In this document: piece after piece, positions 1 to 64,000 of the stretch | Layout of the letters: every line of letters starts with the position of its first letter | How positions within the stretch are numbered: the first letter of the stretch is position 1 | Source: Spirosoma aureum | GTDB lineage: Bacteria; Bacteroidota; Bacteroidia; Cytophagales; Spirosomataceae | DNA: 64,000 nucleotides | Direction: 5' to 3' | Assembly: GCF_011604685.1 (NCBI RefSeq) | Contig: NZ_CP050063.1 | Location: forward strand, 7,667,001 to 7,731,000 | Notes under the pieces: model-generated | What the model was told of the DNA's origin: nothing | Seen by the model: only the letters and a program-made list of their open reading frames with translations | Databases searched by the model: none | Made by a program: the position numbers and the translations under genes

Positions 1-969
1 CTCAACGAGCAATGTGCGGATGCAACGGTATATTTATTACTGATCAATGAGCAGATCGACGTCAATTTGATAGCGACAATTGATCCTCGTGTGCAGATTT
101 TGCGTATTGGACGCCCAAAGGGTAGCCGAAATCCACTGTACATTACAAAATTAAATGCAGCCTTACTCCGACTAAAACCAGATGTTGTCCATTGCCATAA
201 TCATCAGATTGCCAGGCTACTCTGGGGTCGCACCGGACGGCGCTATCTAACGATTCACGATGTACAGGTACCAACCTCCTATTTTGGTCGCTATGATAAA
301 CTATTTGCAATTTCCGACATCGTTCGGCAGGATGTTTTGCAACGAACAGGTCTGGATGCGTACCGGATTTATAATGGCATCCGGACAGAAGCGATTGTAG
401 CCAGAACTGCCTATTCAGCAAATGATGTATTTCGAATTGTGCAAATCAGTCGCCTACAGCATAATAAAAAAGGCCAGCATATTCTGTTAAACGCTTTACG
501 TGAATTGGTTTACTCTTACCACCTTACTCATCTGCGGGTTGAGTTCGTGGGTGAAGGTGATTCAAGGATTTATTTGCAACAATTAACCAATGAGCTTGGC
601 TTGACCGACTATGTCACCTTTGCAGGCCTAAAAACCCGGGCCGACTTATACCAGGAATTACAAAATTATCACTTGCTGGTACAGCCTTCTCTCTATGAAG
701 GCTTTGGCCTTACAGTAGCAGAGGGTATGGCCGCCGGAGTACCGGTATTGGTATCAGCCATTGACGGCCCGATGGAATTGATCGATAACGATCGATTTGG
801 CTATTCTTTTCCTTCGGGCGATGCACATCAACTCGCCGAACGCATTCGGGGGTTGGTGCTGGATTACGAATCAAAAGCTGTCCGGACGATGGCTACCAGT
901 GCCCGGCAACATGCCTGTACAACTTTCGATGTTCGACAAACGGCTAGTCGGTATCTGGCTAGCTATTGA
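1..969 (+). CDS. GT4 glycosyltransferase (5' truncated by window edge)
   Basis: The reading frame is open back to base 1, so the N-terminus lies outside the window; the first in-window start-like codon is a TTG at 67, but the residues before it continue the same protein. The visible part has the GT-B C-terminal half of family 4 glycosyltransferases: SRLQHNKKGQ, then GEGD, then LVQPSLYEGFGLTVAEGMAAG with the E-x7-E nucleotide-sugar motif. A role in adding one sugar to a surface polysaccharide on the cytoplasmic face is inferred from the family and from the following glycosyltransferase, whose start lies 16 bp downstream. The acceptor and donor sugars cannot be told from sequence. Confidence 0.85.
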   Translation, partial: LNEQCADATVYLLLINEQIDVNLIATIDPRVQILRIGRPKGSRNPLYITKLNAALLRLKPDVVHCHNHQIARLLWGRTGRRYLTIHDVQVPTSYFGRYDKLFAISDIVRQDVLQRTGLDAYRIYNGIRTEAIVARTAYSANDVFRIVQISRLQHNKKGQHILLNALRELVYSYHLTHLRVEFVGEGDSRIYLQQLTNELGLTDYVTFAGLKTRADLYQELQNYHLLVQPSLYEGFGLTVAEGMAAGVPVLVSAIDGPMELIDNDRFGYSFPSGDAHQLAERIRGLVLDYESKAVRTMATSARQHACTTFDVRQTASRYLASY

Positions 970-984
970 TAAGCTAAAAACACG

Positions 985-2121
985 ATGATAACTGCCACTT
1001 CTCCTCCCAAAAACGATGATGCCTTAGTACCCCAAGGCATCGCAAAACAAGTGCTGACCGCTGGCCCTGATCATATAAACTACCGAGGTGGTATCGGCAG
1101 TGTTATGAATGTATATGCCCGTCATTTTGCCATTTACAAATGTGTTACCAGTCATAAACCAACTGCGAAAAAGTGGCAATTGATTCCGTTCTTCCTAAAA
1201 CAGTATGGTCGATTTATCCAAACCTTATGGACTGATAATGACATTCGTATTGTGCATCTTCAGGCTTCATCGCATGGTAGTTTCTATCGCAAGCTAGTCT
1301 TGTTCATAACTGCTAAATATGGTTTTGGCAAGCAGGTTATTTACCATATGCATGGCTCTCGGTTTGAGAGTTTCTATCTGCAAAGCGATCCAGTAAGCAA
1401 ACGTTTCATCCGTTTTCTGGTTGAACATGCCGACATGGTTATTGGCTTATCGACTTACTGGCAAGATTTCTTTGCCCAGAATTTCCAGACAAAACGTCTC
1501 GAGGTTCTCGGCAATGTTATTCATCAGCGCGAATCCAAAGATTCGCCACTAGATCTAAAGCCAGTTAACGGACCACTCAATGTTCTGTTCCTAGGAGCAA
1601 TTGGCCATAGAAAGGGAATTTTCGACCTGCTGGATACGGTACGTCTTCATCAGGCAGCATTTAATGGTCGTCTATTGCTTCGGGTGGGTGGTAACGGCGA
1701 AACCGAACAATTACAAGCTTACATCGCTGAGCATAAACTCGAATCACTCGTACGGTTCGAAGGCTGGGTATCAGGCGAAAAGAAGCATGAGCTGCTGAGT
1801 ATTAGTGACGTATATATTTTACCGTCCTACAACGAAGGGCTACCGCTCTCAATTCTGGAAGCCATGAATTACCATCTGCCTATTATTTCAACGCCAGTTG
1901 GTGGTACTGCCGAAGCAGTACATGAGGGTATTAATGGATTTCTGGTTCCCCCAGGCGACAAAGAAGAGATCTATAATCGATTACTCCGATTTATAGCCGA
2001 ACCTGATCTAGTTACACAAATGGGAGCCGCTTCGGGGCGGATTGTTCAGCAATACCAACCTGAAACAATCTTTCCAAGACTGCGCGGTATCTATGAATCT
2101 ATGCTGGTGAAAACAGCCTAA
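985..2121 (+). CDS. GT4 glycosyltransferase
   Basis: This is a 378-residue cytoplasmic glycosyltransferase of the GT-B fold. It has a glycine-rich N-terminal loop (GGIGSVMNVYARHF near residue 36), LFLGAIGHRKGIFDLL opening the C-terminal domain, and YILPSYNEGLPLSILEAMNY carrying the E-x7-E donor-binding motif. Its start follows the previous glycosyltransferase by 16 bp and the acyltransferase starts 14 bp after its stop, so the three genes are probably one transcript. It likely transfers a sugar to a lipid-linked polysaccharide repeat; the specificity is unknown. Confidence 0.88.
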   Translation: MITATSPPKNDDALVPQGIAKQVLTAGPDHINYRGGIGSVMNVYARHFAIYKCVTSHKPTAKKWQLIPFFLKQYGRFIQTLWTDNDIRIVHLQASSHGSFYRKLVLFITAKYGFGKQVIYHMHGSRFESFYLQSDPVSKRFIRFLVEHADMVIGLSTYWQDFFAQNFQTKRLEVLGNVIHQRESKDSPLDLKPVNGPLNVLFLGAIGHRKGIFDLLDTVRLHQAAFNGRLLLRVGGNGETEQLQAYIAEHKLESLVRFEGWVSGEKKHELLSISDVYILPSYNEGLPLSILEAMNYHLPIISTPVGGTAEAVHEGINGFLVPPGDKEEIYNRLLRFIAEPDLVTQMGAASGRIVQQYQPETIFPRLRGIYESMLVKTA

Positions 2122-2134
2122 ACCAATCTTCGGT

Positions 2135-3280
2135 ATGCAAGCAAATACGACGTTACTCGCAGGCAAAAGCTACGTTCCTGCCTTAGACGGATTTCGGGGA
2201 CTCGCTATTATGGTAGTCGTTATCAGTCACTATGGATTAGGTAAAGTGATTCCGGGTGGGTTTGGCGTTACTTTATTTTTCTTTATCAGTGGTTTCCTGA
2301 TTACCAGACTTCTGATTGCAGAGTATGAAAAAGAGCACCGGATTGACCTGAAAAGTTTCTACATCCGACGGGTCCTTCGGCTCTATCCTGCTCTGTTTTT
2401 TATGGTTGCTATTGCCATTGGTTTTACGATGTTTATGGGCTGTGGGTTTCAGTCAGGTGCAGTCTTGTCGACTCTGTTTTATTATCGTAATTACTATATG
2501 CTCTTTGGCGGAAGCCTTAGTCCCGCTAACTGTACTCGTATTTTCGACATTACCTGGTCACTATCCATTGAAGAACATTTCTATCTCTTTTTCCCGTTGC
2601 TATTTATGGCCTTCTACCGTCGGCCTAAAATTCTGGCAACACTTATGGGGATCAGTATTGTATCAGTGCTAGCCTGGCGCTTATACCTTGTTGCTACAGA
2701 AGGCTTAACGGAACTGACCGTTTACCGAATTTACCATCTCACCGATACCCGGCTAGATGCCATTATGTTTGGTTGTCTTGTAAGTCTGATTTTACACCAA
2801 GACCAGGTAGCCCGTTACATTCGTATTGTGGGGCATCCAGCTGTGTTCGCCGGAGCGATTGGGCTACTATTTTTTACTTTCCTCTACCGAGACGGCACTT
2901 TTAGAGAAACCTGGCGCTATTCGCTACAGGCATTAGCCTTAAGCGTTATTCTACCAGCGGTGCTGTATGGAAAGTCTTATACTACCCTTATGCATTGGCT
3001 AAGTACACCCTGGCTTGTGACCATTGGTAAGCTGAGTTACTCGCTCTATCTGTTTCACTGGGTTGGCGTAAGTGTAGCAGAAAATTTGATTGGCGGAGAG
3101 CGTCTTAAGGCTCCCTGGCTCCTGACAGCCGTACCACTTGGACTGTTACTTAGTTTGTTAAGTTACAATTATATTGAAAAGCCTACAGCCAGGCTTCGGA
3201 AGCGATTCGGTTCCACCGTCGAAACAGCACCACTTATTGCCGATTCATCGCTGGTTACTGAACATCCCTCTGTGGGATAG
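2135..3280 (+). CDS. Acyltransferase-3 family membrane protein (OafA/YrhL-like)
   Basis: This 381-residue protein has about ten hydrophobic segments. Near the N-terminus it carries the acyltransferase-3 hallmark ALDGFRGLAIMVVVISHYG, with the conserved His, followed by FFFISGFLITRLL and the RR-x-LR-L-YPALF motif. ITWSLSIEEHFYLFFPLL is the second conserved signature. Members O-acylate polysaccharides or lipids in the inner membrane. As the last gene of the glycosyltransferase run it probably acetylates the polysaccharide being built. A strong hairpin follows 20 bp after the stop. Confidence 0.9.
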   Translation: MQANTTLLAGKSYVPALDGFRGLAIMVVVISHYGLGKVIPGGFGVTLFFFISGFLITRLLIAEYEKEHRIDLKSFYIRRVLRLYPALFFMVAIAIGFTMFMGCGFQSGAVLSTLFYYRNYYMLFGGSLSPANCTRIFDITWSLSIEEHFYLFFPLLFMAFYRRPKILATLMGISIVSVLAWRLYLVATEGLTELTVYRIYHLTDTRLDAIMFGCLVSLILHQDQVARYIRIVGHPAVFAGAIGLLFFTFLYRDGTFRETWRYSLQALALSVILPAVLYGKSYTTLMHWLSTPWLVTIGKLSYSLYLFHWVGVSVAENLIGGERLKAPWLLTAVPLGLLLSLLSYNYIEKPTARLRKRFGSTVETAPLIADSSLVTEHPSVG

Positions 3281-3297
3281 ATAGTTTTATTTCTTTT

Positions 3298-3343
3298 AAA
3301 ATGCCCGTGATCATGGTTGTAGTACCATGATCACGGGCATTTT
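3298..3343 (+). terminator. Intrinsic terminator after the glycosyltransferase operon
   Basis: A perfect 17-bp stem (3301-3317 with 3324-3340) encloses a 6-nt loop, with an A run before and TTT after. It ends the GT4-GT4-acyltransferase transcript. Confidence 0.85.
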
Positions 3344-3345
3344 CT

Positions 3346-3724
3346 GTTAACAGATAAATTGAAATCTAAACTGTGTATAAGGACAAAAAAAAAGTAATGA
3401 TAGTCATCAAATTGTACCGTATAGTAAATTAATCACTTTTAAAGGGTGCCACTTAAAACATTATGCATTTTGTTACTTCTATCAAAAAAACACCAATACG
3501 TAATTTTCACTAAATTTTAATATAAGTACTTCTACTTATTAAATTAAACTTAAAAATAGATCTGATAGAGTCATTATCAGCATTACACAAACATACAAAT
3601 TTGAATAAATCCAAGTCAAAAAAATAGCCATCAAAATATAAACTACTCATTATCAACATATTAAAATAGTCACATTAAAAATCAATTAACACTAAACCAA
3701 GAGTCTAATTTGTGACTGAAAAAA
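3346..3724. other. AT-rich intergenic stretch
   Basis: About 380 bases, markedly richer in A+T than the flanking genes, with no reading frame that looks coding on either strand. It should hold the promoter of the lyase gene at 3762, but I could not pick a convincing -33/-7 pair. Confidence 0.6.
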
Positions 3725-3759
3725 AAGTACACTGTCATAATTCCAAAAACAGTGTACTT
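3725..3759 (+). promoter_or_regulatory. 11-bp inverted repeat abutting a start codon
   Basis: Arms at 3725-3735 and 3749-3759 are perfect reverse complements around a 13-nt spacer, and the downstream arm ends two bases before the ATG at 3762. As RNA it would fold into a hairpin covering the ribosome-entry site. As DNA it would be an operator. No Shine-Dalgarno sequence is visible. Confidence 0.5.
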
Positions 3760-3761
3760 AC

Positions 3762-4730
3762 ATGAACCGTGCTTTTACTTCCTTTACTTATTTAACCACT
3801 TCTGTTAATAAGAATTTTTCTCTTGTATTCACGTATATTCAGGCTACTAACCGACTCGTCCGTTTAGCCGTGCTTACAACCCTATTGCCTCTCTTTTTCA
3901 ATATAAGCCTCAGTAGCTGCACCCAGGCTGATACGATTTCACCAGAGAGCGAAAGCCATTCTTCTGCTCGTGAAGATGCAAGTGTACTTTATACAGATGG
4001 ATTTGAAAATAATCAAATCGCTAACTTCTGGCGTACCGAATTACGCACGCCAACAGCCGGCTTAATTACAAGCGATAAGAAACGCGCCGGAAAACAAGCC
4101 ATGCGTTTCTCATGGAAATCTAGCCAGGTTAATGGCACAAATGATATGCTACATTCAGAACTGGCTATGGGCAATACACCCATTGGCGAAACTGAAAGAT
4201 GGTATGGTTATAGCTCCTATATGCCTTCATCTTCAATGGCGAATGAAGATCAAACCGTAATAGTTAGCCAATGGCATGGCCATCCTGATGCTGGATTTGA
4301 AGATAGCATTCCACCGTTGTGCATTGAAATCAAATCCAATGATATGCAACTGGTTTACTCAGCGTCTAATAAACCAATTATTAAGCCGTTGCAAAGTCCT
4401 ACTTCAATGAAGCGTATAGATTTGGGAGCCGCTATTTTTGACCGTTGGGTTGATTATGTAGTCCATGTCAAATGGGACCCAATTGGAAAAACAGGCCAAT
4501 TGCAGGTATGGCAGGACGGTGTTCTTTTAGTAAACGAGCAAGCAATTTCAATAGGCTACATCCAGAATCATAAACCATTCTGGAAAATTGGCCTCTATTG
4601 CTGGACAGGAAAATCGATATATGATGAGAAAGTTATGTATTACGATGAAGCGCGCGTTGGTGGCCCTTCGGCCAACTACGATGCAGTAAAGCCTGGCCGT
4701 AACGACAACTCAGCTAAAGACCAGCGTTAA
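3762..4730 (+). CDS. Secreted polysaccharide-lyase-like lipoprotein
   Basis: This is a 322-residue protein with a long N-terminal region: a hydrophobic stretch (about 34-50) ends in LSSC, a lipobox with Cys53. The mature part (DGFENNQIANFWRTELRT, GKQAMRFSWKS, HSELAMG, WYGYSSYMP, IVSQWHGHPD, WKIGLYCWTG) follows the order of the heparin-lyase-like beta-jelly-roll lyases. It should sit in the outer or inner membrane facing outward and cleave an acidic polysaccharide. It is monocistronic, between two terminators, at the edge of a polysaccharide locus, so trimming or releasing the self polymer is a plausible role. The substrate is not known, and the 33 residues before the signal core are unusually long. 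Confidence 0.72.
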   Translation: MNRAFTSFTYLTTSVNKNFSLVFTYIQATNRLVRLAVLTTLLPLFFNISLSSCTQADTISPESESHSSAREDASVLYTDGFENNQIANFWRTELRTPTAGLITSDKKRAGKQAMRFSWKSSQVNGTNDMLHSELAMGNTPIGETERWYGYSSYMPSSSMANEDQTVIVSQWHGHPDAGFEDSIPPLCIEIKSNDMQLVYSASNKPIIKPLQSPTSMKRIDLGAAIFDRWVDYVVHVKWDPIGKTGQLQVWQDGVLLVNEQAISIGYIQNHKPFWKIGLYCWTGKSIYDEKVMYYDEARVGGPSANYDAVKPGRNDNSAKDQR

Positions 4731-4736
4731 TTACCA

Positions 4737-4770
4737 AAAATCCGCTTCTGACAAATCAGAAGCGGATTTT
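4737..4770. terminator. Bidirectional intrinsic terminator
   Basis: A 15-bp stem (4737-4751 with 4756-4770) with a 4-nt loop has A and T runs on its two flanks, so it can stop transcription from both convergent genes (lyase on plus, heparinase on minus). Confidence 0.85.
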
Positions 4771-4816
4771 CTATATTCTACAAGCTAGCCAAGTTTTAGC
4801 CGTTACCCATAAACGA

Positions 4817-6868
4817 TTACTGCTTTTGGAGTAACCGCCGGCTTTCAGTCTGCTTATGAATCAACGGATCAACATTGGCAGGCTCAATAACTTCAAGTTG
4901 GTGAGTAAGCGTAGTCGTCCGTCCCGGATCAAGCATGAGAAAGGCCCGGATCGTTGTCGTTGCCTGATTGCGGTAAAATCCCTCTGAGTACCAACCTAGC
5001 CGAATTGGCTCAGTTTTACCAGTCATTATCTCTGTACGCAGGCCAGAGGCTATTGTTAGCCACACCCGCCGTTCTGTAACAGGATGACTCAGAACAAACT
5101 TATTGCGACTTAGTGTATCTACACGAACGTTTGGTCCAAAATGAAACATCACCTCCACAAGCCGGGCCTGCTTACCAGAATTCTCCACCAAATCACGTAT
5201 CGATAACAAATCATTGGCTTTCTCAAACCGAAAGGTTCGCTGGTGTTTGCACTGAAGTCGTGCATATCCATTGTGCGTTGCTACAACCTCATCGGCCTGG
5301 TCGTTGGATAACGACGACAATATCTGCGGTTTATAGTGATCGAGCCACAGTAAAGCACCGGCCTGAAACGCCTGATTCTGACCATCGATACAAACGGTAT
5401 TGTGGGCTCGGGTGCTGATAAAATAGTTACGCCACTCAGGATCGGTTTGATAAGAATACGTACCTGGGTCAGCCAGGAAGACCTGTCCATCAACATGCAT
5501 CAAAAACGATAAGGCATCAGCATGGCCGTGAGCAGCAATAGACAAAAAGCCCAACGGAGCAGCATCGGCATGGATGTAAATCTCCCGGAACTTCGATGGG
5601 TCATGAGCCATTTCCTGCTTCCGAAAAATGAAATGCCCTTCCTCGTATAAAACGCTGCCTAATGGCTCACTGGTGACCGGAACAGCCTCGAAAAGCGACC
5701 GACCGGCCGCACCAAACAAAATATAGTTCTTCAGATCGAAGCGCGGAGTGCCCCCCCTACTCACCGATTGCTGTTTAAACAATGGTTCGCCAAACAATAC
5801 GGCCCCTGACCGCAGCAACGACTGAAAATTGTTATGCGGATGCGCATCATCGAGTAATAGTACCCGACCATCGTCTTCATCGCCGTAGCGCGGAAACGTA
5901 CCCTCGCAGTCGAGAAACTGAGCGATATAAGCTAGAATCTGCTTGAGTTTGGCGGTGTAGGCTACTGAAAACGGATCGCCCGCCTTATCACCTACTACGT
6001 TAGCAATCAGGAAAAAGTCTGTTATAAACTGAATGTATTCAGCAGCCTCCTCCCGATTAATACCGGTTGCACTATGTTGCAGCTGAATTTCGCGTTCCAG
6101 TCCAGCCTTTGCATAATTCCGCCAACTGGGTGATTCGGGAAAGGCCCAGAATGAAGCGGCTATAAACAACCCGGCATATTCTGAAATAAGGTGATTATTG
6201 GCTGAAGAATGGTAGGATGGGTTGCTTCGGCTATAAACGCAATGCTGGTAAATAACCGGAAGCCACTTCGTTTCGACAAATAATCGAAAATCATTATTAG
6301 TCTGCGCCAGAGCCGATGCATCTAAAATATTCCAGCTGATAAACCAATTGATCAGTCGGATATTGACCTCGATATTACTGTACCAATTTACGCCGGTCAG
6401 ATATGGATTTGATGCGAACCATGATCGGTTAAGATCCAGGAATTGAGTCAAAAACCGCTGATCGCCAGTTTGCCGGTATTGCACGGCCAACTGAGGCAAA
6501 AACAACAATCTATTAATCTCCCAGGCGTATTTGGCACTCCCCCAACGCCCACTTCTCACATCGACGTCTTTGGCATAAATCAGCGGGAAACGCCGACCCG
6601 TGTTTATATCGAGATGCCAGTCTATGGGTTCGTTAATATCAATTGTATGCCGAAAAATGGGCTGTTCGGGCGAAAAGGTTACGACGGGCGTCTCTGATGG
6701 ATCGAACGGCAATAAGGGCTCTGGTAAGTGAGTCAGCCGTACGGCTGGCTGCCAACCCATTCGTCGGCGACCGGCTTTCTTCCGGATAAATTCTCCCGTT
6801 CGGAACATTATTTCCGAGACGGTCATAGAACGCAGCCGATGATAAAACCACTGATAGGTGTGTGTCAT
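4817..6868 (-). CDS. Heparinase II/III-family enzyme
   Basis: This 683-residue protein has an alpha-helical N-terminal domain (about 60-370, including NWYSNIEVNIRLINWF and SANNHLISEYAGLF) and a C-terminal beta-sheet domain of the heparinase II/III type (GHADALSFLMHVDGQVFLADPGTYSY, STRAHNTVCIDG). No signal peptide is visible. Family members cleave uronic-acid polysaccharides by beta-elimination, and relatives occur inside exopolysaccharide operons. Its start codon directly follows the Wzi-like gene's stop with no gap, so the two are co-transcribed. Function in processing the locus's own polymer is inferred from that neighbour. Confidence 0.82.
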   Translation of the reverse strand: MTHTYQWFYHRLRSMTVSEIMFRTGEFIRKKAGRRRMGWQPAVRLTHLPEPLLPFDPSETPVVTFSPEQPIFRHTIDINEPIDWHLDINTGRRFPLIYAKDVDVRSGRWGSAKYAWEINRLLFLPQLAVQYRQTGDQRFLTQFLDLNRSWFASNPYLTGVNWYSNIEVNIRLINWFISWNILDASALAQTNNDFRLFVETKWLPVIYQHCVYSRSNPSYHSSANNHLISEYAGLFIAASFWAFPESPSWRNYAKAGLEREIQLQHSATGINREEAAEYIQFITDFFLIANVVGDKAGDPFSVAYTAKLKQILAYIAQFLDCEGTFPRYGDEDDGRVLLLDDAHPHNNFQSLLRSGAVLFGEPLFKQQSVSRGGTPRFDLKNYILFGAAGRSLFEAVPVTSEPLGSVLYEEGHFIFRKQEMAHDPSKFREIYIHADAAPLGFLSIAAHGHADALSFLMHVDGQVFLADPGTYSYQTDPEWRNYFISTRAHNTVCIDGQNQAFQAGALLWLDHYKPQILSSLSNDQADEVVATHNGYARLQCKHQRTFRFEKANDLLSIRDLVENSGKQARLVEVMFHFGPNVRVDTLSRNKFVLSHPVTERRVWLTIASGLRTEIMTGKTEPIRLGWYSEGFYRNQATTTIRAFLMLDPGRTTTLTHQLEVIEPANVDPLIHKQTESRRLLQKQ

Positions 6869-8368
6869 CTATTTGGTTGTTTTCAAGATTTTCCGAATAC
6901 TTACCCATCCCCCTACGGAATTCTCGTACAATTGACCCTGATCGATCGCTAGGGCGGTCTTAAGCTCAGAACCACCTAGCCAGGTAATTGGCCATGTTAA
7001 CCAGGCTGCGCCCGAAAACTGCGATACAGGTTCGTCGAAAGGATGGCGATAGGTGCCATAATTTCGGCTCATCGACAGGCGAGTTTGCCACTGAATACCT
7101 TGCCCAATTGTTCCGGACAATCCCAGATGCCCCATTTGAACACGGTTGTTGGCAATTGCCCAGATTCGCTTGCTTGGTTGTTCGTTCTGACGTTCGGGTC
7201 GCAAATCGGCCCGGCGCGACAGAAATGGTGTACCAATCACATGCTGTTTCTGTGCCCATCCATCGAGATATTGGTAGTTGTTGAAATAGTCGTCCTGTCC
7301 ATCGTAGCGGGAGCCGGTATGGGTGAGCGAGCCACTCTGACTCATGGTATTGAAATATTCGAGCAAAATATGCCGTATCTGAAAGCCCCCCGATTTTGTT
7401 GGCTGCCGCTGCAATGTCAACCCGTATAATCCATCCGGCATATTGACGAAAACAACGCCCGACTTATCTTCAAATGGATGCTGGTAGTAGGCCATCGCCT
7501 GCCACGGCCCCAAGGCCATTTCTGCACTGAAATCTATTGATCCCAAATGATTACCAACGCGATTAACCCGATCAAACTCGGTTAAATTGGGGGAGTCAGA
7601 CTCGCTTCCCTCCCGAACTGTAAGCACATACAGATAGTCTTTAAACGAATTGGGTAACTGTCCGTTTTGAGCCACATTGGCAGGCAAATACGCAGAATGC
7701 CCCCCCCACTGTGCATTGTGCAATACGCCCGCTGTCAATCGGATGCGCGAATCAGGTCGACCAATTCGAACATACAGGGCTTTCTGGTGCAGGTAGGATT
7801 GTTGAATGGAATCGGAATTAGCAAACCAGCCGTGGGCAAAAAAAGCATGGACAGAAACCAACCCTCCTGTAAAACCTAGTGGGGTAAAACCATTTGTGCC
7901 AATCTGTATCTTCGTTATCGGCAAGGCATTGCCAGACCAGGAGTAAAAGCCAGATGATAAAGTTGAATCGCCCAAGCCAATGATTTCCTTCTTACGTCCA
8001 CCCCACAGGCTAAAATGGCCTAAATCAAGGGATACATACGCCTGTGGCAACAGGACAGCCGACGTTCTGGCGGCATTACCAACTGCCTGAATACCGTAAC
8101 TAATCGATCGATTAGGATGAGTGGTACTAAATTGGAAGCGTTCAGTAAGGCCAACCCGCACCGAACCAGCCGGACTATTGGCGGGAACAATACCAAATTG
8201 ATTCGCTTGTAACCAGAAGGGAGTTCGGCTACCCGATCCAAGTAAACCGCCTACTTCAATGTCGTATATCGTCAAACGACGTGGTGGCAGAGTCAGGGAA
8301 TCAATCTGCGCTAGTGCCAGAGGACTAATTGCTGCCCAGAAAATGATCGAAAGTAATGTCTTCACCAA
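6869..8368 (-). CDS. Capsule assembly Wzi-family outer-membrane protein
   Basis: This 499-residue protein has a clear signal peptide (residues 1-20, ending LALAQ). The sequence then runs YDIEVGGLLGSGSRTPFWLQANQFG and continues as alternating amphipathic strands (GHFSLWGGRKKEIIGLGD, IQIGTNGFTPLGFTGGLVSVHAFFAHGWF), as in Wzi-like 18-strand barrels that help anchor capsule at the cell surface. It is upstream of, and directly joined to, the heparinase II/III gene. It supports reading the whole left end of the window as a capsule or exopolysaccharide locus. The family call is from recognised sequence pattern, not a search. Confidence 0.82.
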   Translation of the reverse strand: MVKTLLSIIFWAAISPLALAQIDSLTLPPRRLTIYDIEVGGLLGSGSRTPFWLQANQFGIVPANSPAGSVRVGLTERFQFSTTHPNRSISYGIQAVGNAARTSAVLLPQAYVSLDLGHFSLWGGRKKEIIGLGDSTLSSGFYSWSGNALPITKIQIGTNGFTPLGFTGGLVSVHAFFAHGWFANSDSIQQSYLHQKALYVRIGRPDSRIRLTAGVLHNAQWGGHSAYLPANVAQNGQLPNSFKDYLYVLTVREGSESDSPNLTEFDRVNRVGNHLGSIDFSAEMALGPWQAMAYYQHPFEDKSGVVFVNMPDGLYGLTLQRQPTKSGGFQIRHILLEYFNTMSQSGSLTHTGSRYDGQDDYFNNYQYLDGWAQKQHVIGTPFLSRRADLRPERQNEQPSKRIWAIANNRVQMGHLGLSGTIGQGIQWQTRLSMSRNYGTYRHPFDEPVSQFSGAAWLTWPITWLGGSELKTALAIDQGQLYENSVGGWVSIRKILKTTK

Positions 8369-8590
8369 ATATGGGGCTAAAATGAACTAAAATCAGATCA
8401 AAAATAGGACTTACTACGCAATATAATAAAACTATAATTTCCTAAATATTATTTTTGGTAACTTATTATTTAATAAAAGTAAAATCCAATTATTCTTATG
8501 CGATGCTTTACAAGTCCACTACTGACAAGTTGAGTAGTCGTCAATCATCATGTTCTGCTATATAATTCTGAATCGATATGCTCCGATTCC
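8369..8590. other. Intergenic stretch upstream of the Wzi-like gene
   Basis: Together with the terminator that follows, the gene-free gap is 326 bases. The part nearest the Wzi-like start is very A+T-rich and should carry its promoter. I see no coding frame and no convincing operator. Confidence 0.5.
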
Positions 8591-8645
8591 CAAAACAAAG
8601 TCCCGCAACAGCATACGCTCTGAAAGACGTAGCTACTGCGGGACT
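8591..8645 (-). terminator. Probable terminator of the carboxylesterase gene
   Basis: Arms 8599-8607 and 8637-8645 form a 9-bp GC-rich stem with an internally structured loop. Read on the minus strand it is followed by TTTGTTTT. Confidence 0.6.
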
Positions 8646-8694
8646 AATTTGTAAACGACTATAAACTGAACCTCAGACCGAAACCTGTATCTGC

Positions 8695-10320
8695 CTATTG
8701 CTTGTTATAAAGCGGGTCGAGGAATAAATAACGCCCTCTTTTCTGTTCAGGCTCCTGCCGGGTGGTTACGTCAATGTGCATAACCGGAACCGCATTTCCA
8801 TTCGTGACTGCCGACCAGGTTGGCAAACCAGAACCGTTCGGATTACCTGTTTTTATGAAGTTGGCAAAATAGTTCTGCATCACCTCCGACACTTTATAAT
8901 CGTCAGGTGTCCAGGCGTATACTTTGTTTGTGGCCAGATTGCCCATGGCATACTCGATCTCCGCTGAATGCACGGCTCCACGAGCAGGGGGTGCTTTGGC
9001 AGCAGGAGCATCGCTCTTCACAACACCACCCGCCAGACCTGGGGCCGCATTACCCATTTCGGGTGTCATAGCCGGTCTTGGGCGTGAATAGAGATAACGA
9101 TATACCGGCTTGCCACCCGTTTTACTCTGAATATCAGCCCATTTCCAGGTGCTATAGCCAATAAACCGGTCGCTGGCCAGATCAGTAGCTGCCTGTATGA
9201 TTTCATCTTCGGTTGTACCCGAATACAGTTTCAAAACTTCACTGGCCTGTTCGCCATACAATTTCTGCACCGCTTTTGTGTAGTTTTCGGGGGTTGGCTT
9301 TTCCTGGCCCAGCACAACCCGTGCGTTCATTTCCTCCGAATTCCAGCCAGCCAGTAAGGGAACATGAGCCTGTTCACCAGCGGCAAAAAGCTGGGATGGT
9401 GGCTTTGGAAAAAAGTATCCATCGACCGTAGCCGAGAAGCGGCCGAAAGGAACCTTAGCGGTCGCTTCGAGCAGTTTGTCAGCTTGCATCGCCCTTAAAT
9501 CGGCCAGCGATTTTGCCCCGACACTCGTGGCGAATTCAACACCATTTTTCTCCCCTTCAGAAAGCGGAGCGGGCGGCAATGTTCCAAGTAGAGACCCACT
9601 CTCACCAATAGCACCAGCAATCAGGCCTTTCGATAATGGCGATACCATTTGAGCGCTGACCGAGACCGAACCGGCAGACTCACCCGCAATTGTTACCTTT
9701 TTAGGATCTCCTCCAAACGCTTCGATATTTTGTTGTACCCAGCGCAAAGCAGCATTCTGATCGAGGTAGCCATAGTTACCGGATGCCCGATGTGGCGACT
9801 CTTTTGTTAGTTCAGGATGGGCAAAGAATCCAAATAAGCCAAGGCGATAGTTCACAGTAAGCGTAACGATGCCTTTACGGGCCATGCTCTCACCATCATA
9901 GCGTGGCTCTGAACCATCGCCAGCCATAAAGCCACCGCCATAAAAGTAAACCAGAACCGGTAGTCGCTCTTTGGCCGATTTGGCAGGTGTCCATACATTC
10001 AGGTAAAGGCAATCCTCGCTCATACCGTCCGATCGGAAGCCCATATCGCCAAAAAGAGCAAGCTGCATGGCACGGGGACCAAATTTTTTAGCAGGACGAA
10101 CACCCTGCCAGTTTTTTGCGGGCTGCGGCTCTTTCCAGCGTAACTCACCGACGGGCGGTTGTGCAAAAGGAATTCCTTTGAACGAGCGAATACCACTTTG
10201 TTCGGTAGTACCCTCTACCGTGCCGTTGGCGGTTTTGGCCTGAGGGACTTCAATGTTTGATTGAGCAATTGCCGCCACTGTTAGCTGCATAGCGAGCAAA
10301 GCGATAAAAGGAGTTTTCAT
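8695..10320 (-). CDS. Secreted type-B carboxylesterase
   Basis: This 541-residue alpha/beta hydrolase has a signal peptide (1-19, ending AIAQ). Hallmarks in order are: FKGIPFAQPPVGELRW near residue 50, SEDCLYLNVW (101-110), the oxyanion-hole GGGF (128-131), and the nucleophile elbow GESAG with Ser215. Members hydrolyse carboxylic esters; in bacteria the substrates include acylated sugars and xenobiotic esters. It lies divergent from a Nudix-type regulator with a palindrome in the 201-bp gap, which suggests regulated catabolic use of a sugar or ester. The substrate cannot be told. Confidence 0.9.
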   Translation of the reverse strand: MKTPFIALLAMQLTVAAIAQSNIEVPQAKTANGTVEGTTEQSGIRSFKGIPFAQPPVGELRWKEPQPAKNWQGVRPAKKFGPRAMQLALFGDMGFRSDGMSEDCLYLNVWTPAKSAKERLPVLVYFYGGGFMAGDGSEPRYDGESMARKGIVTLTVNYRLGLFGFFAHPELTKESPHRASGNYGYLDQNAALRWVQQNIEAFGGDPKKVTIAGESAGSVSVSAQMVSPLSKGLIAGAIGESGSLLGTLPPAPLSEGEKNGVEFATSVGAKSLADLRAMQADKLLEATAKVPFGRFSATVDGYFFPKPPSQLFAAGEQAHVPLLAGWNSEEMNARVVLGQEKPTPENYTKAVQKLYGEQASEVLKLYSGTTEDEIIQAATDLASDRFIGYSTWKWADIQSKTGGKPVYRYLYSRPRPAMTPEMGNAAPGLAGGVVKSDAPAAKAPPARGAVHSAEIEYAMGNLATNKVYAWTPDDYKVSEVMQNYFANFIKTGNPNGSGLPTWSAVTNGNAVPVMHIDVTTRQEPEQKRGRYLFLDPLYNKQ

Positions 10321-10435
10321 GATAAACAGGAAAAGGGTAATTAGCAGGACTTAGTAGACAGTCAGTTTTCTGTAGAGAATCAGTTGGTCAGGGCTGATTA
10401 TGGGTAAAAATCGTCTATTGTATTTGTTATTGGTT

Positions 10436-10464
10436 TATTATTGTAGCATAATGAGACAATAATA
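10436..10464. promoter_or_regulatory. Candidate operator palindrome between esterase and Nudix regulator
   Basis: Perfect 9-bp arms at 10436-10444 and 10456-10464 with an 11-bp spacer put the half-site centres 20 bp apart, on the same face of the helix. It lies in the shared divergent promoter region, 58 bp before the regulator's ATG, and is the only such structure I see there. Confidence 0.5.
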
Positions 10465-10521
10465 ATCGCTTAAATTGAGATCACCAAATTTTCTGTTATT
10501 TGTGGCTAGAATTCTGACAGC

Positions 10522-11253
10522 ATGAACGATCAACTTATTCCGGAAGAAAGCAGATCAGATGGGGCCGGTTTCTTACCGGGTCTGGCAATCGACTGCGTTA
10601 TTTTCGGCTTTCATGATAACCAACTGAAAATCTTATTGCTGGAGTATCGAAACACGAGCCTGTTTGCCCTACCGGGTGGTTTTATTCGAGCGGGTGAAAA
10701 TGTAAATGATGCCTCCAGGCGCGTACTCGCCGAACGAACTGGTTTGCACGATATTTACCTGGAACAGTTCTATACGTTTGGCGACCTAAACCGTCATGAC
10801 CCTACTCCTTTACGGGCTATCATGGCAGGAAAAGGCCTGGAACCCATGGACAGTCACTGGCTGCTGGGCCGATTTGTTACGGTAGGGTATTATGCGCTCG
10901 TTGATTTTACTAAGGCAGTGCCTGTTCCGGATTTGCTTTCCGATAGTTGTACCTGGTACGATCTGGCTGCCTTACCTACACTGATGCTTGATCACCAGAC
11001 TATCGTTTTAAAAGCGCTGGACACTCTGCGAGCTGACCTAGATCGTAAGCTGATTGGTTTTAATTTGCTTCCCGAATCCTTCACGATGAACGACCTCCAA
11101 AGTCTCTACGAAACTATTCTGGGGCAGTCATTGCATCGGTCCAGCTTTCAGCGAAAGATGCTTAGTCTAAGTATTCTGGAACGGCTAGACAAACAATACA
11201 GGGGCGGAGCGCACAAAGCTCCCTACCTATACCGTTTCATTTCAGAAAAATAG
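10522..11253 (+). CDS. Nudix-related transcriptional regulator (NrtR/AraR type)
   Basis: This 243-residue protein has an N-terminal Nudix fold (about 20-150) and a C-terminal winged helix (about 160-240). The Nudix box starts at Gly53 and keeps Glu59, Arg67, Glu71 and Gly74, but two catalytic-helix glutamates are replaced (Val68 and Arg72). Loss of hydrolase residues with retention of the fold is typical of Nudix-derived regulators, which sense ADP-ribose or sugars; in Bacteroides such a protein is the arabinose regulator AraR. The ligand here is unknown. The divergent esterase gene and the palindrome at 10436 are the likely targets. Confidence 0.82.
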   Translation: MNDQLIPEESRSDGAGFLPGLAIDCVIFGFHDNQLKILLLEYRNTSLFALPGGFIRAGENVNDASRRVLAERTGLHDIYLEQFYTFGDLNRHDPTPLRAIMAGKGLEPMDSHWLLGRFVTVGYYALVDFTKAVPVPDLLSDSCTWYDLAALPTLMLDHQTIVLKALDTLRADLDRKLIGFNLLPESFTMNDLQSLYETILGQSLHRSSFQRKMLSLSILERLDKQYRGGAHKAPYLYRFISEK

Positions 11254-11301
11254 ACGGAAATCGCGCAGTAACTAAAAAGCGAACACAAAAGAGAAGCGAA
11301 A

Positions 11302-12777
11302 TTATTTCGGAAAATACAGCCGGAAGGTAGTTCCCTGACCTACCTGACTATCCACTTCAATGGAGCCTTTATGGCTATTGATGATATTCTGCGTAGCCGT
11401 CAGGCCAAGACCCATACCCCCCGATTTGCCGGTAAAAAATGGATCGAATAGTCGCTTACGATCGGCTTCGGTAATACCTCCGCCATTATCCATCACTTCC
11501 ACATATACCCGGTTATCTTCAGTACTATAGGTTTTAACAACCAGCATTCCCTTACCTTCTTCCATCGCTTCAACCGCATTGACAAGAATGTTAAGAAGTG
11601 CTGTTTTTACCTGCTCTCTATCAAGTAGTGCCGTACAGTCATCCGTTGCAAAATGTACGTCAAGCCGCATCCGTTTGAGTTTAATTCGGTCGCTGATAAG
11701 CTGTAGGGTAGCCTTTACAACAGCGTTGAAATCCTGCCGACGACGTTCGAGTTCACGTGGTTTGGAGGAATTAAGCATCTCGGTGATGAGTTGCCCTATG
11801 CGATCTACATTCCGCCCGATAATATCGGTAAACATGGTCACATACTCATTGTCCATCTCCAGCTCATCTTTGAGCTGTTCCAGCGCGAGGCTTAAATTGG
11901 TCAGTGGATTACGAACCTCGTGGGCAATACTACGTGCAATTTTGCCGGTCATGGTCAACTTCTCGGCCAGAATCAGATCCTGCTGTGCCCGTTTCTGATC
12001 GGTAATATCGCGGACAATGCCCTGATACCATTCGGGTAAACCGGCTCTATCTTCAACGGCCCAGACCGAAATCAGGCAAATTCGCTTCCGACCGCTTTTG
12101 CTGATCAGTGTCGTTTCAAAGTCCTTAATCTGGCCATGTTCACGGACGTTGAAGCGTAACTCCCTCAGAAAGTTCAGATCGACAAAAAGCCGGGCGGGGT
12201 TCAGTTTACGTAGTTCATCGCGACTGTAGCCCAGCAGGCGCTCAACGGATGGGTTAGCATCCTGAAAATGAAGTTGTTCATCAGCTACGAAAATCGCATC
12301 AATTGAACGCTCGAAAAGTGACCGGTATTTGTTTTCCTTCTCGGCAACTTCGGCCAGAACGCTGGCCTGCCGAAGTGCATAGCGAATACTGCGTCCAAGC
12401 AGTTGAGCGTCGATACGCCCCTTCACCAGGTAATCGGCGGCACCAAGTTCGAGGGCCGACTGATCGACCGTCAAATCATCCTGACCCGTCAGCAGAATCA
12501 TTGGAGCTCGGCAACCTAATTGAAATGCTTCCTGAATGAGGTGAATACCGGTATGATGCCCTAGTCGATAATCGACCAGGTAGACATCATGATCGTTCTT
12601 TTTCAGTGCTTCCAGCCCCCGTTCATAACTATCGACCCAGTCCAGCTTAATATTTCCATTTTCCCGCGCCGACACCAGTGCACGGGTTAACATATAATCG
12701 TCCTCGTCGTCCTCAATCAGGAGAACGCGGATAGTATCATTTTTTACAGAAACGTTGAGAGTAGATTCAGCAGTCAT
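11302..12777 (-). CDS. Receiver-PAS histidine kinase
   Basis: This 491-residue cytoplasmic protein begins with a receiver domain (17-135, phospho-acceptor Asp69 in VYLVDYRLG, Lys119), then a PAS domain (about 150-262). A HisKA helix follows with His286 in SIAHEVRNPLTNL, then a HATPase domain (NILVNAVEAMEEG, DNGGGI, GGMGLGLTATQNII). The N-terminal receiver makes it an inside-out hybrid that could pass a signal from another kinase into its own. It heads a minus-strand signalling run with the two genes upstream of it. Confidence 0.9.
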   Translation of the reverse strand: MTAESTLNVSVKNDTIRVLLIEDDEDDYMLTRALVSARENGNIKLDWVDSYERGLEALKKNDHDVYLVDYRLGHHTGIHLIQEAFQLGCRAPMILLTGQDDLTVDQSALELGAADYLVKGRIDAQLLGRSIRYALRQASVLAEVAEKENKYRSLFERSIDAIFVADEQLHFQDANPSVERLLGYSRDELRKLNPARLFVDLNFLRELRFNVREHGQIKDFETTLISKSGRKRICLISVWAVEDRAGLPEWYQGIVRDITDQKRAQQDLILAEKLTMTGKIARSIAHEVRNPLTNLSLALEQLKDELEMDNEYVTMFTDIIGRNVDRIGQLITEMLNSSKPRELERRRQDFNAVVKATLQLISDRIKLKRMRLDVHFATDDCTALLDREQVKTALLNILVNAVEAMEEGKGMLVVKTYSTEDNRVYVEVMDNGGGITEADRKRLFDPFFTGKSGGMGLGLTATQNIINSHKGSIEVDSQVGQGTTFRLYFPK

Positions 12778-12863
12778 ATACTTTTGGGCAATAACCCACA
12801 GTTTTCAATTATAATGCAACGTTAAATTTAGCCATTAAACAAACAGAAAACTGTCTGAGTCTA

Positions 12864-13283
12864 CTAGGGTAATTTAACGGTATCCATCCAGTAGGCTTTA
12901 AGTGCTCCTATCATCTCGACCAGCCGATTAAAGTTAAAGGGCTTTGTCACAAACGAGTTAACGCCCAGGTTATACGTTTTAATCACATCTTCGTCGGTTG
13001 AGGATGTTGTCATAACGATGACGGGCAAACGACGAAGCTTTGGATCATCTTTAATTTCGCTAAGCGCCTGAAACCCGTTTTTACGAGGCATATTCAAATC
13101 CAGAATCAACAAATTGGGCCAGGGTGCGTTCTGTTCATTATAACGTCCTTGCTGCCTCAGATATTCCATCAGTTGTTCGCCATCTTCCACGAACTCAATT
13201 GCCTGATTATAACCATTCTGCCGCATCGCTTGTTCGAGAAACATACGATCGTCGGCATCATCGTCGGCAATAAGAATAGTCAT
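12864..13283 (-). CDS. Single-domain response regulator
   Basis: This is a receiver domain without output domain. Key residues are the acidic pocket ADDDADD, the phospho-acceptor Asp in LLILDLNMP, Thr-Ser in IVMTTSS, and the conserved Lys in FVTKPFNF. I start it at the second ATG (13283), because MTILIADDD is the usual beginning; an upstream ATG at 13304 would add seven residues. Lone receivers of this type are often reset or read by a neighbouring PAS kinase, here the genes on either side. Confidence 0.88.
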   Translation of the reverse strand: MTILIADDDADDRMFLEQAMRQNGYNQAIEFVEDGEQLMEYLRQQGRYNEQNAPWPNLLILDLNMPRKNGFQALSEIKDDPKLRRLPVIVMTTSSTDEDVIKTYNLGVNSFVTKPFNFNRLVEMIGALKAYWMDTVKLP

Positions 13284-13457
13284 CACAATAGACTTTCGGT
13301 GCATACAATCAATTAAGTTAAGCAGTTACGGTAATTTACTTGCAATTACATCCTTTTAAACCAGCCTAAATGGCTGATCGCACACTCAAGTCTGTAAGTA
13401 GGCAAACGCACACTGTCTACGTAGGTAAATTGGTCAAAAATAAAAAAAATCTGCTAA

Positions 13458-15437
13458 CTATAGAGTTTTAATAGGCAACAAAACAATGAAAGTTGATCCC
13501 TCATTGGGCCGACCCTCCGCACGAATAAAACCCTGGTGGTTTTCTACCACTTTCTGAACGATGGATAAGCCAATACCCGTTCCGGTAAATTGAGACCGGG
13601 TATGCAATCGCTGAAAAAGCTGAAAGATTCGCTCGGCATATTGCTGGTCAAATCCAATCCCATTATCGAGTACCTGTATCCGGTGAAAGCCCCGATTCGC
13701 CAGAGATTCTGGCAATAGATTCGTTCCATCTGGTCGGGTCACTTTGCGCCCTAGTACCAGATCGGCCATGATCTGTACCTGTGGCACTACATCTGTCCGG
13801 CTAAATTTTAGCCCGTTACTAATCAGGTTCTGAAAAAGCTGGCGTAATTGACTGGAATCTCCATTAACTGTAGGCAATGCACCCGCCACCAGGCTTGCTT
13901 GTTTATCCAGAATGACTAATTCCAGATCATTGATTACGTCTGCCACAAGCTGGTTAAGGTCTACGTCGCGAAATGCCTCCCTTGCATTAGCCACATGGGA
14001 ATAGGCCAGCAAGTCTTTAATAAGAATTTGCATCCGGAAGGCCGCCGACTGCATGCGGTTGATCATATCAGCCCCGTTAGCTCCCAGCGTATCAGCGTAT
14101 TGATTTCGCAGCATATCGCCAAAGGACACCACTTTTCGCAATGGCTCCTGCAAATCATGGCTGGCCACATAGGCAAATTGTTCCAGGTTGTTATTTGTCT
14201 TCTGAAGCTCCTGAATTAAGGTACCGGTATGCCGTTCAGCTTTTTTCCGCTCTGTAATATTGATGAATGAGACAACGAGTCCATCTCCATCGCGAGGGGT
14301 TGCAGACACATCAAGCCAGAGTTCGGCTTTGTCAGTTTGTAAATAGGCTTCCACCCGTTCAGCCTGTCTGGCCTTCAGTACCTGCTCAAACATAGTCCAG
14401 AGGCCCATTTCTACACTTTCAGGATATAACTCCAGCAATCCGCGCCCCACAACCTCGGTCTGATTTCGCTGAAAGAAAACTTCGGCGGCTCGATTAGCCG
14501 ATAATATGCGCAAATCGGTTAAGTGCCCATTACCCCGAACAGGATCAAGCGATACAAGGCCATTCAATGACCCATCCAGCAGCTTACTCACAAATTCGGC
14601 TTGATCTTCGGCCTGCCTGGACGCTTTTTTTAATTGGCTGATATCCATAAAGGTAACGACACAACCATCATCCAGCCTGGCGATGGCAACATCATACCAG
14701 GTATTTACGGAGGGAAAATAATGTTCCGTGCGTACCGATTCGCCGGTTTCCGTAACTCGCGCATACAGTCCGAACATACCCGTTATGCGTGAGTCGGGAT
14801 AGATACTCAGCAGTGTATGATCGGCAATGTCTCTGCCGATACGTTCCAGAATATCTTTTCGGGCAGTCTGGTTATATAGTCGAAACCGAAAGTCAATGAT
14901 CGTACCGTGGCTATCGCGAATGGCTTCATACACAACGGTTCCATTCAGCGACGTATTCAGAATTCCATGCAGAAGTTTGTTTTGCATTTCGGCCTGCTGA
15001 GCTGCCCTGTGCTGAACCGTTATATCGCGTAGTGTCACCAATACACCATCGCCCATTTTTCGGGCTCTCAGGCTGATTGTCGCATTCAGATTGGGATCAT
15101 AAAAAACGTGTGTGGCCATTTCGCCCGTTTCAACAACCTGCACATATTGCCGCATGGCTGGCCCCAGAATGGCTTCCTGTTCCCGATTATCGCCCAGCAT
15201 ATACATGCCCAGTTCCCGTTTATAGGGCGATGGAGCAAAAGACTCAAATGCTTTGTTAAAATAGAGGAGCCGAAAGTCCACAATGATGCCTGTTTCATCA
15301 CGCTCAGCCTGATGAAACACAACCCCATCGGGCAATAAATTAAGCATATCGGAAAACGGTAGATCGGATAAGCTATCGGTAACCATATTCATTCTAGTGA
15401 ACGGATTCTTCCCCATACTGTGGAAGACTGTCCGCAA
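13458..15437 (-). CDS. Triple-PAS sensor histidine kinase
   Basis: This 659-residue soluble kinase has three repeated PAS-like modules (about 25-145, 146-275, 276-400). Each has the same LLPDG/ILNTSLNG/LLDGSLNG opening and ends in a TLRDIT/TFMDIS/SFINIT strand. The kinase core follows: His in YVASHDLQEPLRKVVSFG, N-box LISNGLKFS, DNGIGFD and GTGIGLSIVQKVV. No membrane segment is present, so it senses an intracellular cue. Its first ATG is kept, but two internal ATGs within 20 residues could also serve. Confidence 0.9.
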   Translation of the reverse strand: MRTVFHSMGKNPFTRMNMVTDSLSDLPFSDMLNLLPDGVVFHQAERDETGIIVDFRLLYFNKAFESFAPSPYKRELGMYMLGDNREQEAILGPAMRQYVQVVETGEMATHVFYDPNLNATISLRARKMGDGVLVTLRDITVQHRAAQQAEMQNKLLHGILNTSLNGTVVYEAIRDSHGTIIDFRFRLYNQTARKDILERIGRDIADHTLLSIYPDSRITGMFGLYARVTETGESVRTEHYFPSVNTWYDVAIARLDDGCVVTFMDISQLKKASRQAEDQAEFVSKLLDGSLNGLVSLDPVRGNGHLTDLRILSANRAAEVFFQRNQTEVVGRGLLELYPESVEMGLWTMFEQVLKARQAERVEAYLQTDKAELWLDVSATPRDGDGLVVSFINITERKKAERHTGTLIQELQKTNNNLEQFAYVASHDLQEPLRKVVSFGDMLRNQYADTLGANGADMINRMQSAAFRMQILIKDLLAYSHVANAREAFRDVDLNQLVADVINDLELVILDKQASLVAGALPTVNGDSSQLRQLFQNLISNGLKFSRTDVVPQVQIMADLVLGRKVTRPDGTNLLPESLANRGFHRIQVLDNGIGFDQQYAERIFQLFQRLHTRSQFTGTGIGLSIVQKVVENHQGFIRAEGRPNEGSTFIVLLPIKTL

Positions 15438-15617
15438 AATACGTAAAACGGCTAATTGGTGAATACATACCTACTGGCTCTACAAAAATGCTGAATCCAT
15501 TGAAATACAGCTCCAGACGTCCATAGAATAGGTAACTCTTAAACTCTGGCACGAATTTTTACCTCTAAGTCAGGCAAGCGGGACGTGTTCCTGCCTCACA
15601 ATCCAACATTCAACACT

Positions 15618-16262
15618 ATGAAAAGCTCAGTGAATGCTTTATTTACGGCTGCTATTTTAACGATTGGCGTCTATGTATCAACAACCACCGATACATGGGC
15701 TCAGGGTCGTGTTCGGGCCGGTATCAAGGGCGGTCTGAACGCCAGTTCTCTGTATTATGATAGCCAGGGCGTCACCAACAAGAACGAACGAATTGGCTTC
15801 CATTTAGGTGTGTTTGCCCAGGCTCCCCTCGGCGAGTTTTTTGCCATCCAGCCAGAGTTACTTTATACAACTAAAGGGGCTTCTGCCGATTATAATGTGT
15901 TAGGTTTTAACGGTAAAAACACGTTTCGACTCAATTATGCGGAACTTCCTGTTTTAGCAACCTTCAAACTAGGTCAATCTGTTGAATTACAGGCAGGACC
16001 TTACGTGTCTTACCTGCTAAACTCAGACGTCAATTCGAACGGTGATTTTGGAACGGGAACATCTGCCATCAATCGAGATAATTTTAACAAAGTTGATTAT
16101 GGTCTTGCTGGTGGTCTGAATGTCTATTTTGGTAAAGCCTTTATCGGTGCCCGGTATGAACAGGGGCTACAAAATATTGCGAACAGCGGAGCTGCCCGTA
16201 CGGTATTAGGCAATGCTAAAAACGGCGTAGGACTATTATCAGTAGGTTTTAGTTTTAATTAA
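15618..16262 (+). CDS. Outer-membrane beta-barrel protein (PorT-like)
   Basis: The frame opens with a GTG at 15585, but the ATG at 15618 gives a standard signal peptide (MKSSVNALFTAAILTIGV to WAQ), so I start there (214 residues). The mature protein is glycine- and tyrosine-rich with alternating strands (AGIKGGLNASSLYY, IGFHLGVFAQAPLG, FAIQPELLYTTKGA, LAGGLNVYFGKAFIGARYEQG), as in the small outer-membrane barrel families common in Bacteroidota. It is divergent from the triple-PAS kinase, which may or may not control it. Confidence 0.82.
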   Translation: MKSSVNALFTAAILTIGVYVSTTTDTWAQGRVRAGIKGGLNASSLYYDSQGVTNKNERIGFHLGVFAQAPLGEFFAIQPELLYTTKGASADYNVLGFNGKNTFRLNYAELPVLATFKLGQSVELQAGPYVSYLLNSDVNSNGDFGTGTSAINRDNFNKVDYGLAGGLNVYFGKAFIGARYEQGLQNIANSGAARTVLGNAKNGVGLLSVGFSFN

Positions 16263-16270
16263 TTGGTGAT

Positions 16271-16327
16271 TTAAGTTATAAACGGATTGAACACAGAATG
16301 GCTGCGTTCAATCCGTTTATAACTTAA
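16271..16327. terminator. Bidirectional terminator, 22-bp perfect stem
   Basis: Arms 16271-16292 and 16306-16327 are perfect complements around a 13-nt loop, between the convergent barrel gene and the NtrC-type regulator. Confidence 0.85.
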
Positions 16328-16336
16328 ATAAGGAAT

Positions 16337-17809
16337 CTATAGATGAATATCGTACGCTTTGAGCTTATTATACAGCGTCTTACGATCAATGTTCAGCACT
16401 TCGGCAGCCTTGGTTTTGTTGTAGCCCGTTTTCTCGAGAACTTTTAAAATGGCAGCTCGTTCGGCGTTTTCTGAAACAGATTTCAAATTGGCAGCAGACT
16501 GGCTGATAACCGGAACACCAGGCCGCGCCGGATCATAGCTTACCTGGGCTCCACTTACAGTATCGGAGGTCAGGTATTGCGGAGAAAGGATTTCCTGTGG
16601 TAATACATCCGCTTCAATATAATCACCCTGCGTCAGTAGTACAGCTCGCTTGACGACATTCTGCAACTCACGCAGGTTGCCGTGCCAGAAATAATCCTTG
16701 AGTTTGTCTTTTGCTTCATCGTTGAAGCCAATAATGTCTTTTTCCAGTTGCTGGTTAGCCAGTTCCAGAAAATGCTCGGCAAAGATCATGACATCCGCCT
16801 TACGCTCGCGAAGAGGGGCCAGGTGAATTTCAAATTCCGCAATCCGATGGTAAATATCTTCCCGAAAACGGCCCTGTCTTACGGCTTCGCGCAGATCCTC
16901 GTTGGTAGCAACGATAATCCGTACATCGACGGCAATATCCTGATTAGAACCAATCCGACGGATTTTGCGCTCCTGCAGAACACGTAATAATTTGATCTGA
17001 TTATCGTAGGAAAGGTTTCCTATTTCGTCCAGAAACAGTGTGCCTCCGTTCGCGAACTCGAAGCTACCTGCTTTATCGGCCATTGCGCCCGTAAAGGCTC
17101 CTTTAACGTGTCCAAACAGCTCGCTGCCAGCCAGGTCTTTGCTTAGTGCACCACAATCAATAGCGACAAAAGGCTTATCGCCCCGTTTACTTTTGAGGTG
17201 TATGGCGTTGGCTACAAATTCCTTTCCTGTTCCGGTTTCGCCAGTTATGATAACTGACATATCGGTTGGAGCGATCAGGTCGATGTGTTTCTGAAGTTGT
17301 TCGGCTACGCGACTTTTACCAAATATAAATCGCTTGCCATCGGGAGCAATAACACTCTTACTTGATCTTACTGAGGTTGGTTTGGCCGATGCAGTACCCG
17401 AAGCAGCGGGAGAAACGGATGAGTCAGCGGGTTGGTTCAGCGACTGCAACCGTCGTTCGAGAGCACTCTTGATTGTGTAGAGAATTTCGTCGGGGTAAAG
17501 TGGCTTCGTCACATAATCGTAGGCACCATGCTTTACCGTCTGAACAGCAACCCGCACATCGGAGTAGCCGGTAATAATAATAACAGCTGTTGTTGGATGT
17601 AACACCTTTATCCGGCGTAACATTTCCAGGCCGTCGATATCAGGTAGTTTGAAGTCACAGATAACCAATTCAAACGGCTCTTTTCGTAACAGTATGAGAC
17701 CGTCCTCACCCCGTTGGACCGACGCTGTTTTATAACCCTGTTTACTCAGAAAACGCTCGAGAAGCAGGCATATATCATTGTTATCGTCAACGATTAAAAT
17801 CTTTTCCAT
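16337..17809 (-). CDS. NtrC-family sigma-54-dependent response regulator
   Basis: This 490-residue protein has a receiver (1-120, Asp52 in VICDFKLPD), a sigma-54 AAA+ domain (about 162-390; Walker A GETGTGKE 190-197, sigma-54 contact loop GAFTGA 237-242, Walker B GTLFLDEIG) and a Fis-type helix-turn-helix at the C-terminus (YNKTKAAEVLNIDRKTLYNKL). It activates transcription by sigma-54 RNA polymerase after phosphorylation. The kinases just downstream and upstream are candidate partners, and the sigma-54-like boxes at 18679 and 19265 are candidate targets. Confidence 0.93.
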   Translation of the reverse strand: MEKILIVDDNNDICLLLERFLSKQGYKTASVQRGEDGLILLRKEPFELVICDFKLPDIDGLEMLRRIKVLHPTTAVIIITGYSDVRVAVQTVKHGAYDYVTKPLYPDEILYTIKSALERRLQSLNQPADSSVSPAASGTASAKPTSVRSSKSVIAPDGKRFIFGKSRVAEQLQKHIDLIAPTDMSVIITGETGTGKEFVANAIHLKSKRGDKPFVAIDCGALSKDLAGSELFGHVKGAFTGAMADKAGSFEFANGGTLFLDEIGNLSYDNQIKLLRVLQERKIRRIGSNQDIAVDVRIIVATNEDLREAVRQGRFREDIYHRIAEFEIHLAPLRERKADVMIFAEHFLELANQQLEKDIIGFNDEAKDKLKDYFWHGNLRELQNVVKRAVLLTQGDYIEADVLPQEILSPQYLTSDTVSGAQVSYDPARPGVPVISQSAANLKSVSENAERAAILKVLEKTGYNKTKAAEVLNIDRKTLYNKLKAYDIHL

Positions 17810-17901
17810 GAAGTAGTAGCAGCCGATTCGGGCAACCTATGCCAGCTAAATAACGAATGAAAGGACGAGAAAGGTACTTCCGGCTGCGTAAACAAAGATA
17901 C

Positions 17902-18276
17902 TCAAACCTGAATGGTTTGCAAAGCCTGCTCAACCGAACGACGTGTGAAGGGTTTGCCCACAAAATAGTCAGCGCCCTGCTCAGTAGCACGCCTGCGTTC
18001 GGCCTGTCCATCGAAGGCGCTTATCATGATTACTTTAGCCTCCGCCTGGTCCTGCTTAATAAACGGCAGCAAGTCAAATCCTAGTCCATCCGGCAAGTTT
18101 AGATCCAGGAAAATAGCATCAAACTGCTGTGTATTCAAACATTGACGCCCTTCTTCAATGAAGTGCGCACAAGTTGGAATATATCCTAGCTTTCTTAACA
18201 AGCCTGATAATAATAAACAAATATCTGCTTCGTCGTCAATAATTAGAACCCGCTTGTTATTCGAAACTGGATTCAT
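17902..18276 (-). CDS. Single-domain response regulator
   Basis: This receiver-only protein carries the acidic pair in VLIIDDEAD, phospho-acceptor Asp in AIFLDLNLPD, Ser in IMISAF and Lys in FVGKPFTRR. The start at 18276 (MNPVSNNKRVLIIDDE) is preferred; an upstream ATG at 18318 would add 14 residues with no domain match. It is transcribed toward the NtrC-type gene, 92 bp away, and may be cotranscribed with it. Confidence 0.87.
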   Translation of the reverse strand: MNPVSNNKRVLIIDDEADICLLLSGLLRKLGYIPTCAHFIEEGRQCLNTQQFDAIFLDLNLPDGLGFDLLPFIKQDQAEAKVIMISAFDGQAERRRATEQGADYFVGKPFTRRSVEQALQTIQV

Positions 18277-18318
18277 TATGGTCGGCCTGAACTTCGGTCT
18301 GGTGCTAACTCCCATCAT

Positions 18319-18678
18319 CGCTTTACTACGCTTAATCCAATGGACTAAATTTATTTATACTCTATATAAATCTATGCCGAAGAAAATTTAAGTTTCTCAG
18401 AACACGTATATATACCTAGTAAAATGCAGATAATGGGCGAATTATGGCTTTTAAAGGGGCATTAAAAATTCGGGAAACGTCTGATATATGGCTAAATCCT
18501 ATTGGTATAATGGGCTTTTTTTCCCCGTTATTTCTACAACTGTAGAATTAAGTCCACAGTTGTCGTTACCTGTTTATAAGTCCTTTTTGATTAGTTACCC
18601 TTATGATAGCCATAGTAAAGGCTCATTTACAACACTGTAAGCTATGTTTTGTTACATTTTCACCAATCTGACCTCTTT
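18319..18678. other. Intergenic region with a small inverted repeat
   Basis: This gap, about 400 bases with the adjoining promoter box, separates the divergent receiver gene and the small membrane protein. Perfect 8-bp arms at 18536-18543 and 18556-18563, with centres 20 bp apart, make a possible operator. No coding frame is convincing. Confidence 0.4.
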
Positions 18679-18694
18679 TGGCATAACTTTTTCT
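18679..18694 (+). promoter_or_regulatory. Sigma-54-like promoter box
   Basis: TGGCAT, five bases, TTTCT resembles the -24/-12 consensus TGGCAC-N5-TTGCT, but the -12 GC is TC. The predicted start would fall near 18705, giving a leader of about 40 nt before the ATG at 18747 and arguing against the upstream ATG at 18702. Confidence 0.3.
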
Positions 18695-18746
18695 ACTAAG
18701 AATGACGAATGCGAGACAATCAATTCTGATTTACTCAATTGACGTT

Positions 18747-18908
18747 ATGGGAAATTTGCTCTATACGATAGCTGTTATATTAGTTATCATCTGGCTGCTT
18801 GGCTTCTTAGGATTTAATAGCTTTGGGTTAGGCAGTTTGATACACGTATTACTGGTTATCGCTGTTATTGCAATTATCCTGCGCCTGATTCAGGGAAGAG
18901 GGGTTTAA
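18747..18908 (+). CDS. Small membrane protein, lmo0937 family
   Basis: This 53-residue protein is almost entirely two hydrophobic helices (LLYTIAVILVIIWLLGFLGF and LIHVLLVIAVIAIILRLIQG), the pattern of the short lmo0937-type proteins. An upstream in-frame ATG at 18702 would add 15 residues without family resemblance, so I start at MGNLLYTI. Such genes are often stress-induced; the YtxH genes downstream and the promoter box fit that, but the function is unknown. Confidence 0.75.
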   Translation: MGNLLYTIAVILVIIWLLGFLGFNSFGLGSLIHVLLVIAVIAIILRLIQGRGV

Positions 18909-19042
18909 GGCGTACTAGTTTCAACTTACCTTTTTCAGCCAGACCAGTCTGGTTAAAGACATACACAACATACCTAACAAGGTGGTACATTTAGGTTTAG
19001 GTGGTTTCATTTTAGGTTAAGTACAAGTTACGGTGGGTACGG
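18909..19042. other. Intergenic, first part of a 386-base gap
   Basis: Between the small membrane protein and the first YtxH gene there is no gene. The gap holds a terminator (19043-19076) and a sigma-54-like box (19265-19280); I see nothing else. A frame through 19033-19284 lacks coding character. Confidence 0.5.
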
Positions 19043-19076
19043 AATCCCTACGCCAAGTTGAGCGTAGGGATTTTTT
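19043..19076 (+). terminator. Intrinsic terminator
   Basis: An 11-bp stem (19043-19053 with 19062-19072), an 8-nt loop and a T-rich tail follow the small membrane-protein gene. Confidence 0.8.
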
Positions 19077-19264
19077 GTTTTATCACTATTATTTGGCCCT
19101 ACAATCAGGCAAATGCCCCAAATTAATGGTAGATTGTACTAACAATGGGGTGAGGAACTATTGGGGCCCTTTGTGGAAAATACTCCTCAGTATATCTATA
19201 TTGGCTTATTCAGTATATTCAATAACTTGTTTTCTGTCAGACACTTATTACATTTGCGACGTTC

Positions 19265-19280
19265 TGGTACAAAATTTTCT
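19265..19280 (+). promoter_or_regulatory. Second sigma-54-like promoter box
   Basis: TGGTAC, five bases, TTTCT has the same spacing and the same -12 variant as the box at 18679. The predicted start would be near 19292. Confidence 0.25.
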
Positions 19281-19294
19281 ATAGGAACGGCGTA

Positions 19295-19573
19295 ATGAAT
19301 CACACACTAAATCAAGCAATCATGAAATCGTTACCCGGAATTTTAGTGGGATTAGCAGTAGGAGCTATTGTCGGTGTTTTGTTAGCTCCAGAAAGTGGCA
19401 AGAAAACCCGCAAACGAATCTCGTCTGAGTCGGATTCGTTCTTTAAAGACCTGCAAGACCAGTTGCAATCGGGTCTGGATAATATACGTAGCCAATATAA
19501 TGACTATGTCGACAGTGCTGTCTCAAAAACCCAGGACGCTGTTAGCCAGGTCAAGAAGAAAGCAAAATACTAA
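19295..19573 (+). CDS. YtxH domain-containing protein
   Basis: This 92-residue protein has one N-terminal glycine-rich membrane segment (ILVGLAVGAIVGVLLAPESGKKTR, the YtxH signature of helix, AP, basic stretch) and a charged helical tail (FFKDLQDQLQSGLDNIRSQY). A second ATG at 19322 gives the same domain and would be compatible with the promoter box at 19265. YtxH proteins are membrane-anchored stress proteins of unknown mechanism. It is followed 32 bp later by a second YtxH gene. Confidence 0.82.
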   Translation: MNHTLNQAIMKSLPGILVGLAVGAIVGVLLAPESGKKTRKRISSESDSFFKDLQDQLQSGLDNIRSQYNDYVDSAVSKTQDAVSQVKKKAKY

Positions 19574-19605
19574 TTGATCACCAATCACCTAAAACGAACA
19601 GAAAA

Positions 19606-19980
19606 ATGAGAAGCTCACGCGATTTTTTAACAGGAATAATCACCGGTATCGTTATTGGCATTCTGACAGCTCCCCGGAGTGGGAAGGAAACACGAGACAA
19701 ATTAACTGAAGAAGCCAGCAAAAGGACCGATGATCTGAAAGATCAATTACAAAAAGGTGTTTCGCAGGTAAAAGATGGTTTCGAGCAAGCTAAGTCGCAG
19801 GTGAATCAGTACGCCGATAAAGCGAAAGAGCAATACAATCAATATAAAGATCAGGCTACGGAAGCTTTCAATAAAGAAAAAGAGAATCTAAAATCTAAAT
19901 ACAATACTAAAGTTGATGATTTAGCCGACAATGCTCAATCTGGCGTTGAAGATTCGCAGGATGCGCTTAAAGTCAACTAG
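19606..19980 (+). CDS. YtxH domain-containing protein with long coiled-coil tail
   Basis: This 124-residue protein has the YtxH membrane segment (FLTGIITGIVIGILTAPRSGKETR, residues 7-30) followed by about 90 residues of strongly charged, helix-forming sequence with repeated Lys-Asp/Glu-Gln pattern (DDLKDQLQKGVSQVKDGFEQ and onward), likely a coiled coil. It is a probable operon partner of the preceding YtxH gene. The function is unknown; envelope stress is the usual association. Confidence 0.83.
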   Translation: MRSSRDFLTGIITGIVIGILTAPRSGKETRDKLTEEASKRTDDLKDQLQKGVSQVKDGFEQAKSQVNQYADKAKEQYNQYKDQATEAFNKEKENLKSKYNTKVDDLADNAQSGVEDSQDALKVN

Positions 19981-20010
19981 TGCAAAAATTTGATTTACTT
20001 AACGTCTTGA

Positions 20011-20053
20011 AAAACGCGGCAACCTACTCTGAATAAGGGTAGGTTGCTGTCGT
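20011..20053 (+). terminator. Terminator after the YtxH genes
   Basis: A 9-bp stem (20019-20027 with 20039-20047) sits inside outer AAAACG/CGTTTT arms, ending in a short T run. Confidence 0.7.
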
Positions 20054-20257
20054 TTTACAGCCTAAGTAATTGACAAAAATGTGATTAAAGATTCATTAAA
20101 ATAAAAATACCACTAACAGGCTGCATATCTGCAAATTATCCTTTTTTATCAATATAGTAATACTTAAAGAATTTACGGTTTTGGTGACGTACAATTACTT
20201 AGATGTTTTGTTTAACAACCTTTTAATTTTGGTTTAAGCAGCCTTTAATTGCGTCTG

Positions 20258-21646
20258 ATGACCTTTGCTGTTGAAATAATGTCTACCACATTGTTCAACA
20301 TGATTTTGCAACTGACATCGGTTTTGTTTTCCCCCATACGTACCGCACTGACGGTATGGGCTGTGCTGAGTTTATCAACCGGGTTCGCTAATGCTCAAAC
20401 GCCGGTTATAAACACAAATACACCTACAGTTCCCGCTTCCGATACGCTTCGGCTGACGCTTGCTCAGGCAGACGAACAGTTTAAAGCCCATAACCTGACT
20501 GTACTGGCTACGCAGCTTGGCATTAGAGAGAATCAGGCGTATGAAATCCAATCGCAACTGCGCATCAATCCGGCCATTTACGTCGAAACAATGCCGTATA
20601 ACCAACAGACTAGGGAAGTACTCCCGTTTCGGCAGAGCAATGCTCAACAGGTTGTACAAGTGCAGCAATTGATCCGGCTGGCTGGTAAGCGGAACAAACA
20701 GCTTGCAATTGCCAGAACGAGCACAGAGTTGGCATCCGACCGTTTCTACGACCTTCTGCGAACACTGACCTATCAGCTCCATACCACCTTTTATGATCTC
20801 TATTATGCCCGGCAGACGCTAACTGTTTATAACCAGGAAATTACGACCCTTCAGCAAACCGTTGCTCTCTATCAGCAACAGTATGACAAAGGCAATGTGC
20901 CCCTTAAAGATCTGACTCGTCTGAAAGCTTATCTGTTTAGCCTGACTACCGAACGGCAACAACTGCTCCGCCGGATAATTGATGATCAGGCAGATCTGAT
21001 TGTCTTGCTCAATACAAGTCCATCCACAGCCATACAACCTGTAGTAGCGCCCGAAGCCATCAATCGGTTTACGGTAAACAGTCTGACTATTAACAATTTG
21101 TTTCAGCTGGCAGAACAGCATCGATTTGATTTAAAAGGCTACCGAGATCAGGCAAAACAGGAACAACAGAACCTGACTCTGCAAAAAGCGATGGCTGTAC
21201 CAGACCTGACCCTTCAGGGAACATACGACCGAAATGGCAGCTACATTCCAAACTATTTTGGGGTTGGTATAGGCATCAGCTTACCTGTACTCAATAAGAA
21301 TCAGGGAAATATTCAGGCCGCTAAAATTCGTATTCAAAGTAGCCAGCAATTACTGAACGCGTACAATTTGCAGGTTGACAGCGATGTGGAACGGGCCTAT
21401 ACCAAAGCACTTCAGACCGAGCAACTATTCCAAACCTTCGACCAGCGGTTCAACGATGATTTCGGGCGGTTAATCGATGGTGTTACGACTAACTATAAAA
21501 AGCAAAATATTGATGTGGTTGAGTTTCTGGATTTTTTTGACTCCTATAAAAGTAGTCAGCTTCAGTTTGCCCAACTCCAGAATGACCGGATGCATAGCCT
21601 GGAAGAAGTAAGCTTTGCCGTTGGTACCAACCCCTTTCAAAATTAA
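20258..21646 (+). CDS. TolC-family outer-membrane efflux protein
   Basis: This protein of about 460 residues has a signal peptide ending FANAQ and two TolC repeats of long helices (the first around IRLAGKRNKQLAIARTSTELASDRFYDLL, the second ending NPFQN), the usual trimeric channel-tunnel layout. Starts at 20258, 20279 and 20300 are all ATG; the last gives the most standard signal peptide, while an upstream TTG is unlikely. It lies 3 bp before the adaptor gene and forms a transcript with it. It should span the outer membrane and periplasm in a tripartite exporter whose pump is missing here. Confidence 0.88.
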   Translation: MTFAVEIMSTTLFNMILQLTSVLFSPIRTALTVWAVLSLSTGFANAQTPVINTNTPTVPASDTLRLTLAQADEQFKAHNLTVLATQLGIRENQAYEIQSQLRINPAIYVETMPYNQQTREVLPFRQSNAQQVVQVQQLIRLAGKRNKQLAIARTSTELASDRFYDLLRTLTYQLHTTFYDLYYARQTLTVYNQEITTLQQTVALYQQQYDKGNVPLKDLTRLKAYLFSLTTERQQLLRRIIDDQADLIVLLNTSPSTAIQPVVAPEAINRFTVNSLTINNLFQLAEQHRFDLKGYRDQAKQEQQNLTLQKAMAVPDLTLQGTYDRNGSYIPNYFGVGIGISLPVLNKNQGNIQAAKIRIQSSQQLLNAYNLQVDSDVERAYTKALQTEQLFQTFDQRFNDDFGRLIDGVTTNYKKQNIDVVEFLDFFDSYKSSQLQFAQLQNDRMHSLEEVSFAVGTNPFQN

Positions 21647-21649
21647 GTC

Positions 21650-22867
21650 ATGAAAAAGTATTCATTTCTATTGCCCTGCTCCCGCCCGCTTCAAATTCGC
21701 GACCACCTGGGGTTAAGTACCGATAAACCAATGGCAGCTGCCTTCGGATTTCTGGTCCGTTCATCGACCGATATCAGACTACGGCAACGGGCAATAGCCG
21801 CTCTAGCTGGTCTGCTCCTGATGGGTAGTCTGAGTAGTTGCGGCTCATCGGCCCAATCGGACGATGCAACGTCGACAGAACGCCACGAAACGAATTTGCT
21901 GTCTACGGCCCGACTTGATACAGCCCGGTTAGAAAATGCGGTCAATGAGTTGAATCTGACCGGAAAAATCACGTTTAATCAGGATCAGGTTGTCAAGGTG
22001 TTCCCACTTGTTGGTGGGCATATTGAGACGATCAAAGCCGATTTAGGCGATTTTGTTAAAAAAGGGCAGACATTAGCCGTGATCCGGTCGGGCGATCTTG
22101 CCGACCTGGAGCAACAGGGTATATCGGCCCGTGGGCAATTGTCTGTTGCTCAGAAGAATCTTCAGGTTACCGAAGATATGGCGCAGGCTGGTTTAAGTTC
22201 GCAACGGGAACTGGTAGCCAGCAAAGAACAACTGTTAGCGGCAAAAGGTGAAGTCAATCGCGTTTCGGAACGGCGTCGGATTCTGGGCGGCAATGGATCG
22301 GTTTACGTTGTGAAAGCGCCAATGAGTGGGTTTATCGTTGAAAAGACAGCCTCTCCCGGCATGGAGCTTCGTTCCGACGATCCCGAAAATCTGTTCACCA
22401 TTTCGAACCTCGATCGCGTATGGGTGATGGCTAACGTATATGAGTCCGATCTGGCTAATGTTCATGAAGGCGACCCAACAACAATTACGACACTCTCCTA
22501 CCCTGACAAAGTCTTTCATGGCCGGATCGATAAGATTTTTAATGTACTCGACCCCGATAGCAAGACGCTGAAGGTACGAGTAACCCTCGACAACGCTGAC
22601 TATCGGCTAAAACCGGAAATGTTCGCCAACGTGAGCGTGACCTATCCCGGCCGCGACAAGCGCGTAACAGTTCCGGCTGGGGCCGTCGTCTTCGACAAAA
22701 ATCGCAACTTTGTGGTGGCTGTCAATAAAGAAAATCAGCCCATTGTACGCGAAGTGAACATCTACAAAACGGTGGGGCAAAAAACATTCCTGGCGAGCGG
22801 CCTGACCCCCGGTGACCGGGTTGTTACCACAAACCAGCTATTGATCTACAATGCGTTAGGTAATTAA
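21650..22867 (+). CDS. Efflux RND-type periplasmic adaptor (CzcB/CusB-like)
   Basis: This 405-residue protein carries a lipobox LSSC (Cys64) after a hydrophobic stretch. The preceding 40 residues are unusually long, and an internal ATG (Met28) would give a normal lipoprotein signal. The mature part has the lipoyl half-motifs (VGGHIETIKADLGDFVKKGQ and VKAPMSGFIVEKTASPGMELR), a short helical hairpin and the beta-barrel (VWVMANVYESDLANVHEGD). This order matches metal or drug efflux adaptors. No RND, MFS or ABC pump follows; a hairpin does. Confidence 0.88.
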   Translation: MKKYSFLLPCSRPLQIRDHLGLSTDKPMAAAFGFLVRSSTDIRLRQRAIAALAGLLLMGSLSSCGSSAQSDDATSTERHETNLLSTARLDTARLENAVNELNLTGKITFNQDQVVKVFPLVGGHIETIKADLGDFVKKGQTLAVIRSGDLADLEQQGISARGQLSVAQKNLQVTEDMAQAGLSSQRELVASKEQLLAAKGEVNRVSERRRILGGNGSVYVVKAPMSGFIVEKTASPGMELRSDDPENLFTISNLDRVWVMANVYESDLANVHEGDPTTITTLSYPDKVFHGRIDKIFNVLDPDSKTLKVRVTLDNADYRLKPEMFANVSVTYPGRDKRVTVPAGAVVFDKNRNFVVAVNKENQPIVREVNIYKTVGQKTFLASGLTPGDRVVTTNQLLIYNALGN

Positions 22868-22892
22868 ATCAGCTATTGGCAATCGAGTCCGA

Positions 22893-22940
22893 CAGCCCTG
22901 GATACACGAAGCAAAAGATTTGTTTGGGTATCCAGGGCTG
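22893..22940 (+). terminator. Hairpin after the TolC-adaptor pair
   Basis: 13-bp perfect arms (22893-22905 and 22928-22940) enclose a 22-nt loop. No clear T run follows, so it may stabilise the 3' end rather than terminate alone. Confidence 0.55.
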
Positions 22941-22988
22941 CCGGATTTAATCACCTGATCTAATGGCTGATAACAAGCTATAAATTCT

Positions 22989-23453
22989 TCACCCAACCGG
23001 TACTATGGTTGAATTTTTGACCTCAGCCATTACGAAAAAGCTGCTTATATGCAGCGTTCCGGGAATAACAGACAATTGTTCCTGATAAAACCGGTTATAC
23101 GTTTCCATATCGCGACTAACGATCTTGAGCAGATAATCAAACGTGCCCGAAACCCGGTTACACTCCAGTACTTCTGGTAACTCGCGAACGGCTGCATCAA
23201 AGTCAGCGAAGGCATCACGTGTTTGTCGGTCCAGTGTTACCTGGCAATACACCATCAATATATTTCCCAGTTTTTTTTTATCCAGGATTGTTACATAGCG
23301 ATCGATAACGCCTTCGCGTTCAAGCCGTTTAATACGTTCATGAACGGGAGTCTTGGACAGATTGATACGCTGTCCGATCTCCTGAATCGTCAGCTGGGCA
23401 TTCTCCTGAAGTAAGCCCAGGATTTTATGATCAATTGAGTCTAGATTTACCAT
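22989..23453 (-). CDS. Lrp/AsnC-family regulator
   Basis: This 154-residue protein has an N-terminal winged helix (DHKILGLLQENAQLTIQEIGQRINLSKTPVHERIKRLEREGVI) and a C-terminal RAM ligand-binding domain (LGNILMVYCQVTL to HISSFFVMAEVK). Members bind amino acids and regulate their metabolism. It is divergent from the alanine dehydrogenase gene with a gap of about 170 bp, the common arrangement in which the regulator responds to alanine and controls ald; that pairing is inferred. Confidence 0.92.
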   Translation of the reverse strand: MVNLDSIDHKILGLLQENAQLTIQEIGQRINLSKTPVHERIKRLEREGVIDRYVTILDKKKLGNILMVYCQVTLDRQTRDAFADFDAAVRELPEVLECNRVSGTFDYLLKIVSRDMETYNRFYQEQLSVIPGTLHISSFFVMAEVKNSTIVPVG

Positions 23454-23579
23454 AACGGAATTTTTACGCTAGATAAGCCTATTATAGCTTACTGATAGGA
23501 TAATTTCCTTTTAATAACTCGAATATTATCCATATTTCCCAAATAGTACGCAACTAGTAGAAAAGAAAACCTGTTAGCC

Positions 23580-23587
23580 TACCTTTG
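23580..23587 (+). promoter_or_regulatory. Candidate Bacteroidota -7 box for ald
   Basis: TACCTTTG matches the TAnnTTTG consensus of the primary Bacteroidota sigma factor and lies 37 bp before the ald ATG. I see no good -33 box, so confidence is low. Confidence 0.3.
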
Positions 23588-23623
23588 TTTTCTCAATCAA
23601 CAACTTTTAAAGTCCCAGATATC

Positions 23624-24757
23624 ATGGTTATTGGTGTTCCGAAGGAAATCAAAAACAATGAAAACCGCGTTGCTTTGACACCTGCTGGTGTTGCTGAGCT
23701 TCGGAAGTATGGCCATACTGTCTATGTACAGGTCAACGCTGGCGAAGGCAGTGGTTTTGAGGACGTAGAATACATTGCGGCTGGTGCGACTATGCTCCCG
23801 ACTATCGAGGAGGTATATGGCATCGCCGAAATGATTATGAAGGTTAAAGAGCCAATTGCTGCTGAATATGACCTTATTAAAGAAGATCAATTACTGTTTA
23901 CCTATTTCCACTTTGCTTCGTCGGAAGAGCTGACTCAGGCTATGCTGGCTAAAGGCGCAGTATGCCTGGCCTACGAAACAGTGGAGCGACCCGACCGTAG
24001 CTTACCACTACTCGTACCCATGTCGGAAGTAGCTGGTCGGATGGCGGTTCAGGAAGGAGCCAAGTATCTTGAAAAACCGCTCAAAGGTCGTGGAATTCTT
24101 CTGGGTGGCGTTCCGGGTGTAAAACCGGCTAACGTACTCATTCTCGGTGGTGGAATTGTCGGAACACAGGCCGCGAAAATGGCTGCCGGTTTAGGGGCGC
24201 ATGTTACAATCATGGATGTTAGTCTGGCACGTTTACGCTATTTGTCGGACATTATGCCGCCCAACGTTCAGACAATGATGTCGAACGATTACAACATTCG
24301 TGAGATGATCAAGGTCTGCGATCTGATCATTGGTGCCGTCTTGATTCCGGGCGCCAAAGCTCCCCACCTCATTACCCGCGATATGTTGAAATTAATGCGG
24401 TCGGGTACGGTACTTGTAGACGTTGCCGTTGATCAGGGAGGTTGCATTGAAACCTGCCGCCCAACCACGCACGAAGATCCAACATTCATCATCGATGGCG
24501 TTGTGCATTACTGCGTAGCAAATATGCCGGGAGCGGTGCCTTACACCAGTACTGTTGCATTAACGAATGCTACCCTACCCTATGCACTCCAGTTAGCTAA
24601 CAAAGGCTGGCAACAAGCCTGCCGCGACAACATGGACCTTCAGTTAGGGTTGAATGTAGTTGATGGCAAAATTGTTTACAAAGGTGTTGCTGATGCGTTC
24701 AATCTACCGCTGACTCCTGTAAGTCAGGTATTGGTTGAAGAAGAACTGGCGAACTAA
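23624..24757 (+). CDS. ald: Alanine dehydrogenase
   Basis: This 377-residue NAD-dependent enzyme interconverts L-alanine and pyruvate plus ammonia. MVIGVPKEIKNNENRVALTP is the family's standard N-terminus, so I start at the ATG at 23624 rather than at the in-frame TTG upstream. The sequence continues with the catalytic Lys in MKVKEP, His in YFHFASS, the NAD fold VLILGGGIVGTQAA and the AVDQGGC and NMPGAVPYTST signatures. It is monocistronic, divergent from an Lrp-type regulator and closed by two hairpins. Confidence 0.95.
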   Translation: MVIGVPKEIKNNENRVALTPAGVAELRKYGHTVYVQVNAGEGSGFEDVEYIAAGATMLPTIEEVYGIAEMIMKVKEPIAAEYDLIKEDQLLFTYFHFASSEELTQAMLAKGAVCLAYETVERPDRSLPLLVPMSEVAGRMAVQEGAKYLEKPLKGRGILLGGVPGVKPANVLILGGGIVGTQAAKMAAGLGAHVTIMDVSLARLRYLSDIMPPNVQTMMSNDYNIREMIKVCDLIIGAVLIPGAKAPHLITRDMLKLMRSGTVLVDVAVDQGGCIETCRPTTHEDPTFIIDGVVHYCVANMPGAVPYTSTVALTNATLPYALQLANKGWQQACRDNMDLQLGLNVVDGKIVYKGVADAFNLPLTPVSQVLVEEELAN

Positions 24758-24844
24758 AAGATTTCAGACACAGCGAAAAAGACATTTACTTATTCTTCGT
24801 CTTTTTAAGCTGTCACAAAATATTACCAATTCATCGACAAACGC

Positions 24845-24873
24845 AGGCCGCTCCTCTTGAGCGGCCTTTTTTT
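24845..24873 (+). terminator. Intrinsic terminator
   Basis: A 9-bp GC-rich stem (24845-24853 with 24859-24867), a 5-nt loop and seven Ts form the textbook structure, after ald. Confidence 0.88.
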
Positions 24874-25063
24874 ATGTGTCTTATGCTCTGTGAATTAGTC
24901 TGTCAAGCAGCCGTTGTGATATCGGCTTCTCCAAACCGCGTCGTTTAGGCCGGATGCGGTTTGGCAATCCGCAGAGGTCAGGTTGAAGCACCAGACCGCA
25001 CACCAAAGAGGCAGCCCTGTACGCCAATCAGAATATAGATTGCTCTGATTTCCTTTCTACTCG

Positions 25064-25354
25064 TTAACCAAGCAATTGCTTTACCAGAACGGCCCACTCT
25101 TCATCAAGCGTGCCGTCGAAGAACGATGCACCAGCCCGGCGATACCAATAGTTGGCATTGAATCGATCGCCTTCTTTTCGGTGGAGGTAAGCATGTATGC
25201 GGTCATATGGCTTTTCGCCCTCACGAGTCTGAGCAATAGTATGCGCCTGTTCCCAGTTGCCATTAGCATCGTACCACAGCGCCTGTAGAAGCGGGGGCAG
25301 ATCATTGGAAGGCTGTGCCTGACCGAGTCCAGCCTTAAATTGTTCGAATGTCAT
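25064..25354 (-). CDS. Conserved hypothetical protein, TPR-like
   Basis: This 96-residue acidic cytoplasmic protein has no signal peptide. The pattern LLQALWYDANGNWEQAHTIAQ, HAYLHRKEGDRFNANYWYRRAG is a short helical repeat seen in a widespread uncharacterised family. I do not know its function. It is 30 bp downstream of the DUF3298 lipoprotein gene on the same strand and may share its transcript. Confidence 0.75.
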   Translation of the reverse strand: MTFEQFKAGLGQAQPSNDLPPLLQALWYDANGNWEQAHTIAQTREGEKPYDRIHAYLHRKEGDRFNANYWYRRAGASFFDGTLDEEWAVLVKQLLG

Positions 25355-25384
25355 GTGGTGTTAGGATCTACCGTTCAAATTGAG

Positions 25385-26182
25385 CTAATACCAGGAGTCG
25401 CGCAGGATACCGTTTAGTTGTTCATACGGCACGGTTACCTCGATTGGACCAACGGCATAGGCTGCTATTTCGTAGGGATTATAGTAGAAAATCAGACCAT
25501 CACGGCCAACCCCAATATTGGCTGGCAGAAAAAAACGACCATCCCGCAAAAAGTACCCGCGCTCTTCCAGATTATATTGGGGCAGCAGGTCCTGCTGTTT
25601 TCTAAACGCCTTTTCAACTACATTGAGCAGGGCCGTTGTATCCTCTACCAAATCGGTCAAAGCCAGTGTTTTGCCCGTTTCCCGATCAAAGGTGTAAAAT
25701 GCCAGATTGGAATTAGGATGAGCCCCTCCCGTATACGCATAGGTTTCGATCTTAACCGTGATCGCGTTTGGACTCGTATAAACAGTATCGGCCGTAGTTT
25801 TCAGTTCCCAGCAACCGCCTAGTTTATCCATATCTTTCATCATGGATTCGTAGTCGGTTGCAAACAGTGTTGCCGCTTTGTTCAGGTCAACCCGAGCTTC
25901 TGGATTATTAGCAACTGTTGTACTGTCGAGCCAGCCTACAATACTGCCAACACTTATCTGGCGCATGCTGTCATTGATGGTGCGGGCCGCCTGCGAATCA
26001 TCGTTGAGTAGAAAATAAGAAACCGACACATCAACCCCCTTATTGACAGACGTATCGCAGGTACTGGCTCCGGCAAGTTTGTATTGTTGCCGTTTTAGTA
26101 GAGGAGGCCCTGACTGGTGATTACAGGACGTAAACAATACTGTTGAGCCCAAAAAAAGATACGCGACTAAAAGATACTTCAT
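25385..26182 (-). CDS. DUF3298/DUF4163 lipoprotein (RsiV-like fold)
   Basis: This 265-residue protein has a lipoprotein signal (hydrophobic 1-19, lipobox FTSC, Cys20). The mature part has the DUF4163 region (VDVSVSYFLLNDDSQAARTINDSM) and the DUF3298 hallmark AYTGGAHPNSNLAFYTFDRETGKTLALTDLV, ending in the PYEIAAYAVGPIEVTVPYEQL segment. Related domains bind lysozyme or peptidoglycan products in RsiV and PdaC. A role at the cell envelope is inferred; nothing more specific can be said. Confidence 0.85.
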   Translation of the reverse strand: MKYLLVAYLFLGSTVLFTSCNHQSGPPLLKRQQYKLAGASTCDTSVNKGVDVSVSYFLLNDDSQAARTINDSMRQISVGSIVGWLDSTTVANNPEARVDLNKAATLFATDYESMMKDMDKLGGCWELKTTADTVYTSPNAITVKIETYAYTGGAHPNSNLAFYTFDRETGKTLALTDLVEDTTALLNVVEKAFRKQQDLLPQYNLEERGYFLRDGRFFLPANIGVGRDGLIFYYNPYEIAAYAVGPIEVTVPYEQLNGILRDSWY

Positions 26183-26317
26183 GCACAGGAGTCTGCAATT
26201 GTTGAGTAATTGGCAACTAAGTAAACTCGTAAATCAGGCAATAGTAGCATTACCCAATTTATTAAACTAATAATCTAATAACCGATTGTTTACTAACCAA
26301 TTACTGGGTTGCATTAA

Positions 26318-27055
26318 TTACAAACTTAACAAATCTTTAAATCGTATCGCCTGACGACGGCTTATTTCGATTTTATCTCCTCCCCGTAATGTGACAAGTA
26401 ACCCGCCACTAAACCAGGGTTCAATTTTTTCAATCCATTGCAAATTGATAATATGCTTACGATTGGCTCGAAAAAAAGTGGCCGGATTAAGCCGATCTTC
26501 CAAGGCATTCAATGATTTTAGCACTAACGGTTTCTGGTCATCGAAATACAGGCGAACATAGTTACCCATCGACTCGAACAACCGTACTTTGCCGAGTTTA
26601 ACAAACCAGCATTTCTCGCCATCTTTCACGAAAACCTGATCGTTCTCGCCCAGGACTTTAGACGTTGGCCCAATCGACGGCCCCTGTGTTTCACCCGCGT
26701 GCTGTTGCTCTTCTTCTACGCGGTGAATCGCTTCCGAAAGCCGGGCTAACTCAACAGGTTTGAGCAGGTAATCGAGCGCATTGAATTCAAAGGCTTTGAT
26801 AGCATATTCATCGAAGGCCGTTGTAAAAATAACTTCCGGCGTTTTGCCCTCAATGGACTGTAGCAATTCGAAACCATTTTTGCCCGGCATCTGAATATCT
26901 AGAAATAGTAGCTCAGGCTCGAGGTCTTCGATCATTGGCAGGGCCTCATCTGCATTGGCAGCTTCGCCCACAATCTGAATTTTCGGAAAGTTTTCCAGTA
27001 GCCGGCGGAGTTCGTTGCGGGCTAACCGTTCGTCGTCGATAATAAGGGTCTTCAT
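26318..27055 (-). CDS. LytTR-family response regulator
   Basis: This 245-residue protein has a receiver (1-120, Asp53 in LLFLDIQMPG, Lys in YLLKPVEL) and a LytTR DNA-binding domain (about 145-243; KCWFVKLGKVRLFESMGNYVRLYF, FFRANRKHIINLQWIEKI). The ATG at 27055 begins the standard MKTLIIDDERLARNEL; an upstream in-frame start would add 18 unmatched residues. It is 80 bp downstream of its evident partner kinase. LytTR regulators typically bind paired direct repeats. Confidence 0.93.
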   Translation of the reverse strand: MKTLIIDDERLARNELRRLLENFPKIQIVGEAANADEALPMIEDLEPELLFLDIQMPGKNGFELLQSIEGKTPEVIFTTAFDEYAIKAFEFNALDYLLKPVELARLSEAIHRVEEEQQHAGETQGPSIGPTSKVLGENDQVFVKDGEKCWFVKLGKVRLFESMGNYVRLYFDDQKPLVLKSLNALEDRLNPATFFRANRKHIINLQWIEKIEPWFSGGLLVTLRGGDKIEISRRQAIRFKDLLSL

Positions 27056-27135
27056 AAGGGAATTATGGGTGATAGGTGGTGAACGATAATGAGTGTCACC
27101 GATCGACACAATTCATCATCGCTCCGGCGAGCCGG

Positions 27136-28212
27136 TTATAATTCACCATTCTTTACTTTTTCACGTCGAAATATACCCTCCGACTGGGTAGGAATACTAA
27201 TTTCAGCACAGACTATATTGTCATCTTCCTGAAAAATCTGGAAAGTAGCTTCGGGTCCATAGAGCAGTTCGAGCCGTTGAGCCGTATTGGCCAGCCCGAA
27301 TCCTCCAGATGCCTCTTTATCGCCCAGCACACCCGTATTACGAATGGTAATGTGCAGTTTGTCGGCTACTATGGTTGACTGAACTTCAACGAATCCGCCA
27401 CCTACTGCTGTCGAAACACCGTGTTTAATGGCATTTTCGACCAGAGTTTGAAGCATCATTGGGGGCACTTGCCAGAACAGCGTCCGGTTATCCAGCTCAA
27501 TGCGGGAAGTCAGGCGGTCTTCGTAACGGACCTTTTCGAGGGCCAGATAATCTTCTACAGTCTTGATTTCTTCACGCAGTTCGACCGTTTTGCGCCGGTC
27601 GGCCAGCAGGGAGTTGCGGAGCAGATTGGAGAGTTGGGTAATGCCCTGCTGCGCTTTGGTAGGATTTTCATAAACCAGCGCCCGAATGCTGTTCAAGGCG
27701 TTGAAAACAAAGTGCGGATTCAACTGCGACCGCAATACTTTCGCTTCTGTTTCCCGGATACTGGTTTTAAGCAAAATCCGTTCAATTTCTGCGTTTCGGT
27801 TTTCTTCAACGTAATGATAGGCGGTGTAGCTAAGCACCCAGGCGAGCATATTTTTACCCCAGGTAAGCAAATAGCCAATCGTCGGCCAGGGCTCTTCAAT
27901 AAAATATTGTGGGAATAAACGCCTGTCGATCGGAATATTGACCAATGTCATAATCATGGCCAGTACCAGCACCGACAGGAGCACACGCGGAACAAGCCGG
28001 AAGAAAGGCAGCCGCACCCAATTCCATCGCCGGATCATCAATCGATAGAGGTGCGTCAGCGTAATTCCCAGAAAAATATTAGCGATGGCCAGGTAAAGCG
28101 CATCAGGATCAAACCCTGATTCAAGCACATACGCCAGATACTCCACCAGTATGAGGAGTGACCAGCCAAAGAGCTGGCAAAACCAATATATTTTTTGTTT
28201 TGAAGTACTCAT
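27136..28212 (-). CDS. LytS-type sensor histidine kinase
   Basis: This 358-residue membrane kinase has four predicted transmembrane helices in residues 8-135. The His_kinase domain has the phospho-acceptor in LNPHFVFNALNSIRALV, and the ATPase part contains PPMMLQTLVENAIKHGV and GGFGLANTAQRLELLYG. This family pairs with LytTR regulators, and the next gene downstream is one. No extracellular sensor domain is present, so the stimulus is probably membrane-borne or sensed through the helices. Confidence 0.93.
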   Translation of the reverse strand: MSTSKQKIYWFCQLFGWSLLILVEYLAYVLESGFDPDALYLAIANIFLGITLTHLYRLMIRRWNWVRLPFFRLVPRVLLSVLVLAMIMTLVNIPIDRRLFPQYFIEEPWPTIGYLLTWGKNMLAWVLSYTAYHYVEENRNAEIERILLKTSIRETEAKVLRSQLNPHFVFNALNSIRALVYENPTKAQQGITQLSNLLRNSLLADRRKTVELREEIKTVEDYLALEKVRYEDRLTSRIELDNRTLFWQVPPMMLQTLVENAIKHGVSTAVGGGFVEVQSTIVADKLHITIRNTGVLGDKEASGGFGLANTAQRLELLYGPEATFQIFQEDDNIVCAEISIPTQSEGIFRREKVKNGEL

Positions 28213-28381
28213 TCCATTTACCGCCCTTAGCTGGACAATAAGCGAATGTACAAGATTTTAACTCAAATTTTGGGATAACTACATCAAAGGAAGTGGAAAA
28301 GGAGGAATGGGAAAAACGAAGGATGAAAACCGCTTAATTACTTTACCAGATTTCACCTTGAGACCCTGCCTTGATCCTGAT

Positions 28382-29053
28382 TTACGCCAATGCCAATGTT
28401 AGCAAGTGCGATGTATCGTTTGCCACTTCGATGGTAAATGTTTTTTCGTTGTAATCGTAGCGAAGTTTGTACAGACATAGATTGCTATGCTCAAACTGGT
28501 CCATGATCGACAACGGCTGGTTCGTGAGCCAGCAGAGTAGAATTCGCATGGCCCGCCCGTGCATGGCAACCAGAACCGTTTCTTCGTCGGGATGTGATAA
28601 AATAACATCGATGGCAACTTTCTGACGAATGACAACTTCTTCCGGACTCTCTCCGCCATCGGTTGGCAAGGCCGTATTGCCCGATGCCCAGGCTTCAATC
28701 AGATTTCGGTAGTATTCATTGTCTATATTGCCCGGAACTTTACCTTCCATGATGCCCCAACTGATCTCATTGAGACCCGTCAGTTTTTCGTAGGGTATAC
28801 CGAGTTCGATAAACGATTCAACCGTTTGATAGGTCCGTTTGAGGCCAGAAATATAGATTTTCTGGAAGGGAACATGCTGGTAGGCCTGAAAAAATGCCAT
28901 AGCCTGGGCGCGGCCCATCTCATTGAGATCTGAGTCAACGCCACTTCCCTGCACCACGCCCCGCCGATTATAATCGGTTTCGCCGTGGCGAATTAAATAT
29001 ATGGTTTTTTGTTGCAAGCTCTTAGCTTTGTCTTCCGTTGTATTCGGGTGCAA
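28382..29053 (-). CDS. Histidine phosphatase family protein
   Basis: This 223-residue phosphoglycerate-mutase-like protein has IYLIRHGETDYNRRGVVQG with the catalytic His, an Arg in SGLKRTYQT, the acid Glu in LNEISWG and a second His in VLVAMHGRAMRI. Members are phosphatases for varied small molecules or proteins. It is divergent from the thioesterase gene with only 23 bp between starts, so promoter elements of each must overlap the other's coding region. Confidence 0.9.
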   Translation of the reverse strand: MHPNTTEDKAKSLQQKTIYLIRHGETDYNRRGVVQGSGVDSDLNEMGRAQAMAFFQAYQHVPFQKIYISGLKRTYQTVESFIELGIPYEKLTGLNEISWGIMEGKVPGNIDNEYYRNLIEAWASGNTALPTDGGESPEEVVIRQKVAIDVILSHPDEETVLVAMHGRAMRILLCWLTNQPLSIMDQFEHSNLCLYKLRYDYNEKTFTIEVANDTSHLLTLALA

Positions 29054-29076
29054 AATTATACAAAATTCGCTGCATT

Positions 29077-29493
29077 ATGAAAGCAGGCTTTGACCTGAGT
29101 AACCTGGAGTTTGCCCACGCCGACTCGATTGTTAAACATCTGGGCATTGAGTTTACGGAAGCAGGAGAAGGGTATCTGACCGCCCGAATGCCGGTCGATG
29201 GTCGGACTCACCAGCCTTTCGGGATTTTACACGGAGGAGCCTCGGTTGTTCTGGCCGAATCATTGGGTAGTACGGCCTCCTATATGCTGCTCGATGATCC
29301 AACTAAGCAACGGGCTGTCGGACTTGAAATCAATGCCAATCACCTCCGCTCCGTGCGCGAGGGATGGGTATATGGCCGTTGCACACCCATTCATACGGGT
29401 CGTACCACGCACGTATGGGACATTCGAATCACCGATGAAAACGGTAAGCTTGTTTGCGTGAGTCGGCTAACGATTGCGATTATCAATGGCTGA
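29077..29493 (+). CDS. Hotdog-fold acyl-CoA thioesterase (PaaI/MenI-like)
   Basis: This 138-residue hotdog protein has the GILHGGASVVLAESLGSTAS motif with the helix-start Glu that acts as catalytic base, and the strand KQRAVGLEINANHLRSVREGWVYGRC. I start at the ATG at 29077; an upstream TTG overlaps the divergent gene. Close families hydrolyse 1,4-dihydroxy-2-naphthoyl-CoA in menaquinone synthesis or phenylacetyl-type CoAs; which one cannot be decided. Its last 15 codons are duplicated at 30983, beyond the inserted cassette. Confidence 0.9.
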   Translation: MKAGFDLSNLEFAHADSIVKHLGIEFTEAGEGYLTARMPVDGRTHQPFGILHGGASVVLAESLGSTASYMLLDDPTKQRAVGLEINANHLRSVREGWVYGRCTPIHTGRTTHVWDIRITDENGKLVCVSRLTIAIING

Positions 29494-29640
29494 TTATTGG
29501 GATAGCAGCATCAATCCGTTTTATCAACCAAACAATCACTGATCATTTGTTAATTTCCTAAGCAGATAAAATAACTTTTCGAGCAGGCAACTGTCTTCTG
29601 TAACAACCTCGGCAGAAGCAGCCATGCCGCTTTTATGGGC
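29449..29640. repeat. 192-bp direct repeat, left copy
   Basis: This segment aligns without net gap to 30983-31174 (offset exactly 1534). It contains the real 3' end of the thioesterase gene, the spacer and a dead copy of the 3' end of the HlyD gene. Differences are about 1 in 38 in the thioesterase part, 5 in 83 in the HlyD part, and roughly 15 in 64 between them. Confidence 0.9.
29536..29640 (-). pseudogene. Orphan HlyD C-terminal fragment
   Basis: Read on the minus strand this encodes HKSGMAASAEVVTEDSCLLE followed by a basic tail and a stop. It is nearly the same as the C-terminus of the HlyD protein at 31073 (YKSGMAASAEVVTEDSRLLE). No start or body of the gene is attached. Confidence 0.85.
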
Positions 29641-30274
29641 CATTCGTTTTAATTTTACGTCCACTTATGGCTATTGTCTTTTGTAAAATCTTAGAGTACG
29701 CGATTCTGTTTACAGTGTCATTGTTTACAGAGTAGGAAAAGTAAATGGCCGTAGGATCTGACTGGATGGTTTTCCAAATTGCCATACTGGAATCAGGTAT
29801 ACTTAATGAATCGTTGTTCATAATGGAAACTTGATTAAAGAACGTTGGCGAAAAAAAGTTGTCAATTCGTTTTTTAATTTCCAGCTCATCCCTGTCAGGA
29901 ATAATTAGCCCTTCATGATTTAACAATTTACGAGCGGGGAAAACGGTTTTGTAGATAGGTTCCCCCTTATAATTAGTAATATTCAAAAAGACTTCTCCTG
30001 TAATTATTGATTCTCCGTTAACGTCTATGCTCAACGTGTCTTGCCAGGTTTGATTTGAGAAAAACCGAATAACACGGTTCGTATATAATGGCTTAATTTG
30101 ATTGGCATTTGTAATTTCGGGCGAATTATTTTCACTTGTTTGCGTACAAAAAGTAAAGCTTGTACTTATCATACATAGTACTAACTGTTGTAGTACTCGT
30201 CTCTGTTGTAAAATCCTCGTCATATAAAGGCAAAACTTGTTTCGTGTCCGTGATTCATGGTAAATTACCTTCAT
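29633..30274 (-). CDS. Secreted protein of unknown function (cassette gene 2)
   Basis: This frame of 213 residues includes a likely later start at Met18, giving a basic N-terminus and hydrophobic core (LQQLVLCMISTSFTFC). The Cys is not in a standard lipobox. The mature part has no motif I recognise; it is moderately acidic and rich in Ile, Asn and Ser. Its stop lies inside the left repeat copy, right at the cassette boundary. It is in the direction of, and downstream from, the peptide-export genes, so an immunity or accessory role is possible but unproven. Confidence 0.6.
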   Translation of the reverse strand: MKVIYHESRTRNKFCLYMTRILQQRRVLQQLVLCMISTSFTFCTQTSENNSPEITNANQIKPLYTNRVIRFFSNQTWQDTLSIDVNGESIITGEVFLNITNYKGEPIYKTVFPARKLLNHEGLIIPDRDELEIKKRIDNFFSPTFFNQVSIMNNDSLSIPDSSMAIWKTIQSDPTAIYFSYSVNNDTVNRIAYSKILQKTIAISGRKIKTNGP

Positions 30275-30576
30275 TAGTTTGTAGTAAACAATAATTTGAA
30301 ATGTCCCATCTTCATTTCCCTTTCATAAACTTGCGAATGAAAGTTGTTTTACTGCTCCACAAACCAGTCTTTTTCATCGGCTCACATTCATGGATTCAGT
30401 TAACCCGTTCCAAGGTTAACCATGACGTTCTAAAATAACCCCCTTCACAAAAATTGCCATAGCACTCTCAAATTTTAAAAGAGCGGAAGATTATAGACAA
30501 GTTTGTTTTCTAATGAGACTTATTCTCCGGTCTTTCGTTGAGCAATAAGTGTAAATTTCATTTCATAACGGTCTCC
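30275..30576. other. Gap inside the cassette
   Basis: About 300 bases between the two cassette genes. Only very short frames (13-21 codons) are present on the minus strand, none with a leader or cysteine pattern. I see nothing further. Confidence 0.5.
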
Positions 30577-30936
30577 TTACTGAACAACTGTATAGAAGTT
30601 GTTTAGTGGCTCTGGATACCCCTGCTGCCACACAGCAAAAGCGATCTGTTTGTCATTACGGATTAGCGTGATTTTGGCCTGACTAGTAATAAGATTTGAA
30701 TAATACTCCTTGTTGGTCCTGCTGGATGTTGAATCGAAAGCGACCGAAAAGTCTCTGAGCTTAATTTGCCTTCTCACTCCTGACCAATCACTTATCAGTT
30801 TATGATCTACAAAGACCTGAATATTGTTTAATTCGTTAAGCATCGATATAGCAATACCTGTATTATCCTGAGCAAAACTATTTCTGACCAAGAAGCAAAA
30901 ACTAATGATTCGAAAGAAAATAAAACAGTGCTTCAT
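30577..30936 (-). CDS. Secreted protein of unknown function (cassette gene 1)
   Basis: This 119-residue protein has a cleavable signal peptide (MKHCFIFFRIISFCFLVRNSFAQ). The 96-residue mature part shows no known motif; it has several strand-like segments (NIQVFVDHKLISDW, QAKITLIRNDKQIAFAVWQ). A gap of about 300 bp separates it from the next cassette gene. It sits first after HlyD in the direction of transcription. The function is unknown. Confidence 0.6.
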   Translation of the reverse strand: MKHCFIFFRIISFCFLVRNSFAQDNTGIAISMLNELNNIQVFVDHKLISDWSGVRRQIKLRDFSVAFDSTSSRTNKEYYSNLITSQAKITLIRNDKQIAFAVWQQGYPEPLNNFYTVVQ

Positions 30937-30982
30937 AGCTGCATTACCCCGATTTTGTTTGACGAAAGGATCATTTTAGGGT

Positions 30983-31174
30983 TTTGTATGCGTGAGTCGG
31001 CTAACGATCGCGATTATCAATGGCTGATCATTGGATTGACAACATCAATTCGTTTCATCAACCAAACGATCACTACCCCTTCGTGAATTTCCTAAGCTGA
31101 TAAAACAACTTTTCGAGCAGGCGACTATCTTCTGTAACAACCTCGGCAGAAGCAGCCATGCCGCTTTTATAGGC
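30983..31174. repeat. 192-bp direct repeat, right copy
   Basis: Counterpart of 29449-29640. This copy contains the real 3' end of the HlyD gene and a dead copy of the last codons and stop of the thioesterase gene (30990-31027), cut off from any thioesterase body. Confidence 0.9.
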
Positions 31175-32365
31175 TAACTTCTGGCCATAACTCGTTCTTA
31201 AGCCGTTACTGAGGGTGACCTTGGCCAGAAATACGCTGTCTTTTAGAGAAACGTCTGCAATAGTTGCAATACGCCCATGCACAATCCCATATTCCTGATA
31301 GGGGTAGCCTACAAATTTTATCTGCACTTTCTGCCCAATCTGCACCTTCCCGGCATTCTGTTGCGGAATACGTAATTCACCAAAATAGGTAGTGTTGGGG
31401 GGCGCTACGTAAAATAACTCCTGATTGATCCCAACGGATTGGTTCTCCTGCAAAATACCCGCAAAAAAAACGCGTCCGGTTACGGGAGCAGTAAGTATAT
31501 ATTTCAACTTCCAGGCATCCGTTGCACTTTGCAAGGTGTTGAGGGTCTGCAAGAATTTATCCCGTTCTTCGGCTACCTGCTTCGCTAATTCCAGAATCTC
31601 TTTCTGCTTTGCCCGTTGCGCTGTAAGGTTATTAATTAATGCCGACATTGTTTGCTGGTAAGGTAGTTTCCGAGCGATGGCTTTACTTTCCTCCCTTTTC
31701 AACTCAAGCAGAGCAATCACCTTGTCTCTGGCTAACTGTTGCTGAATGGCGTAGTCTTCCTGGGCGAGCGTCATATCTCTTGCCTGTATCTGACGCTGTT
31801 CCTGTAAGTTGTGGGCCAATGCCCGTAAATCGGAGATTTCCTGCATCAAAAGCCTTTTTTTGTGACTATAAAATCCATTAGCCAGGTAAGCTCGTAGCTG
31901 AATATGCGCCTGCTCAAAGGTTTGGTAATCATTTTGTAACTCACCCAATTGGCTGTAATGGGATAAATCCAATCGATCCAATCCGTCAAGATTACCCTGA
32001 CTAGCTATCGACCAGGCTTTGGTTAGTTCGTGCGACAGCCGAAGTACTTGATCGTGATGAGCGGTGCTTTCCAGAAAAGCGAGTATTGTTCCAGCCCTTA
32101 CAGTCTGGCCTTCGTGCGCAAACAAACGAATCAGTTTACCGTCGGTACGGGTCAGAATAGCTTTGGGCGCGTTGGCAGAGGTGAGCTTTAACGAAGCCCG
32201 CACCAGATCAGGATAATGAACCATCCAGGCACCAACAAATACCAAGATAACAGCCAGACAGGCGACCGTAACACCCCAGCGAAGCAACCATTTCGGTGGT
32301 CGGGCCAACAGTTCGTGTACCTCCTCAGAGCGTAGTTCGGTAAAGTAATCTGAACCGGGATTCAT
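31073..32365 (-). CDS. HlyD-family adaptor of a peptide exporter
   Basis: This 430-residue protein has one N-terminal transmembrane helix (about 29-50), a lipoyl half-motif (DGKLIRLFAHEGQTVRAGTIL), about 190 residues of coiled-coil hairpin, the second lipoyl half (LTAPVTGRVFFAGILQENQSV) and a beta-barrel. It bridges the ABC exporter upstream (gap 72 bp) to an outer-membrane TolC, which is not in this operon; the TolC at 20258 is one candidate partner. It should carry the processed peptide across the periplasm. Confidence 0.9.
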   Translation of the reverse strand: MNPGSDYFTELRSEEVHELLARPPKWLLRWGVTVACLAVILVFVGAWMVHYPDLVRASLKLTSANAPKAILTRTDGKLIRLFAHEGQTVRAGTILAFLESTAHHDQVLRLSHELTKAWSIASQGNLDGLDRLDLSHYSQLGELQNDYQTFEQAHIQLRAYLANGFYSHKKRLLMQEISDLRALAHNLQEQRQIQARDMTLAQEDYAIQQQLARDKVIALLELKREESKAIARKLPYQQTMSALINNLTAQRAKQKEILELAKQVAEERDKFLQTLNTLQSATDAWKLKYILTAPVTGRVFFAGILQENQSVGINQELFYVAPPNTTYFGELRIPQQNAGKVQIGQKVQIKFVGYPYQEYGIVHGRIATIADVSLKDSVFLAKVTLSNGLRTSYGQKLAYKSGMAASAEVVTEDSRLLEKLFYQLRKFTKG

Positions 32366-32437
32366 TTGATTGAATTGATTAGCTTGATTTTGTTTTTTAG
32401 TAATGTCGAGTTTGAGAACGCGACACAGCTGAAAACA

Positions 32438-34858
32438 CTACATACCTAGTTCCAGTTGATTCTTCACCAATTGCCAATAGCTTCCTTGCTTGGCAACGAG
32501 CATGGCATGAGTACCTATTTCCGTGATTTTCCCCTTATCCAACACAACAATCTGATCGGCATGACGAACCGTACTGAGTCGATGCGCAACGACTACTACT
32601 GTTCGTGGCCGTCCCGTATGATCACGAAAAAATGCATCCAGATTCTGCACAATCACGGCTTCGTTATTAGCATCTAGTGAATTAGTGGCTTCGTCGAAAA
32701 AGAGATAAGCAGGGTCTTTGTAAACCGCTCGGGCAATCAAAATTCGCTGTCGCTGACCCTGGCTGATGCCACTACCCTCTGCACCAATTTTTGTATGCAG
32801 ACCCGATGGCAATGAATCAACAAACTCTCGCAGATTGGCAACCTGTATGGCGTGCTCTAATTTTCGTGCATCAATTCGGTCTACTCCCACAGCAATATTC
32901 CGGGCAATGGTATCGGAAAAGATAAAACCGTCCTGCATAACCGCTCCGCATTGACTTCGCCAGAACGTATGACTTATACTTTTAAGCGGAATGCCACCCA
33001 GTGAGATGCCATTGCCCAATCGAATTTCGCCTTTGTTCGGTTCGTAGAACCGTAGCAAAAGTTTCAGTAATGTCGTTTTACCACTACCGCTCATACCAAC
33101 GATGGCCGTTGTTTTCCCCTTAGGAATCAATAGATCAATGCCTTGCAAAACAGGTTCGTTACCAGCACCCATATACTGGAATGATACATTTTTCAGATGC
33201 AACCCAACTGACTCAGGTATGGACGTCAGGAAAACGTGCTCAGCCGGTTCTTCATCGGCAAGCGTATGAATTTCGTTAAGCCGTTCAAGGCTAATTTTGG
33301 CATCCTGGAAACTTTGGACGAAGCCAATCAGTTGCTCAATGGGGCTGTTTAGCTGACCAATTAGTTGCTGCATGGCCAGCATACCTCCCAGCGACAACTG
33401 ACCGTTGATGACGGCTTGAGCAGCCAGAAATGTGATGAAAATATTCTTGCCTTCGTTAATGGTAAACGCCCCGGCCTGCTGGTACTGACTCAGGGCCAAC
33501 CCACGCATTTGCAAGCGAAACAGCCTTGCCTGTAATCGCTCCCACGCCCAGCGCATCGGTCGTTCAGCACCGGCCAGCTTGATTTCCTGCATACCCTGAA
33601 TCAGTTGCACCAGCCTACTCTGGTTCTTGGCGGATATATCGAACCGCTTAAAATCCAGTTTCCGGCGCTGGTGCAGAAATAGCACCACCCAGCCAACATA
33701 GAGGAGACTCGACACCACGAAAATGCTAAAAATGCTGAGGTTATACATGGCCAGCACTGCGCCGAAAATGACGAGGTTGACCATCGAAAACAGCACCGAA
33801 ATCGTTTGACTGGTCAGGAAGCTTTCGATCCGATGATGGTCGCCGATGCGCTGCATGAGATCGCCGAACTGTTTACTGTCGAAATAAGAGACGGGCAAGC
33901 GCATCAATTTGATCAGAAAATCAGACAGGATGCTCAGGTTAACGCGGGTGCTGATGTGCAATAGAATCCAGCTTCGGATAAACTCGACCGACAGCCGCCC
34001 AGCCATCAGCATGAGTTGCGCACCCAATACCAAATATATGAAGGGAATATTCTGCGTATTGACGCCCACATCCACAACCGACTGAGTCAGAAACGGGAAT
34101 AACAATTGCAACCCACTGCCGACAGCCAGCCCCAGCGCAAGTTGTACCAACAACCCTTTGTACTGCCATAAGTAGCCAAAGACCCGCTCGAAATTGTAAG
34201 CATTTGTCCGCTCGTCATCCTGTTCAAAAAAACCTGGAGTTGGTTCGAGCAGCAATACGACACCCTCACGCTCCTCACTTGTTTGCGACGATAACCAATG
34301 GTCACAAAACTCCTCGACCGAATAAGCGACTAACCCTTTGGCCGGGTCAGCTATATAAACTGTGCCTTTGGTTGCGAAGGGAAAGGAGTGCGGGGCAGGA
34401 TTTTGTCTAAACTGTTCCCTCTCAGCCCATCCAGTAGGCGAAATCATAACGTCGCCCTTATCGATCCTGAAATCGTGCATGAACGGTTTAGGCAATACGT
34501 CATTATCAATTCCTTTGATGGCCTTCCGGCCACCTTTAATACGGTTCATCCACCCTCCACTAGCTTTCTTAACGTCATAGACTACAACAAAGTGGTTCTG
34601 ATCCCAGTGTACAATGAAGGGCAAAGGTGCCTCCGTGGCTAATTTTTCGAACGAAACCTTGACGCCCATCGTCCGAAACCCAATGGCTTCAGCGGCTTCC
34701 GAAATACCCAGCAACGATACGCCCTCCTTGCCAATCTGAGATTTCTCCCGCAGTGTTTGCACTGTATAGGAACGGCCATAATGCTTGGCTACCATGCGCA
34801 GGCAGGTTGGGCCGCAATCCATTTGGTCGAGTTGAGTAAAGTGCGTGAACGGCCTCAT
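32438..34858 (-). CDS. Peptidase C39-containing ABC exporter (bacteriocin type)
   Basis: This 806-residue fused exporter starts with a C39 cysteine peptidase: Gln12 and Cys15 in LDQMDCGPTCL, His89 in DQNHFVVVYDV, and Asp171 in YIADPAKG. About 65 extra residues between His89 and Asp171 widen the peptidase domain. Six transmembrane helices follow (about 230-520). The ATPase then shows Walker A GMSGSGKTT, signature ISQGQRQ, Walker B YLFFDEA and H-loop VAHRLS. Such proteins cut double-glycine leaders and export the core peptide; the peptide at 36705 is the obvious local substrate. Confidence 0.93.
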   Translation of the reverse strand: MRPFTHFTQLDQMDCGPTCLRMVAKHYGRSYTVQTLREKSQIGKEGVSLLGISEAAEAIGFRTMGVKVSFEKLATEAPLPFIVHWDQNHFVVVYDVKKASGGWMNRIKGGRKAIKGIDNDVLPKPFMHDFRIDKGDVMISPTGWAEREQFRQNPAPHSFPFATKGTVYIADPAKGLVAYSVEEFCDHWLSSQTSEEREGVVLLLEPTPGFFEQDDERTNAYNFERVFGYLWQYKGLLVQLALGLAVGSGLQLLFPFLTQSVVDVGVNTQNIPFIYLVLGAQLMLMAGRLSVEFIRSWILLHISTRVNLSILSDFLIKLMRLPVSYFDSKQFGDLMQRIGDHHRIESFLTSQTISVLFSMVNLVIFGAVLAMYNLSIFSIFVVSSLLYVGWVVLFLHQRRKLDFKRFDISAKNQSRLVQLIQGMQEIKLAGAERPMRWAWERLQARLFRLQMRGLALSQYQQAGAFTINEGKNIFITFLAAQAVINGQLSLGGMLAMQQLIGQLNSPIEQLIGFVQSFQDAKISLERLNEIHTLADEEPAEHVFLTSIPESVGLHLKNVSFQYMGAGNEPVLQGIDLLIPKGKTTAIVGMSGSGKTTLLKLLLRFYEPNKGEIRLGNGISLGGIPLKSISHTFWRSQCGAVMQDGFIFSDTIARNIAVGVDRIDARKLEHAIQVANLREFVDSLPSGLHTKIGAEGSGISQGQRQRILIARAVYKDPAYLFFDEATNSLDANNEAVIVQNLDAFFRDHTGRPRTVVVVAHRLSTVRHADQIVVLDKGKITEIGTHAMLVAKQGSYWQLVKNQLELGM

Positions 34859-35118
34859 ATGAAAAGTGATTGTTGCAAAGGTCTCATAGATACTCGCTCA
34901 AGCAACTATTCCGTCAAAAAACGAGTATTTTGTCTAACTAAAATAACGGCTAAAACTCTTCAAATAAGCGGGTTAAGAAATTTTGCAACTGCCACGAAAG
35001 TTACATAACTGCCCTGTGAATAGTGTAATTTATTATAGCAGCTTAATTGTATTTAATAATTGTAAGTATACTTATCTTTACCTAAATCGAACTTAGCACA
35101 ATCCAAACGGATTAATTA

Positions 35119-36228
35119 TTAAGGCTTGTCTGCAAGAATTTCAGCTAATTTTTTTCCTAAATCTTCACCCCGTATGTTTTTCGCAACGATTTTCCCATCA
35201 GGATCGATCAAGAAGTTTTGGGGAATTAACCGAATAGCGTATTGCTTCGCTACTTCGCTGTCCCAATGTTTTAGATCAGATACTTGTGTCCAGTCAAGTT
35301 GGTCTTTATGAATGGCTTTCAGCCAGGCTTCTTTACCATTAGGCCGATCCAGCGAAACGCCCAGTACCGTAAAGTTTTTGTCTTTGTACTGCTTGAAATT
35401 CTTAACTAAATTCGGATTTTCAGCCCGGCAGGGACCGCACCAACTCGCCCAAAAATCAACCAGCACGTATTTCCCCCGGAAGCTACTCAAGGATATGGCT
35501 TTCCCCGAAGTATCAGGTTGCGTAAACTCAGGGGCCATTGCCCCAACCGAAGTGGCTTGAAGTAGAGCCAGCGTTTTAGCGTAATCTTTGCCGGTTTTGC
35601 TGGTTTTAATAGCCTCCGAGAGACTGCTGAACATCGGTTCCACTTTAGAAACTTCTGGAGCAAACCAATCTGTATATTGTTTCAGGACATACAGACTCAG
35701 CATAGAAGTTGGGTGTTCTTGAATAAACTGCGCTTTAATTTTATTCTGCTGGGCAAAAATGGCTTCGTTCCGCTTCTCGAAACGCCCTTTAAATTCCTTC
35801 TCTTTTTTCTGTTCTGGCGTAGCTGCCTGATATTGCTTCTCTAATAGCGCCATCTGGTCATCAGTTGGCTTGAGCTTTTTTTTCAACTTCTGATTATCGA
35901 TGTTCATCGGTGATCCGCCAACAACAGCGTTTTGAATGGAGTCAGGACTAGTCACAGAAATAGTGCCGGGTTCGAGATAGAACCGGATGGATGACTTGTC
36001 AATAAATAGCCACGCATGTTGGGGTTCATCGACGCTTCCTGTGATGGTAAATCTCCCGTTCTGAATCAGGGAGGAATCCGTATGTCCTGTATTTCCCACT
36101 ATATATCGCACATAAGCTTTGGCTGCTGGTTTAACCTTCCCTAATCTTCCTTCAATCGTGTAAACGTTACTTTGAGCCCAGACCAACGCTGGACTTACGA
36201 ACAATGAAATCAGTAGAAAAGGCTTCAT
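35119..36228 (-). CDS. TlpA-like thiol-disulfide oxidoreductase with DUF4369
   Basis: This 369-residue periplasmic protein has a signal peptide (to VWAQ), a DUF4369 beta domain (about 20-110), a helical linker and a C-terminal thioredoxin/AhpC-TSA domain. The active site is FWASWCGPCRAE and the cis-Pro is in LIPQNFLIDPDG. These proteins reduce or exchange disulfides outside the cytoplasm. Its place between the cysteine-rich peptide gene and the exporter suggests it handles that peptide's cysteines. Confidence 0.9.
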   Translation of the reverse strand: MKPFLLISLFVSPALVWAQSNVYTIEGRLGKVKPAAKAYVRYIVGNTGHTDSSLIQNGRFTITGSVDEPQHAWLFIDKSSIRFYLEPGTISVTSPDSIQNAVVGGSPMNIDNQKLKKKLKPTDDQMALLEKQYQAATPEQKKEKEFKGRFEKRNEAIFAQQNKIKAQFIQEHPTSMLSLYVLKQYTDWFAPEVSKVEPMFSSLSEAIKTSKTGKDYAKTLALLQATSVGAMAPEFTQPDTSGKAISLSSFRGKYVLVDFWASWCGPCRAENPNLVKNFKQYKDKNFTVLGVSLDRPNGKEAWLKAIHKDQLDWTQVSDLKHWDSEVAKQYAIRLIPQNFLIDPDGKIVAKNIRGEDLGKKLAEILADKP

Positions 36229-36600
36229 AAGCGTTTCATTTATTGGTTATGACTTTTAGAAGAATATGAAGTTTGCTTATTATTGGTACTGATGGAGGTT
36301 CCACCTATTTATTATCTGGGATAACAACTGAAATGATTTAAGAACTACTTTGCGGCAAGGAAAATCGATCAGCATTTCGTTGGAATTTCATGTCAGTTGT
36401 ATTTTTGAGTATGAGGCTATTTAAACGTTCCGTTTTCATCCAAACCATGCGTTTGTTTAGTCATGCTGAGGCCCGAAGCATCTGTTTCGGCCGGCCGGTT
36501 AAAGTCGGCTCATAGACAGTTTATTAGCAGACCACAGCATGGCAAAAAACAGCTAATTCACCACCGTTTTTAAACGCTTAAACAGTTTCTAAGTAAATAC
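36229..36600. other. Intergenic stretch between TlpA and the inverted repeat
   Basis: This 372-base stretch has no convincing frame on either strand. It contains a short CCGGCCGG-type palindrome near 36490. Promoter sequences for the TlpA gene may lie near 36260-36330, but I cannot define them. Confidence 0.45.
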
Positions 36601-36699
36601 TTGAGAGGTGGGCTTAAATAGAAACCTATGTATGTTCAAGTGTTGATAACCAAATCAATCCAATCACAGACACGGTTTCTATTTAAGCCCACCTCTCAA
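36601..36699. repeat. 26-bp perfect inverted repeat after the precursor gene
   Basis: Arms 36601-36626 and 36674-36699 match perfectly around 47 nt. The element ends 5 bp beyond the precursor's stop codon on the minus strand. It could be a transcript-end hairpin separating abundant precursor mRNA from the exporter genes, or a 99-bp miniature element. There is no T run for ordinary termination. Confidence 0.85.
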
Positions 36700-36704
36700 T
36701 TCAC

Positions 36705-36884
36705 TTAACTACACGAGCCATATTGTTTGCCGTCAGGTGAGCTACAACTTGTGCAACCAGATCCGCAGTCTGATTTCTCAAAACACGCACCGGCCGGGCA
36801 ACCATCGAGGAGACCTCCAGTCACTTTCTTCATTTTTTCTTTAGAAAGTATTTTGTTTGCAAATTTTGACATTACATGTTTCAT
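36705..36884 (-). CDS. Double-glycine-leader, six-cysteine precursor peptide (candidate bacteriocin/RiPP)
   Basis: This is a 59-codon gene. The leader is residues 1-24, ending LSKEKMKKVTGG, the hydrophobic-spaced double-glycine type cut by C39 peptidases. The core is 35 residues with Cys at core positions 5, 10, 16, 20, 23 and 34, many Gly and Ser, and no long hydrophobic stretch. It opens near GCPAGACFEKSDCGSGC and ends YGSCS. Met5 is an alternative start. It is surrounded by an exporter with a C39 domain, a TlpA protein and a VKOR-thioredoxin fusion, all on the same strand. Three disulfides would be possible. The activity (antibacterial, signalling or other) is not shown by sequence. Confidence 0.85.
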   Translation of the reverse strand: MKHVMSKFANKILSKEKMKKVTGGLLDGCPAGACFEKSDCGSGCTSCSSPDGKQYGSCS

Positions 36885-37179
36885 ACCGTAATTGTTTAAA
36901 GGTTAAAAATTAATTTATATGATTTGAACAATTCAAATCCAACTTTCATAAGCCAAGTCGTTTCAAAACGCCTTGGGTCACTGGTACATTATCAAAAAAC
37001 ACTACTTCAAGCATAGTACTGGCCAACAACTGTTCGACAGAATGCATGCTAATTAGAAATTGTCAATAGCGAGCTAGTGTCTAAATAGGCATAGTGTAAT
37101 CCTGTTCTTGAGGTAGATGATACAAACCAACTATGGAATAGTAGTGCCTTATTTAAGTCACTATAAAAAAGAACAGTCT
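36885..37179 (-). promoter_or_regulatory. Promoter region of the precursor gene with a 19-bp palindrome
   Basis: In this 295-base gap, perfect 8-bp arms at 36921-36928 and 36932-36939 around three bases form a palindrome 37-55 bp before the precursor ATG, a typical operator position. A 33-codon frame (36946-37047, minus) has no leader or cysteine pattern and I do not call it. Confidence 0.5.
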
Positions 37180-38802
37180 TCATAATAACGCGATGGATTC
37201 ATTTACATCACTTGAAAGTAGCCAAGTGATGTCCCCAATGTGGTAGTAGCCGGGAAAGCGAAAATTATTAAGGAACGAAGTAGGTGTAAAGGTGATCTGA
37301 GCTGTCCGGCACCAACGTCCATGCTCTAGTGCTACTTGCAAAGTATTTTCCAAATTGGCAGGGAACTTGGAGGCCCACCTTTCATAATTGTGTTGCGGTT
37401 GACTAAACCAAGCTGTTAGCGCATCGTCAACTAACGACGAGTCTAGTGCCAATAGATGTTGAGCAAGCTTAGTTATTCTGTCATTGCTATTTTCTGAAGT
37501 ATAAAAAACAACACGAACTCCTATATTAGAATTTCGACTAAGGAGGCCACTTATTTCTTTGTGCTTACGAGCGCAAGGGCTACAGTATGGATTAGTTACT
37601 ATCGTTAGAATATTTTTCGCATTTGGATTACCCAGCACAATCGGGTGTAAATCGGCAGAAATCGGCTGCATCTCCGGTTGCTGCAATAGCAGCGCCCGGA
37701 ACAAATCAGGATTACGTTTAAATTGCATTAGCTCGTTATGGTCCTGGCGGCTTTTGGGAAGATGAGCTAATAATGGCTTTAGGATTACCCACGCCAGTGT
37801 TGGCAATAAGAACGTAATCAGTATGAGCAGATAAGGCTGTACAAAATCAGGCAATGCATTTAACTGAATAGCCGCCAGCATTCCCTCTACTAATAAAACT
37901 GCCTGTACTGCCAGACACAACGAACACCATTGCCGAATGACGCGAGCCTGATAATAGACCGAAAACAGGGTATAGGGCAACGCCAGCCACGCCAAACCGG
38001 ACAGCAATGGGCGGACAGCAGGCTGGAAACCTATAATTAAAACTGTAATCAAGCCACCTGCAAAATAGAGCAACCCAACATCGGTCCAACTGAGCCACCC
38101 CCACAGCTTGGCGGCTGGGGAGTTAAGTACATCATCGCAATTGGTTTTGGCATTAATACTACATAGACGGTCGGCCAGGGCATTTTTACTGCCCAACTGT
38201 TTAGCTACCAACAAACCGCTGAGTAGCAAACCCGTTGACTTTGTAGCCAGCAGGAACCAGTCCGTTGCTTTAAGGTCCTTCGCTACGCTCAGGATGATGA
38301 CAAAAAAAATAAGCAGTGAGCCAACCAACGCAAACGGGCCGCGTAATTCATTAAGGACTTCCCGTTTACGATGGGCACTATAGTCGGATTCACCAGACTG
38401 TTCGTTTGTTTCGGCCAACAACACTATACCCGACCAGTTCTTTTCAAAGTCAGTCAATAAATCGCTCTTACGTCCCTGGGTATTGTCACTATATGTAATT
38501 CGGTTGCCTGTTAAAGCAGTCACTAATACATACCAACCACCATTCTTATGGAGGTGTGCAACAAAAGGTACTGGTAATTCACGGAGTTGCTCGGTCGTAT
38601 TGAGTTGGAGGGCTGTATTGTCAATATGCCAATCGGTAAGCAGGTCACTTAAACTAAGCAAGCTAGGAAAGTCAGGATGTTGCGAGAGTTCTTCCTGAAC
38701 AGTTGCACGCGTCACTTTTGCACCTAGCTCCTTCACCAGGGCGTAAAGTGTTGCCGTTGCATTTTCGTCGGTAGTATTTGATAGCGTGTCGAATAAAGCC
38801 AT
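37180..38802 (-). CDS. C39-like/VKOR/thioredoxin fusion membrane protein
   Basis: This 540-residue protein starts at the ATG at 38802; an upstream start at 38853 adds 17 unmatched residues. Residues 15-130 form a C39-like domain lacking the catalytic Cys (HPDFPSLLSLSDLL, HKNGGWYVLV). A VKOR domain (about 155-345) has Cys214 and Cys222 in LCSINAKTNCDD and the CSLC pair 293/296. A C-terminal thioredoxin domain has CSPC (407-410). VKOR proteins oxidise thiols using quinone. Placed upstream of a six-Cys peptide, it probably drives disulfide formation in the peptide, with the dead C39 domain as leader binder. Residues 168-178 come from a dispersed repeat (see 38273). Confidence 0.88.
   Translation of the reverse strand: MALFDTLSNTTDENATATLYALVKELGAKVTRATVQEELSQHPDFPSLLSLSDLLTDWHIDNTALQLNTTEQLRELPVPFVAHLHKNGGWYVLVTALTGNRITYSDNTQGRKSDLLTDFEKNWSGIVLLAETNEQSGESDYSAHRKREVLNELRGPFALVGSLLIFFVIILSVAKDLKATDWFLLATKSTGLLLSGLLVAKQLGSKNALADRLCSINAKTNCDDVLNSPAAKLWGWLSWTDVGLLYFAGGLITVLIIGFQPAVRPLLSGLAWLALPYTLFSVYYQARVIRQWCSLCLAVQAVLLVEGMLAAIQLNALPDFVQPYLLILITFLLPTLAWVILKPLLAHLPKSRQDHNELMQFKRNPDLFRALLLQQPEMQPISADLHPIVLGNPNAKNILTIVTNPYCSPCARKHKEISGLLSRNSNIGVRVVFYTSENSNDRITKLAQHLLALDSSLVDDALTAWFSQPQHNYERWASKFPANLENTLQVALEHGRWCRTAQITFTPTSFLNNFRFPGYYHIGDITWLLSSDVNESIALL
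38273..38302. repeat. Dispersed 'HPERSEG / LSVAKDL' repeat unit inside the VKOR gene
   Basis: The bases with core TCCTTCGCTACGCTCAGGAT are a palindromic repeat unit I recall from many unrelated bacterial genomes, usually between genes. Here it is read in frame as VIILSVAKDLK within the first VKOR membrane segment. Identification is from memory. Confidence 0.6.
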
Positions 38803-39143
38803 TTCACGAGCTATTGTCGGATTGGTCGGTCGGTCGTTGCCGCCACTCCGCACCGAAGCGATAGCTCAAAGATGTAGCCTACATCGGCTCATTGTTATGC
38901 GTTTTTTATGCTTTTTTATGCCATTTTATGCTTTTATAATCCTACTTATACCGTTAAATAAATTGTTTACTCATAAATAGGCATCTACCACCTACTGCCT
39001 ATATCACTGATTATCAATATATTAAATTTGAAAATTTCTATCAGAAAAAAAAGTATCCAAAAATATATATTTCATTACTTATGTCGTTATTTATCGTCAT
39101 ACCCAACAAATTCATCGTCTTGAATCTACTTCTTCATACCATT
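38803..39143. promoter_or_regulatory. Divergent promoter region with phased TTATGC repeats
   Basis: Between the VKOR fusion (minus) and the XRE regulator (plus), four TTATGC hexamers start at 38895, 38906, 38916 and 38926, i.e. every 10-11 bp, each after a T run. The array lies about 93-130 bp before the VKOR start. It could be a cooperative regulator site or an intrinsic bend. The remainder near 39000-39080 is A+T-rich. Confidence 0.5.
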
Positions 39144-39521
39144 ATGGGATTAGCAGAGAACATCAAGCAATACCGCAATGATCATCACATCAAACAGGAG
39201 TATGTAGCCGATAAAATCAATGTCCATCAAACGACCTATCATCGGATTGAAAACAATAACGAGCGTTGCGCCAAACGATTGCCTGAGATTGCCAATGCGC
39301 TGGAAACTACTCCCGACGTACTCAAAAACTACCACATAACGAATTGCCCAAAGCCAGAACTTCCCGAAACCGTTGAGACACTTCTGGCAGAAAAAGAGAC
39401 TTTAATCGAAAACTTACATATTGAAAATACATTTCTCAAGCATTATACAACTTATCTGCACAGCGTCTGGAATGAATATTGTCTGGGGTATAACAGAGAG
39501 CAGCCGGTATTGAACAAATGA
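39144..39521 (+). CDS. XRE-type helix-turn-helix regulator
   Basis: This 125-residue protein starts at MGLAENIKQYR (39144), the usual beginning of the Cro/CI fold; an upstream ATG at 39081 would add 21 hydrophobic residues unlike the family. The helix-turn-helix is IKQEYVADKINVHQTTYHRIENN. A helical tail (ETLLAEKETLIENLHIENTFLKHY) probably dimerises. It is divergent from the VKOR fusion and so is the natural candidate regulator of the peptide locus, perhaps binding the TTATGC array. Confidence 0.85.
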   Translation: MGLAENIKQYRNDHHIKQEYVADKINVHQTTYHRIENNNERCAKRLPEIANALETTPDVLKNYHITNCPKPELPETVETLLAEKETLIENLHIENTFLKHYTTYLHSVWNEYCLGYNREQPVLNK

Positions 39522-39644
39522 TTTGAAAATCGCCCGTAACTGGCAGTTGTGTAATCTCAGCACCGCGTTTACAGTAGAATTTTGACACCTTATTTCTTCA
39601 GGTAAAGAACCGACTCGTTTGCGATACAAACCTGCCTACTCTAC

Positions 39645-40931
39645 ATGAAGACCTTTCAACCGACTCGCCGGGATTTCCTGAAACAAAGCAGCGCGGCTGC
39701 GCTGAGTTTAGCTGTCTTCCCTAAACTGAAACGCAAAGTTGCCCCCAGCGATCGGGTGCGCGTAGCCCACATCGGCCTGAACGGTATGGGAACCAATCAC
39801 CTGAACTGGTTTGCCAATCTACCCGAAGTTGACGTCGTTGGACTGTGCGATCTGGACGAGACGCATCTGGCCAAAGCCCTGGATACGCTCAAAAAAGTAC
39901 ACCCTGACACGACGGCCAAAACCTACTCCGATTTTCGTCATCTGCTCGACCGCTCCGATATCGACGCTATTACCTGCGCTACCCCCGACCACTGGCACGC
40001 CCAGGTTGCCATCATGGCGTTTCAGGCCGGCAAAGACGTTTATGGCGAAAAACCCCTCTCCTACAGCGTCCGCGAAGGGCAGAAAATGCTCAAAGCCCTT
40101 AATCGATATGACCGCATTTTTCAGCTAGGTACGCAGATTCACGCGGGCGACAACTACCACCGCGTTGTAGAAATCATTCAGAGTGGGACCATTGGCAAGG
40201 TACATACCGTTCGGCTCTGGAAAACCGGATTTCCGCCCGTGCTGGGACCGGCCAACTATCAGGCACCACCGTCTACATTGAACTGGGATATGTGGCAGGG
40301 GCCCGCTCCCGTCTCGCTGTATACGCCGGAACGGTGTCATTTTACGTATCGCTACTTTCTGGATTATTCAGGTGGTGTGTTTCAGGATTTCTGGTGTCAC
40401 ATAGCCGATGTCGTGTGGTGGGCCATCAATCCGACTGGCCTGAAGCGTATTTCTGCAAAGGGCGAAGCACCCGAAGGTATTGGCGACGCGCCCAAATGGA
40501 TCGATATTGATTATGAGTTCGACGGACTGAAACTTCATTGGACCAGCACACCACCTAATGTGCCAGGGGCTGAAAAACGTGGTATCGGAGCTTATTTTGA
40601 GGGCGAGAAAGGCACACTGCTTTGCGATTACAACACCCGCGAAATCACGATCAATGGGGTCATTATGAGCGATATCGCCGAAGTCCCTATCACCCTTGAA
40701 CGGTCGCCGGGGCATCAGCAAAATTTCATCAATTCAGTAAAATCACGCAAGCAACCGGAGTCTAATCTGGCCTATGCCCGCCAAATGACAATGCCCATGC
40801 ATCTCGGCCTGATCTCGTACCGGCTTGGTCAGCCACTGGAGTGGAATCCCCGCAAAGAAAAATTCAGGCATAATTCCGAAGCCAATGCCATGTTGTTCAG
40901 GGAATACCGGAAAGAATGGGATTTGATATGA
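39645..40931 (+). CDS. Tat-exported Gfo/Idh/MocA-family oxidoreductase
   Basis: This 428-residue protein has a twin-arginine signal (TRRDFLKQSSAAALSLAVF). A Rossmann fold (VRVAHIGLNGMGTNHLNWF), the CATPDHWHAQVAIMAFQAGKDVYGEKPLS signature with catalytic Lys, and the C-terminal alpha/beta domain follow. The family oxidises or epimerises sugars with NAD(P); secreted members of Bacteroidota act on glycans with tightly bound cofactor. It stands alone between the XRE gene and the chromate block, so the substrate is not indicated. Confidence 0.92.
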   Translation: MKTFQPTRRDFLKQSSAAALSLAVFPKLKRKVAPSDRVRVAHIGLNGMGTNHLNWFANLPEVDVVGLCDLDETHLAKALDTLKKVHPDTTAKTYSDFRHLLDRSDIDAITCATPDHWHAQVAIMAFQAGKDVYGEKPLSYSVREGQKMLKALNRYDRIFQLGTQIHAGDNYHRVVEIIQSGTIGKVHTVRLWKTGFPPVLGPANYQAPPSTLNWDMWQGPAPVSLYTPERCHFTYRYFLDYSGGVFQDFWCHIADVVWWAINPTGLKRISAKGEAPEGIGDAPKWIDIDYEFDGLKLHWTSTPPNVPGAEKRGIGAYFEGEKGTLLCDYNTREITINGVIMSDIAEVPITLERSPGHQQNFINSVKSRKQPESNLAYARQMTMPMHLGLISYRLGQPLEWNPRKEKFRHNSEANAMLFREYRKEWDLI

Positions 40932-40963
40932 AGTCTGAACCAGCAGAAGGTATATCGAAATTC

Positions 40964-42112
40964 CTACAACGCCTGACGCAACAGAACTCCAAGAATGGCC
41001 GCTGCGGCAATCACACCCAGTTCGGGTAGTTTTTTGAATCGGTACAGGAGTAATATGGTTACGAGTGCAATGCCAATCGCAGGCAGATCGATAAGTTGCC
41101 GACGGGCCAGCACAACGACGGCTCCGGCAATAGCTCCTACAGCGGCAATGGTTACGCCATCGACAAACGCCTTGATGCCCGGATGTTTACCATACTTTTT
41201 GAAGTAGGGAGCCGGTAAAACTGTCAGCAGATAACAGGGTAGAAATGTAGCCAGTGCCGCCACAACCGCACCCCAAAAACCGGCTACCAGATAGCCGATA
41301 AACGCAACGGTAATGACAACAGGACCAGGGGTAATCATGGCCACCGCAACGGCATCTAAAAACTGCTGTTCGGTCAGCCAGCCGTATTCTTTGACAACAC
41401 CACCATACAGAAATGGAACGATAGCCAACCCACTACCGAACACAAAAGCCCCAGCTTTGGCGAAGAAAATAGCCAGTTTCCATAAAATCGAATCAGTGGG
41501 TATTGCCAACACCTGAGTCAGAACGGGAGCCCAGACGTTGCCGGTTCGCCCAGGTAGACTGTAGGGCGATGCCTTTACAAACCAGTATAGAATGCCTGAA
41601 CCAACTACTAGCCACAATAACTCCGATTCCATAACGACCGTTGTAACCGCCGAGACAATAAACAGCCCCCAGCTTAGCCCATCTTTTGCGACAGTTTTAT
41701 TGGCGAGTTTATACGTTCCAATGGCAATAAGCCCAATAACAGCTGAGCCAACGCCATAAAACATGGCCTGCATCCAGGGCAATCCGCCAAAGTGTACATA
41801 TGCCCAGCCTAACGCCAGTACCATCAAAAAAGAAGGCAATACGAAGGCCACCCCAACAATCGTAGCGCCCAGAATCCCATAGTGCACATAGCCAAGATAA
41901 ATGGCCAACTGGGCTGCTAATGGCCCCGGAGCTAATTGCGCCAGCGCTACACCTTCCCGATAATCAGTTTCATCAATCCATCTCCGATCCTGAACCAGGT
42001 CGCGGTACATAGCGCTCACCAAGGCGGGAGGACCGCCGAAACCAAATGTGCCTAGCTTCAGAAAATAGACCGTAAGTTGTCGGCGTGTATAAGCAGTTGT
42101 CGGGATAACCAT
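40964..42112 (-). CDS. chrA: Chromate transporter, long two-domain form
   Basis: This 382-residue inner-membrane protein has two CHR halves, each with about six hydrophobic segments. The N-half has FGFGGPPALVSAMYRDLV and LAQLAPGPLAAQLAIYLGY; the C-half has FVFGSGLAIVPFLYGGVV and VAMITPGPVVITVAFIGY. It exports chromate by the family mechanism. It ends a minus-strand run that begins with a ChrB-AraC fusion, and is 8 bp from the DUF1259 gene. Confidence 0.92.
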   Translation of the reverse strand: MVIPTTAYTRRQLTVYFLKLGTFGFGGPPALVSAMYRDLVQDRRWIDETDYREGVALAQLAPGPLAAQLAIYLGYVHYGILGATIVGVAFVLPSFLMVLALGWAYVHFGGLPWMQAMFYGVGSAVIGLIAIGTYKLANKTVAKDGLSWGLFIVSAVTTVVMESELLWLVVGSGILYWFVKASPYSLPGRTGNVWAPVLTQVLAIPTDSILWKLAIFFAKAGAFVFGSGLAIVPFLYGGVVKEYGWLTEQQFLDAVAVAMITPGPVVITVAFIGYLVAGFWGAVVAALATFLPCYLLTVLPAPYFKKYGKHPGIKAFVDGVTIAAVGAIAGAVVVLARRQLIDLPAIGIALVTILLLYRFKKLPELGVIAAAAILGVLLRQAL

Positions 42113-42120
42113 TGCTTTGT

Positions 42121-43092
42121 TTAATGCTTCATAGCTGGTGTTCCTTTACCAAGTTGATCAAGTGCTGCCCGAAAGCCACGCGCCAGATCGGTGGCAGGGC
42201 CACGACCGTAGTAATGTAAAAACACCGTTCGTGGTTGGTCACCCAGCATATGGTGGTGGAGTGCAACCACTTCCAGGTTATTCTTCCGTAAGATTTTTAC
42301 GACTGAATTCACTTCACTTTCGAGCATAGCAATGTCGCCTGCTATATGGGCGCCAGACTGCTGACCCGCAAACGACGCCCAGGAATTTAATCCGATAGCC
42401 GCAGTCATTTCTGCACCCATCGCCGTAATCTGCACATCATCGCGGCCTACAGTATATTTATAGGTGGGTCCGTTTACTACTCCTTTATGTTTCACAATCT
42501 CATCCAAAGCAGGCAAATCAAACAATTCCTTACCCGTTTGGGAAGCTGTTGCTGATTGGGTTCCGTTGGGCTGATTGGCCGGAAAAAGTTTCGTACGTTG
42601 AATAGCCTGTGCGTACTTTTTTGCCAGATTGCTCACATCGCCCATACCGTGCAGGTGCATGTAAAAAATGCGGGGCTGTTCGTAAAAAAAGTGATTGTGA
42701 ATAGCACCAATCTCCAGCCCGGCAGCGTGAACCGCATCAATCAACGGGTTCACCTCTTCTTCGAGTAGAACCGTATCGCTCATCATAACAGTCTGCTTTC
42801 CGTCGAGTGTTTTCTTGAAAGCAACCCATCCACCGAAGCCAAACGGAATAGGAACAGGTTCACCTTTTAGGGTCACTTTCAGATCCATACGTGGTAAGGG
42901 GACTGAGTAGGTAGCCTGAGCTTCGTTGTAAGTTCCTTTTTTCCCCAGTGCAGTTGCAATGACGTCCTGTTCTTCCGCCGACAATGCAGGGGTAGGCCCA
43001 ATGAGTAACGCATCGGTACCGGAAGTCGAACAAATGGGAATGGCACCTGCTACGATCGCCGTTTGCAGAAAATTTCTTCGTTTCATAGACAT
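42121..43092 (-). CDS. DUF1259 (LppY/LpqO) exported protein
   Basis: This protein of about 324 residues starts at 43092 or 43086 (MSMKRRNFLQ); the longer frame to 43125 has no support. The N-terminus is a KRRNFLQ-type export signal. Two DUF1259 repeats follow, each with a histidine motif: AIHNHFFYEQPRIFYMHLHGMGD and ALHHHMLGDQPRTVFLHYYGRG. The repeated His clusters suggest metal binding. DUF1259 genes often accompany chromate transporters; the biochemical role is unknown. Confidence 0.88.
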   Translation of the reverse strand: MSMKRRNFLQTAIVAGAIPICSTSGTDALLIGPTPALSAEEQDVIATALGKKGTYNEAQATYSVPLPRMDLKVTLKGEPVPIPFGFGGWVAFKKTLDGKQTVMMSDTVLLEEEVNPLIDAVHAAGLEIGAIHNHFFYEQPRIFYMHLHGMGDVSNLAKKYAQAIQRTKLFPANQPNGTQSATASQTGKELFDLPALDEIVKHKGVVNGPTYKYTVGRDDVQITAMGAEMTAAIGLNSWASFAGQQSGAHIAGDIAMLESEVNSVVKILRKNNLEVVALHHHMLGDQPRTVFLHYYGRGPATDLARGFRAALDQLGKGTPAMKH

Positions 43093-43127
43093 GGCAGAAA
43101 GGTTAAGTCGACAACGAATATGCATTT

Positions 43128-43709
43128 TTAAAACGCAATACCAAACTGAAACCCAACGGCGGCTGAAGCAGAGCGGTCATTACCAAACCGAACGGGTATG
43201 GGTATGGCTACGAAATAAGAACTGTCTTTATTCCGCTTTACAACTTTGTTAAATACAGGGGTAACGCCATAGCGCCCGTTTGTTTCAAAAGCCAGTCGAC
43301 CCGCAAACGTGAACCCGTTTCCTAAACCAAGCAGTATACCGGGGTGAAACAACACATTACTAACCCGACTGACATGGTTTTCTGCACGGATAATGGGGAC
43401 AATCTCGGCCGAAAAGCCCACTCGATCGGTCTTCCACAGGTTCAGCCCGATCGGAAATCCGACGACGTAATAATCAGAAAAATTAGTCTCGCTGCCATTG
43501 CCATCAATGGTAACCAACGGGTGAAGTATGCCCAGATAACCAGCCATTCGGGGTGGAGTTGGTACGGTGGTCTGCGCACTAACATCTATTGGCCATATCC
43601 CGATCAGTAGCCAGAATAAAAACTGAACAGATATTCTTTTAGGGGATGAATCAGGCCCCGAACCAAGGGAGTAACGTCGTTGCATATCGTAATCGGAAAC
43701 AATTTCCAC
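43128..43709 (-). CDS. Small outer-membrane barrel-like protein
   Basis: This protein is up to 193 residues; a second ATG at 43685 gives a better signal peptide (to VSAQ). The mature part alternates strands and turns (YYVVGFPIGLNLWKTDRVGFSAEIVPII, FTFAGRLAFETNGRYGVTPVF, AAVGFQFGIAF) and ends in Phe, as outer-membrane barrels do. It lies in the chromate run, between the ChrB-AraC gene and the DUF1259 gene, but no link to chromate is evident from its sequence. Confidence 0.7.
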   Translation of the reverse strand: MEIVSDYDMQRRYSLGSGPDSSPKRISVQFLFWLLIGIWPIDVSAQTTVPTPPRMAGYLGILHPLVTIDGNGSETNFSDYYVVGFPIGLNLWKTDRVGFSAEIVPIIRAENHVSRVSNVLFHPGILLGLGNGFTFAGRLAFETNGRYGVTPVFNKVVKRNKDSSYFVAIPIPVRFGNDRSASAAVGFQFGIAF

Positions 43710-43750
43710 TACAATGCTACAGGCGTCTTTGCGCGAAAAATAGAATAGAA

Positions 43751-44602
43751 TTAACCTTTTGTATCTGCTTTACCTTTTAGCCAGCTTTTTCGGTACTCGG
43801 AGGGGTTTAGCCCAATCTGTTTCTTAAAAATCCGGTTAAAATGACTCTGATCAGAGAATCCAGTCAGGTAAGCTATTTCAGACAATGTGTAAGCAGTTGA
43901 TTCAAGTAACTGAAGCGATTTTTCGATACGAAGTTTACGGATGTATTCGCCAAATGACAGATTATCGAAATACCGCGAGAACTCTCGCGACAGATAGGCG
44001 GGATTGACCGACAGATTTTCCGATAAGCCTTTCAGGCTCAACGACAGGTTTGTATCAATCTGATCCTGAATCATTTCCCGAAGCTCCTTTACCCAGACAG
44101 GTGCTTTTTTCTTCGGTTTTTCGTAGGTATGAAGTACCTGTAGCAATAGCTTTTCTGTCGGGCTTTGCGTGTGCTTCTGGCGTTGTAGGTATTTTGCCCA
44201 ACTATAAAGTGCATCATATAAAATCATTCCCTGTGCCAGTAATTCATGATCGTCACGGATGTTGAAAGCCATACCTGCCGAAATGGCCCAAAGTCCAGCA
44301 GCCTGCGAAGCCAGCAAATGATCATCAATGTCGGCGCCCCGAACAATGGGAGCTATTATCTGTAGGGCCGGATCTATTAGCGCGTACTTCTCCAGGAAAT
44401 AATCAAATGTGCAGCGGCCTTCGTAATGCGTATATTCTACTCCCGGAATGTCGAATGGCGTCGCGTCTAACTCCTGCGCTTTCATTTGTACCTGCGATTC
44501 CTGTACGAAAATAATTTCGGCTTCCGGGTCAATAAATCTACGGATCAGCCAGGGGCAGGCAAGCCGGTCAATTTTAGGACGTTCACGGGTAATCCAGCGC
44601 AT
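43751..44602 (-). CDS. ChrB-domain/AraC fusion regulator
   Basis: This 283-residue protein joins a ChrB C-terminal domain (residues 1-140: DRLACPWLIRRFIDPEAEI, ATPFDIPGVEYTHYEGRCTF, IVRGADIDDHL) to an AraC-type DNA-binding domain (about 180-277: NLSVNPAYLSREFSRYF, LSEIAYLTGFSDQSHFNRIFKK). ChrB domains are linked to chromate sensing or resistance. The fusion gives a one-protein chromate-responsive activator, and its most obvious target is its own run, which includes chrA. A hairpin with a T run abuts its start codon. Confidence 0.9.
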   Translation of the reverse strand: MRWITRERPKIDRLACPWLIRRFIDPEAEIIFVQESQVQMKAQELDATPFDIPGVEYTHYEGRCTFDYFLEKYALIDPALQIIAPIVRGADIDDHLLASQAAGLWAISAGMAFNIRDDHELLAQGMILYDALYSWAKYLQRQKHTQSPTEKLLLQVLHTYEKPKKKAPVWVKELREMIQDQIDTNLSLSLKGLSENLSVNPAYLSREFSRYFDNLSFGEYIRKLRIEKSLQLLESTAYTLSEIAYLTGFSDQSHFNRIFKKQIGLNPSEYRKSWLKGKADTKG

Positions 44603-44606
44603 AAAA

Positions 44607-44630
44607 AGCCGTTTTTGATTTTAAACGGCT
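44607..44630 (-). promoter_or_regulatory. Hairpin plus T run abutting the ChrB-AraC start
   Basis: Perfect 8-bp arms (44607-44614 and 44623-44630) are followed on the minus strand by TTTT and then the ATG at 44602. It has the form of an attenuator, or of an upstream transcript's terminator joined to the gene. Confidence 0.45.
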
Positions 44631-44734
44631 AAATTACCAAATGCCATTGCATTACAAACTACTACCTAAAACGGGTGTTAATATATCCTTCTTACATAGA
44701 AATGTTAGGAAATAACATTTTGTTGTTAGGTACA

Positions 44735-44769
44735 ACAAAAAAGCACTCAACATAAAATGTTAAGTGCTT
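44735..44769 (-). terminator. Terminator of the former tRNA-Arg gene
   Basis: A 13-bp stem with one G-T pair (44741-44753 with 44757-44769) and a 3-nt loop is followed on the minus strand by six Ts, just after the tRNA 3' half. Confidence 0.8.
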
Positions 44770-44780
44770 AAAATTCCATG

Positions 44781-44824
44781 TGATCCCGAAGCGACTCGAA
44801 CGCTTGACCGTCTGCTTAGAAAGC
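44781..44824 (-). pseudogene. 3' half of tRNA-Arg(UCU)
   Basis: On the minus strand this contains the anticodon loop TTTCTAA (anticodon UCU), the 3' anticodon strand GCAGA, a 5-nt variable loop, a perfect T arm (AAGCG/CGCTT with loop TTCGAGT), the acceptor strand CGGGATC and discriminator A. The expected 5' acceptor (GATCCCG) and D arm are absent: sequence beyond 44824 encodes an integrase fragment instead. This is the usual scar of integration in a tRNA gene. Confidence 0.75.
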
Positions 44825-44971
44825 GTACCTTCCCTACTAAAGGATAGGCCGATCCGGTTCCTTGCGGAATCGCATGTGACTAAACTCTGGCAATTGCCGT
44901 TGCATGATATGGCGGATGTTGCCCGCAAATGGGCACTGCTGTGTTGCTATACGGGCCTGGATTACCACGAC
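44825..44971 (+). pseudogene. Tyrosine-recombinase (phage integrase) fragment
   Basis: About 49 codons read RFLAESHVTKLW, then DMADVARKWALLCCYTGLDYHD, which resembles the start of the catalytic domain of Bacteroidota tyrosine recombinases (pattern R-x-L-F-x-C-Y-T-G-L-x-Y-x-D). It begins exactly where the tRNA half ends and breaks off after the YHD. No start, tail or catalytic Tyr is present. The identification is by pattern, not search. Confidence 0.6.
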
Positions 44972-45039
44972 GGGTCAAGATCGCCCAGAAGCCGGCCCTC
45001 TAATCTGCCATCAGGTAGCCGAGTTGCTTTCTGCGTTGG

Positions 45040-46239
45040 GTGAATTTTCTTCGTTTCTACATACTTACTGCGTTCGGGACTGAAGTGCAACACTACGGAG
45101 ACTGCTTCGTTGTCCGTTTTAGTTGTTCCAAGCAGGTTTTGGAAATAGGTTCGGCTGTTGAACGTTTTGGGGTAAACAAACTCCTCGGCAGTCTCTCGAA
45201 AACGATTGATCCTGTCGAGGGGCAGGTTTTGCGGATTAGCCCGATTGTACGTCGTCAAGTAAAAGTGGACAAATGCGGTGAAAAGGTGAAGAGACAACGT
45301 CAGTTAAAGCAACTACCTACCTGGAATCCAGCGGAAGCCCTATTCTGTATGGAGCACACAGGGATATACAACGCCCACTTACTAGATTTTTTGCATAAGC
45401 TACATGTACCTATCTGGTTAGAGAACAGCTTACAAATCAAGCAGTCAGGCGGTATGCAGCGGGGCAAAAATGACACCGTCGATGCTCAACGGATTGCGGA
45501 GTATGCCCGCGGTGGCGTACCACTATCGCTTTCGTGATCAGGTCCGCTTATGGGAACCACCTCGGTAGCTTATTCAGCAGTTAACGTTCTTAAGTGCTGC
45601 CCGCCAACGGCTTATTCAGGCGTATAATTTATTAGCTGGGCCACTCATTGAACAAGACCGGGCTGCCAGCGCAGTCATTTGTCAATCCCCTTTTACAAAA
45701 GCAACTTCAACGTAATAGCCGAAAGTCGTTGATGGCCCTTAAGGAAGAGCAAAAAGTAATTGATCACCAGATTCAGAGTCTTATCCAAGCTGATACTCGC
45801 CTTAAAGAACTCTTTAATTGGATCGTTTCTGTCCCAAGAATCGGTCCAGCGACAGCGACTGAAATCTTGGTGGTTACCAATGAAATGAAGGCCATCACTG
45901 ATCCTAAGCAGATGGCGGCTTCGGCCGTCCGATTGCCATGCGGGCGTGGCTCCATTTGAATATCGCTCAGGCACTAGTATCCGGGGTAAGACCCGACTCA
46001 GTCACCAAGCTAGAAAACGGTTGAAAACCTTGTTTCGTCTAGGGGCTATGTCGGTTATTCAAATGAAGGGGGAGCTTCAGAGCTATTACCAACGTAAAGT
46101 AGGTGAGGATAAGAATAAGATGCTGGTGCTGAATGCCGTTCGTAACAATCGGACCGCCGAGCGGCTGATCCATCGGGTATACGCAGTTGTGCGTCGGGGC
46201 GAAAAATATAACAAAAATTATGTGTCACCGCTTGCATAG
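45040..46239 (+). pseudogene. IS110-family transposase, broken
   Basis: In-order blocks of one IS110 (DEDD) transposase lie in different frames. They are ALFCMEHTGIYNAHLLDFL with RGKNDTVDAQRIAEYA; then YRFRDQVRLWEPPR with an in-frame TAG at 45566; then VSVPRIGPATATEILVVTNEM; then CHAGVAPFEYRSGTSIRGKT and LIHRVYAVVRRGEKY. Four insertions of 15-16 nt (near 45508, 45662, 45918 and 46149) cause or accompany the breaks. The first catalytic Asp region is not recognisable. The element cannot make active transposase. Confidence 0.88.
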
Positions 46240-46242
46240 CCC

Positions 46243-46345
46243 ATAGAAATCGGTGCGAACGATCAATAACGTACGCCCCGCCGATGCATACTGGGGCCGA
46301 CAAGAACAAATCGTAGCCGAACGGAAAAAATCAAGTCGCACCGGA
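46243..46345 (+). pseudogene. IS3-type transposase C-terminal scrap
   Basis: TINNVRPADAYWGRQEQIVA, then ERKK, matches the end of IS3-family OrfB (pattern N-V-x-P-A-D-x-Y-x-G-R). It begins a few bases after the IS110 stop and has no upstream part. Confidence 0.65.
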
Positions 46346-46498
46346 GCTAACGATGGCCCAACGGCGGAAAAGCGGCCCACCGCTGTGGTCATATTTTTCA
46401 GAAACTACAAATTGGTTAAAGGCATCTCTTCTCTTTTCGCCCGCATCTGTCCACTTTCGGTTGACGATATACAGTAATGGAAATAAAAGGGGAACTAA

Positions 46499-46958
46499 AA
46501 ACGTTAGCGTCAATTATAATTGTACTAAACCGGGAAATTATATTGAATTAGATTATTAGATTGACGGAAAGTCAGTAAATTATCAAATTGCATTGACGCA
46601 AATACCAAGTAACTTGGCAAAAGGTCAAGTATGGTACTTTGTTTGTCCAATGACAGGGGAACGTTGCCGAACTCTATATTTAGCTGGAAAATATTATTTA
46701 TCCCGTAAAGCTTTACAAGGGACATTGTACGAAAGTCAAACGTATTCAAAATACTATCGCTATCTAGATAAGACTTTTGAACCTGGATTAAAATCAGACA
46801 ATCTCTACAATGAGATATATAAGCCTTATGCAAAGATGCATTACCGAAGTAAGCCTACGCCTAAAATGAGAAAAGTATTGCAAATGAAGAGGGCTTATGA
46901 CTTGTCGAAAGGTAAAGTCCCTAAATCATTTAAAGTTTACTTTTTAGAATGTATATAA
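46499..46958 (+). pseudogene. Hypothetical protein gene with an in-frame stop
   Basis: The frame from about 46499 reads VSVNYNCTKPGNYIELDY, a TAG at 46557-46559, then continues IDGKSVNYQIALTQIPSNLA and VWYFVCPMTGERCRTLYLAGKYYLSRKAL to a stop at 46958. The part after the stop (from about 46593, 121 codons) looks like a small conserved Bacteroidota protein with a CP-x-TG-x-RC motif. The start is not clear. Function is unknown. Confidence 0.55.
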
Positions 46959-47028
46959 TAATCTGTCAACAAATTTTAAAAATGCCTACACAAAATAATA
47001 TTAATCAATGACTTATATAGACTTTTTG

Positions 47029-47100
47029 TGGTCTCGACGGGAATCGAACCCATATCAAACGTTTAGGAAACGTCTATTCTATCCGTTGAACTACGAGACC
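47029..47100 (-). tRNA. tRNA-Arg (anticodon CCU)
   Basis: 72 nt fold completely: acceptor GGTCTCG/CGAGACC, D arm GTTC/GAAT with AACGGATA loop, anticodon stem GACGT/ACGTT around TTCCTAA, T arm ATGGG/CCCGT around TTCGATT, discriminator A. CCA is not encoded. It decodes AGG. It marks the intact right edge of the mobile-element remnants. Confidence 0.95.
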
Positions 47101-47128
47101 AAAAAAGGAGCGGTCATTCTGACCGCTC
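47101..47128 (-). terminator. Intrinsic terminator of hflX
   Basis: A 9-bp stem (47108-47116 with 47120-47128) and a 3-nt loop are followed on the minus strand by CCTTTTTT, one base before the tRNA. Confidence 0.85.
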
Positions 47129-47160
47129 GTCTTTGTAAATACAAATTTGACGAAAATCCG

Positions 47161-48441
47161 TCAACCTGCCAAACCGTCGCCATATTCGGCCGATTCGGTT
47201 AGTGGTACATGCACCCAATTTGGGTAAATCTGGTAATGCTTCTCCATGACCAGATCATAAAGCAACTCCCGTAGCTCACCGACGTTCTCGCCAGTCTGTG
47301 CCGAAATGAAGGCCACATAGTCTGCCTTTTGGGCCAGATAGGTTTTCTTCAAATACTCCAGCGCCGTTTTTCGGCGCACAGCAACCGGAATGACAACTTC
47401 TTCGTGCAACAAGTCATCACTGAATTCGTCGTCCAACGAAGTGGTTTTCTCTGCCCATTCGTCTTTTGGTACAAATTGGTCCATTTTATTGAAAACCAGC
47501 ACCATCGGTTTATCAGCGGCTTTAATATCGGCCAGCGTCGTATTCACGACCTCAATCTGCTCTTCAAAATTCGGATGTGATACATCCACCACGTGAACCA
47601 GAATATCGGCCTCACGTACCTCGTCCAACGTCGATTTAAACGACTCGATCAGCGTTGTCGGTAGTTTGCGGATAAACCCAACGGTATCTGTCAACAGGAA
47701 CGGAATATTGCCAAGTGTTACCTTCCGAACCGTCGAATCGACCGTAGCAAAGAGCTTATTTTCGGCAAATACGTCCGTTTTAGCCATCGTTCGCATGAGC
47801 GTCGACTTACCAACGTTTGTGTAACCCACCAGCGCTACCCGCACCAGCCGGTCTCGTTCCTTCCGGCGCGTGACACTTTGTTTATCGATCTTGGCGAGTT
47901 TCTCTTTCAGAAACGCGATCCGGTCTTTTACAATCCGTCGGTCAGTTTCAAGTTCCTTCTCACCCGGCCCGCGCATTCCCGTGCCACCTTTCTGGCGGCT
48001 AAGGTGAGTCCACATTCGAGTCAGACGTGGATACAGATACTGATATTGGGCCAGTTCGACCTGAACACGCGACTGGGCCGTCTGCGCCCGCATCGAAAAA
48101 ATATTCAGAATAAGCAGGCTCCGATCGAGGACTTTGATCTCCTTAAATTCAGCTTCCAGGTTACGCACCTGAGCAGGGGTCAGATCATCATCGAAAATGA
48201 TGCTATCGACCGGATTAGCCAGAATAAAGGTCTGAATCTCTTCCAGTTTTCCCTTGCCCACAAAGGTCCGGGTATCGGGCCGATCGAGTTTTTGAGTAAA
48301 TGATTTTATTGTTTTAACGCCCGACGTTTCGGCCAGGAACGCTAATTCGTCTATGTATTCTTTGGTTTGGTCGGCGGTTTGCTTTTGCGTAATCAGCGCG
48401 ACCAACACAGCGGTTTCGGGTTGTTTATGAGTGTCGACCAT
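47161..48441 (-). CDS. hflX: GTPase HflX
   Basis: This 426-residue translation-associated GTPase has an N-terminal HflX domain with SIIFDDDLTPAQVRNLE, a coiled linker, GGTGMRGPGEKELETDRR, then the G domain: G1 GYTNVGKST, G3 DTVGF in DTVGFIRKLPTTLIESFKSTL, G4 NKMD. It binds the 50S subunit and splits or rescues stalled ribosomes under stress. It is monocistronic and ends with a terminator ahead of tRNA-Arg. Confidence 0.96.
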   Translation of the reverse strand: MVDTHKQPETAVLVALITQKQTADQTKEYIDELAFLAETSGVKTIKSFTQKLDRPDTRTFVGKGKLEEIQTFILANPVDSIIFDDDLTPAQVRNLEAEFKEIKVLDRSLLILNIFSMRAQTAQSRVQVELAQYQYLYPRLTRMWTHLSRQKGGTGMRGPGEKELETDRRIVKDRIAFLKEKLAKIDKQSVTRRKERDRLVRVALVGYTNVGKSTLMRTMAKTDVFAENKLFATVDSTVRKVTLGNIPFLLTDTVGFIRKLPTTLIESFKSTLDEVREADILVHVVDVSHPNFEEQIEVVNTTLADIKAADKPMVLVFNKMDQFVPKDEWAEKTTSLDDEFSDDLLHEEVVIPVAVRRKTALEYLKKTYLAQKADYVAFISAQTGENVGELRELLYDLVMEKHYQIYPNWVHVPLTESAEYGDGLAG

Positions 48442-48688
48442 GTAAATTCTTAAAGGTGATTAGGCGATTTATAGCTTATGAAAGAACGTATTTTCCAGGT
48501 ACTATCAGGTCCGCAAACCCGATCCTGAAAAACTGCCCGCCAATGCGATGATCAATCCATCAGGTGTTATTAACCCAACCGGTTTCTTTCTGATAAGCTA
48601 TAAGCCTGTAAATTATAACGGGCCATTTTGACTAAAAGTTTCGACAGCGAATCTGCCCGATCATTCTGCCGAAACCAACTGAATAGCA

Positions 48689-50073
48689 TTACACTTGAAC
48701 CATTTTCCAGTGTCCTCGTCGGAAAACCCAGATGGCAATTCCGGCCAACAATGTCTCGCTGATAGCTACCGACCAGAATACACCCTCAGGACCCCAGTTC
48801 AGTAGGTGAGCAAGCGTATAGGCAAGTGGAATTTCAACGACCCAAAAACAAAAAATGTTGATGATTGTTGGGGTACGGGTGTCGCCCGCGCCATTGAGCG
48901 ACTGACTCAATACCATTCCATACGCCATAAACAGATAGCCCAGGCAGAATACGCGCAGGCATTCTACCGCAATGGCTACTACACGGACGTTGTTGTCGAA
49001 CAAGCCAACTATGGGAGTGGCTCCCAGGAAGAAACCAACGCCAACGGCTGCTAAAAAGAGCATGTTGCAGAAAGCCGCCCGCCAGGCGGAGGTTTCGGCA
49101 CGTTCGGGCTGATTAGCCCCCAGATTCTGTCCAACCAGCGTAGCAGCCGCATTGGCCATACCCCACGAAGGCAGAATTGTAAACACAATGATCCGAATGG
49201 CAATGGTATACCCAGCCACTACATCGCTACCAAAGGTCGATAAAATACGCGTCAGGAATATCCAGCTGGCCGAGCCAACCAGAAACTGGCTGGTCCCGCC
49301 AACGGCCAGACTGAGCAAATTTTTGATCAGGCTCATATCAGGTACAACATCCGAGCGCAGCACCTGGATTGCCCCTTTCACGCGCGTCAGGGCGTTTAAT
49401 TGATATAGAACGCCCATCGTCCGACCAACGGTCGTTGCCACCGCCGACCCCATAACACCCAGTTCGGGAAAGGGCCCCAGTCCGAAAATAAATACCGGAC
49501 ATAGCACAATGTTGACGCCGTTGGCCAGCCACAGCGACCGCATCGCCACCGATGCATCGCCCGAACCGCGCAAACAGCCGCTCAGCGTATAGAGCAGCAT
49601 GATGGCGGGCGCGCTGGCGAAAATCATCCGGGTGAATCCTACACCATTGCCAATAAGCTTTTCGTCGCCACCCATCAGCCGCAATATGTCTTCGGCAAAG
49701 ACAAAACCGACCACGCCCATGAAGAGTCCTAATGCTGTTGACACCAGAATTACCTGCCCCACCACGGTACCTGCCCCCGGTGGTTCTCCTCCCCAACCCG
49801 GCGGGATACAAGGGCTGTGGCTGCTGTGCTGAGGCCAATAGCAATGGAGTATACAATGGTCAGTACCGATTCGGTAAGACCCACAGTAGCAATGGCTTCT
49901 GTACCGATTTTGGCGACAAAAAACACATCGACAACGGCAAACAACGACTCCATGACCATTTCCAGAATCATCGGAACCGACAGTAAAAAGATGGCCCGGT
50001 TGATACTACCGGACGTAAAATTGGTTTCTGTACCACGTAATGCGGCCAGGAATAACCGAAAAAATTTGGTCAT
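48689..50073 (-). pseudogene. MATE-family efflux transporter, frameshifted
   Basis: The start (50073) encodes the first about 100 residues of a MATE protein ([51 protein letters not shown]). The remainder, with typical MATE segments (LYTLSGCLRGSGDASVAM, GGTSQFLVGSASWIFLTRIL, SQSLNGAGDTRTPT), is in another frame. The switch is at a run of five Gs on the minus strand (plus 49774-49778); one more G would give a continuous protein of about 460 residues. Intact, it would export drugs or metabolites with Na+ or H+. A sequencing error at the run is the main alternative. Confidence 0.85.
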
Positions 50074-50423
50074 TGGATCAAAAAGGCTATGCCGAAGTCA
50101 CGATGACTACAGACAATGCATGAAGACTAGGAAAATGGAAACGATCGGCCCAGATGGGCGACAGGAACTTGAAGAAGAAAAAACCGCGTGGGTTTTTAAG
50201 CGAGGAACTTCATGGGCTTTTCGGGCCGCCGTAGCGGGCACATTTAGACCGCAAACTTACTACTTTATTTAGAACAAAGTCAAACGGGTTTGAGCAAACG
50301 GCAGATTAAAATAGTGAACAGGAACGCTTTTGCGGGGTTTATTTAGTTGACAACCTGATCATTAAATTTAACCTGCCTGTTGATGACAAGTAATTTATGT
50401 CAAAAATAGCAGGTATTTAGCGT
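50074..50423. other. Intergenic stretch before the Nif3-like gene
   Basis: This 350-base stretch lies between divergent genes. A weak hairpin with A/T flanks lies around 50178-50197. No gene or operator is evident; the last 80 bases are A+T-rich and should hold the promoter of the next gene. Confidence 0.5.
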
Positions 50424-51224
50424 ATGAATAATCAATGGTGCAGCCTTAAGGAACTAGCTGATTTTCTGAAAAACGAATTTTCTATCGATCGTTATGATCC
50501 TAGTGAACAAGGCGGAATCTATCACCCTTCTGACCAGCCCGTTACGCGTTTGGGCCTGGTCCTCGAACCCTGGCCTGATTTGCCCGAATGGATTGCAGGT
50601 CATCAAATCGATGCGCTCTGGATCCATCGCCCGTGGAAGCTCGATACGATCAGAATGCCTCGGGATATTGGCATTTTATCGCATCATCTGCCGTTCGACG
50701 AAACACTGACAATGGGTTACAATCCCTTACTGGCCAGCCTAATGAGTAAACTTGGACAACCCGAACCCCTGGGATTCAGGCAGGCAACAGCTGACAATGG
50801 CGAATTGCTCCCCCAGCGCCCAATTGGTATGTTGTTCGATATTGTCGGACAGGAATTTGATGCCCTACTTCGGGAAGTTAACAGCCTCTTTGGCGGCTAT
50901 GATAGAGCCGAAGCAGGCCGTTGCCCAACGGGAGCCCATACGATTAGTCGAATTGCGGTTGTGGGGGCGATGAATGAGCTTTTAATTCGGGAAGCTTACG
51001 ACCGCGACGCTGATCTTTATTTGACCGGTCAATATAGAAAGCCAGCACAGCCGGCCGTAGATGATACGGGCATAGCCGTCATTTCCATTGGACACCTGCG
51101 GAGCGAAGAATGGGGTCTGCGGGCTCTGGCGGATCTATTACATGATCGATGGCCAACAATAGAGATAGTGATGCCTATAAGCGGGCAAACCGTTACGGTT
51201 ATGAGTAATAACAATTCTGTCTAG
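50424..51224 (+). CDS. Nif3-like dinuclear metal centre family protein
   Basis: This 266-residue protein resembles the Nif3/DUF34 family: IDALWIHRPWKLD and IGILSHHLPFDETLTMGYNPLLAS carry the metal-site histidines and Asp, and ISRIAVVGAMNELLIREAY with ADLYLTGQYRKPAQP belongs to the second half. Family members are hexamers with a two-metal centre and probable hydrolase activity, possibly on nucleotide or cofactor by-products. It is monocistronic. The function stays unproven in the family. Confidence 0.8.
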   Translation: MNNQWCSLKELADFLKNEFSIDRYDPSEQGGIYHPSDQPVTRLGLVLEPWPDLPEWIAGHQIDALWIHRPWKLDTIRMPRDIGILSHHLPFDETLTMGYNPLLASLMSKLGQPEPLGFRQATADNGELLPQRPIGMLFDIVGQEFDALLREVNSLFGGYDRAEAGRCPTGAHTISRIAVVGAMNELLIREAYDRDADLYLTGQYRKPAQPAVDDTGIAVISIGHLRSEEWGLRALADLLHDRWPTIEIVMPISGQTVTVMSNNNSV

Positions 51225-51338
51225 CAACATGAAGAATGTGTTAAACCATTTTTGTCTTAGTTTGTCTTTAGTAAGGAGCTGCTTAACTTGGCAGCGTTTA
51301 TCCAACTATCGTATCGTACTTATAATAAATCAAACACG

Positions 51339-51992
51339 ATGAAAACCCTACACGCTAATATCTTCGTTTGGCTGCTGGCCAGCTCATTGGCTGGTGGCTC
51401 ATTAGTCGCTTGTGCGCAGGCAACTACCGGCGCGGCTACGGCATCTACAGCAACGACTGACCCGGCTAAATCGCAATTGCTGCAACCAATGCGGCAAATG
51501 ATGGATAAAATCAAGAAATTACAGCCAACGGGCGACCCCGACTTTGATTATGCATTCCAGACAAAGCTTCACACGCAGGGCGAACAGGATTTGTTGAAGC
51601 AGGAGATTCAGAATGGTAAAGATTCATCGTTGAAACAGATGGCCCAGACTTTATTAACGGCCACCCAAGGTGATGCGGCTCTGATCGACGAAACCCTGAA
51701 GCAGCTTAAGCCATCCCGCCCGAATCAGGCATTCACTCAGCAACAGAGTCGCAATGTACAGGCAATGGCGCTGAAACTCCAGCAGGGTGGTATTGAAGAT
51801 AAGCTGACGAGTGATTTCGATAAAAACTTCGTTACTATTCTGCTCGATCACCGGCAGGATGCCATTGATCTGGCCAATACATATCTGCAATATGGAAAAA
51901 ATGCAACGCTGAGAGATTACGCTCAGAAGCTGGTCACGAAAGCTCAGACCGAAATGACGCAGGCTAAAGCCGCATTACCCAAGCAGAACTAA
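51339..51992 (+). CDS. DUF305-like secreted protein
   Basis: This 217-residue protein starts at the ATG at 51339, which begins a signal peptide ending around SLVACAQ; an upstream TTG in frame is unlikely. Two DUF305-like helical units follow: DPDFDYAFQTKLHTQGEQDLLKQEI and DFDKNFVTILLDHRQDAIDLANTYL. Ferritin-like DUF305 proteins often have HH motifs for metals; here most of those histidines are replaced. It is probably an exported or lipid-anchored helical-bundle protein of unknown role. Confidence 0.75.
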   Translation: MKTLHANIFVWLLASSLAGGSLVACAQATTGAATASTATTDPAKSQLLQPMRQMMDKIKKLQPTGDPDFDYAFQTKLHTQGEQDLLKQEIQNGKDSSLKQMAQTLLTATQGDAALIDETLKQLKPSRPNQAFTQQQSRNVQAMALKLQQGGIEDKLTSDFDKNFVTILLDHRQDAIDLANTYLQYGKNATLRDYAQKLVTKAQTEMTQAKAALPKQN

Positions 51993-52011
51993 CCAATATT
52001 AAGTATAAGCG

Positions 52012-52060
52012 ACAGTACTGCCGAATGAGCCTGTTCTCATTCTACAGTACTGTTTTTTTT
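52012..52060 (+). terminator. Terminator whose T run abuts the rhodopsin ATG
   Basis: Outer arms 52012-52020 and 52045-52053 and an inner GAATGAG/CTCATTC stem form a strong hairpin, followed by eight Ts ending one base before the ATG at 52061. Confidence 0.8.
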
Positions 52061-52852
52061 ATGAAGCTATCCGATACGTTTATTCCAACGGCAGGCGCTG
52101 TTGGCTTACTTCCCATGGTCACGTACTTCCTTTTGATGGTGACCATGTACGCTTTTCTGGGGAATTTTATATTTGCTCTATCGGCGCGCACCCGCGTCAG
52201 TTCCAGCTATCAGACATCGCAGACCCTTGTGGCTATTATTTCAGCCATAGCGGGCCTTTCCTACTTCTTCATACAAGGTTACTACCACGACCTGCTAGCC
52301 GAACTGACCACTCTTTCGGATGCAGAAAACCGGCAAACACTTATTCGGGAATCCTACAACGCCATTGGCCAATATCGGTACATGGAATGGGCCGTTACAA
52401 CACCTTTGTTGCTGCTCAACATGGTATTAATGCTAAGAATCGACTTACGAAGTGTTAAGCGCCCGCTACTAATTATGCTGCTGGCTGATTTCTTTATGAT
52501 TCTGGCAGGCTACATTGGCGAGCAACAACTTGCGTTCGACAACGAAATTCTGGTTGGCCCAAAATTACTCTGGGGCGGGGTTGCAGCGATTGGCTATGTT
52601 ATGATTCCCGTTACCCTCCGCAAATTCTGGAAGCGGTTTGCAAGCCATGCCTTACCCCAGGAACAATGGGCTTATCGATTGATGGCTCTTAGTACTGTTA
52701 CTTTCTGGGGTGTTTATCCAATCGGTTATATTCTGACGGTATTTAGTTTCGATACGAACTGGCTTCATATCGCCTTTTCACTTGCCGATCTCATTAATAA
52801 AATTGGCGTCGGGTTGGTTACCTATTGGGCAGGGAAAGAAACAGTTAAGTAG
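52061..52852 (+). CDS. Microbial rhodopsin with unusual E-T-N motif
   Basis: This 263-residue seven-helix protein carries Arg106, Glu109, Trp110, Thr113 and Asn120 in helix C (RYMEWAVTTPLLLLN). Against bacteriorhodopsin R82/D85/W86/T89/D96 this gives a Glu primary acceptor and Asn at the proton-donor site. Helix F keeps W-x-x-Y-P (FWGVYPIGY). Helix G has Asp243 and the retinal-binding Lys247 (ADLINKIGVG). It should be a retinal photoreceptor or ion pump in the inner membrane. Transport direction and ion are uncertain because of the motif. I start at 52061, since the upstream ATG at 52025 lies inside the terminator hairpin. No carotenoid or retinal-forming gene is nearby. Confidence 0.88.
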   Translation: MKLSDTFIPTAGAVGLLPMVTYFLLMVTMYAFLGNFIFALSARTRVSSSYQTSQTLVAIISAIAGLSYFFIQGYYHDLLAELTTLSDAENRQTLIRESYNAIGQYRYMEWAVTTPLLLLNMVLMLRIDLRSVKRPLLIMLLADFFMILAGYIGEQQLAFDNEILVGPKLLWGGVAAIGYVMIPVTLRKFWKRFASHALPQEQWAYRLMALSTVTFWGVYPIGYILTVFSFDTNWLHIAFSLADLINKIGVGLVTYWAGKETVK

Positions 52853-53115
52853 TTTTTCTGGCAGCCCGCTATTTTCTGTGGATAAAACCGCGGCACAGTT
52901 ATGAGCGAAAATCTGGCAACAGACTGTATTTTTTTATATTGATCAGATCCGAATACGGATAGGGGTCAAAGCAAACCATCCACTCCTGTAATATTCCCTG
53001 AAAATCCTGTCTTATCCAATGATCCTACGGTGAATGGATGGTTTTTCAGAATTTTCAACAATCTTGCTTTGTCATTTGACAATCTCATAGCTTTAAGCTG
53101 CTTTTGTTGAGAATT

Positions 53116-56100
53116 ATGAAGGAATACATCCGTCCCATCAAACGTCTATTAGTCGCCAATCGGGGTGAAATCGCTATCCGTATCATGCGGGCTGCTACCG
53201 AGCTTGGCATCACGACTGTTGCCGTTTACACCTACGAAGACCGTTATTCACTGCACCGTTACAAGGCCGATGAAGCGTATCAGATCGGCCGCGACGAAGA
53301 ACCTCTGAAACCCTACCTCGATGTAGAAGGTATCGTTCTATTGGCTAAACGGCATAAGATCGACGCGATTCACCCAGGATATGGTTTTTTATCTGAAAAC
53401 GTAAAGCTAGCCCGTCGGTGCCGCGAAGAGGGCATTATTTTCGTTGGGCCGTCGCCGGAAGCGATGGATGCGCTGGGCGATAAAGTGAGAGCGAAAAATC
53501 TGGCGACTACAGCAGGGGTTCCCCTTATTCCTGATTCTCGGGAAGAAAATATGAGCCCGGAGTTTGCCTTGTTAGAAGCTGAGCGGATTGGTTTTCCGGT
53601 TATGGTGAAAGCCGCTGCGGGTGGCGGTGGACGTGGGATGCGGGTGGTACGGCAGGCCGAAGAGTTTGAAAAAGCGTTTACGGAGGCCAAAAATGAAGCT
53701 CGTAATGCGTTCGGTGATGACACCATTTTTCTGGAAAAATTCATTGAAGATCCCAAACATATTGAAGTACAACTCCTTGGCGATCAGCACGGCAATATCG
53801 TTCACCTATACGAACGCGATTGCTCGGTTCAGCGTCGATTCCAGAAGGTTGTTGAGGTAGCGCCCTCTTTTGGCCTGAAGCAGGAAACCAAACAGAAACT
53901 GTACGAATATGCGCTTCAGCTGGGCCGGGCCGTGAAGTATTCGAACGCAGGTACAGTTGAATTTCTGGTTGATAAAAACGAAAACATTTATTTCATCGAG
54001 GTCAACCCTCGAATTCAGGTTGAGCATACGATCACGGAAGAAGTAACGGGCATCGATATTGTCAGGACGCAAATCCTGATTGCGATGGGTTACAAACTAT
54101 CCGATAATGGGATCTACATCCACCATCAGGATGAAATACCGCTGAATGGATTCGCGATTCAGTGTCGTATCACTACCGAAGATCCAACCAACGGATTCAA
54201 GCCAGATTTTGGCACGATCATCGCCTACCGTAATGCGGCTGGTTTTGGTATACGGCTCGACGAAGGCAGTAGCTACGCGGGCATGAAAATTTCGCCTTAC
54301 TTCGACTCGATGATCGTAAAGGTATCGGCGCGGGGGCGAACATTAAAGGGAGCCACTCAACGCCTGACACGTGCTTTACTGGAATTCCGGATTCGGGGCG
54401 TAAAGACTAACATCGGCTTTCTGCTGAATGTAATCAGCCACCCAATTTTTCAGCGCGGAGAAGCCCGGGTTTCGTTTATCGAATCACACCCCGAGCTATT
54501 CGACTTACGGAAGCCACAGGACCGCTCGACGCGGGTACTTAACTACCTCGCCGATGTCATTGTCAACGGCAACCCGGAGGTAAAAAAGAAAGATGATACC
54601 AAATTTTTCAGGACACCTATCGTTCCTCCTTACGATACATTTGGCCCCTATCCTGCCGGTAATCGGGATCGATTGAAGGAATTGGGCCGGGAAAATTTTA
54701 CGCAGTGGGTACTCGATCAGAAGTGCGTTCTCTATACCGATACGACCTTCCGCGACGGTCACCAGTCACTGCTGGCAACCCGCGTTCGAACACAGGATCT
54801 GCAAAAAGTAGCCGAAGGATTTGCCAAAAACCATCCCGAACTGTTCTCGATGGAAGTATGGGGTGGAGCTACGTTCGATGTATCGATGCGGTTCCTCTAC
54901 GAAAGCCCGTGGAAACGTCTGGCTGCACTACGCGAAGCTATGCCGAACATGCTGCTCCAAATGCTGTTCCGGGGCTCCAATGCGGTTGGTTACTCGGCCT
55001 ATCCGGACAATCTGATTGAAAAATTCGTCGAAAAATCCTGGGAAACGGGTATTGATATTTTCCGGATCTTCGACTCACTGAACTGGAATGAAGCCATGAA
55101 GGTGAGCATTCGGGCCGTTCGCGAACGGACAGATGCCCTTTGTGAAGCGGCTATCTGCTATACTGGCGATATGCTCGATCCGGCAAAACACAAGAAATAT
55201 AATCTGCAATATTACCTGGATCTGGCCAGGCAGCTTGAAGACGAAGGTGCGCACATGCTGGCCATTAAAGACATGGCGGGCCTGCTGAAACCACTGGCGG
55301 CTGATGTACTGGTGCGCGAATTGAAAAAAGCGGTGAGCATCCCGGTTCATCTGCACACCCACGATACGGCAGGCATTCAGGCCGCGACCTATCTAAAAGC
55401 CATCGATGCCGGTGTCGACATTGTCGATTGTGCGCTGGGAGCACTGTCTGGCCTGACCTCGCAACCGAATTTCAATTCCGTGGTCGCCATGATGCAGGGG
55501 CATGAACGCGAATGTCCCATCAATTTATCGTCGCTCAATGCATACTCCAACTATTGGGAAGACGTCCGCGAATATTACTACCCATTCGAGTCGGGTATGA
55601 AAGCAGGGAGCGCCGAAGTGTATGAGAACGAAATTCCGGGGGGGCAGTACTCAAACCTGAAACCGCAAGCTTTTGCAACGGGCCTGGGCGACAAATTTGA
55701 GACACTCAAGAAGAACTATTCCGTAGCGAACCAATTGTTCGGCGATATTGTGAAGGTAACACCTTCGTCGAAAGTGGTTGGAGACATGGCGATTTTCATG
55801 ACCGCCAACAACCTGACTGCCGATGACGTATTGACTCGGGGCGAATCGCTGTCATTTCCCGAATCGGTGAAAGAACTGATGAAAGGAATTCTGGGCCAAC
55901 CCGTAGGCGGTTTCCCAAAAGAGGTTCAGCAGATTATCCTTAAGGGCGACCAACCCATCACCGGGCGTCCAAATGAGCACCTGAAACCGATTGACTTCGA
56001 CGCCGATTTTTCCGCTTTCCAGAAGAAATACCCGCTGAGTGATGGGTTCGTAGATTATCTGTCGTATCAGATGTATCCGAAGGTGTATGACGAATACTAT

Positions 56101-56568
56101 AAAGCCAACGAGCAATATGGCGATGTCAGCATTATTCCGACCCCGGCATTTTTCTACGGTCTGAAGGAGAACGAAGAGATTCTGATCAACATTGAAGAGG
56201 GTAAAAATATCCTTGTTCGGCTGTTGTTCAAGTCAGAACCGAATGAGTTCGGAATGCGGACAATCACCTTTGAACTGAATGGACAGAGCCGCCAGGTTCA
56301 GGTTCGCGACAGAGCGTCGAAGGTAGAAAAAGCGATGAACGCCAAGATTGGTAAAGCGGGCGATGTGGGCGCTCCCCTACAGGGTCGGCTCACGCGAATA
56401 CTGGTTAAAGCGGGCGATGAGGTCAAGAAAAACCAGCCGCTATTTGTGATTGAGGCCATGAAGATGGAGAGTATCGTAGCAGCACCCAAAGCAGGGAAGG
56501 TCGATAAGATCGCGCTCAAAGAAGGCGTTGTGGTCGAACAGGACGACTGTGTGGTTGAATTGTCGTAA
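53116..56568 (+). CDS. pyc: Pyruvate carboxylase
   Basis: This 1150-residue single-chain enzyme carboxylates pyruvate to oxaloacetate with ATP and biotin. It has a biotin carboxylase domain (about 8-455; KRLLVANRGEIAIRIMRAA, AAAGGGGRGMR, FIEVNPRIQVEHTITEEVTG), a carboxyltransferase domain (about 535-810; DTTFRDGHQSLLATRVRT, HLHTHDTAG) and a C-terminal biotinyl domain with EAMKMES and Lys1116. I start at ATG 53116, not at the TTG four codons earlier. It is monocistronic with a strong terminator and serves anaplerosis and gluconeogenesis. Confidence 0.97.
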   Translation: MKEYIRPIKRLLVANRGEIAIRIMRAATELGITTVAVYTYEDRYSLHRYKADEAYQIGRDEEPLKPYLDVEGIVLLAKRHKIDAIHPGYGFLSENVKLARRCREEGIIFVGPSPEAMDALGDKVRAKNLATTAGVPLIPDSREENMSPEFALLEAERIGFPVMVKAAAGGGGRGMRVVRQAEEFEKAFTEAKNEARNAFGDDTIFLEKFIEDPKHIEVQLLGDQHGNIVHLYERDCSVQRRFQKVVEVAPSFGLKQETKQKLYEYALQLGRAVKYSNAGTVEFLVDKNENIYFIEVNPRIQVEHTITEEVTGIDIVRTQILIAMGYKLSDNGIYIHHQDEIPLNGFAIQCRITTEDPTNGFKPDFGTIIAYRNAAGFGIRLDEGSSYAGMKISPYFDSMIVKVSARGRTLKGATQRLTRALLEFRIRGVKTNIGFLLNVISHPIFQRGEARVSFIESHPELFDLRKPQDRSTRVLNYLADVIVNGNPEVKKKDDTKFFRTPIVPPYDTFGPYPAGNRDRLKELGRENFTQWVLDQKCVLYTDTTFRDGHQSLLATRVRTQDLQKVAEGFAKNHPELFSMEVWGGATFDVSMRFLYESPWKRLAALREAMPNMLLQMLFRGSNAVGYSAYPDNLIEKFVEKSWETGIDIFRIFDSLNWNEAMKVSIRAVRERTDALCEAAICYTGDMLDPAKHKKYNLQYYLDLARQLEDEGAHMLAIKDMAGLLKPLAADVLVRELKKAVSIPVHLHTHDTAGIQAATYLKAIDAGVDIVDCALGALSGLTSQPNFNSVVAMMQGHERECPINLSSLNAYSNYWEDVREYYYPFESGMKAGSAEVYENEIPGGQYSNLKPQAFATGLGDKFETLKKNYSVANQLFGDIVKVTPSSKVVGDMAIFMTANNLTADDVLTRGESLSFPESVKELMKGILGQPVGGFPKEVQQIILKGDQPITGRPNEHLKPIDFDADFSAFQKKYPLSDGFVDYLSYQMYPKVYDEYYKANEQYGDVSIIPTPAFFYGLKENEEILINIEEGKNILVRLLFKSEPNEFGMRTITFELNGQSRQVQVRDRASKVEKAMNAKIGKAGDVGAPLQGRLTRILVKAGDEVKKNQPLFVIEAMKMESIVAAPKAGKVDKIALKEGVVVEQDDCVVELS

Positions 56569-56632
56569 TGACGAACTACTGAACCTGCCTCTAGAGCAGT
56601 CATTCAGTGAGTAAATAAGGCAGGATTTTTTC

Positions 56633-56667
56633 AGTCCCGGTTTTAGCAAAACCGGGACTTCTTGTTT
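56633..56667 (+). terminator. Intrinsic terminator of pyc
   Basis: A 12-bp stem (56633-56644 with 56648-56659), a 3-nt loop and a T-rich tail. Confidence 0.85.
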
Positions 56668-56791
56668 TTGTGTTTTTCTATACCTGATAAGACACAGAAG
56701 TTGCATCATTTACTGAGTGTTTTTTGTGGATAACATTGTGTAAAACAAAATTTTACGCCAAATTACTACCTCTAAACGAACCCCTTGCATC

Positions 56792-57181
56792 ATGGAGAAT
56801 CAGCCCTCAACTCCGCCTTTATCACCCGCTCCCGTACCGCTTAGCGAGTCTGACGCTCGTATGTGGGCAATGTTCACTCACTTAAGCGCCCTACCCGGCT
56901 CATTTGTGCTGATTGGCAGTATCGTGTTGCCATTGGTCATCTGGCAGATTCAGAAAGAAAAGTCCCCATTTGTGGACTTTCATGGGAAAGAAGCCGTAAA
57001 CTTCAACATCACAATAGCGATTGCGGCCTGTTTATCATTTTTATTGATGCTCATTTTAATCGGTGTGTTTCTCATTTGGGTAGTGGGAGTCGTATGGCTT
57101 GTTTTCACCGTTATTGCCGCTGTTAAAGCGAATAACGGCGAATATTACCGGTATCCGCTGACCATTCGGTTTATTAAATAA
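56792..57181 (+). CDS. DUF4870 membrane protein
   Basis: This 129-residue protein has a proline-rich N-terminus and three hydrophobic segments. It follows the DUF4870 pattern: DARMWAMFTHLSALPG, then WQIQKEKSPFVDFHGKEAVNFNITI, then a double membrane segment and VKANNGEYYRYPLTIRFIK. The function of this family is unknown. It stands alone between terminators. Confidence 0.88.
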   Translation: MENQPSTPPLSPAPVPLSESDARMWAMFTHLSALPGSFVLIGSIVLPLVIWQIQKEKSPFVDFHGKEAVNFNITIAIAACLSFLLMLILIGVFLIWVVGVVWLVFTVIAAVKANNGEYYRYPLTIRFIK

Positions 57182-57566
57182 GTCGGGACGTCATATTATC
57201 TTATCGTCTTTCAGTAGCTTGACTCTATAATTCCAATCGCCATTCCAGTCAAAATCCCATTGAGAGTCGGTAAAGATCTCATTGGGATTTTGTATTTTCT
57301 CAAGGTGCTTTTCTGAGCTTTATCTGGCAGTATTTGGCTTTATTTCTGTAATAAATCCAACATAACAAGTTGATTGTAAAGCCCCTTAACCCTTTTCTAG
57401 AGAAAACTCCAAACAGGGCTTTTAATCTAAAGGAGCACATTTTGCGTTATTCACGATTCCAATTCTCAGGGATTTTACCCGAACCTAATCACCCTTACTT
57501 TGCGTTTTAAGTATGACTTTTCGGTCAGAGTTTTGATTAATTTATTTCTTTTATCGCGAATACCCC
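57182..57566. other. Intergenic region before sufS with a terminator
   Basis: In this 385-base gap, a 15-bp stem with one mismatch (57250-57264 with 57278-57292) and a short T-rich tail ends the DUF4870 transcript. The rest should carry the suf promoter. No frame is convincing. Confidence 0.65.
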
Positions 57567-58805
57567 ATGCAGTCGGCTTTAGAAAGTACCCTCGATATAC
57601 AAAAAATTCGTCAGGACTTCCCCGTACTTGATCAGGAAGTGAACGGGCGTCCACTGGTCTACTTCGACAATGCAGCTACGAATCAAAAGCCGCTTCCGGT
57701 CATTCATGCCTTAACCCGCTATTACGAAGGCTACAACGCTAACATTCACCGGGGTATTCACCACTTGGCCGAGCAGGCAACAGCGGCATTTGAAGCATCT
57801 CGCCGGGCCGTCCAGGCGTTTTTGAATGCAAAACACTGGCAGGAAATCATCTTTACTTACGGCACTACTGATGGCATTAATCTGGTTGCTCAGACGTATG
57901 GCCGCCGGTTTTTGAAAGAGGGTGATGAGATCATTATCTCGACTATGGAACACCATTCCAACATTGTTCCCTGGCAAATGTTGTGCGAAGAAAAGGGATG
58001 TGTTCTTAAGGTTATTCCTGTTGATGACAACGGCGAATTGCTGATCGACGAGTATGAAAAGCTTTTGTCGGAGAAAACAAAATTTGTTTCCTGCGTTCAC
58101 GTCTCGAATTCGCTCGGAACGATAAATCCGGTCAAGACCATCATTGATAAAGCCCACGCCGTTGGCGCTGTTGTCCTGATCGATGGAGCGCAGGCAAGCT
58201 CACACCTTGAACTGGATGTGCAGGCACTGGACGCTGATTTTTACGTACTATCCGCTCATAAATTATATGGCCCAACAGGCATGGGTGTCCTGTATGGTAA
58301 AAAAGATATTCTCGACTCAATGCCGCCTTACCGGGGCGGGGGCGAGATGATCAAGGAAGTCACATTTGCCAAAACGACCTATAACGACCTGCCATATAAA
58401 TTCGAGGCTGGCACACCCAATATTGCCGATGTGATTGCCGTTAAAACGGCGCTGGAATACATGGCTGGCTTAGGTAAAGAAAATATTGCTGCCCACGAAA
58501 ACGACCTGCTTCAATACGCTACGGAACAATTGAGTGAGCTGAACGGTCTACGCATTATCGGTCAGGCTAAGCACAAAATCGGCGTCATTTCGTTTGTGCT
58601 CGATGGTATTCATCATCAGGATACAGGCGTCATTCTGGATCAGCAGGGCATAGCTGTCCGAACGGGTCATCACTGCACCCAACCGCTGATGCAACGTTTC
58701 GGAATAGCAGGAACTACGCGGGCGTCATTTGCGGTTTATAACACCAGAGAAGAGGTTGATCGGCTCGTGCAGGGTCTGCGTCGGGTGCAGAAAATGATGC
58801 TTTGA
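57567..58805 (+). CDS. sufS: Cysteine desulfurase SufS
   Basis: This 412-residue PLP enzyme mobilises sulfur from cysteine for Fe-S cluster assembly. It has YFDNAATNQKP, the HHSNIVPWQ segment, Lys232 in LSAHKLYGPTG (PLP Schiff base) and the sulfur-carrying Cys370 in VRTGHHCTQP, typical of the SufS (group II) type. It leads a run with sufE, a DUF59 gene and a bacilliredoxin; the sufBCD scaffold genes are not in the window. A small toxin-antitoxin module lies between it and sufE. Confidence 0.95.
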   Translation: MQSALESTLDIQKIRQDFPVLDQEVNGRPLVYFDNAATNQKPLPVIHALTRYYEGYNANIHRGIHHLAEQATAAFEASRRAVQAFLNAKHWQEIIFTYGTTDGINLVAQTYGRRFLKEGDEIIISTMEHHSNIVPWQMLCEEKGCVLKVIPVDDNGELLIDEYEKLLSEKTKFVSCVHVSNSLGTINPVKTIIDKAHAVGAVVLIDGAQASSHLELDVQALDADFYVLSAHKLYGPTGMGVLYGKKDILDSMPPYRGGGEMIKEVTFAKTTYNDLPYKFEAGTPNIADVIAVKTALEYMAGLGKENIAAHENDLLQYATEQLSELNGLRIIGQAKHKIGVISFVLDGIHHQDTGVILDQQGIAVRTGHHCTQPLMQRFGIAGTTRASFAVYNTREEVDRLVQGLRRVQKMML

Positions 58806-58827
58806 TAATGCCTAACTTGTTTTTCGT

Positions 58828-59019
58828 ATGATCAGTACAGCTGCTATTATTGAATCATTCAGCCAGTTACCGGAGAAAATATCTCTTGATGAGGCAGTGG
58901 AACGGCTCATTATACTCGAACGCTATGAAAAGGCGATGGATGAAATGAGCCATAATAAGGGCCACAAGAATGAGGATGTTATGCGGGAAATGAAAGAATG
59001 GATACAGGTGCACCGATAA
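58828..59019 (+). CDS. Putative antitoxin
   Basis: This 63-residue acidic, helical protein (SLDEAVERLIILERYEKAMDEM) overlaps the following ParE/RelE-like gene by 22 bp, the usual layout of a type II toxin-antitoxin pair. It has no motif of its own that I recognise; the antitoxin call rests on size, charge and position. It starts 22 bp after sufS. Confidence 0.68.
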   Translation: MISTAAIIESFSQLPEKISLDEAVERLIILERYEKAMDEMSHNKGHKNEDVMREMKEWIQVHR

Positions 59020-59292
59020 TATGGACAGACGAAGCCAAAGAAGACTTACGTGATGTTCTCCATTATCTTTCACGCTCTCCGTTAGCTTACGTTGACAACT
59101 GGTCAAATAAACTGACTAAAAAGCTAAGTTTACCGGTATTATTTCCGGAAATGGGCCGCAAAGTTCCAGAAAAAGAACTTAGTCATCTTAGGGAAATATT
59201 AGTAGGAAATTATCGCTTGCTATATATACCTCAATGATATGATAACGATTATTGGCGTTAGGCACCAAGCCAGCCAGTTAGGAAAATTTTGA
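58998..59292 (+). pseudogene. ParE/RelE-family toxin, C-terminus frameshifted
   Basis: The frame encodes IIWTDEAKEDLRDVLHYL, then FPEMGRKVPEKELSHLREIL and GNYRLLYIPQ, the ParE/RelE pattern. It stops at 59237 after 79 codons. In the next frame the bases directly after read NDMITIIGVRHQASQLGKF and stop at 59292, which is the expected last strand with the RHQA-type end. A single missing base near 59232 therefore removes about 20 residues, including the strand that completes the fold. The toxin is likely weak or inactive. Confidence 0.72.
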
Positions 59293-59294
59293 GG

Positions 59295-59732
59295 ATGACC
59301 ATTAACGAGAAACAGGACGAAATTATCGAAGAATTCGACTTGTTCGAGGATCAGCTCGACAAGACGCAATACATTATAGATCTGGGCAAAAAACTGCCTC
59401 CCATGCCCGAAACCAGTAAAACGGACGAAAACCGTATTATGGGCTGTCAGTCAAAGGTGTGGGTCGATGCGGAATTTAAAGACGATCGGCTCTACTTCAA
59501 CGGTGATAGCGAACAAACGGCACAAATTTCAAAAGGGCTGGTTAGTTTGCTGATTCGGGTATTATCGGGCGAAAAACCCGAAGATATTGCCAAAGCTGAT
59601 CTGTATTTCATTCCACGAGTTGGTATGGGTAACCTGATTACCTCACTACGGGCGGGTGGATTGGCCTCAATGATTGAACGCATGAAAGCCTACGGCCGCG
59701 CTTACACCAGCCAGGTTGCTCAGGCAGACTAA
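59295..59732 (+). CDS. sufE: SufE family cysteine desulfuration protein
   Basis: This 145-residue protein accepts persulfide from SufS and activates it. The active-site Cys51 lies in NRIMGCQSKVWV, and the C-terminal half (YFIPRVGMGNLITSLRAGGL) is the family's signature. The ATG at 59295 is preferred over a TTG two codons earlier. It directly follows the broken toxin (about 2 bp), indicating that the toxin-antitoxin pair was inserted between sufS and sufE. Confidence 0.95.
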   Translation: MTINEKQDEIIEEFDLFEDQLDKTQYIIDLGKKLPPMPETSKTDENRIMGCQSKVWVDAEFKDDRLYFNGDSEQTAQISKGLVSLLIRVLSGEKPEDIAKADLYFIPRVGMGNLITSLRAGGLASMIERMKAYGRAYTSQVAQAD

Positions 59733-59770
59733 TATAACGTCTAACTATTTACGCATTAACGTCTTTTGCA

Positions 59771-60082
59771 ATGACAGACGAAGAACTGAAAGAACAAGTC
59801 GTACTAGCCCTTAAAGGCGTATATGATCCCGAAATTCCGGTGGATGTATATGAGCTGGGGCTGATTTACGACATCAAAATATTCCCGGTCAATAACGTCT
59901 ATATTTTGATGACGCTGACCTCGCCTTCCTGCCCATCAGCAGGGTCAATTCCGGCGGAGATCGAAGAGAAGGTACGGGCTATTGATGGAGTCAACGACGT
60001 AAGTGTCGAACTGACTTTTGATCCCCCCTACTCTACTGAACTGATGTCGGAAGTAGCCAAACTTGAATTAGGATTTATGTAA
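59771..60082 (+). CDS. DUF59/MIP18-family Fe-S assembly protein
   Basis: This 103-residue single-domain protein has DPEIPVDVYELGLIYDIKI and the conserved Cys in TLTSPSCPSAGSIPAEIEEKV, ending in VELTFDPPYSTELMS. Stand-alone DUF59 proteins of this kind (SufT/PaaD-like) assist Fe-S cluster maturation, which agrees with sufE 38 bp upstream. It is most likely cotranscribed with sufS and sufE. Confidence 0.9.
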   Translation: MTDEELKEQVVLALKGVYDPEIPVDVYELGLIYDIKIFPVNNVYILMTLTSPSCPSAGSIPAEIEEKVRAIDGVNDVSVELTFDPPYSTELMSEVAKLELGFM

Positions 60083-60181
60083 ACATAGCAGTCGGTCGCT
60101 ACCGGGTCATTAAACCGTCAGTGACATGATTGCAAACCGCTACGGCGGATCATTAATAACTGTAAAAACTGTAAACTAATT

Positions 60182-60613
60182 ATGTATCCTCCTCATTTGC
60201 TTGTCCCGATGCGGGAAGACCTGACGAGCGTCGGGTTTCAGGAACTGACCACCGCCGACGACGTGGTGAACACGATGGAAAATGCTGAAGGCACGATGCT
60301 TGTCGTTGTCAATTCGGTATGTGGTTGCGCAGCGGGTGCAGCCCGTCCGGGCGTAAAGGCGGCCTTAGCGGCCAGTGCCGTTAAACCCGACAAAATGGTG
60401 ACGGTATTTGCCGGTGGCGATCTGGACGCTACGGCCAAGATGCGGGAGTACCTGCTTCCTTATCCACCATCATCGCCAGCCATCGGTATTTTTAAAGATG
60501 GTGATCTGGTACATTTCATCGAGCGGCACCATATTGAAGGGCGTTCAGCACAAATGATTGCTCAACACCTCGAAATGGCGCTGGAAGAGTTTTGTACACC
60601 AGCCAACGCATAA
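60182..60613 (+). CDS. BrxA/BrxB-family bacilliredoxin
   Basis: This 143-residue thioredoxin-like protein carries the CGC motif in VVNSVCGCAAGAARPGV, as in YphP/YqiW bacilliredoxins, which remove bacillithiol from proteins. The ERHHIEGRSAQMIAQHL end also matches. It is 99 bp after the DUF59 gene and before a strong terminator, so probably the last gene of the Suf run, joining redox repair to Fe-S assembly. Confidence 0.93.
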   Translation: MYPPHLLVPMREDLTSVGFQELTTADDVVNTMENAEGTMLVVVNSVCGCAAGAARPGVKAALAASAVKPDKMVTVFAGGDLDATAKMREYLLPYPPSSPAIGIFKDGDLVHFIERHHIEGRSAQMIAQHLEMALEEFCTPANA

Positions 60614-60622
60614 GTAACTAAG

Positions 60623-60674
60623 ATAAATACAAAACGGCCCGACTGAAATTTCAGTCGGGCCGTTTTGTATTTAT
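60623..60674. terminator. Bidirectional terminator, 26-bp perfect palindrome
   Basis: Arms 60623-60648 and 60649-60674 are perfect complements with no spacer, serving the convergent bacilliredoxin and permease genes. It overlaps the permease stop codon. Confidence 0.88.
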
Positions 60675-62008
60675 TAGGCCGAGAATAAGGCTAACACACA
60701 AAACACGTCGACTATCCACAGGCCAATGGGCACCTCCTGACTCTTCCCGACTGCCACTTTAATGACTGTCCATGACAGAAATCCCCAGATTAGGCCCTGG
60801 GTAATCGAATAGCTGAACGGGATCAGCACGAGTGCCAGAAAAGCAGGCAGTGCATCGTCTAATTGGCCCCAGTTGATTCGTGTAACGGGCTTCATCATGA
60901 AAGCCCCAACCAATACCAGAGCCGGAGCCGTTGCAATGGCCGGAATAATCGATAACAATGGCGACAGGAATAGAAAAGGCAGAAAGCAACAGCCCGCAAC
61001 GATGGCTGTCAGGCCTGTTCGCCCACCCTGCGCAATGCCGACCGCCGATTCAATATAGGCGGTACCGGGACTAGTTCCCAGTAAGCCTGCCAGTGTTGTT
61101 GAAACGGCATCGGTCAGTAATGAACGATTCAGATTCCGGGGCTGGCCATCGGCGTCCTGCAAACCCCCTGCTTCAGCAACGCCTACGAACGTAGAGAGAC
61201 TGTCGAACAGATCGGTGAAGGCAAAGGCAAAAATCACGGGCCATAGTGCCCAGGTCAGCGAGTTGGTTAGATCCAGTTTTCCAATTAATGAAAAATCGGG
61301 AGCCGCCCATATGCCCTGACTATTGACCAGCGTTTTTTGGCCAAAGTTAATGGCCGATGCATCGCCCCAATACCGCCCAATGGGCCAGGCAGCCAATGTA
61401 GTCAGAATAATCCCGATAATGATTGCTCCTGGCACATCGCGCACAACCAGAATACTGGTTAACAGCAAGCCAAAAACGAAAGTCAATAGGATCGGGTCGG
61501 TCAGGTGAGCAGCACTGACCAGCGTTGCCGGATTGGCAACAATAAATCGGGCATTCTCGAAGCCGATCAGCGTAATAAATAGACCGATTCCGGCAGAAAC
61601 GGCATAGCGAATGGGCAGTGGAATGATCCGGACAATGGCCGAACGCACATTCAGCACCGACAATAGCAAAAACAGAATACCGGCCCAAAACACGGCTCCC
61701 AGCGCCACTTCGGGCCGAATGCCCATTCCTTTAACGGCCGTAAACGTAAAAAAAGCGTTTAGACCCATGCCCGGTGCTACCACAATTGGATTGCGTGCAT
61801 AGAGCCCCATCATAAGACTGCAAAAAAAGGACAACAAAACCGTAGCCGTCAATACACCACTAAATGGCAAACCGGCCTGACTCAAAATTGACGGGTTAAC
61901 AACGATGATGTACATCGTTGCCAGAAATGTTGAAATACCGGCAAGGACTTCAGTTCGGCGGGACGTAATGGACGTATAATGTTGAGGCATTCGGTTTAGA
62001 GTTGTCAT
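60674..62008 (-). CDS. NCS2-family purine permease (AzgA/PbuG-like)
   Basis: This protein of about 444 residues has 12-14 membrane segments. The N-terminal RTEVLAGISTFLATMYIIVVNPSIL and VAPGMGLNAFFTFTAV are AzgA/GhxP signatures, with FTDLFDSLSTFVGVAEAGG and LLGTSPGTAYIESAVGIAQGG GRTG-type motifs further on. Such carriers import hypoxanthine, guanine or adenine with protons. ATGs at 62026 and 61990 are alternative starts. I looked upstream for a purine riboswitch and found none. Confidence 0.92.
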   Translation of the reverse strand: MTTLNRMPQHYTSITSRRTEVLAGISTFLATMYIIVVNPSILSQAGLPFSGVLTATVLLSFFCSLMMGLYARNPIVVAPGMGLNAFFTFTAVKGMGIRPEVALGAVFWAGILFLLLSVLNVRSAIVRIIPLPIRYAVSAGIGLFITLIGFENARFIVANPATLVSAAHLTDPILLTFVFGLLLTSILVVRDVPGAIIIGIILTTLAAWPIGRYWGDASAINFGQKTLVNSQGIWAAPDFSLIGKLDLTNSLTWALWPVIFAFAFTDLFDSLSTFVGVAEAGGLQDADGQPRNLNRSLLTDAVSTTLAGLLGTSPGTAYIESAVGIAQGGRTGLTAIVAGCCFLPFLFLSPLLSIIPAIATAPALVLVGAFMMKPVTRINWGQLDDALPAFLALVLIPFSYSITQGLIWGFLSWTVIKVAVGKSQEVPIGLWIVDVFCVLALFSA

Positions 62009-62266
62009 TGATTGCTGAACATACAACGAATGACCAAGAATGACAATGACGACTCCGCAATAAACACTTCCGGAGCAAGGTAGGGTTGGTCAACGGCAGG
62101 CGAAATCGGTGGTGAAGTCAGCACAATGAATTTCAACTAATCACTAAAATATTATTTTACAAATAAGCAATTATACAAAATATAACATCAATTAAGTTTC
62201 ACAGTAAAATACACTGGATCGGGCAGCCATTTGATTACATTGGCTTATAATTCAATTTTGTTGTTC

Positions 62267-63628
62267 ATGGCGAATCTATATTTCCTCTCCCTTCCGATCA
62301 GGTATTGTCTTATTGTCTGTTTTGCACTTTTCGGGTTTAGATCTACTGCCCAACCATCCGATGCGCTCCTTGTCAAAGTACGTCAGCTAGCCTATACCGA
62401 CTCCGCCCGGCTTGTGTCTATGTATAAAGACCTGCACACCCATCCGGAACTGGGCTTTATGGAAACCAGAACGGCTGATATTGTCAGTGAAGAGCTAAAA
62501 AGTTTAGGGTATGAGGTCTATTCAGGGATTGGCAAAACGGGTGTTGTTGGCATTCTGAAAAATGGCGACGGTCCAACGGTTATGTTTCGTGCCGATATGG
62601 ATGCGCTACCGGTTAAAGAAACAACGGAGCTACCCTATGCCAGCACCGCAACCGTAAAACTGCCAGATGGAAATGAGGTGCCAACGATGCACGCCTGTGG
62701 ACATGATGCACACATTACCTGGCTGTTGGGCATCGCTAAACTCATGAAAACGCTCCAGCAGGATTGGAAAGGAACCCTGGTACTGGTCGCTCAACCGGCT
62801 GAAGAACCAATAATGGGTGCCAGAGCCATGCGGGAAGACCCCGTTTTCATCAAAAATGTACCCCTGCCCGATTATTTACTAGCCATGCATACGGGCCCAT
62901 TTCCAACCGGTATGGTCATGAATCTTCCGGGCACTCGGATGGCAGGCACCGATCAGTTGGACGTTACATTTCGTGGTATCGGCGGACATGGCTCTGCCCC
63001 ACAAACAACTAAAGACCCGATTATTATGGCCAGCGAGGCCATCCTGCAATATCAGACGATAATCAGCCGAAGCAATGATCCGCAGACACCGGCCGTGCTC
63101 ACTGTTGGTTCCGTTCAGGCTGGTCAGGATAACAACGTAATACCGGCTTCGGCACTGGTAAAAATAAACTTTCGGTGGCTTAAACCCGAAACCCGAAAAA
63201 TGCTGTACGACGGCGTCAGCCGAATTGATAGCGGCATAGCCTTTAGCAATGGGCTGCCAATGGGTCTTTATCCAATCATGAAGAAAAAGGGCTATTCGTT
63301 TCCGGTTGTCAACGATTCAGCGCTCGTCAGGAAAGTGAATACAACCCTGGAAAAAGTAGTAAAGAAGGGGAGTCTGATTTCGGCTGGTTTACCCACAGCC
63401 ATGGGGTCAGAAGATTTCCATCATCTTGTTCTGGACAATAAGAAATCTGTTTATGATTTTATATTCGTCGGAACAGCCCCGCTGGACAAGGTTATTGCCG
63501 CCAGAAAAGAAGGTAAACAAACCCCATTCGCTAACCACAATGGAAACTACATGGTCGATCTGGCGGGCATACCCTGGGGTGTTCAGCTTGGTACAGATGC
63601 TTTACTGGGTGTGCTCAAGCTGAAGTAA
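62267..63628 (+). CDS. Secreted M20D amidohydrolase
   Basis: This 453-residue protein starts at the ATG at 62267 (a TTG 12 codons earlier is unlikely) and has a signal peptide ending RSTAQ. M20D features in order are: LHTHPELGFMETRTADIV, FRADMDALPVKETTELPY, MHACGHDAHITWLLG (metal ligands), AQPAEEP with the catalytic Glu, FRGIGGHGSAPQTTKDP, and SEDFHHLV. Relatives hydrolyse N-acyl amino acids such as hippurate or auxin conjugates. Export suggests a periplasmic substrate; its nature is unknown. Confidence 0.93.
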   Translation: MANLYFLSLPIRYCLIVCFALFGFRSTAQPSDALLVKVRQLAYTDSARLVSMYKDLHTHPELGFMETRTADIVSEELKSLGYEVYSGIGKTGVVGILKNGDGPTVMFRADMDALPVKETTELPYASTATVKLPDGNEVPTMHACGHDAHITWLLGIAKLMKTLQQDWKGTLVLVAQPAEEPIMGARAMREDPVFIKNVPLPDYLLAMHTGPFPTGMVMNLPGTRMAGTDQLDVTFRGIGGHGSAPQTTKDPIIMASEAILQYQTIISRSNDPQTPAVLTVGSVQAGQDNNVIPASALVKINFRWLKPETRKMLYDGVSRIDSGIAFSNGLPMGLYPIMKKKGYSFPVVNDSALVRKVNTTLEKVVKKGSLISAGLPTAMGSEDFHHLVLDNKKSVYDFIFVGTAPLDKVIAARKEGKQTPFANHNGNYMVDLAGIPWGVQLGTDALLGVLKLK

Positions 63629-63634
63629 TTCAGT

Positions 63635-63703
63635 CCAGACCGAGTAGTAGTGCCCTGATTTCAATGACTTGCAGAAAAATCAGAGCACTGCTACTCGGTC
63701 TGG
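63635..63703. terminator. Hairpin between convergent genes
   Basis: 19-bp arms with one mismatch (63635-63653 and 63685-63703) separate the amidohydrolase and the NagB-like gene. No clear T run is present. Confidence 0.6.
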
Positions 63704-63713
63704 GTCAACAGTT

Positions 63714-64000
63714 TCAAATAAGCAAGCTTCCAGCGGCTTCATCGACCAAAACACGTGCATTAGGACGCGTTTGGATCATGCTGGCCGGGATCTGTTCAGT
63801 AATAGGCCCCGTCAGTGCCTGACGCAGCATCGGTGCTTTTTTCTCGCCACTAACCAGAAGCACCACATTCCGCGCTTCTGCCAGGTGACGTAACCCGATG
63901 GTAATACCCTTGGTTAAGGTAGTTTCAGTTTCGAAATACTTCTGTCCAACGATTTTGGTACTTTCGGCCAGTTCAACAACATGGCAACCCAGATTGAAGG
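63714..64000 (-). CDS. Glucosamine-6-phosphate deaminase/NagB-like protein (N-terminus outside window)
   Basis: The stop is at 63714; the frame is open to the right edge. The visible 95 codons include GQKYFETETTLTKGITIGLRHL and NVVLLVSGEKKAPMLRQALTGPITEQIPASMIQ, then the tail ARVLVDEAAGSLLI. This is the C-terminal third of the NagB/6-phosphogluconolactonase fold, closest in pattern to glucosamine-6-phosphate deaminase, which releases ammonia and fructose-6-phosphate. The active-site part lies outside, so the specificity is unsettled. Confidence 0.85.
   Translation of the reverse strand, partial: FNLGCHVVELAESTKIVGQKYFETETTLTKGITIGLRHLAEARNVVLLVSGEKKAPMLRQALTGPITEQIPASMIQTRPNARVLVDEAAGSLLI

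Follow-up and report, generated by a model that had tools for sequence, protein, structure and literature searches.

A putative line for oxidising and exporting disulfide-rich peptides in Spirosoma aureum and other Bacteroidota, built around a pseudo-C39/VKOR/DsbA-like fusion

Main finding

The stretch of Spirosoma aureum DNA that was analysed (64 kb, hereafter the window; part of a single-contig genome of 8.9 Mb) carries a small gene for a double-glycine precursor peptide that belongs to a large Bacteroidota family and is genomically associated with a fusion of a dead C39 peptidase domain, a VKOR domain and a DsbA-like domain. We lean, by a modest measure, towards the explanation that the locus encodes a line that docks, oxidises, cuts and exports a disulfide-rich secreted peptide, likely bacteriocin-like. 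In such a line: i) the dead C39 domain of the fusion would bind the double-glycine leader in the cytoplasm; ii) the DsbA-like domain would pair the six cysteines of the core in three disulfides, while the VKOR domain, inverted so that its active site faces the cytoplasm, would keep it oxidised and pass the electrons to quinone; iii) the exporter's own, active C39 domain would next take the leader and cut after Gly24; and iv) the 35-residue core would leave via the HlyD adaptor and an outer-membrane channel encoded elsewhere, after which a periplasmic TlpA may reshuffle wrong disulfides. The product would most likely be a narrow-range bacteriocin-like peptide, an activity that we infer. For the broader proposal, that the dead C39 domain is a general leader-docking module of the Bacteroidota, that an inverted VKOR-DsbA oxidase acting before export is one of its main uses and that the core-handling half of this oxidase, the peptide and TlpA move as one cassette, the chances appear to us evenly balanced.

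If the proposed line is correct, it would represent natural quinone-driven disulfide formation facing the cytoplasm in bacteria, and the C39 fold would be added to the possible means of leader recognition by peptide-modifying enzymes. Many little-annotated peptides with even numbers of cysteines, often several per locus, would be opened for discovery, and a route toward making disulfide peptides in bacteria might follow.

Genetic context of the peptide

The following features were identified in and around the locus:

37180..38802, minus strand: pseudo-C39/VKOR/DsbA-like fusion (Pfam; structure model with mean pLDDT 87.6 and its structure matches; charge and hydropathy)
36705..36884, minus strand: double-glycine precursor peptide, 59 aa, ATG start (ORF and sequence)
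36601..36699, minus strand: 26-bp perfect inverted repeat with a 47-nt spacer (hairpin of -57.3 kcal/mol)
35119..36228, minus strand: TlpA-like thioredoxin with DUF4369 (Pfam AhpC-TSA and DUF4369)
32438..34858, minus strand: PCAT ABC exporter with C39 peptidase (Pfam C39, ABC_membrane and ABC_tran, all over cut-off)
31073..32365, minus strand: HlyD-type adaptor (HlyD_3, 49.0 bits)
30577..30936, minus strand: protein of 119 aa without a family assignment, shared with loci L045, L051 and L071
29633..30274, minus strand: protein of 213 aa without a family assignment, shared with locus L045

Read along the minus strand, the order is the fusion (38802-37180), a gap of 295 bp, the peptide, the inverted repeat, TlpA, PCAT, HlyD and the two unassigned genes, which are candidate accessory or immunity genes. 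Pfam domain matches confirmed the same-strand neighbours that a sequence-only reading of the window had proposed (C39 exporter, HlyD, TlpA and a C39/VKOR/thioredoxin fusion). The adaptor also scored 109.9 bits with TIGR01843, which is below the cut-off of that model (208.65). The N terminus of the TlpA-like protein looks, by eye, like a signal peptide. The eight proteins that were scanned (29.6-39.5 kb) included no radical-SAM protein, lanthipeptide dehydratase or glycosyltransferase, and no adjacent sensor gene was recognised among them. The inverted repeat begins 5 bases past the stop codon of the peptide gene and occurs once in the genome when up to 3 mismatches are allowed; a repeated mobile element was rejected on account of this one genomic site. 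The Bacteroidota-type promoter pattern had no match upstream of the peptide, not even for its -7 motif; upstream of the fusion and elsewhere only the -7 part was seen.

The precursor peptide

The precursor consists of a leader of 24 residues, which ends in LSKEKMKKVTGG with Gly24 as its final residue, and a core of 35 residues with six cysteines, for which a monoisotopic mass of 3419.32 in the reduced form and 3413.27 with three disulfides was calculated. The ORF, leader, core and controls together bear out the earlier proposal of a 59-codon, six-cysteine double-glycine gene at this position. The small-ORF leader rule had this ORF as its single match in the 64-kb window, and a peptide profile of 25 rows retrieved it as the only match in its own genome (E ≤ 10). 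A chance ORF was rejected on the basis of the latter result, the matches in other genomes and the reversed-sequence control described below.

The sequence of the leader contains L(-12) (L13), M(-7) (M18), V(-4) and G(-2)G(-1) (G23, G24); it has Lys at the position of the consensus E(-8), with a Glu at -9. It thus combines the L(-12), the hydrophobic residue at -7 and the double glycine of PCAT substrates, the consensus for which is L(-12), E(-8), a hydrophobic residue at -7 and GG (PMC6959990, in excerpt). Positions -12 (Leu), -7 (Met) and -4 (Val) are described as contacts of PCAT peptidase domains (PMC6959990 and PMC6363468, both in excerpt). Within the 42 peptides recovered from a class-wide genome sample (see below), position -12 was Leu in 36, -8 was Glu in 31, -4 was Val or Ile in 39 and -7 was Met (20), Gln (14) or Leu (6), so that these leaders appear close to the PCAT consensus, with the exception of Gln at -7.

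Scans of Pfam and NCBIfam gave no family or model over cut-off for the core. The leader resembles those of four NCBIfam models at scores below the respective cut-offs: CCPGW (NF047792; 21.1 against 80 bits), leader_Chryseo (NF047798; 15 against 23.5), TIGR04149 (14.8 against 25) and TIGR01847 (13.8 against 15.7). A direct protein search with the 59 residues, by a method that depends on shared 5-residue words, retrieved no homologue and therefore whole-genome searches and the fusion as query were used instead.

Association with the fusion in other genomes

By sensitive profile search and listing of the neighbours, the check that the sequence-only reading had suggested, the peptides were found to adjoin fusion/C39 genes in many other Bacteroidota genomes. 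The window peptide as query gave 11 matches at E ≤ 0.1 in 98 other genomes; the fusion was present in 9 of these 11 genomes, as compared to 24 of the 98 overall, and seven of the matches were located less than 10 kb from it. The 25-peptide profile matched 23 of 99 genomes and the fusion query 25 (two of which, G036 and G098, matched with the N-domain only), with 20 in common, an overlap that is not independent since the profile was built from fusion-adjacent peptides.

We then scanned 32 fusion loci from a separate, class-wide sample of 396 genomes, using a leader rule that was fixed beforehand and limits (3 kb, two core cysteines) that were chosen after a first look. A peptide was found within 3 kb of the fusion in 25 of the 32 loci, and all 42 peptides were on the strand of the fusion. 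The number of cysteines was even in 39 of the 42 (binomial 6e-9, a value that takes no account of relatedness among the peptides) and in 24 of 25 when one peptide per locus was counted, a parity that fits full pairing. The reversed sequences (532 kb) gave no match with at least two core cysteines, and seven non-fusion VKOR genes, scanned with their surroundings (84.5 kb in all), gave no peptide match. The seven loci that had no peptide within 3 kb were L135 (two peptides 3.8 kb off), L152 (one at 3.4 kb), L150 (two about 4 kb off on the opposite strand), L144, L145, L163 and L165. Six cysteine-free, leader-like ORFs on the opposite strand in L159 and L161 were excluded. A PCAT was present in 22, HlyD in 20 and TlpA in 18 of the 32 loci (six of which were shorter than 15 kb). 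Within the relatives, 15 of 23 loci had a peptide within 3 kb and 16 of 19 peptides had an even number of cysteines (23 of 27 loci were used; L067-L069 and L071 were left out).

A contig scan with two short motifs yielded 30 loci, among them loci of Spirosoma, Fibrella, Pedobacter, Mucilaginibacter, Chitinophaga, Filimonas, Chryseobacterium, Kordia and a goat-rumen Bacteroidales MAG. All 12 Chryseobacterium loci had a fusion-adjacent peptide with a near-constant core ending in NGTFCCG; in Spirosoma and relatives the cores vary strongly between genomes and several peptides can occur per locus. The class sample contained 45 VKOR matches in 35 genomes, of which 37 (30 genomes) were the fusion and eight (L166-L173) were not; each of the 37 had an N-domain match, in a tally made by hand that includes two split genes. 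If the proposed line holds, the fusion would therefore be the main use of VKOR in the class.

Domains and active sites of the fusion

The fusion has 540 residues counted from its ATG; a GTG located upstream, at 38853, would give 557. Peptidase_C39 (54.1 bits) and VKOR (64.5, cut-off 27.5) were both over cut-off and Thioredoxin_4 (21.9 bits) was slightly below its cut-off of 23.2; the predicted structure matches C39, VKOR and ScsC/BdbD-type proteins. The closest named proteins were from Spirosoma.

That the C39 domain of the fusion is inactive, as claimed earlier, was confirmed: of 53 fusions, none had the catalytic Cys and one had the His at the aligned positions, and no [DEN]CG occurred within the first 60 residues in these 53 or in a set of 114 fusions. 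The exporter has the intact triad (C15, H89 and D171, each conserved in all of the 20 homologues aligned). The redox cysteines of the VKOR and DsbA-like parts were retained in 52 or 53 of the 53 fusions, those of VKOR being C214 and C222 (52 of 53) and C293 and C296 (53 of 53). The dead domain bears a conserved motif of its own, HP.[FY]PS. The leader-contact residues A55 and I59 of PCAT1 (PMC6959990, in excerpt) map to L49 and S53 of the window exporter and, by way of a profile alignment, to L48 and S52 of the fusion, a mapping that is compatible with leader binding and not decisive for it.

Membrane orientation

Ordinary VKOR-Trx proteins have five helices, with the N terminus inside and the Trx-like domain outside. 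In all 114 fusions C39 and VKOR are separated by an additional helix, which is strongly hydrophobic (19-residue hydropathy peaking at 1.6 or more), and with one helix more the C39 and DsbA-like domains should share one side of the membrane. To identify that side, Lys and Arg were counted in the loops, the limits of which were set by eye, for the 114 fusions and for 69 VKOR-Trx proteins without C39 (each set chosen by length among 120 listed proteins). The charges were reversed in 114 of 114 fusions and had the ordinary sense in 67 of the 69 controls, with one tie and one against; with the core loops alone, 54 controls had the ordinary sense, 12 were ties and 3 were against. Expressed as Lys+Arg per 10 residues in L23+L45 versus L12+L34+post, the values were 0.33 versus 1.50 for the fusions and 1.67 versus 0.62 for the controls. 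Given the positive-inside rule, the reversal suggests that the catalytic loop, the DsbA-like domain and the dead C39 domain are turned toward the cytoplasm, as far as charge counts with by-eye loop limits can indicate. The bacterial cytoplasm is generally reducing, which counts against oxidation on that side; a natural inverted VKOR exists in archaea. The cytosolic side is also where PCATs, through a cytosolic peptidase domain, bind and cut the leader (PMC6959990, in excerpt).

The earlier proposal of a disulfide-bonded peptide made by a dedicated periplasmic oxidation route thus stands in part: the repeated loci and the even cysteine numbers argue for dedicated oxidation and export, whereas the loop charges and the extra helix argue against the word periplasmic.

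Exchange of a block with respect to the closest relative

The locus was compared with its closest relative, L045, at the DNA level:

34820..38100, no strand: block that differs from L045, comprising the rest of VKOR, the DsbA-like part, the peptide and TlpA (DNA identity; limits approximate)

The identity was 95-98% over 38,866-38,117, fell to 64-76% over 38,116-37,667 and then to about 40-57%, the chance level, down to 34,958, and was 87-98% over PCAT and HlyD. A block of about 3.3 kb has therefore been exchanged between near-identical flanks. At the protein level the N-half of the fusion was 96.5% and the remainder 56.0% identical, and the core encoded by L045 at the position of the peptide is unrelated to that of the window. 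On this pattern the docking domain and the exporter are constant, and what varies is the core together with the domains expected to contact it. Taken over all pairs, the 114 fusions show similar divergence in both halves (mean identity 38 and 42%); in a selected set of 11 pairs with an N-half identity of at least 85%, the C-half was lower by at least 15 points in five, so that recurrent exchange of the C-half is only suggested.

The dead C39 domain in other proteins

The dead C39 domain was searched for in the loci of relatives, the motif scan and the class sample with its own profile and with Pfam. Three genomes (L068, L174, L175) encode it as a fusion with a 2OG-Fe(II) oxygenase, and in L150 it is joined to an FkbM-type methyltransferase; L152 has it in a protein that seems to contain membrane helices, and in L176, L177 and L178 it forms a short protein by itself. 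The Pfam C39 score was over cut-off in L068, L150, L152 and L176 and below it in L175; in L174 Pfam reported no C39 and the domain was seen by its own profile only. A LanB-type dehydratase was encoded in L174, L176 and L178 and a LanC-like protein in L174 and L178. Its presence on varied enzymes, or alone beside lanthipeptide genes, gives it the look of a portable leader-docking domain. Judging from the fold, the context and the leader register, the dead C39 of the fusion probably binds the leader, and the earlier suggestion that the dead domain acts on the peptide gains from both the lost catalytic residues and these other fusions. Published work on HlyB-type exporters describes substrate recruitment by a dead C39-like domain (PMC6363468, in excerpt). 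The open-licence literature that was searched yielded no paper on the fusion or on a C39 docking part outside exporters; C39, peptidase and Bacteroid are not mentioned in the available text of PMC4555120.

Alternative explanations

Following the sequence-only reading, the fusion would be an ordinary VKOR-DsbA oxidase that faces the periplasm and oxidises the peptide there, the leader being removed by the exporter, with a dead C39 domain that only aids delivery or itself sits in the periplasm. Bacterial VKOR-DsbA systems are known from the periplasm (PMC11208910, in excerpt), the VKOR-Trx controls follow the ordinary orientation and TlpA reads as an exported protein; yet the charges are reversed in every fusion, the even number of helices would require translocation of a dead C39 domain of 150 residues that has no signal peptide, and PCATs handle the leader in the cytosol (PMC6959990, in excerpt), so that we regard this arrangement as unlikely. 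Still less probable is a dead C39 domain that was left over from gene fusion and has no role, in an otherwise plain locus for a disulfide-bonded class II bacteriocin. The absence of any protease function would agree with it, as would the genes that are split near the join in three loci (L050, L051 and L151), but a vestige would hardly have been kept in all 37 fusion-family VKOR matches of the class sample, have a conserved motif of its own or be found with other enzymes.

The peptide secreted by the same machinery might also be a signal (pheromone) or have a housekeeping role rather than being a bacteriocin, which we consider rather unlikely. Double-glycine leaders are also used by signals and the near-constant cores of the 12 Chryseobacterium loci are unlike a rapidly varying toxin; against this, the cores differ strongly in Spirosoma and relatives, several can occur per locus, the L045 core is unrelated and the eight scanned proteins included no recognised adjacent sensor. 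A radical-SAM or lanthipeptide-type product has the faint likeness of the leader to TIGR04149 in its favour and seems very improbable in view of the eight scanned proteins, which include no such family, and of the even cysteine parity throughout the family. The dock-oxidise-cut-export line is the reading that we prefer. Besides the by-eye loop limits and the reducing cytoplasm, it has against it the Gln at -7 in 14 of the 42 class peptides, the seven class loci that lack a nearby peptide, the PCAT and TlpA genes seen in only part of the 32 loci and the missing promoter match.

Comparison with known systems

RRE domains, whose fold is different from the C39 fold, invite comparison with the dead C39 domain. 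They are leader binders that occur separately or fused to modifying RiPP enzymes (PMC7470986, the available text of which does not mention C39); the dead C39 domain is likewise found alone, beside or fused to varied modifying enzymes, with leader binding as its putative function. It differs from the C39-like domain of HlyB-type exporters (PMC6363468, in excerpt; PDB 3zua), which is part of the ABC exporter itself, in being fused to an oxidase or other enzymes. With respect to VKOR-Trx proteins such as Synechococcus VKOR (PDB 4nv5, 4nv2), the window fusion adds an N-terminal C39-like domain and a helix and has reversed loop charges. An inverted VKOR engineered for disulfide formation in the cytoplasm of E. 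coli (PMC5471842, in excerpt) shares the proposed orientation but is an engineered protein that is not tied to a peptide locus.

The bacteroidetocin loci are described as encoding a TM protein, a GG peptide, a thiol oxidoreductase and a C39 exporter (Coyne et al. 2019, PMC6671954, in excerpt, as for the following). The bacteroidetocins migrate as if disulfide-bonded and have their leader removed at GG, and deletion of the TM-protein or thiol-oxidoreductase genes weakens toxin activity. Compared by description only, the window locus has the same gene order, a GG leader and a cysteine-containing core. The core is of another size (35 residues and six cysteines versus 42 residues and four, later members having at least two cysteines), HlyD is added and the TM protein, there called unknown and given five helices, is here the dead-C39/VKOR/DsbA fusion. 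The earlier statement that the core resembles no known class of bacteriocin accordingly stands for the core, which has no Pfam or NCBIfam match over cut-off, but not for the locus plan, which resembles that of the bacteroidetocins. Glycocin loci, e.g. that of sublancin, combine a C39 exporter and thiol-disulfide oxidoreductases for a disulfide-rich peptide (PMC12457901, in excerpt). The window locus also pairs a PCAT with thiol-disulfide oxidoreductases, but these are of another type and its eight scanned proteins include no glycosyltransferase. One locus of the relatives, L055, has a glycosyltransferase.

Repeated sequences at the locus

Two repeats stand out at the peptide locus, together with a split gene in its relatives:
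36601-36626 and 36674-36699: perfect inverted repeat, 26 bp, directly past the stop codon of the peptide gene
29450-29640 and 30984-31174: direct repeat, 191 nt, 88% identity
L050:11759-11786 and L051:9015-9095: split gene for the dead-C39/VKOR/DsbA-like fusion in two relatives, two frames each

The inverted repeat has a folding energy of -57.3 kcal/mol (z -10). Stems of at least 14 bp, at most 250 nt downstream of the peptide, were recovered in 8 of 13 hand-picked relative loci and for 8 of the 42 double-glycine peptides in the class-wide Bacteroidota sample, the comparison set being random stretches (6/200 with such a stem within 250 nt); the downstream stems of the other peptide loci differ in sequence from the repeat in the window. 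The direct repeat overlaps the HlyD gene at its 3' end and brackets both genes of no known family, and it occurs in two copies in the closest relative (L045) as well. The repeat and the enclosed genes look like a cassette joined by recombination.

Variation among related loci

The core adjoining the fusion was nearly constant in all 12 Chryseobacterium loci (L089-L099, L102), two of which (L096 and L099) contained a second peptide and fusion pair. Other enzymes were also encountered: L068 (7265-10164), possibly another modified-peptide locus, contained in order a dead-C39/2OG oxygenase gene, a NodU-type carbamoyltransferase-like protein (assigned by eye), PCAT and HlyD, and in one relative (L055:8412-9779) a glycosyltransferase gene adjoins the peptide. 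A second relative has, by eye, a similar glycosyltransferase-like gene that a contig end cuts (L047:10624-10965 together with L071:292-987). Two loci (L159:7110-7640 and L161:7259-7773) carried three near-identical leader-like ORFs in tandem, all devoid of Cys and on the opposite strand to the fusion.

The fusion genes of L050 and L051 break at almost the same position, in the stretch coding for the first membrane helix. The gene at the TlpA position of L045 (11491-12665) is apparently broken as well, spreading over several frames, and a scan of that locus returned no TlpA match there. Within the window, plus-strand ORFs at 45040-46239 resemble, by eye, a broken IS110-type transposase.
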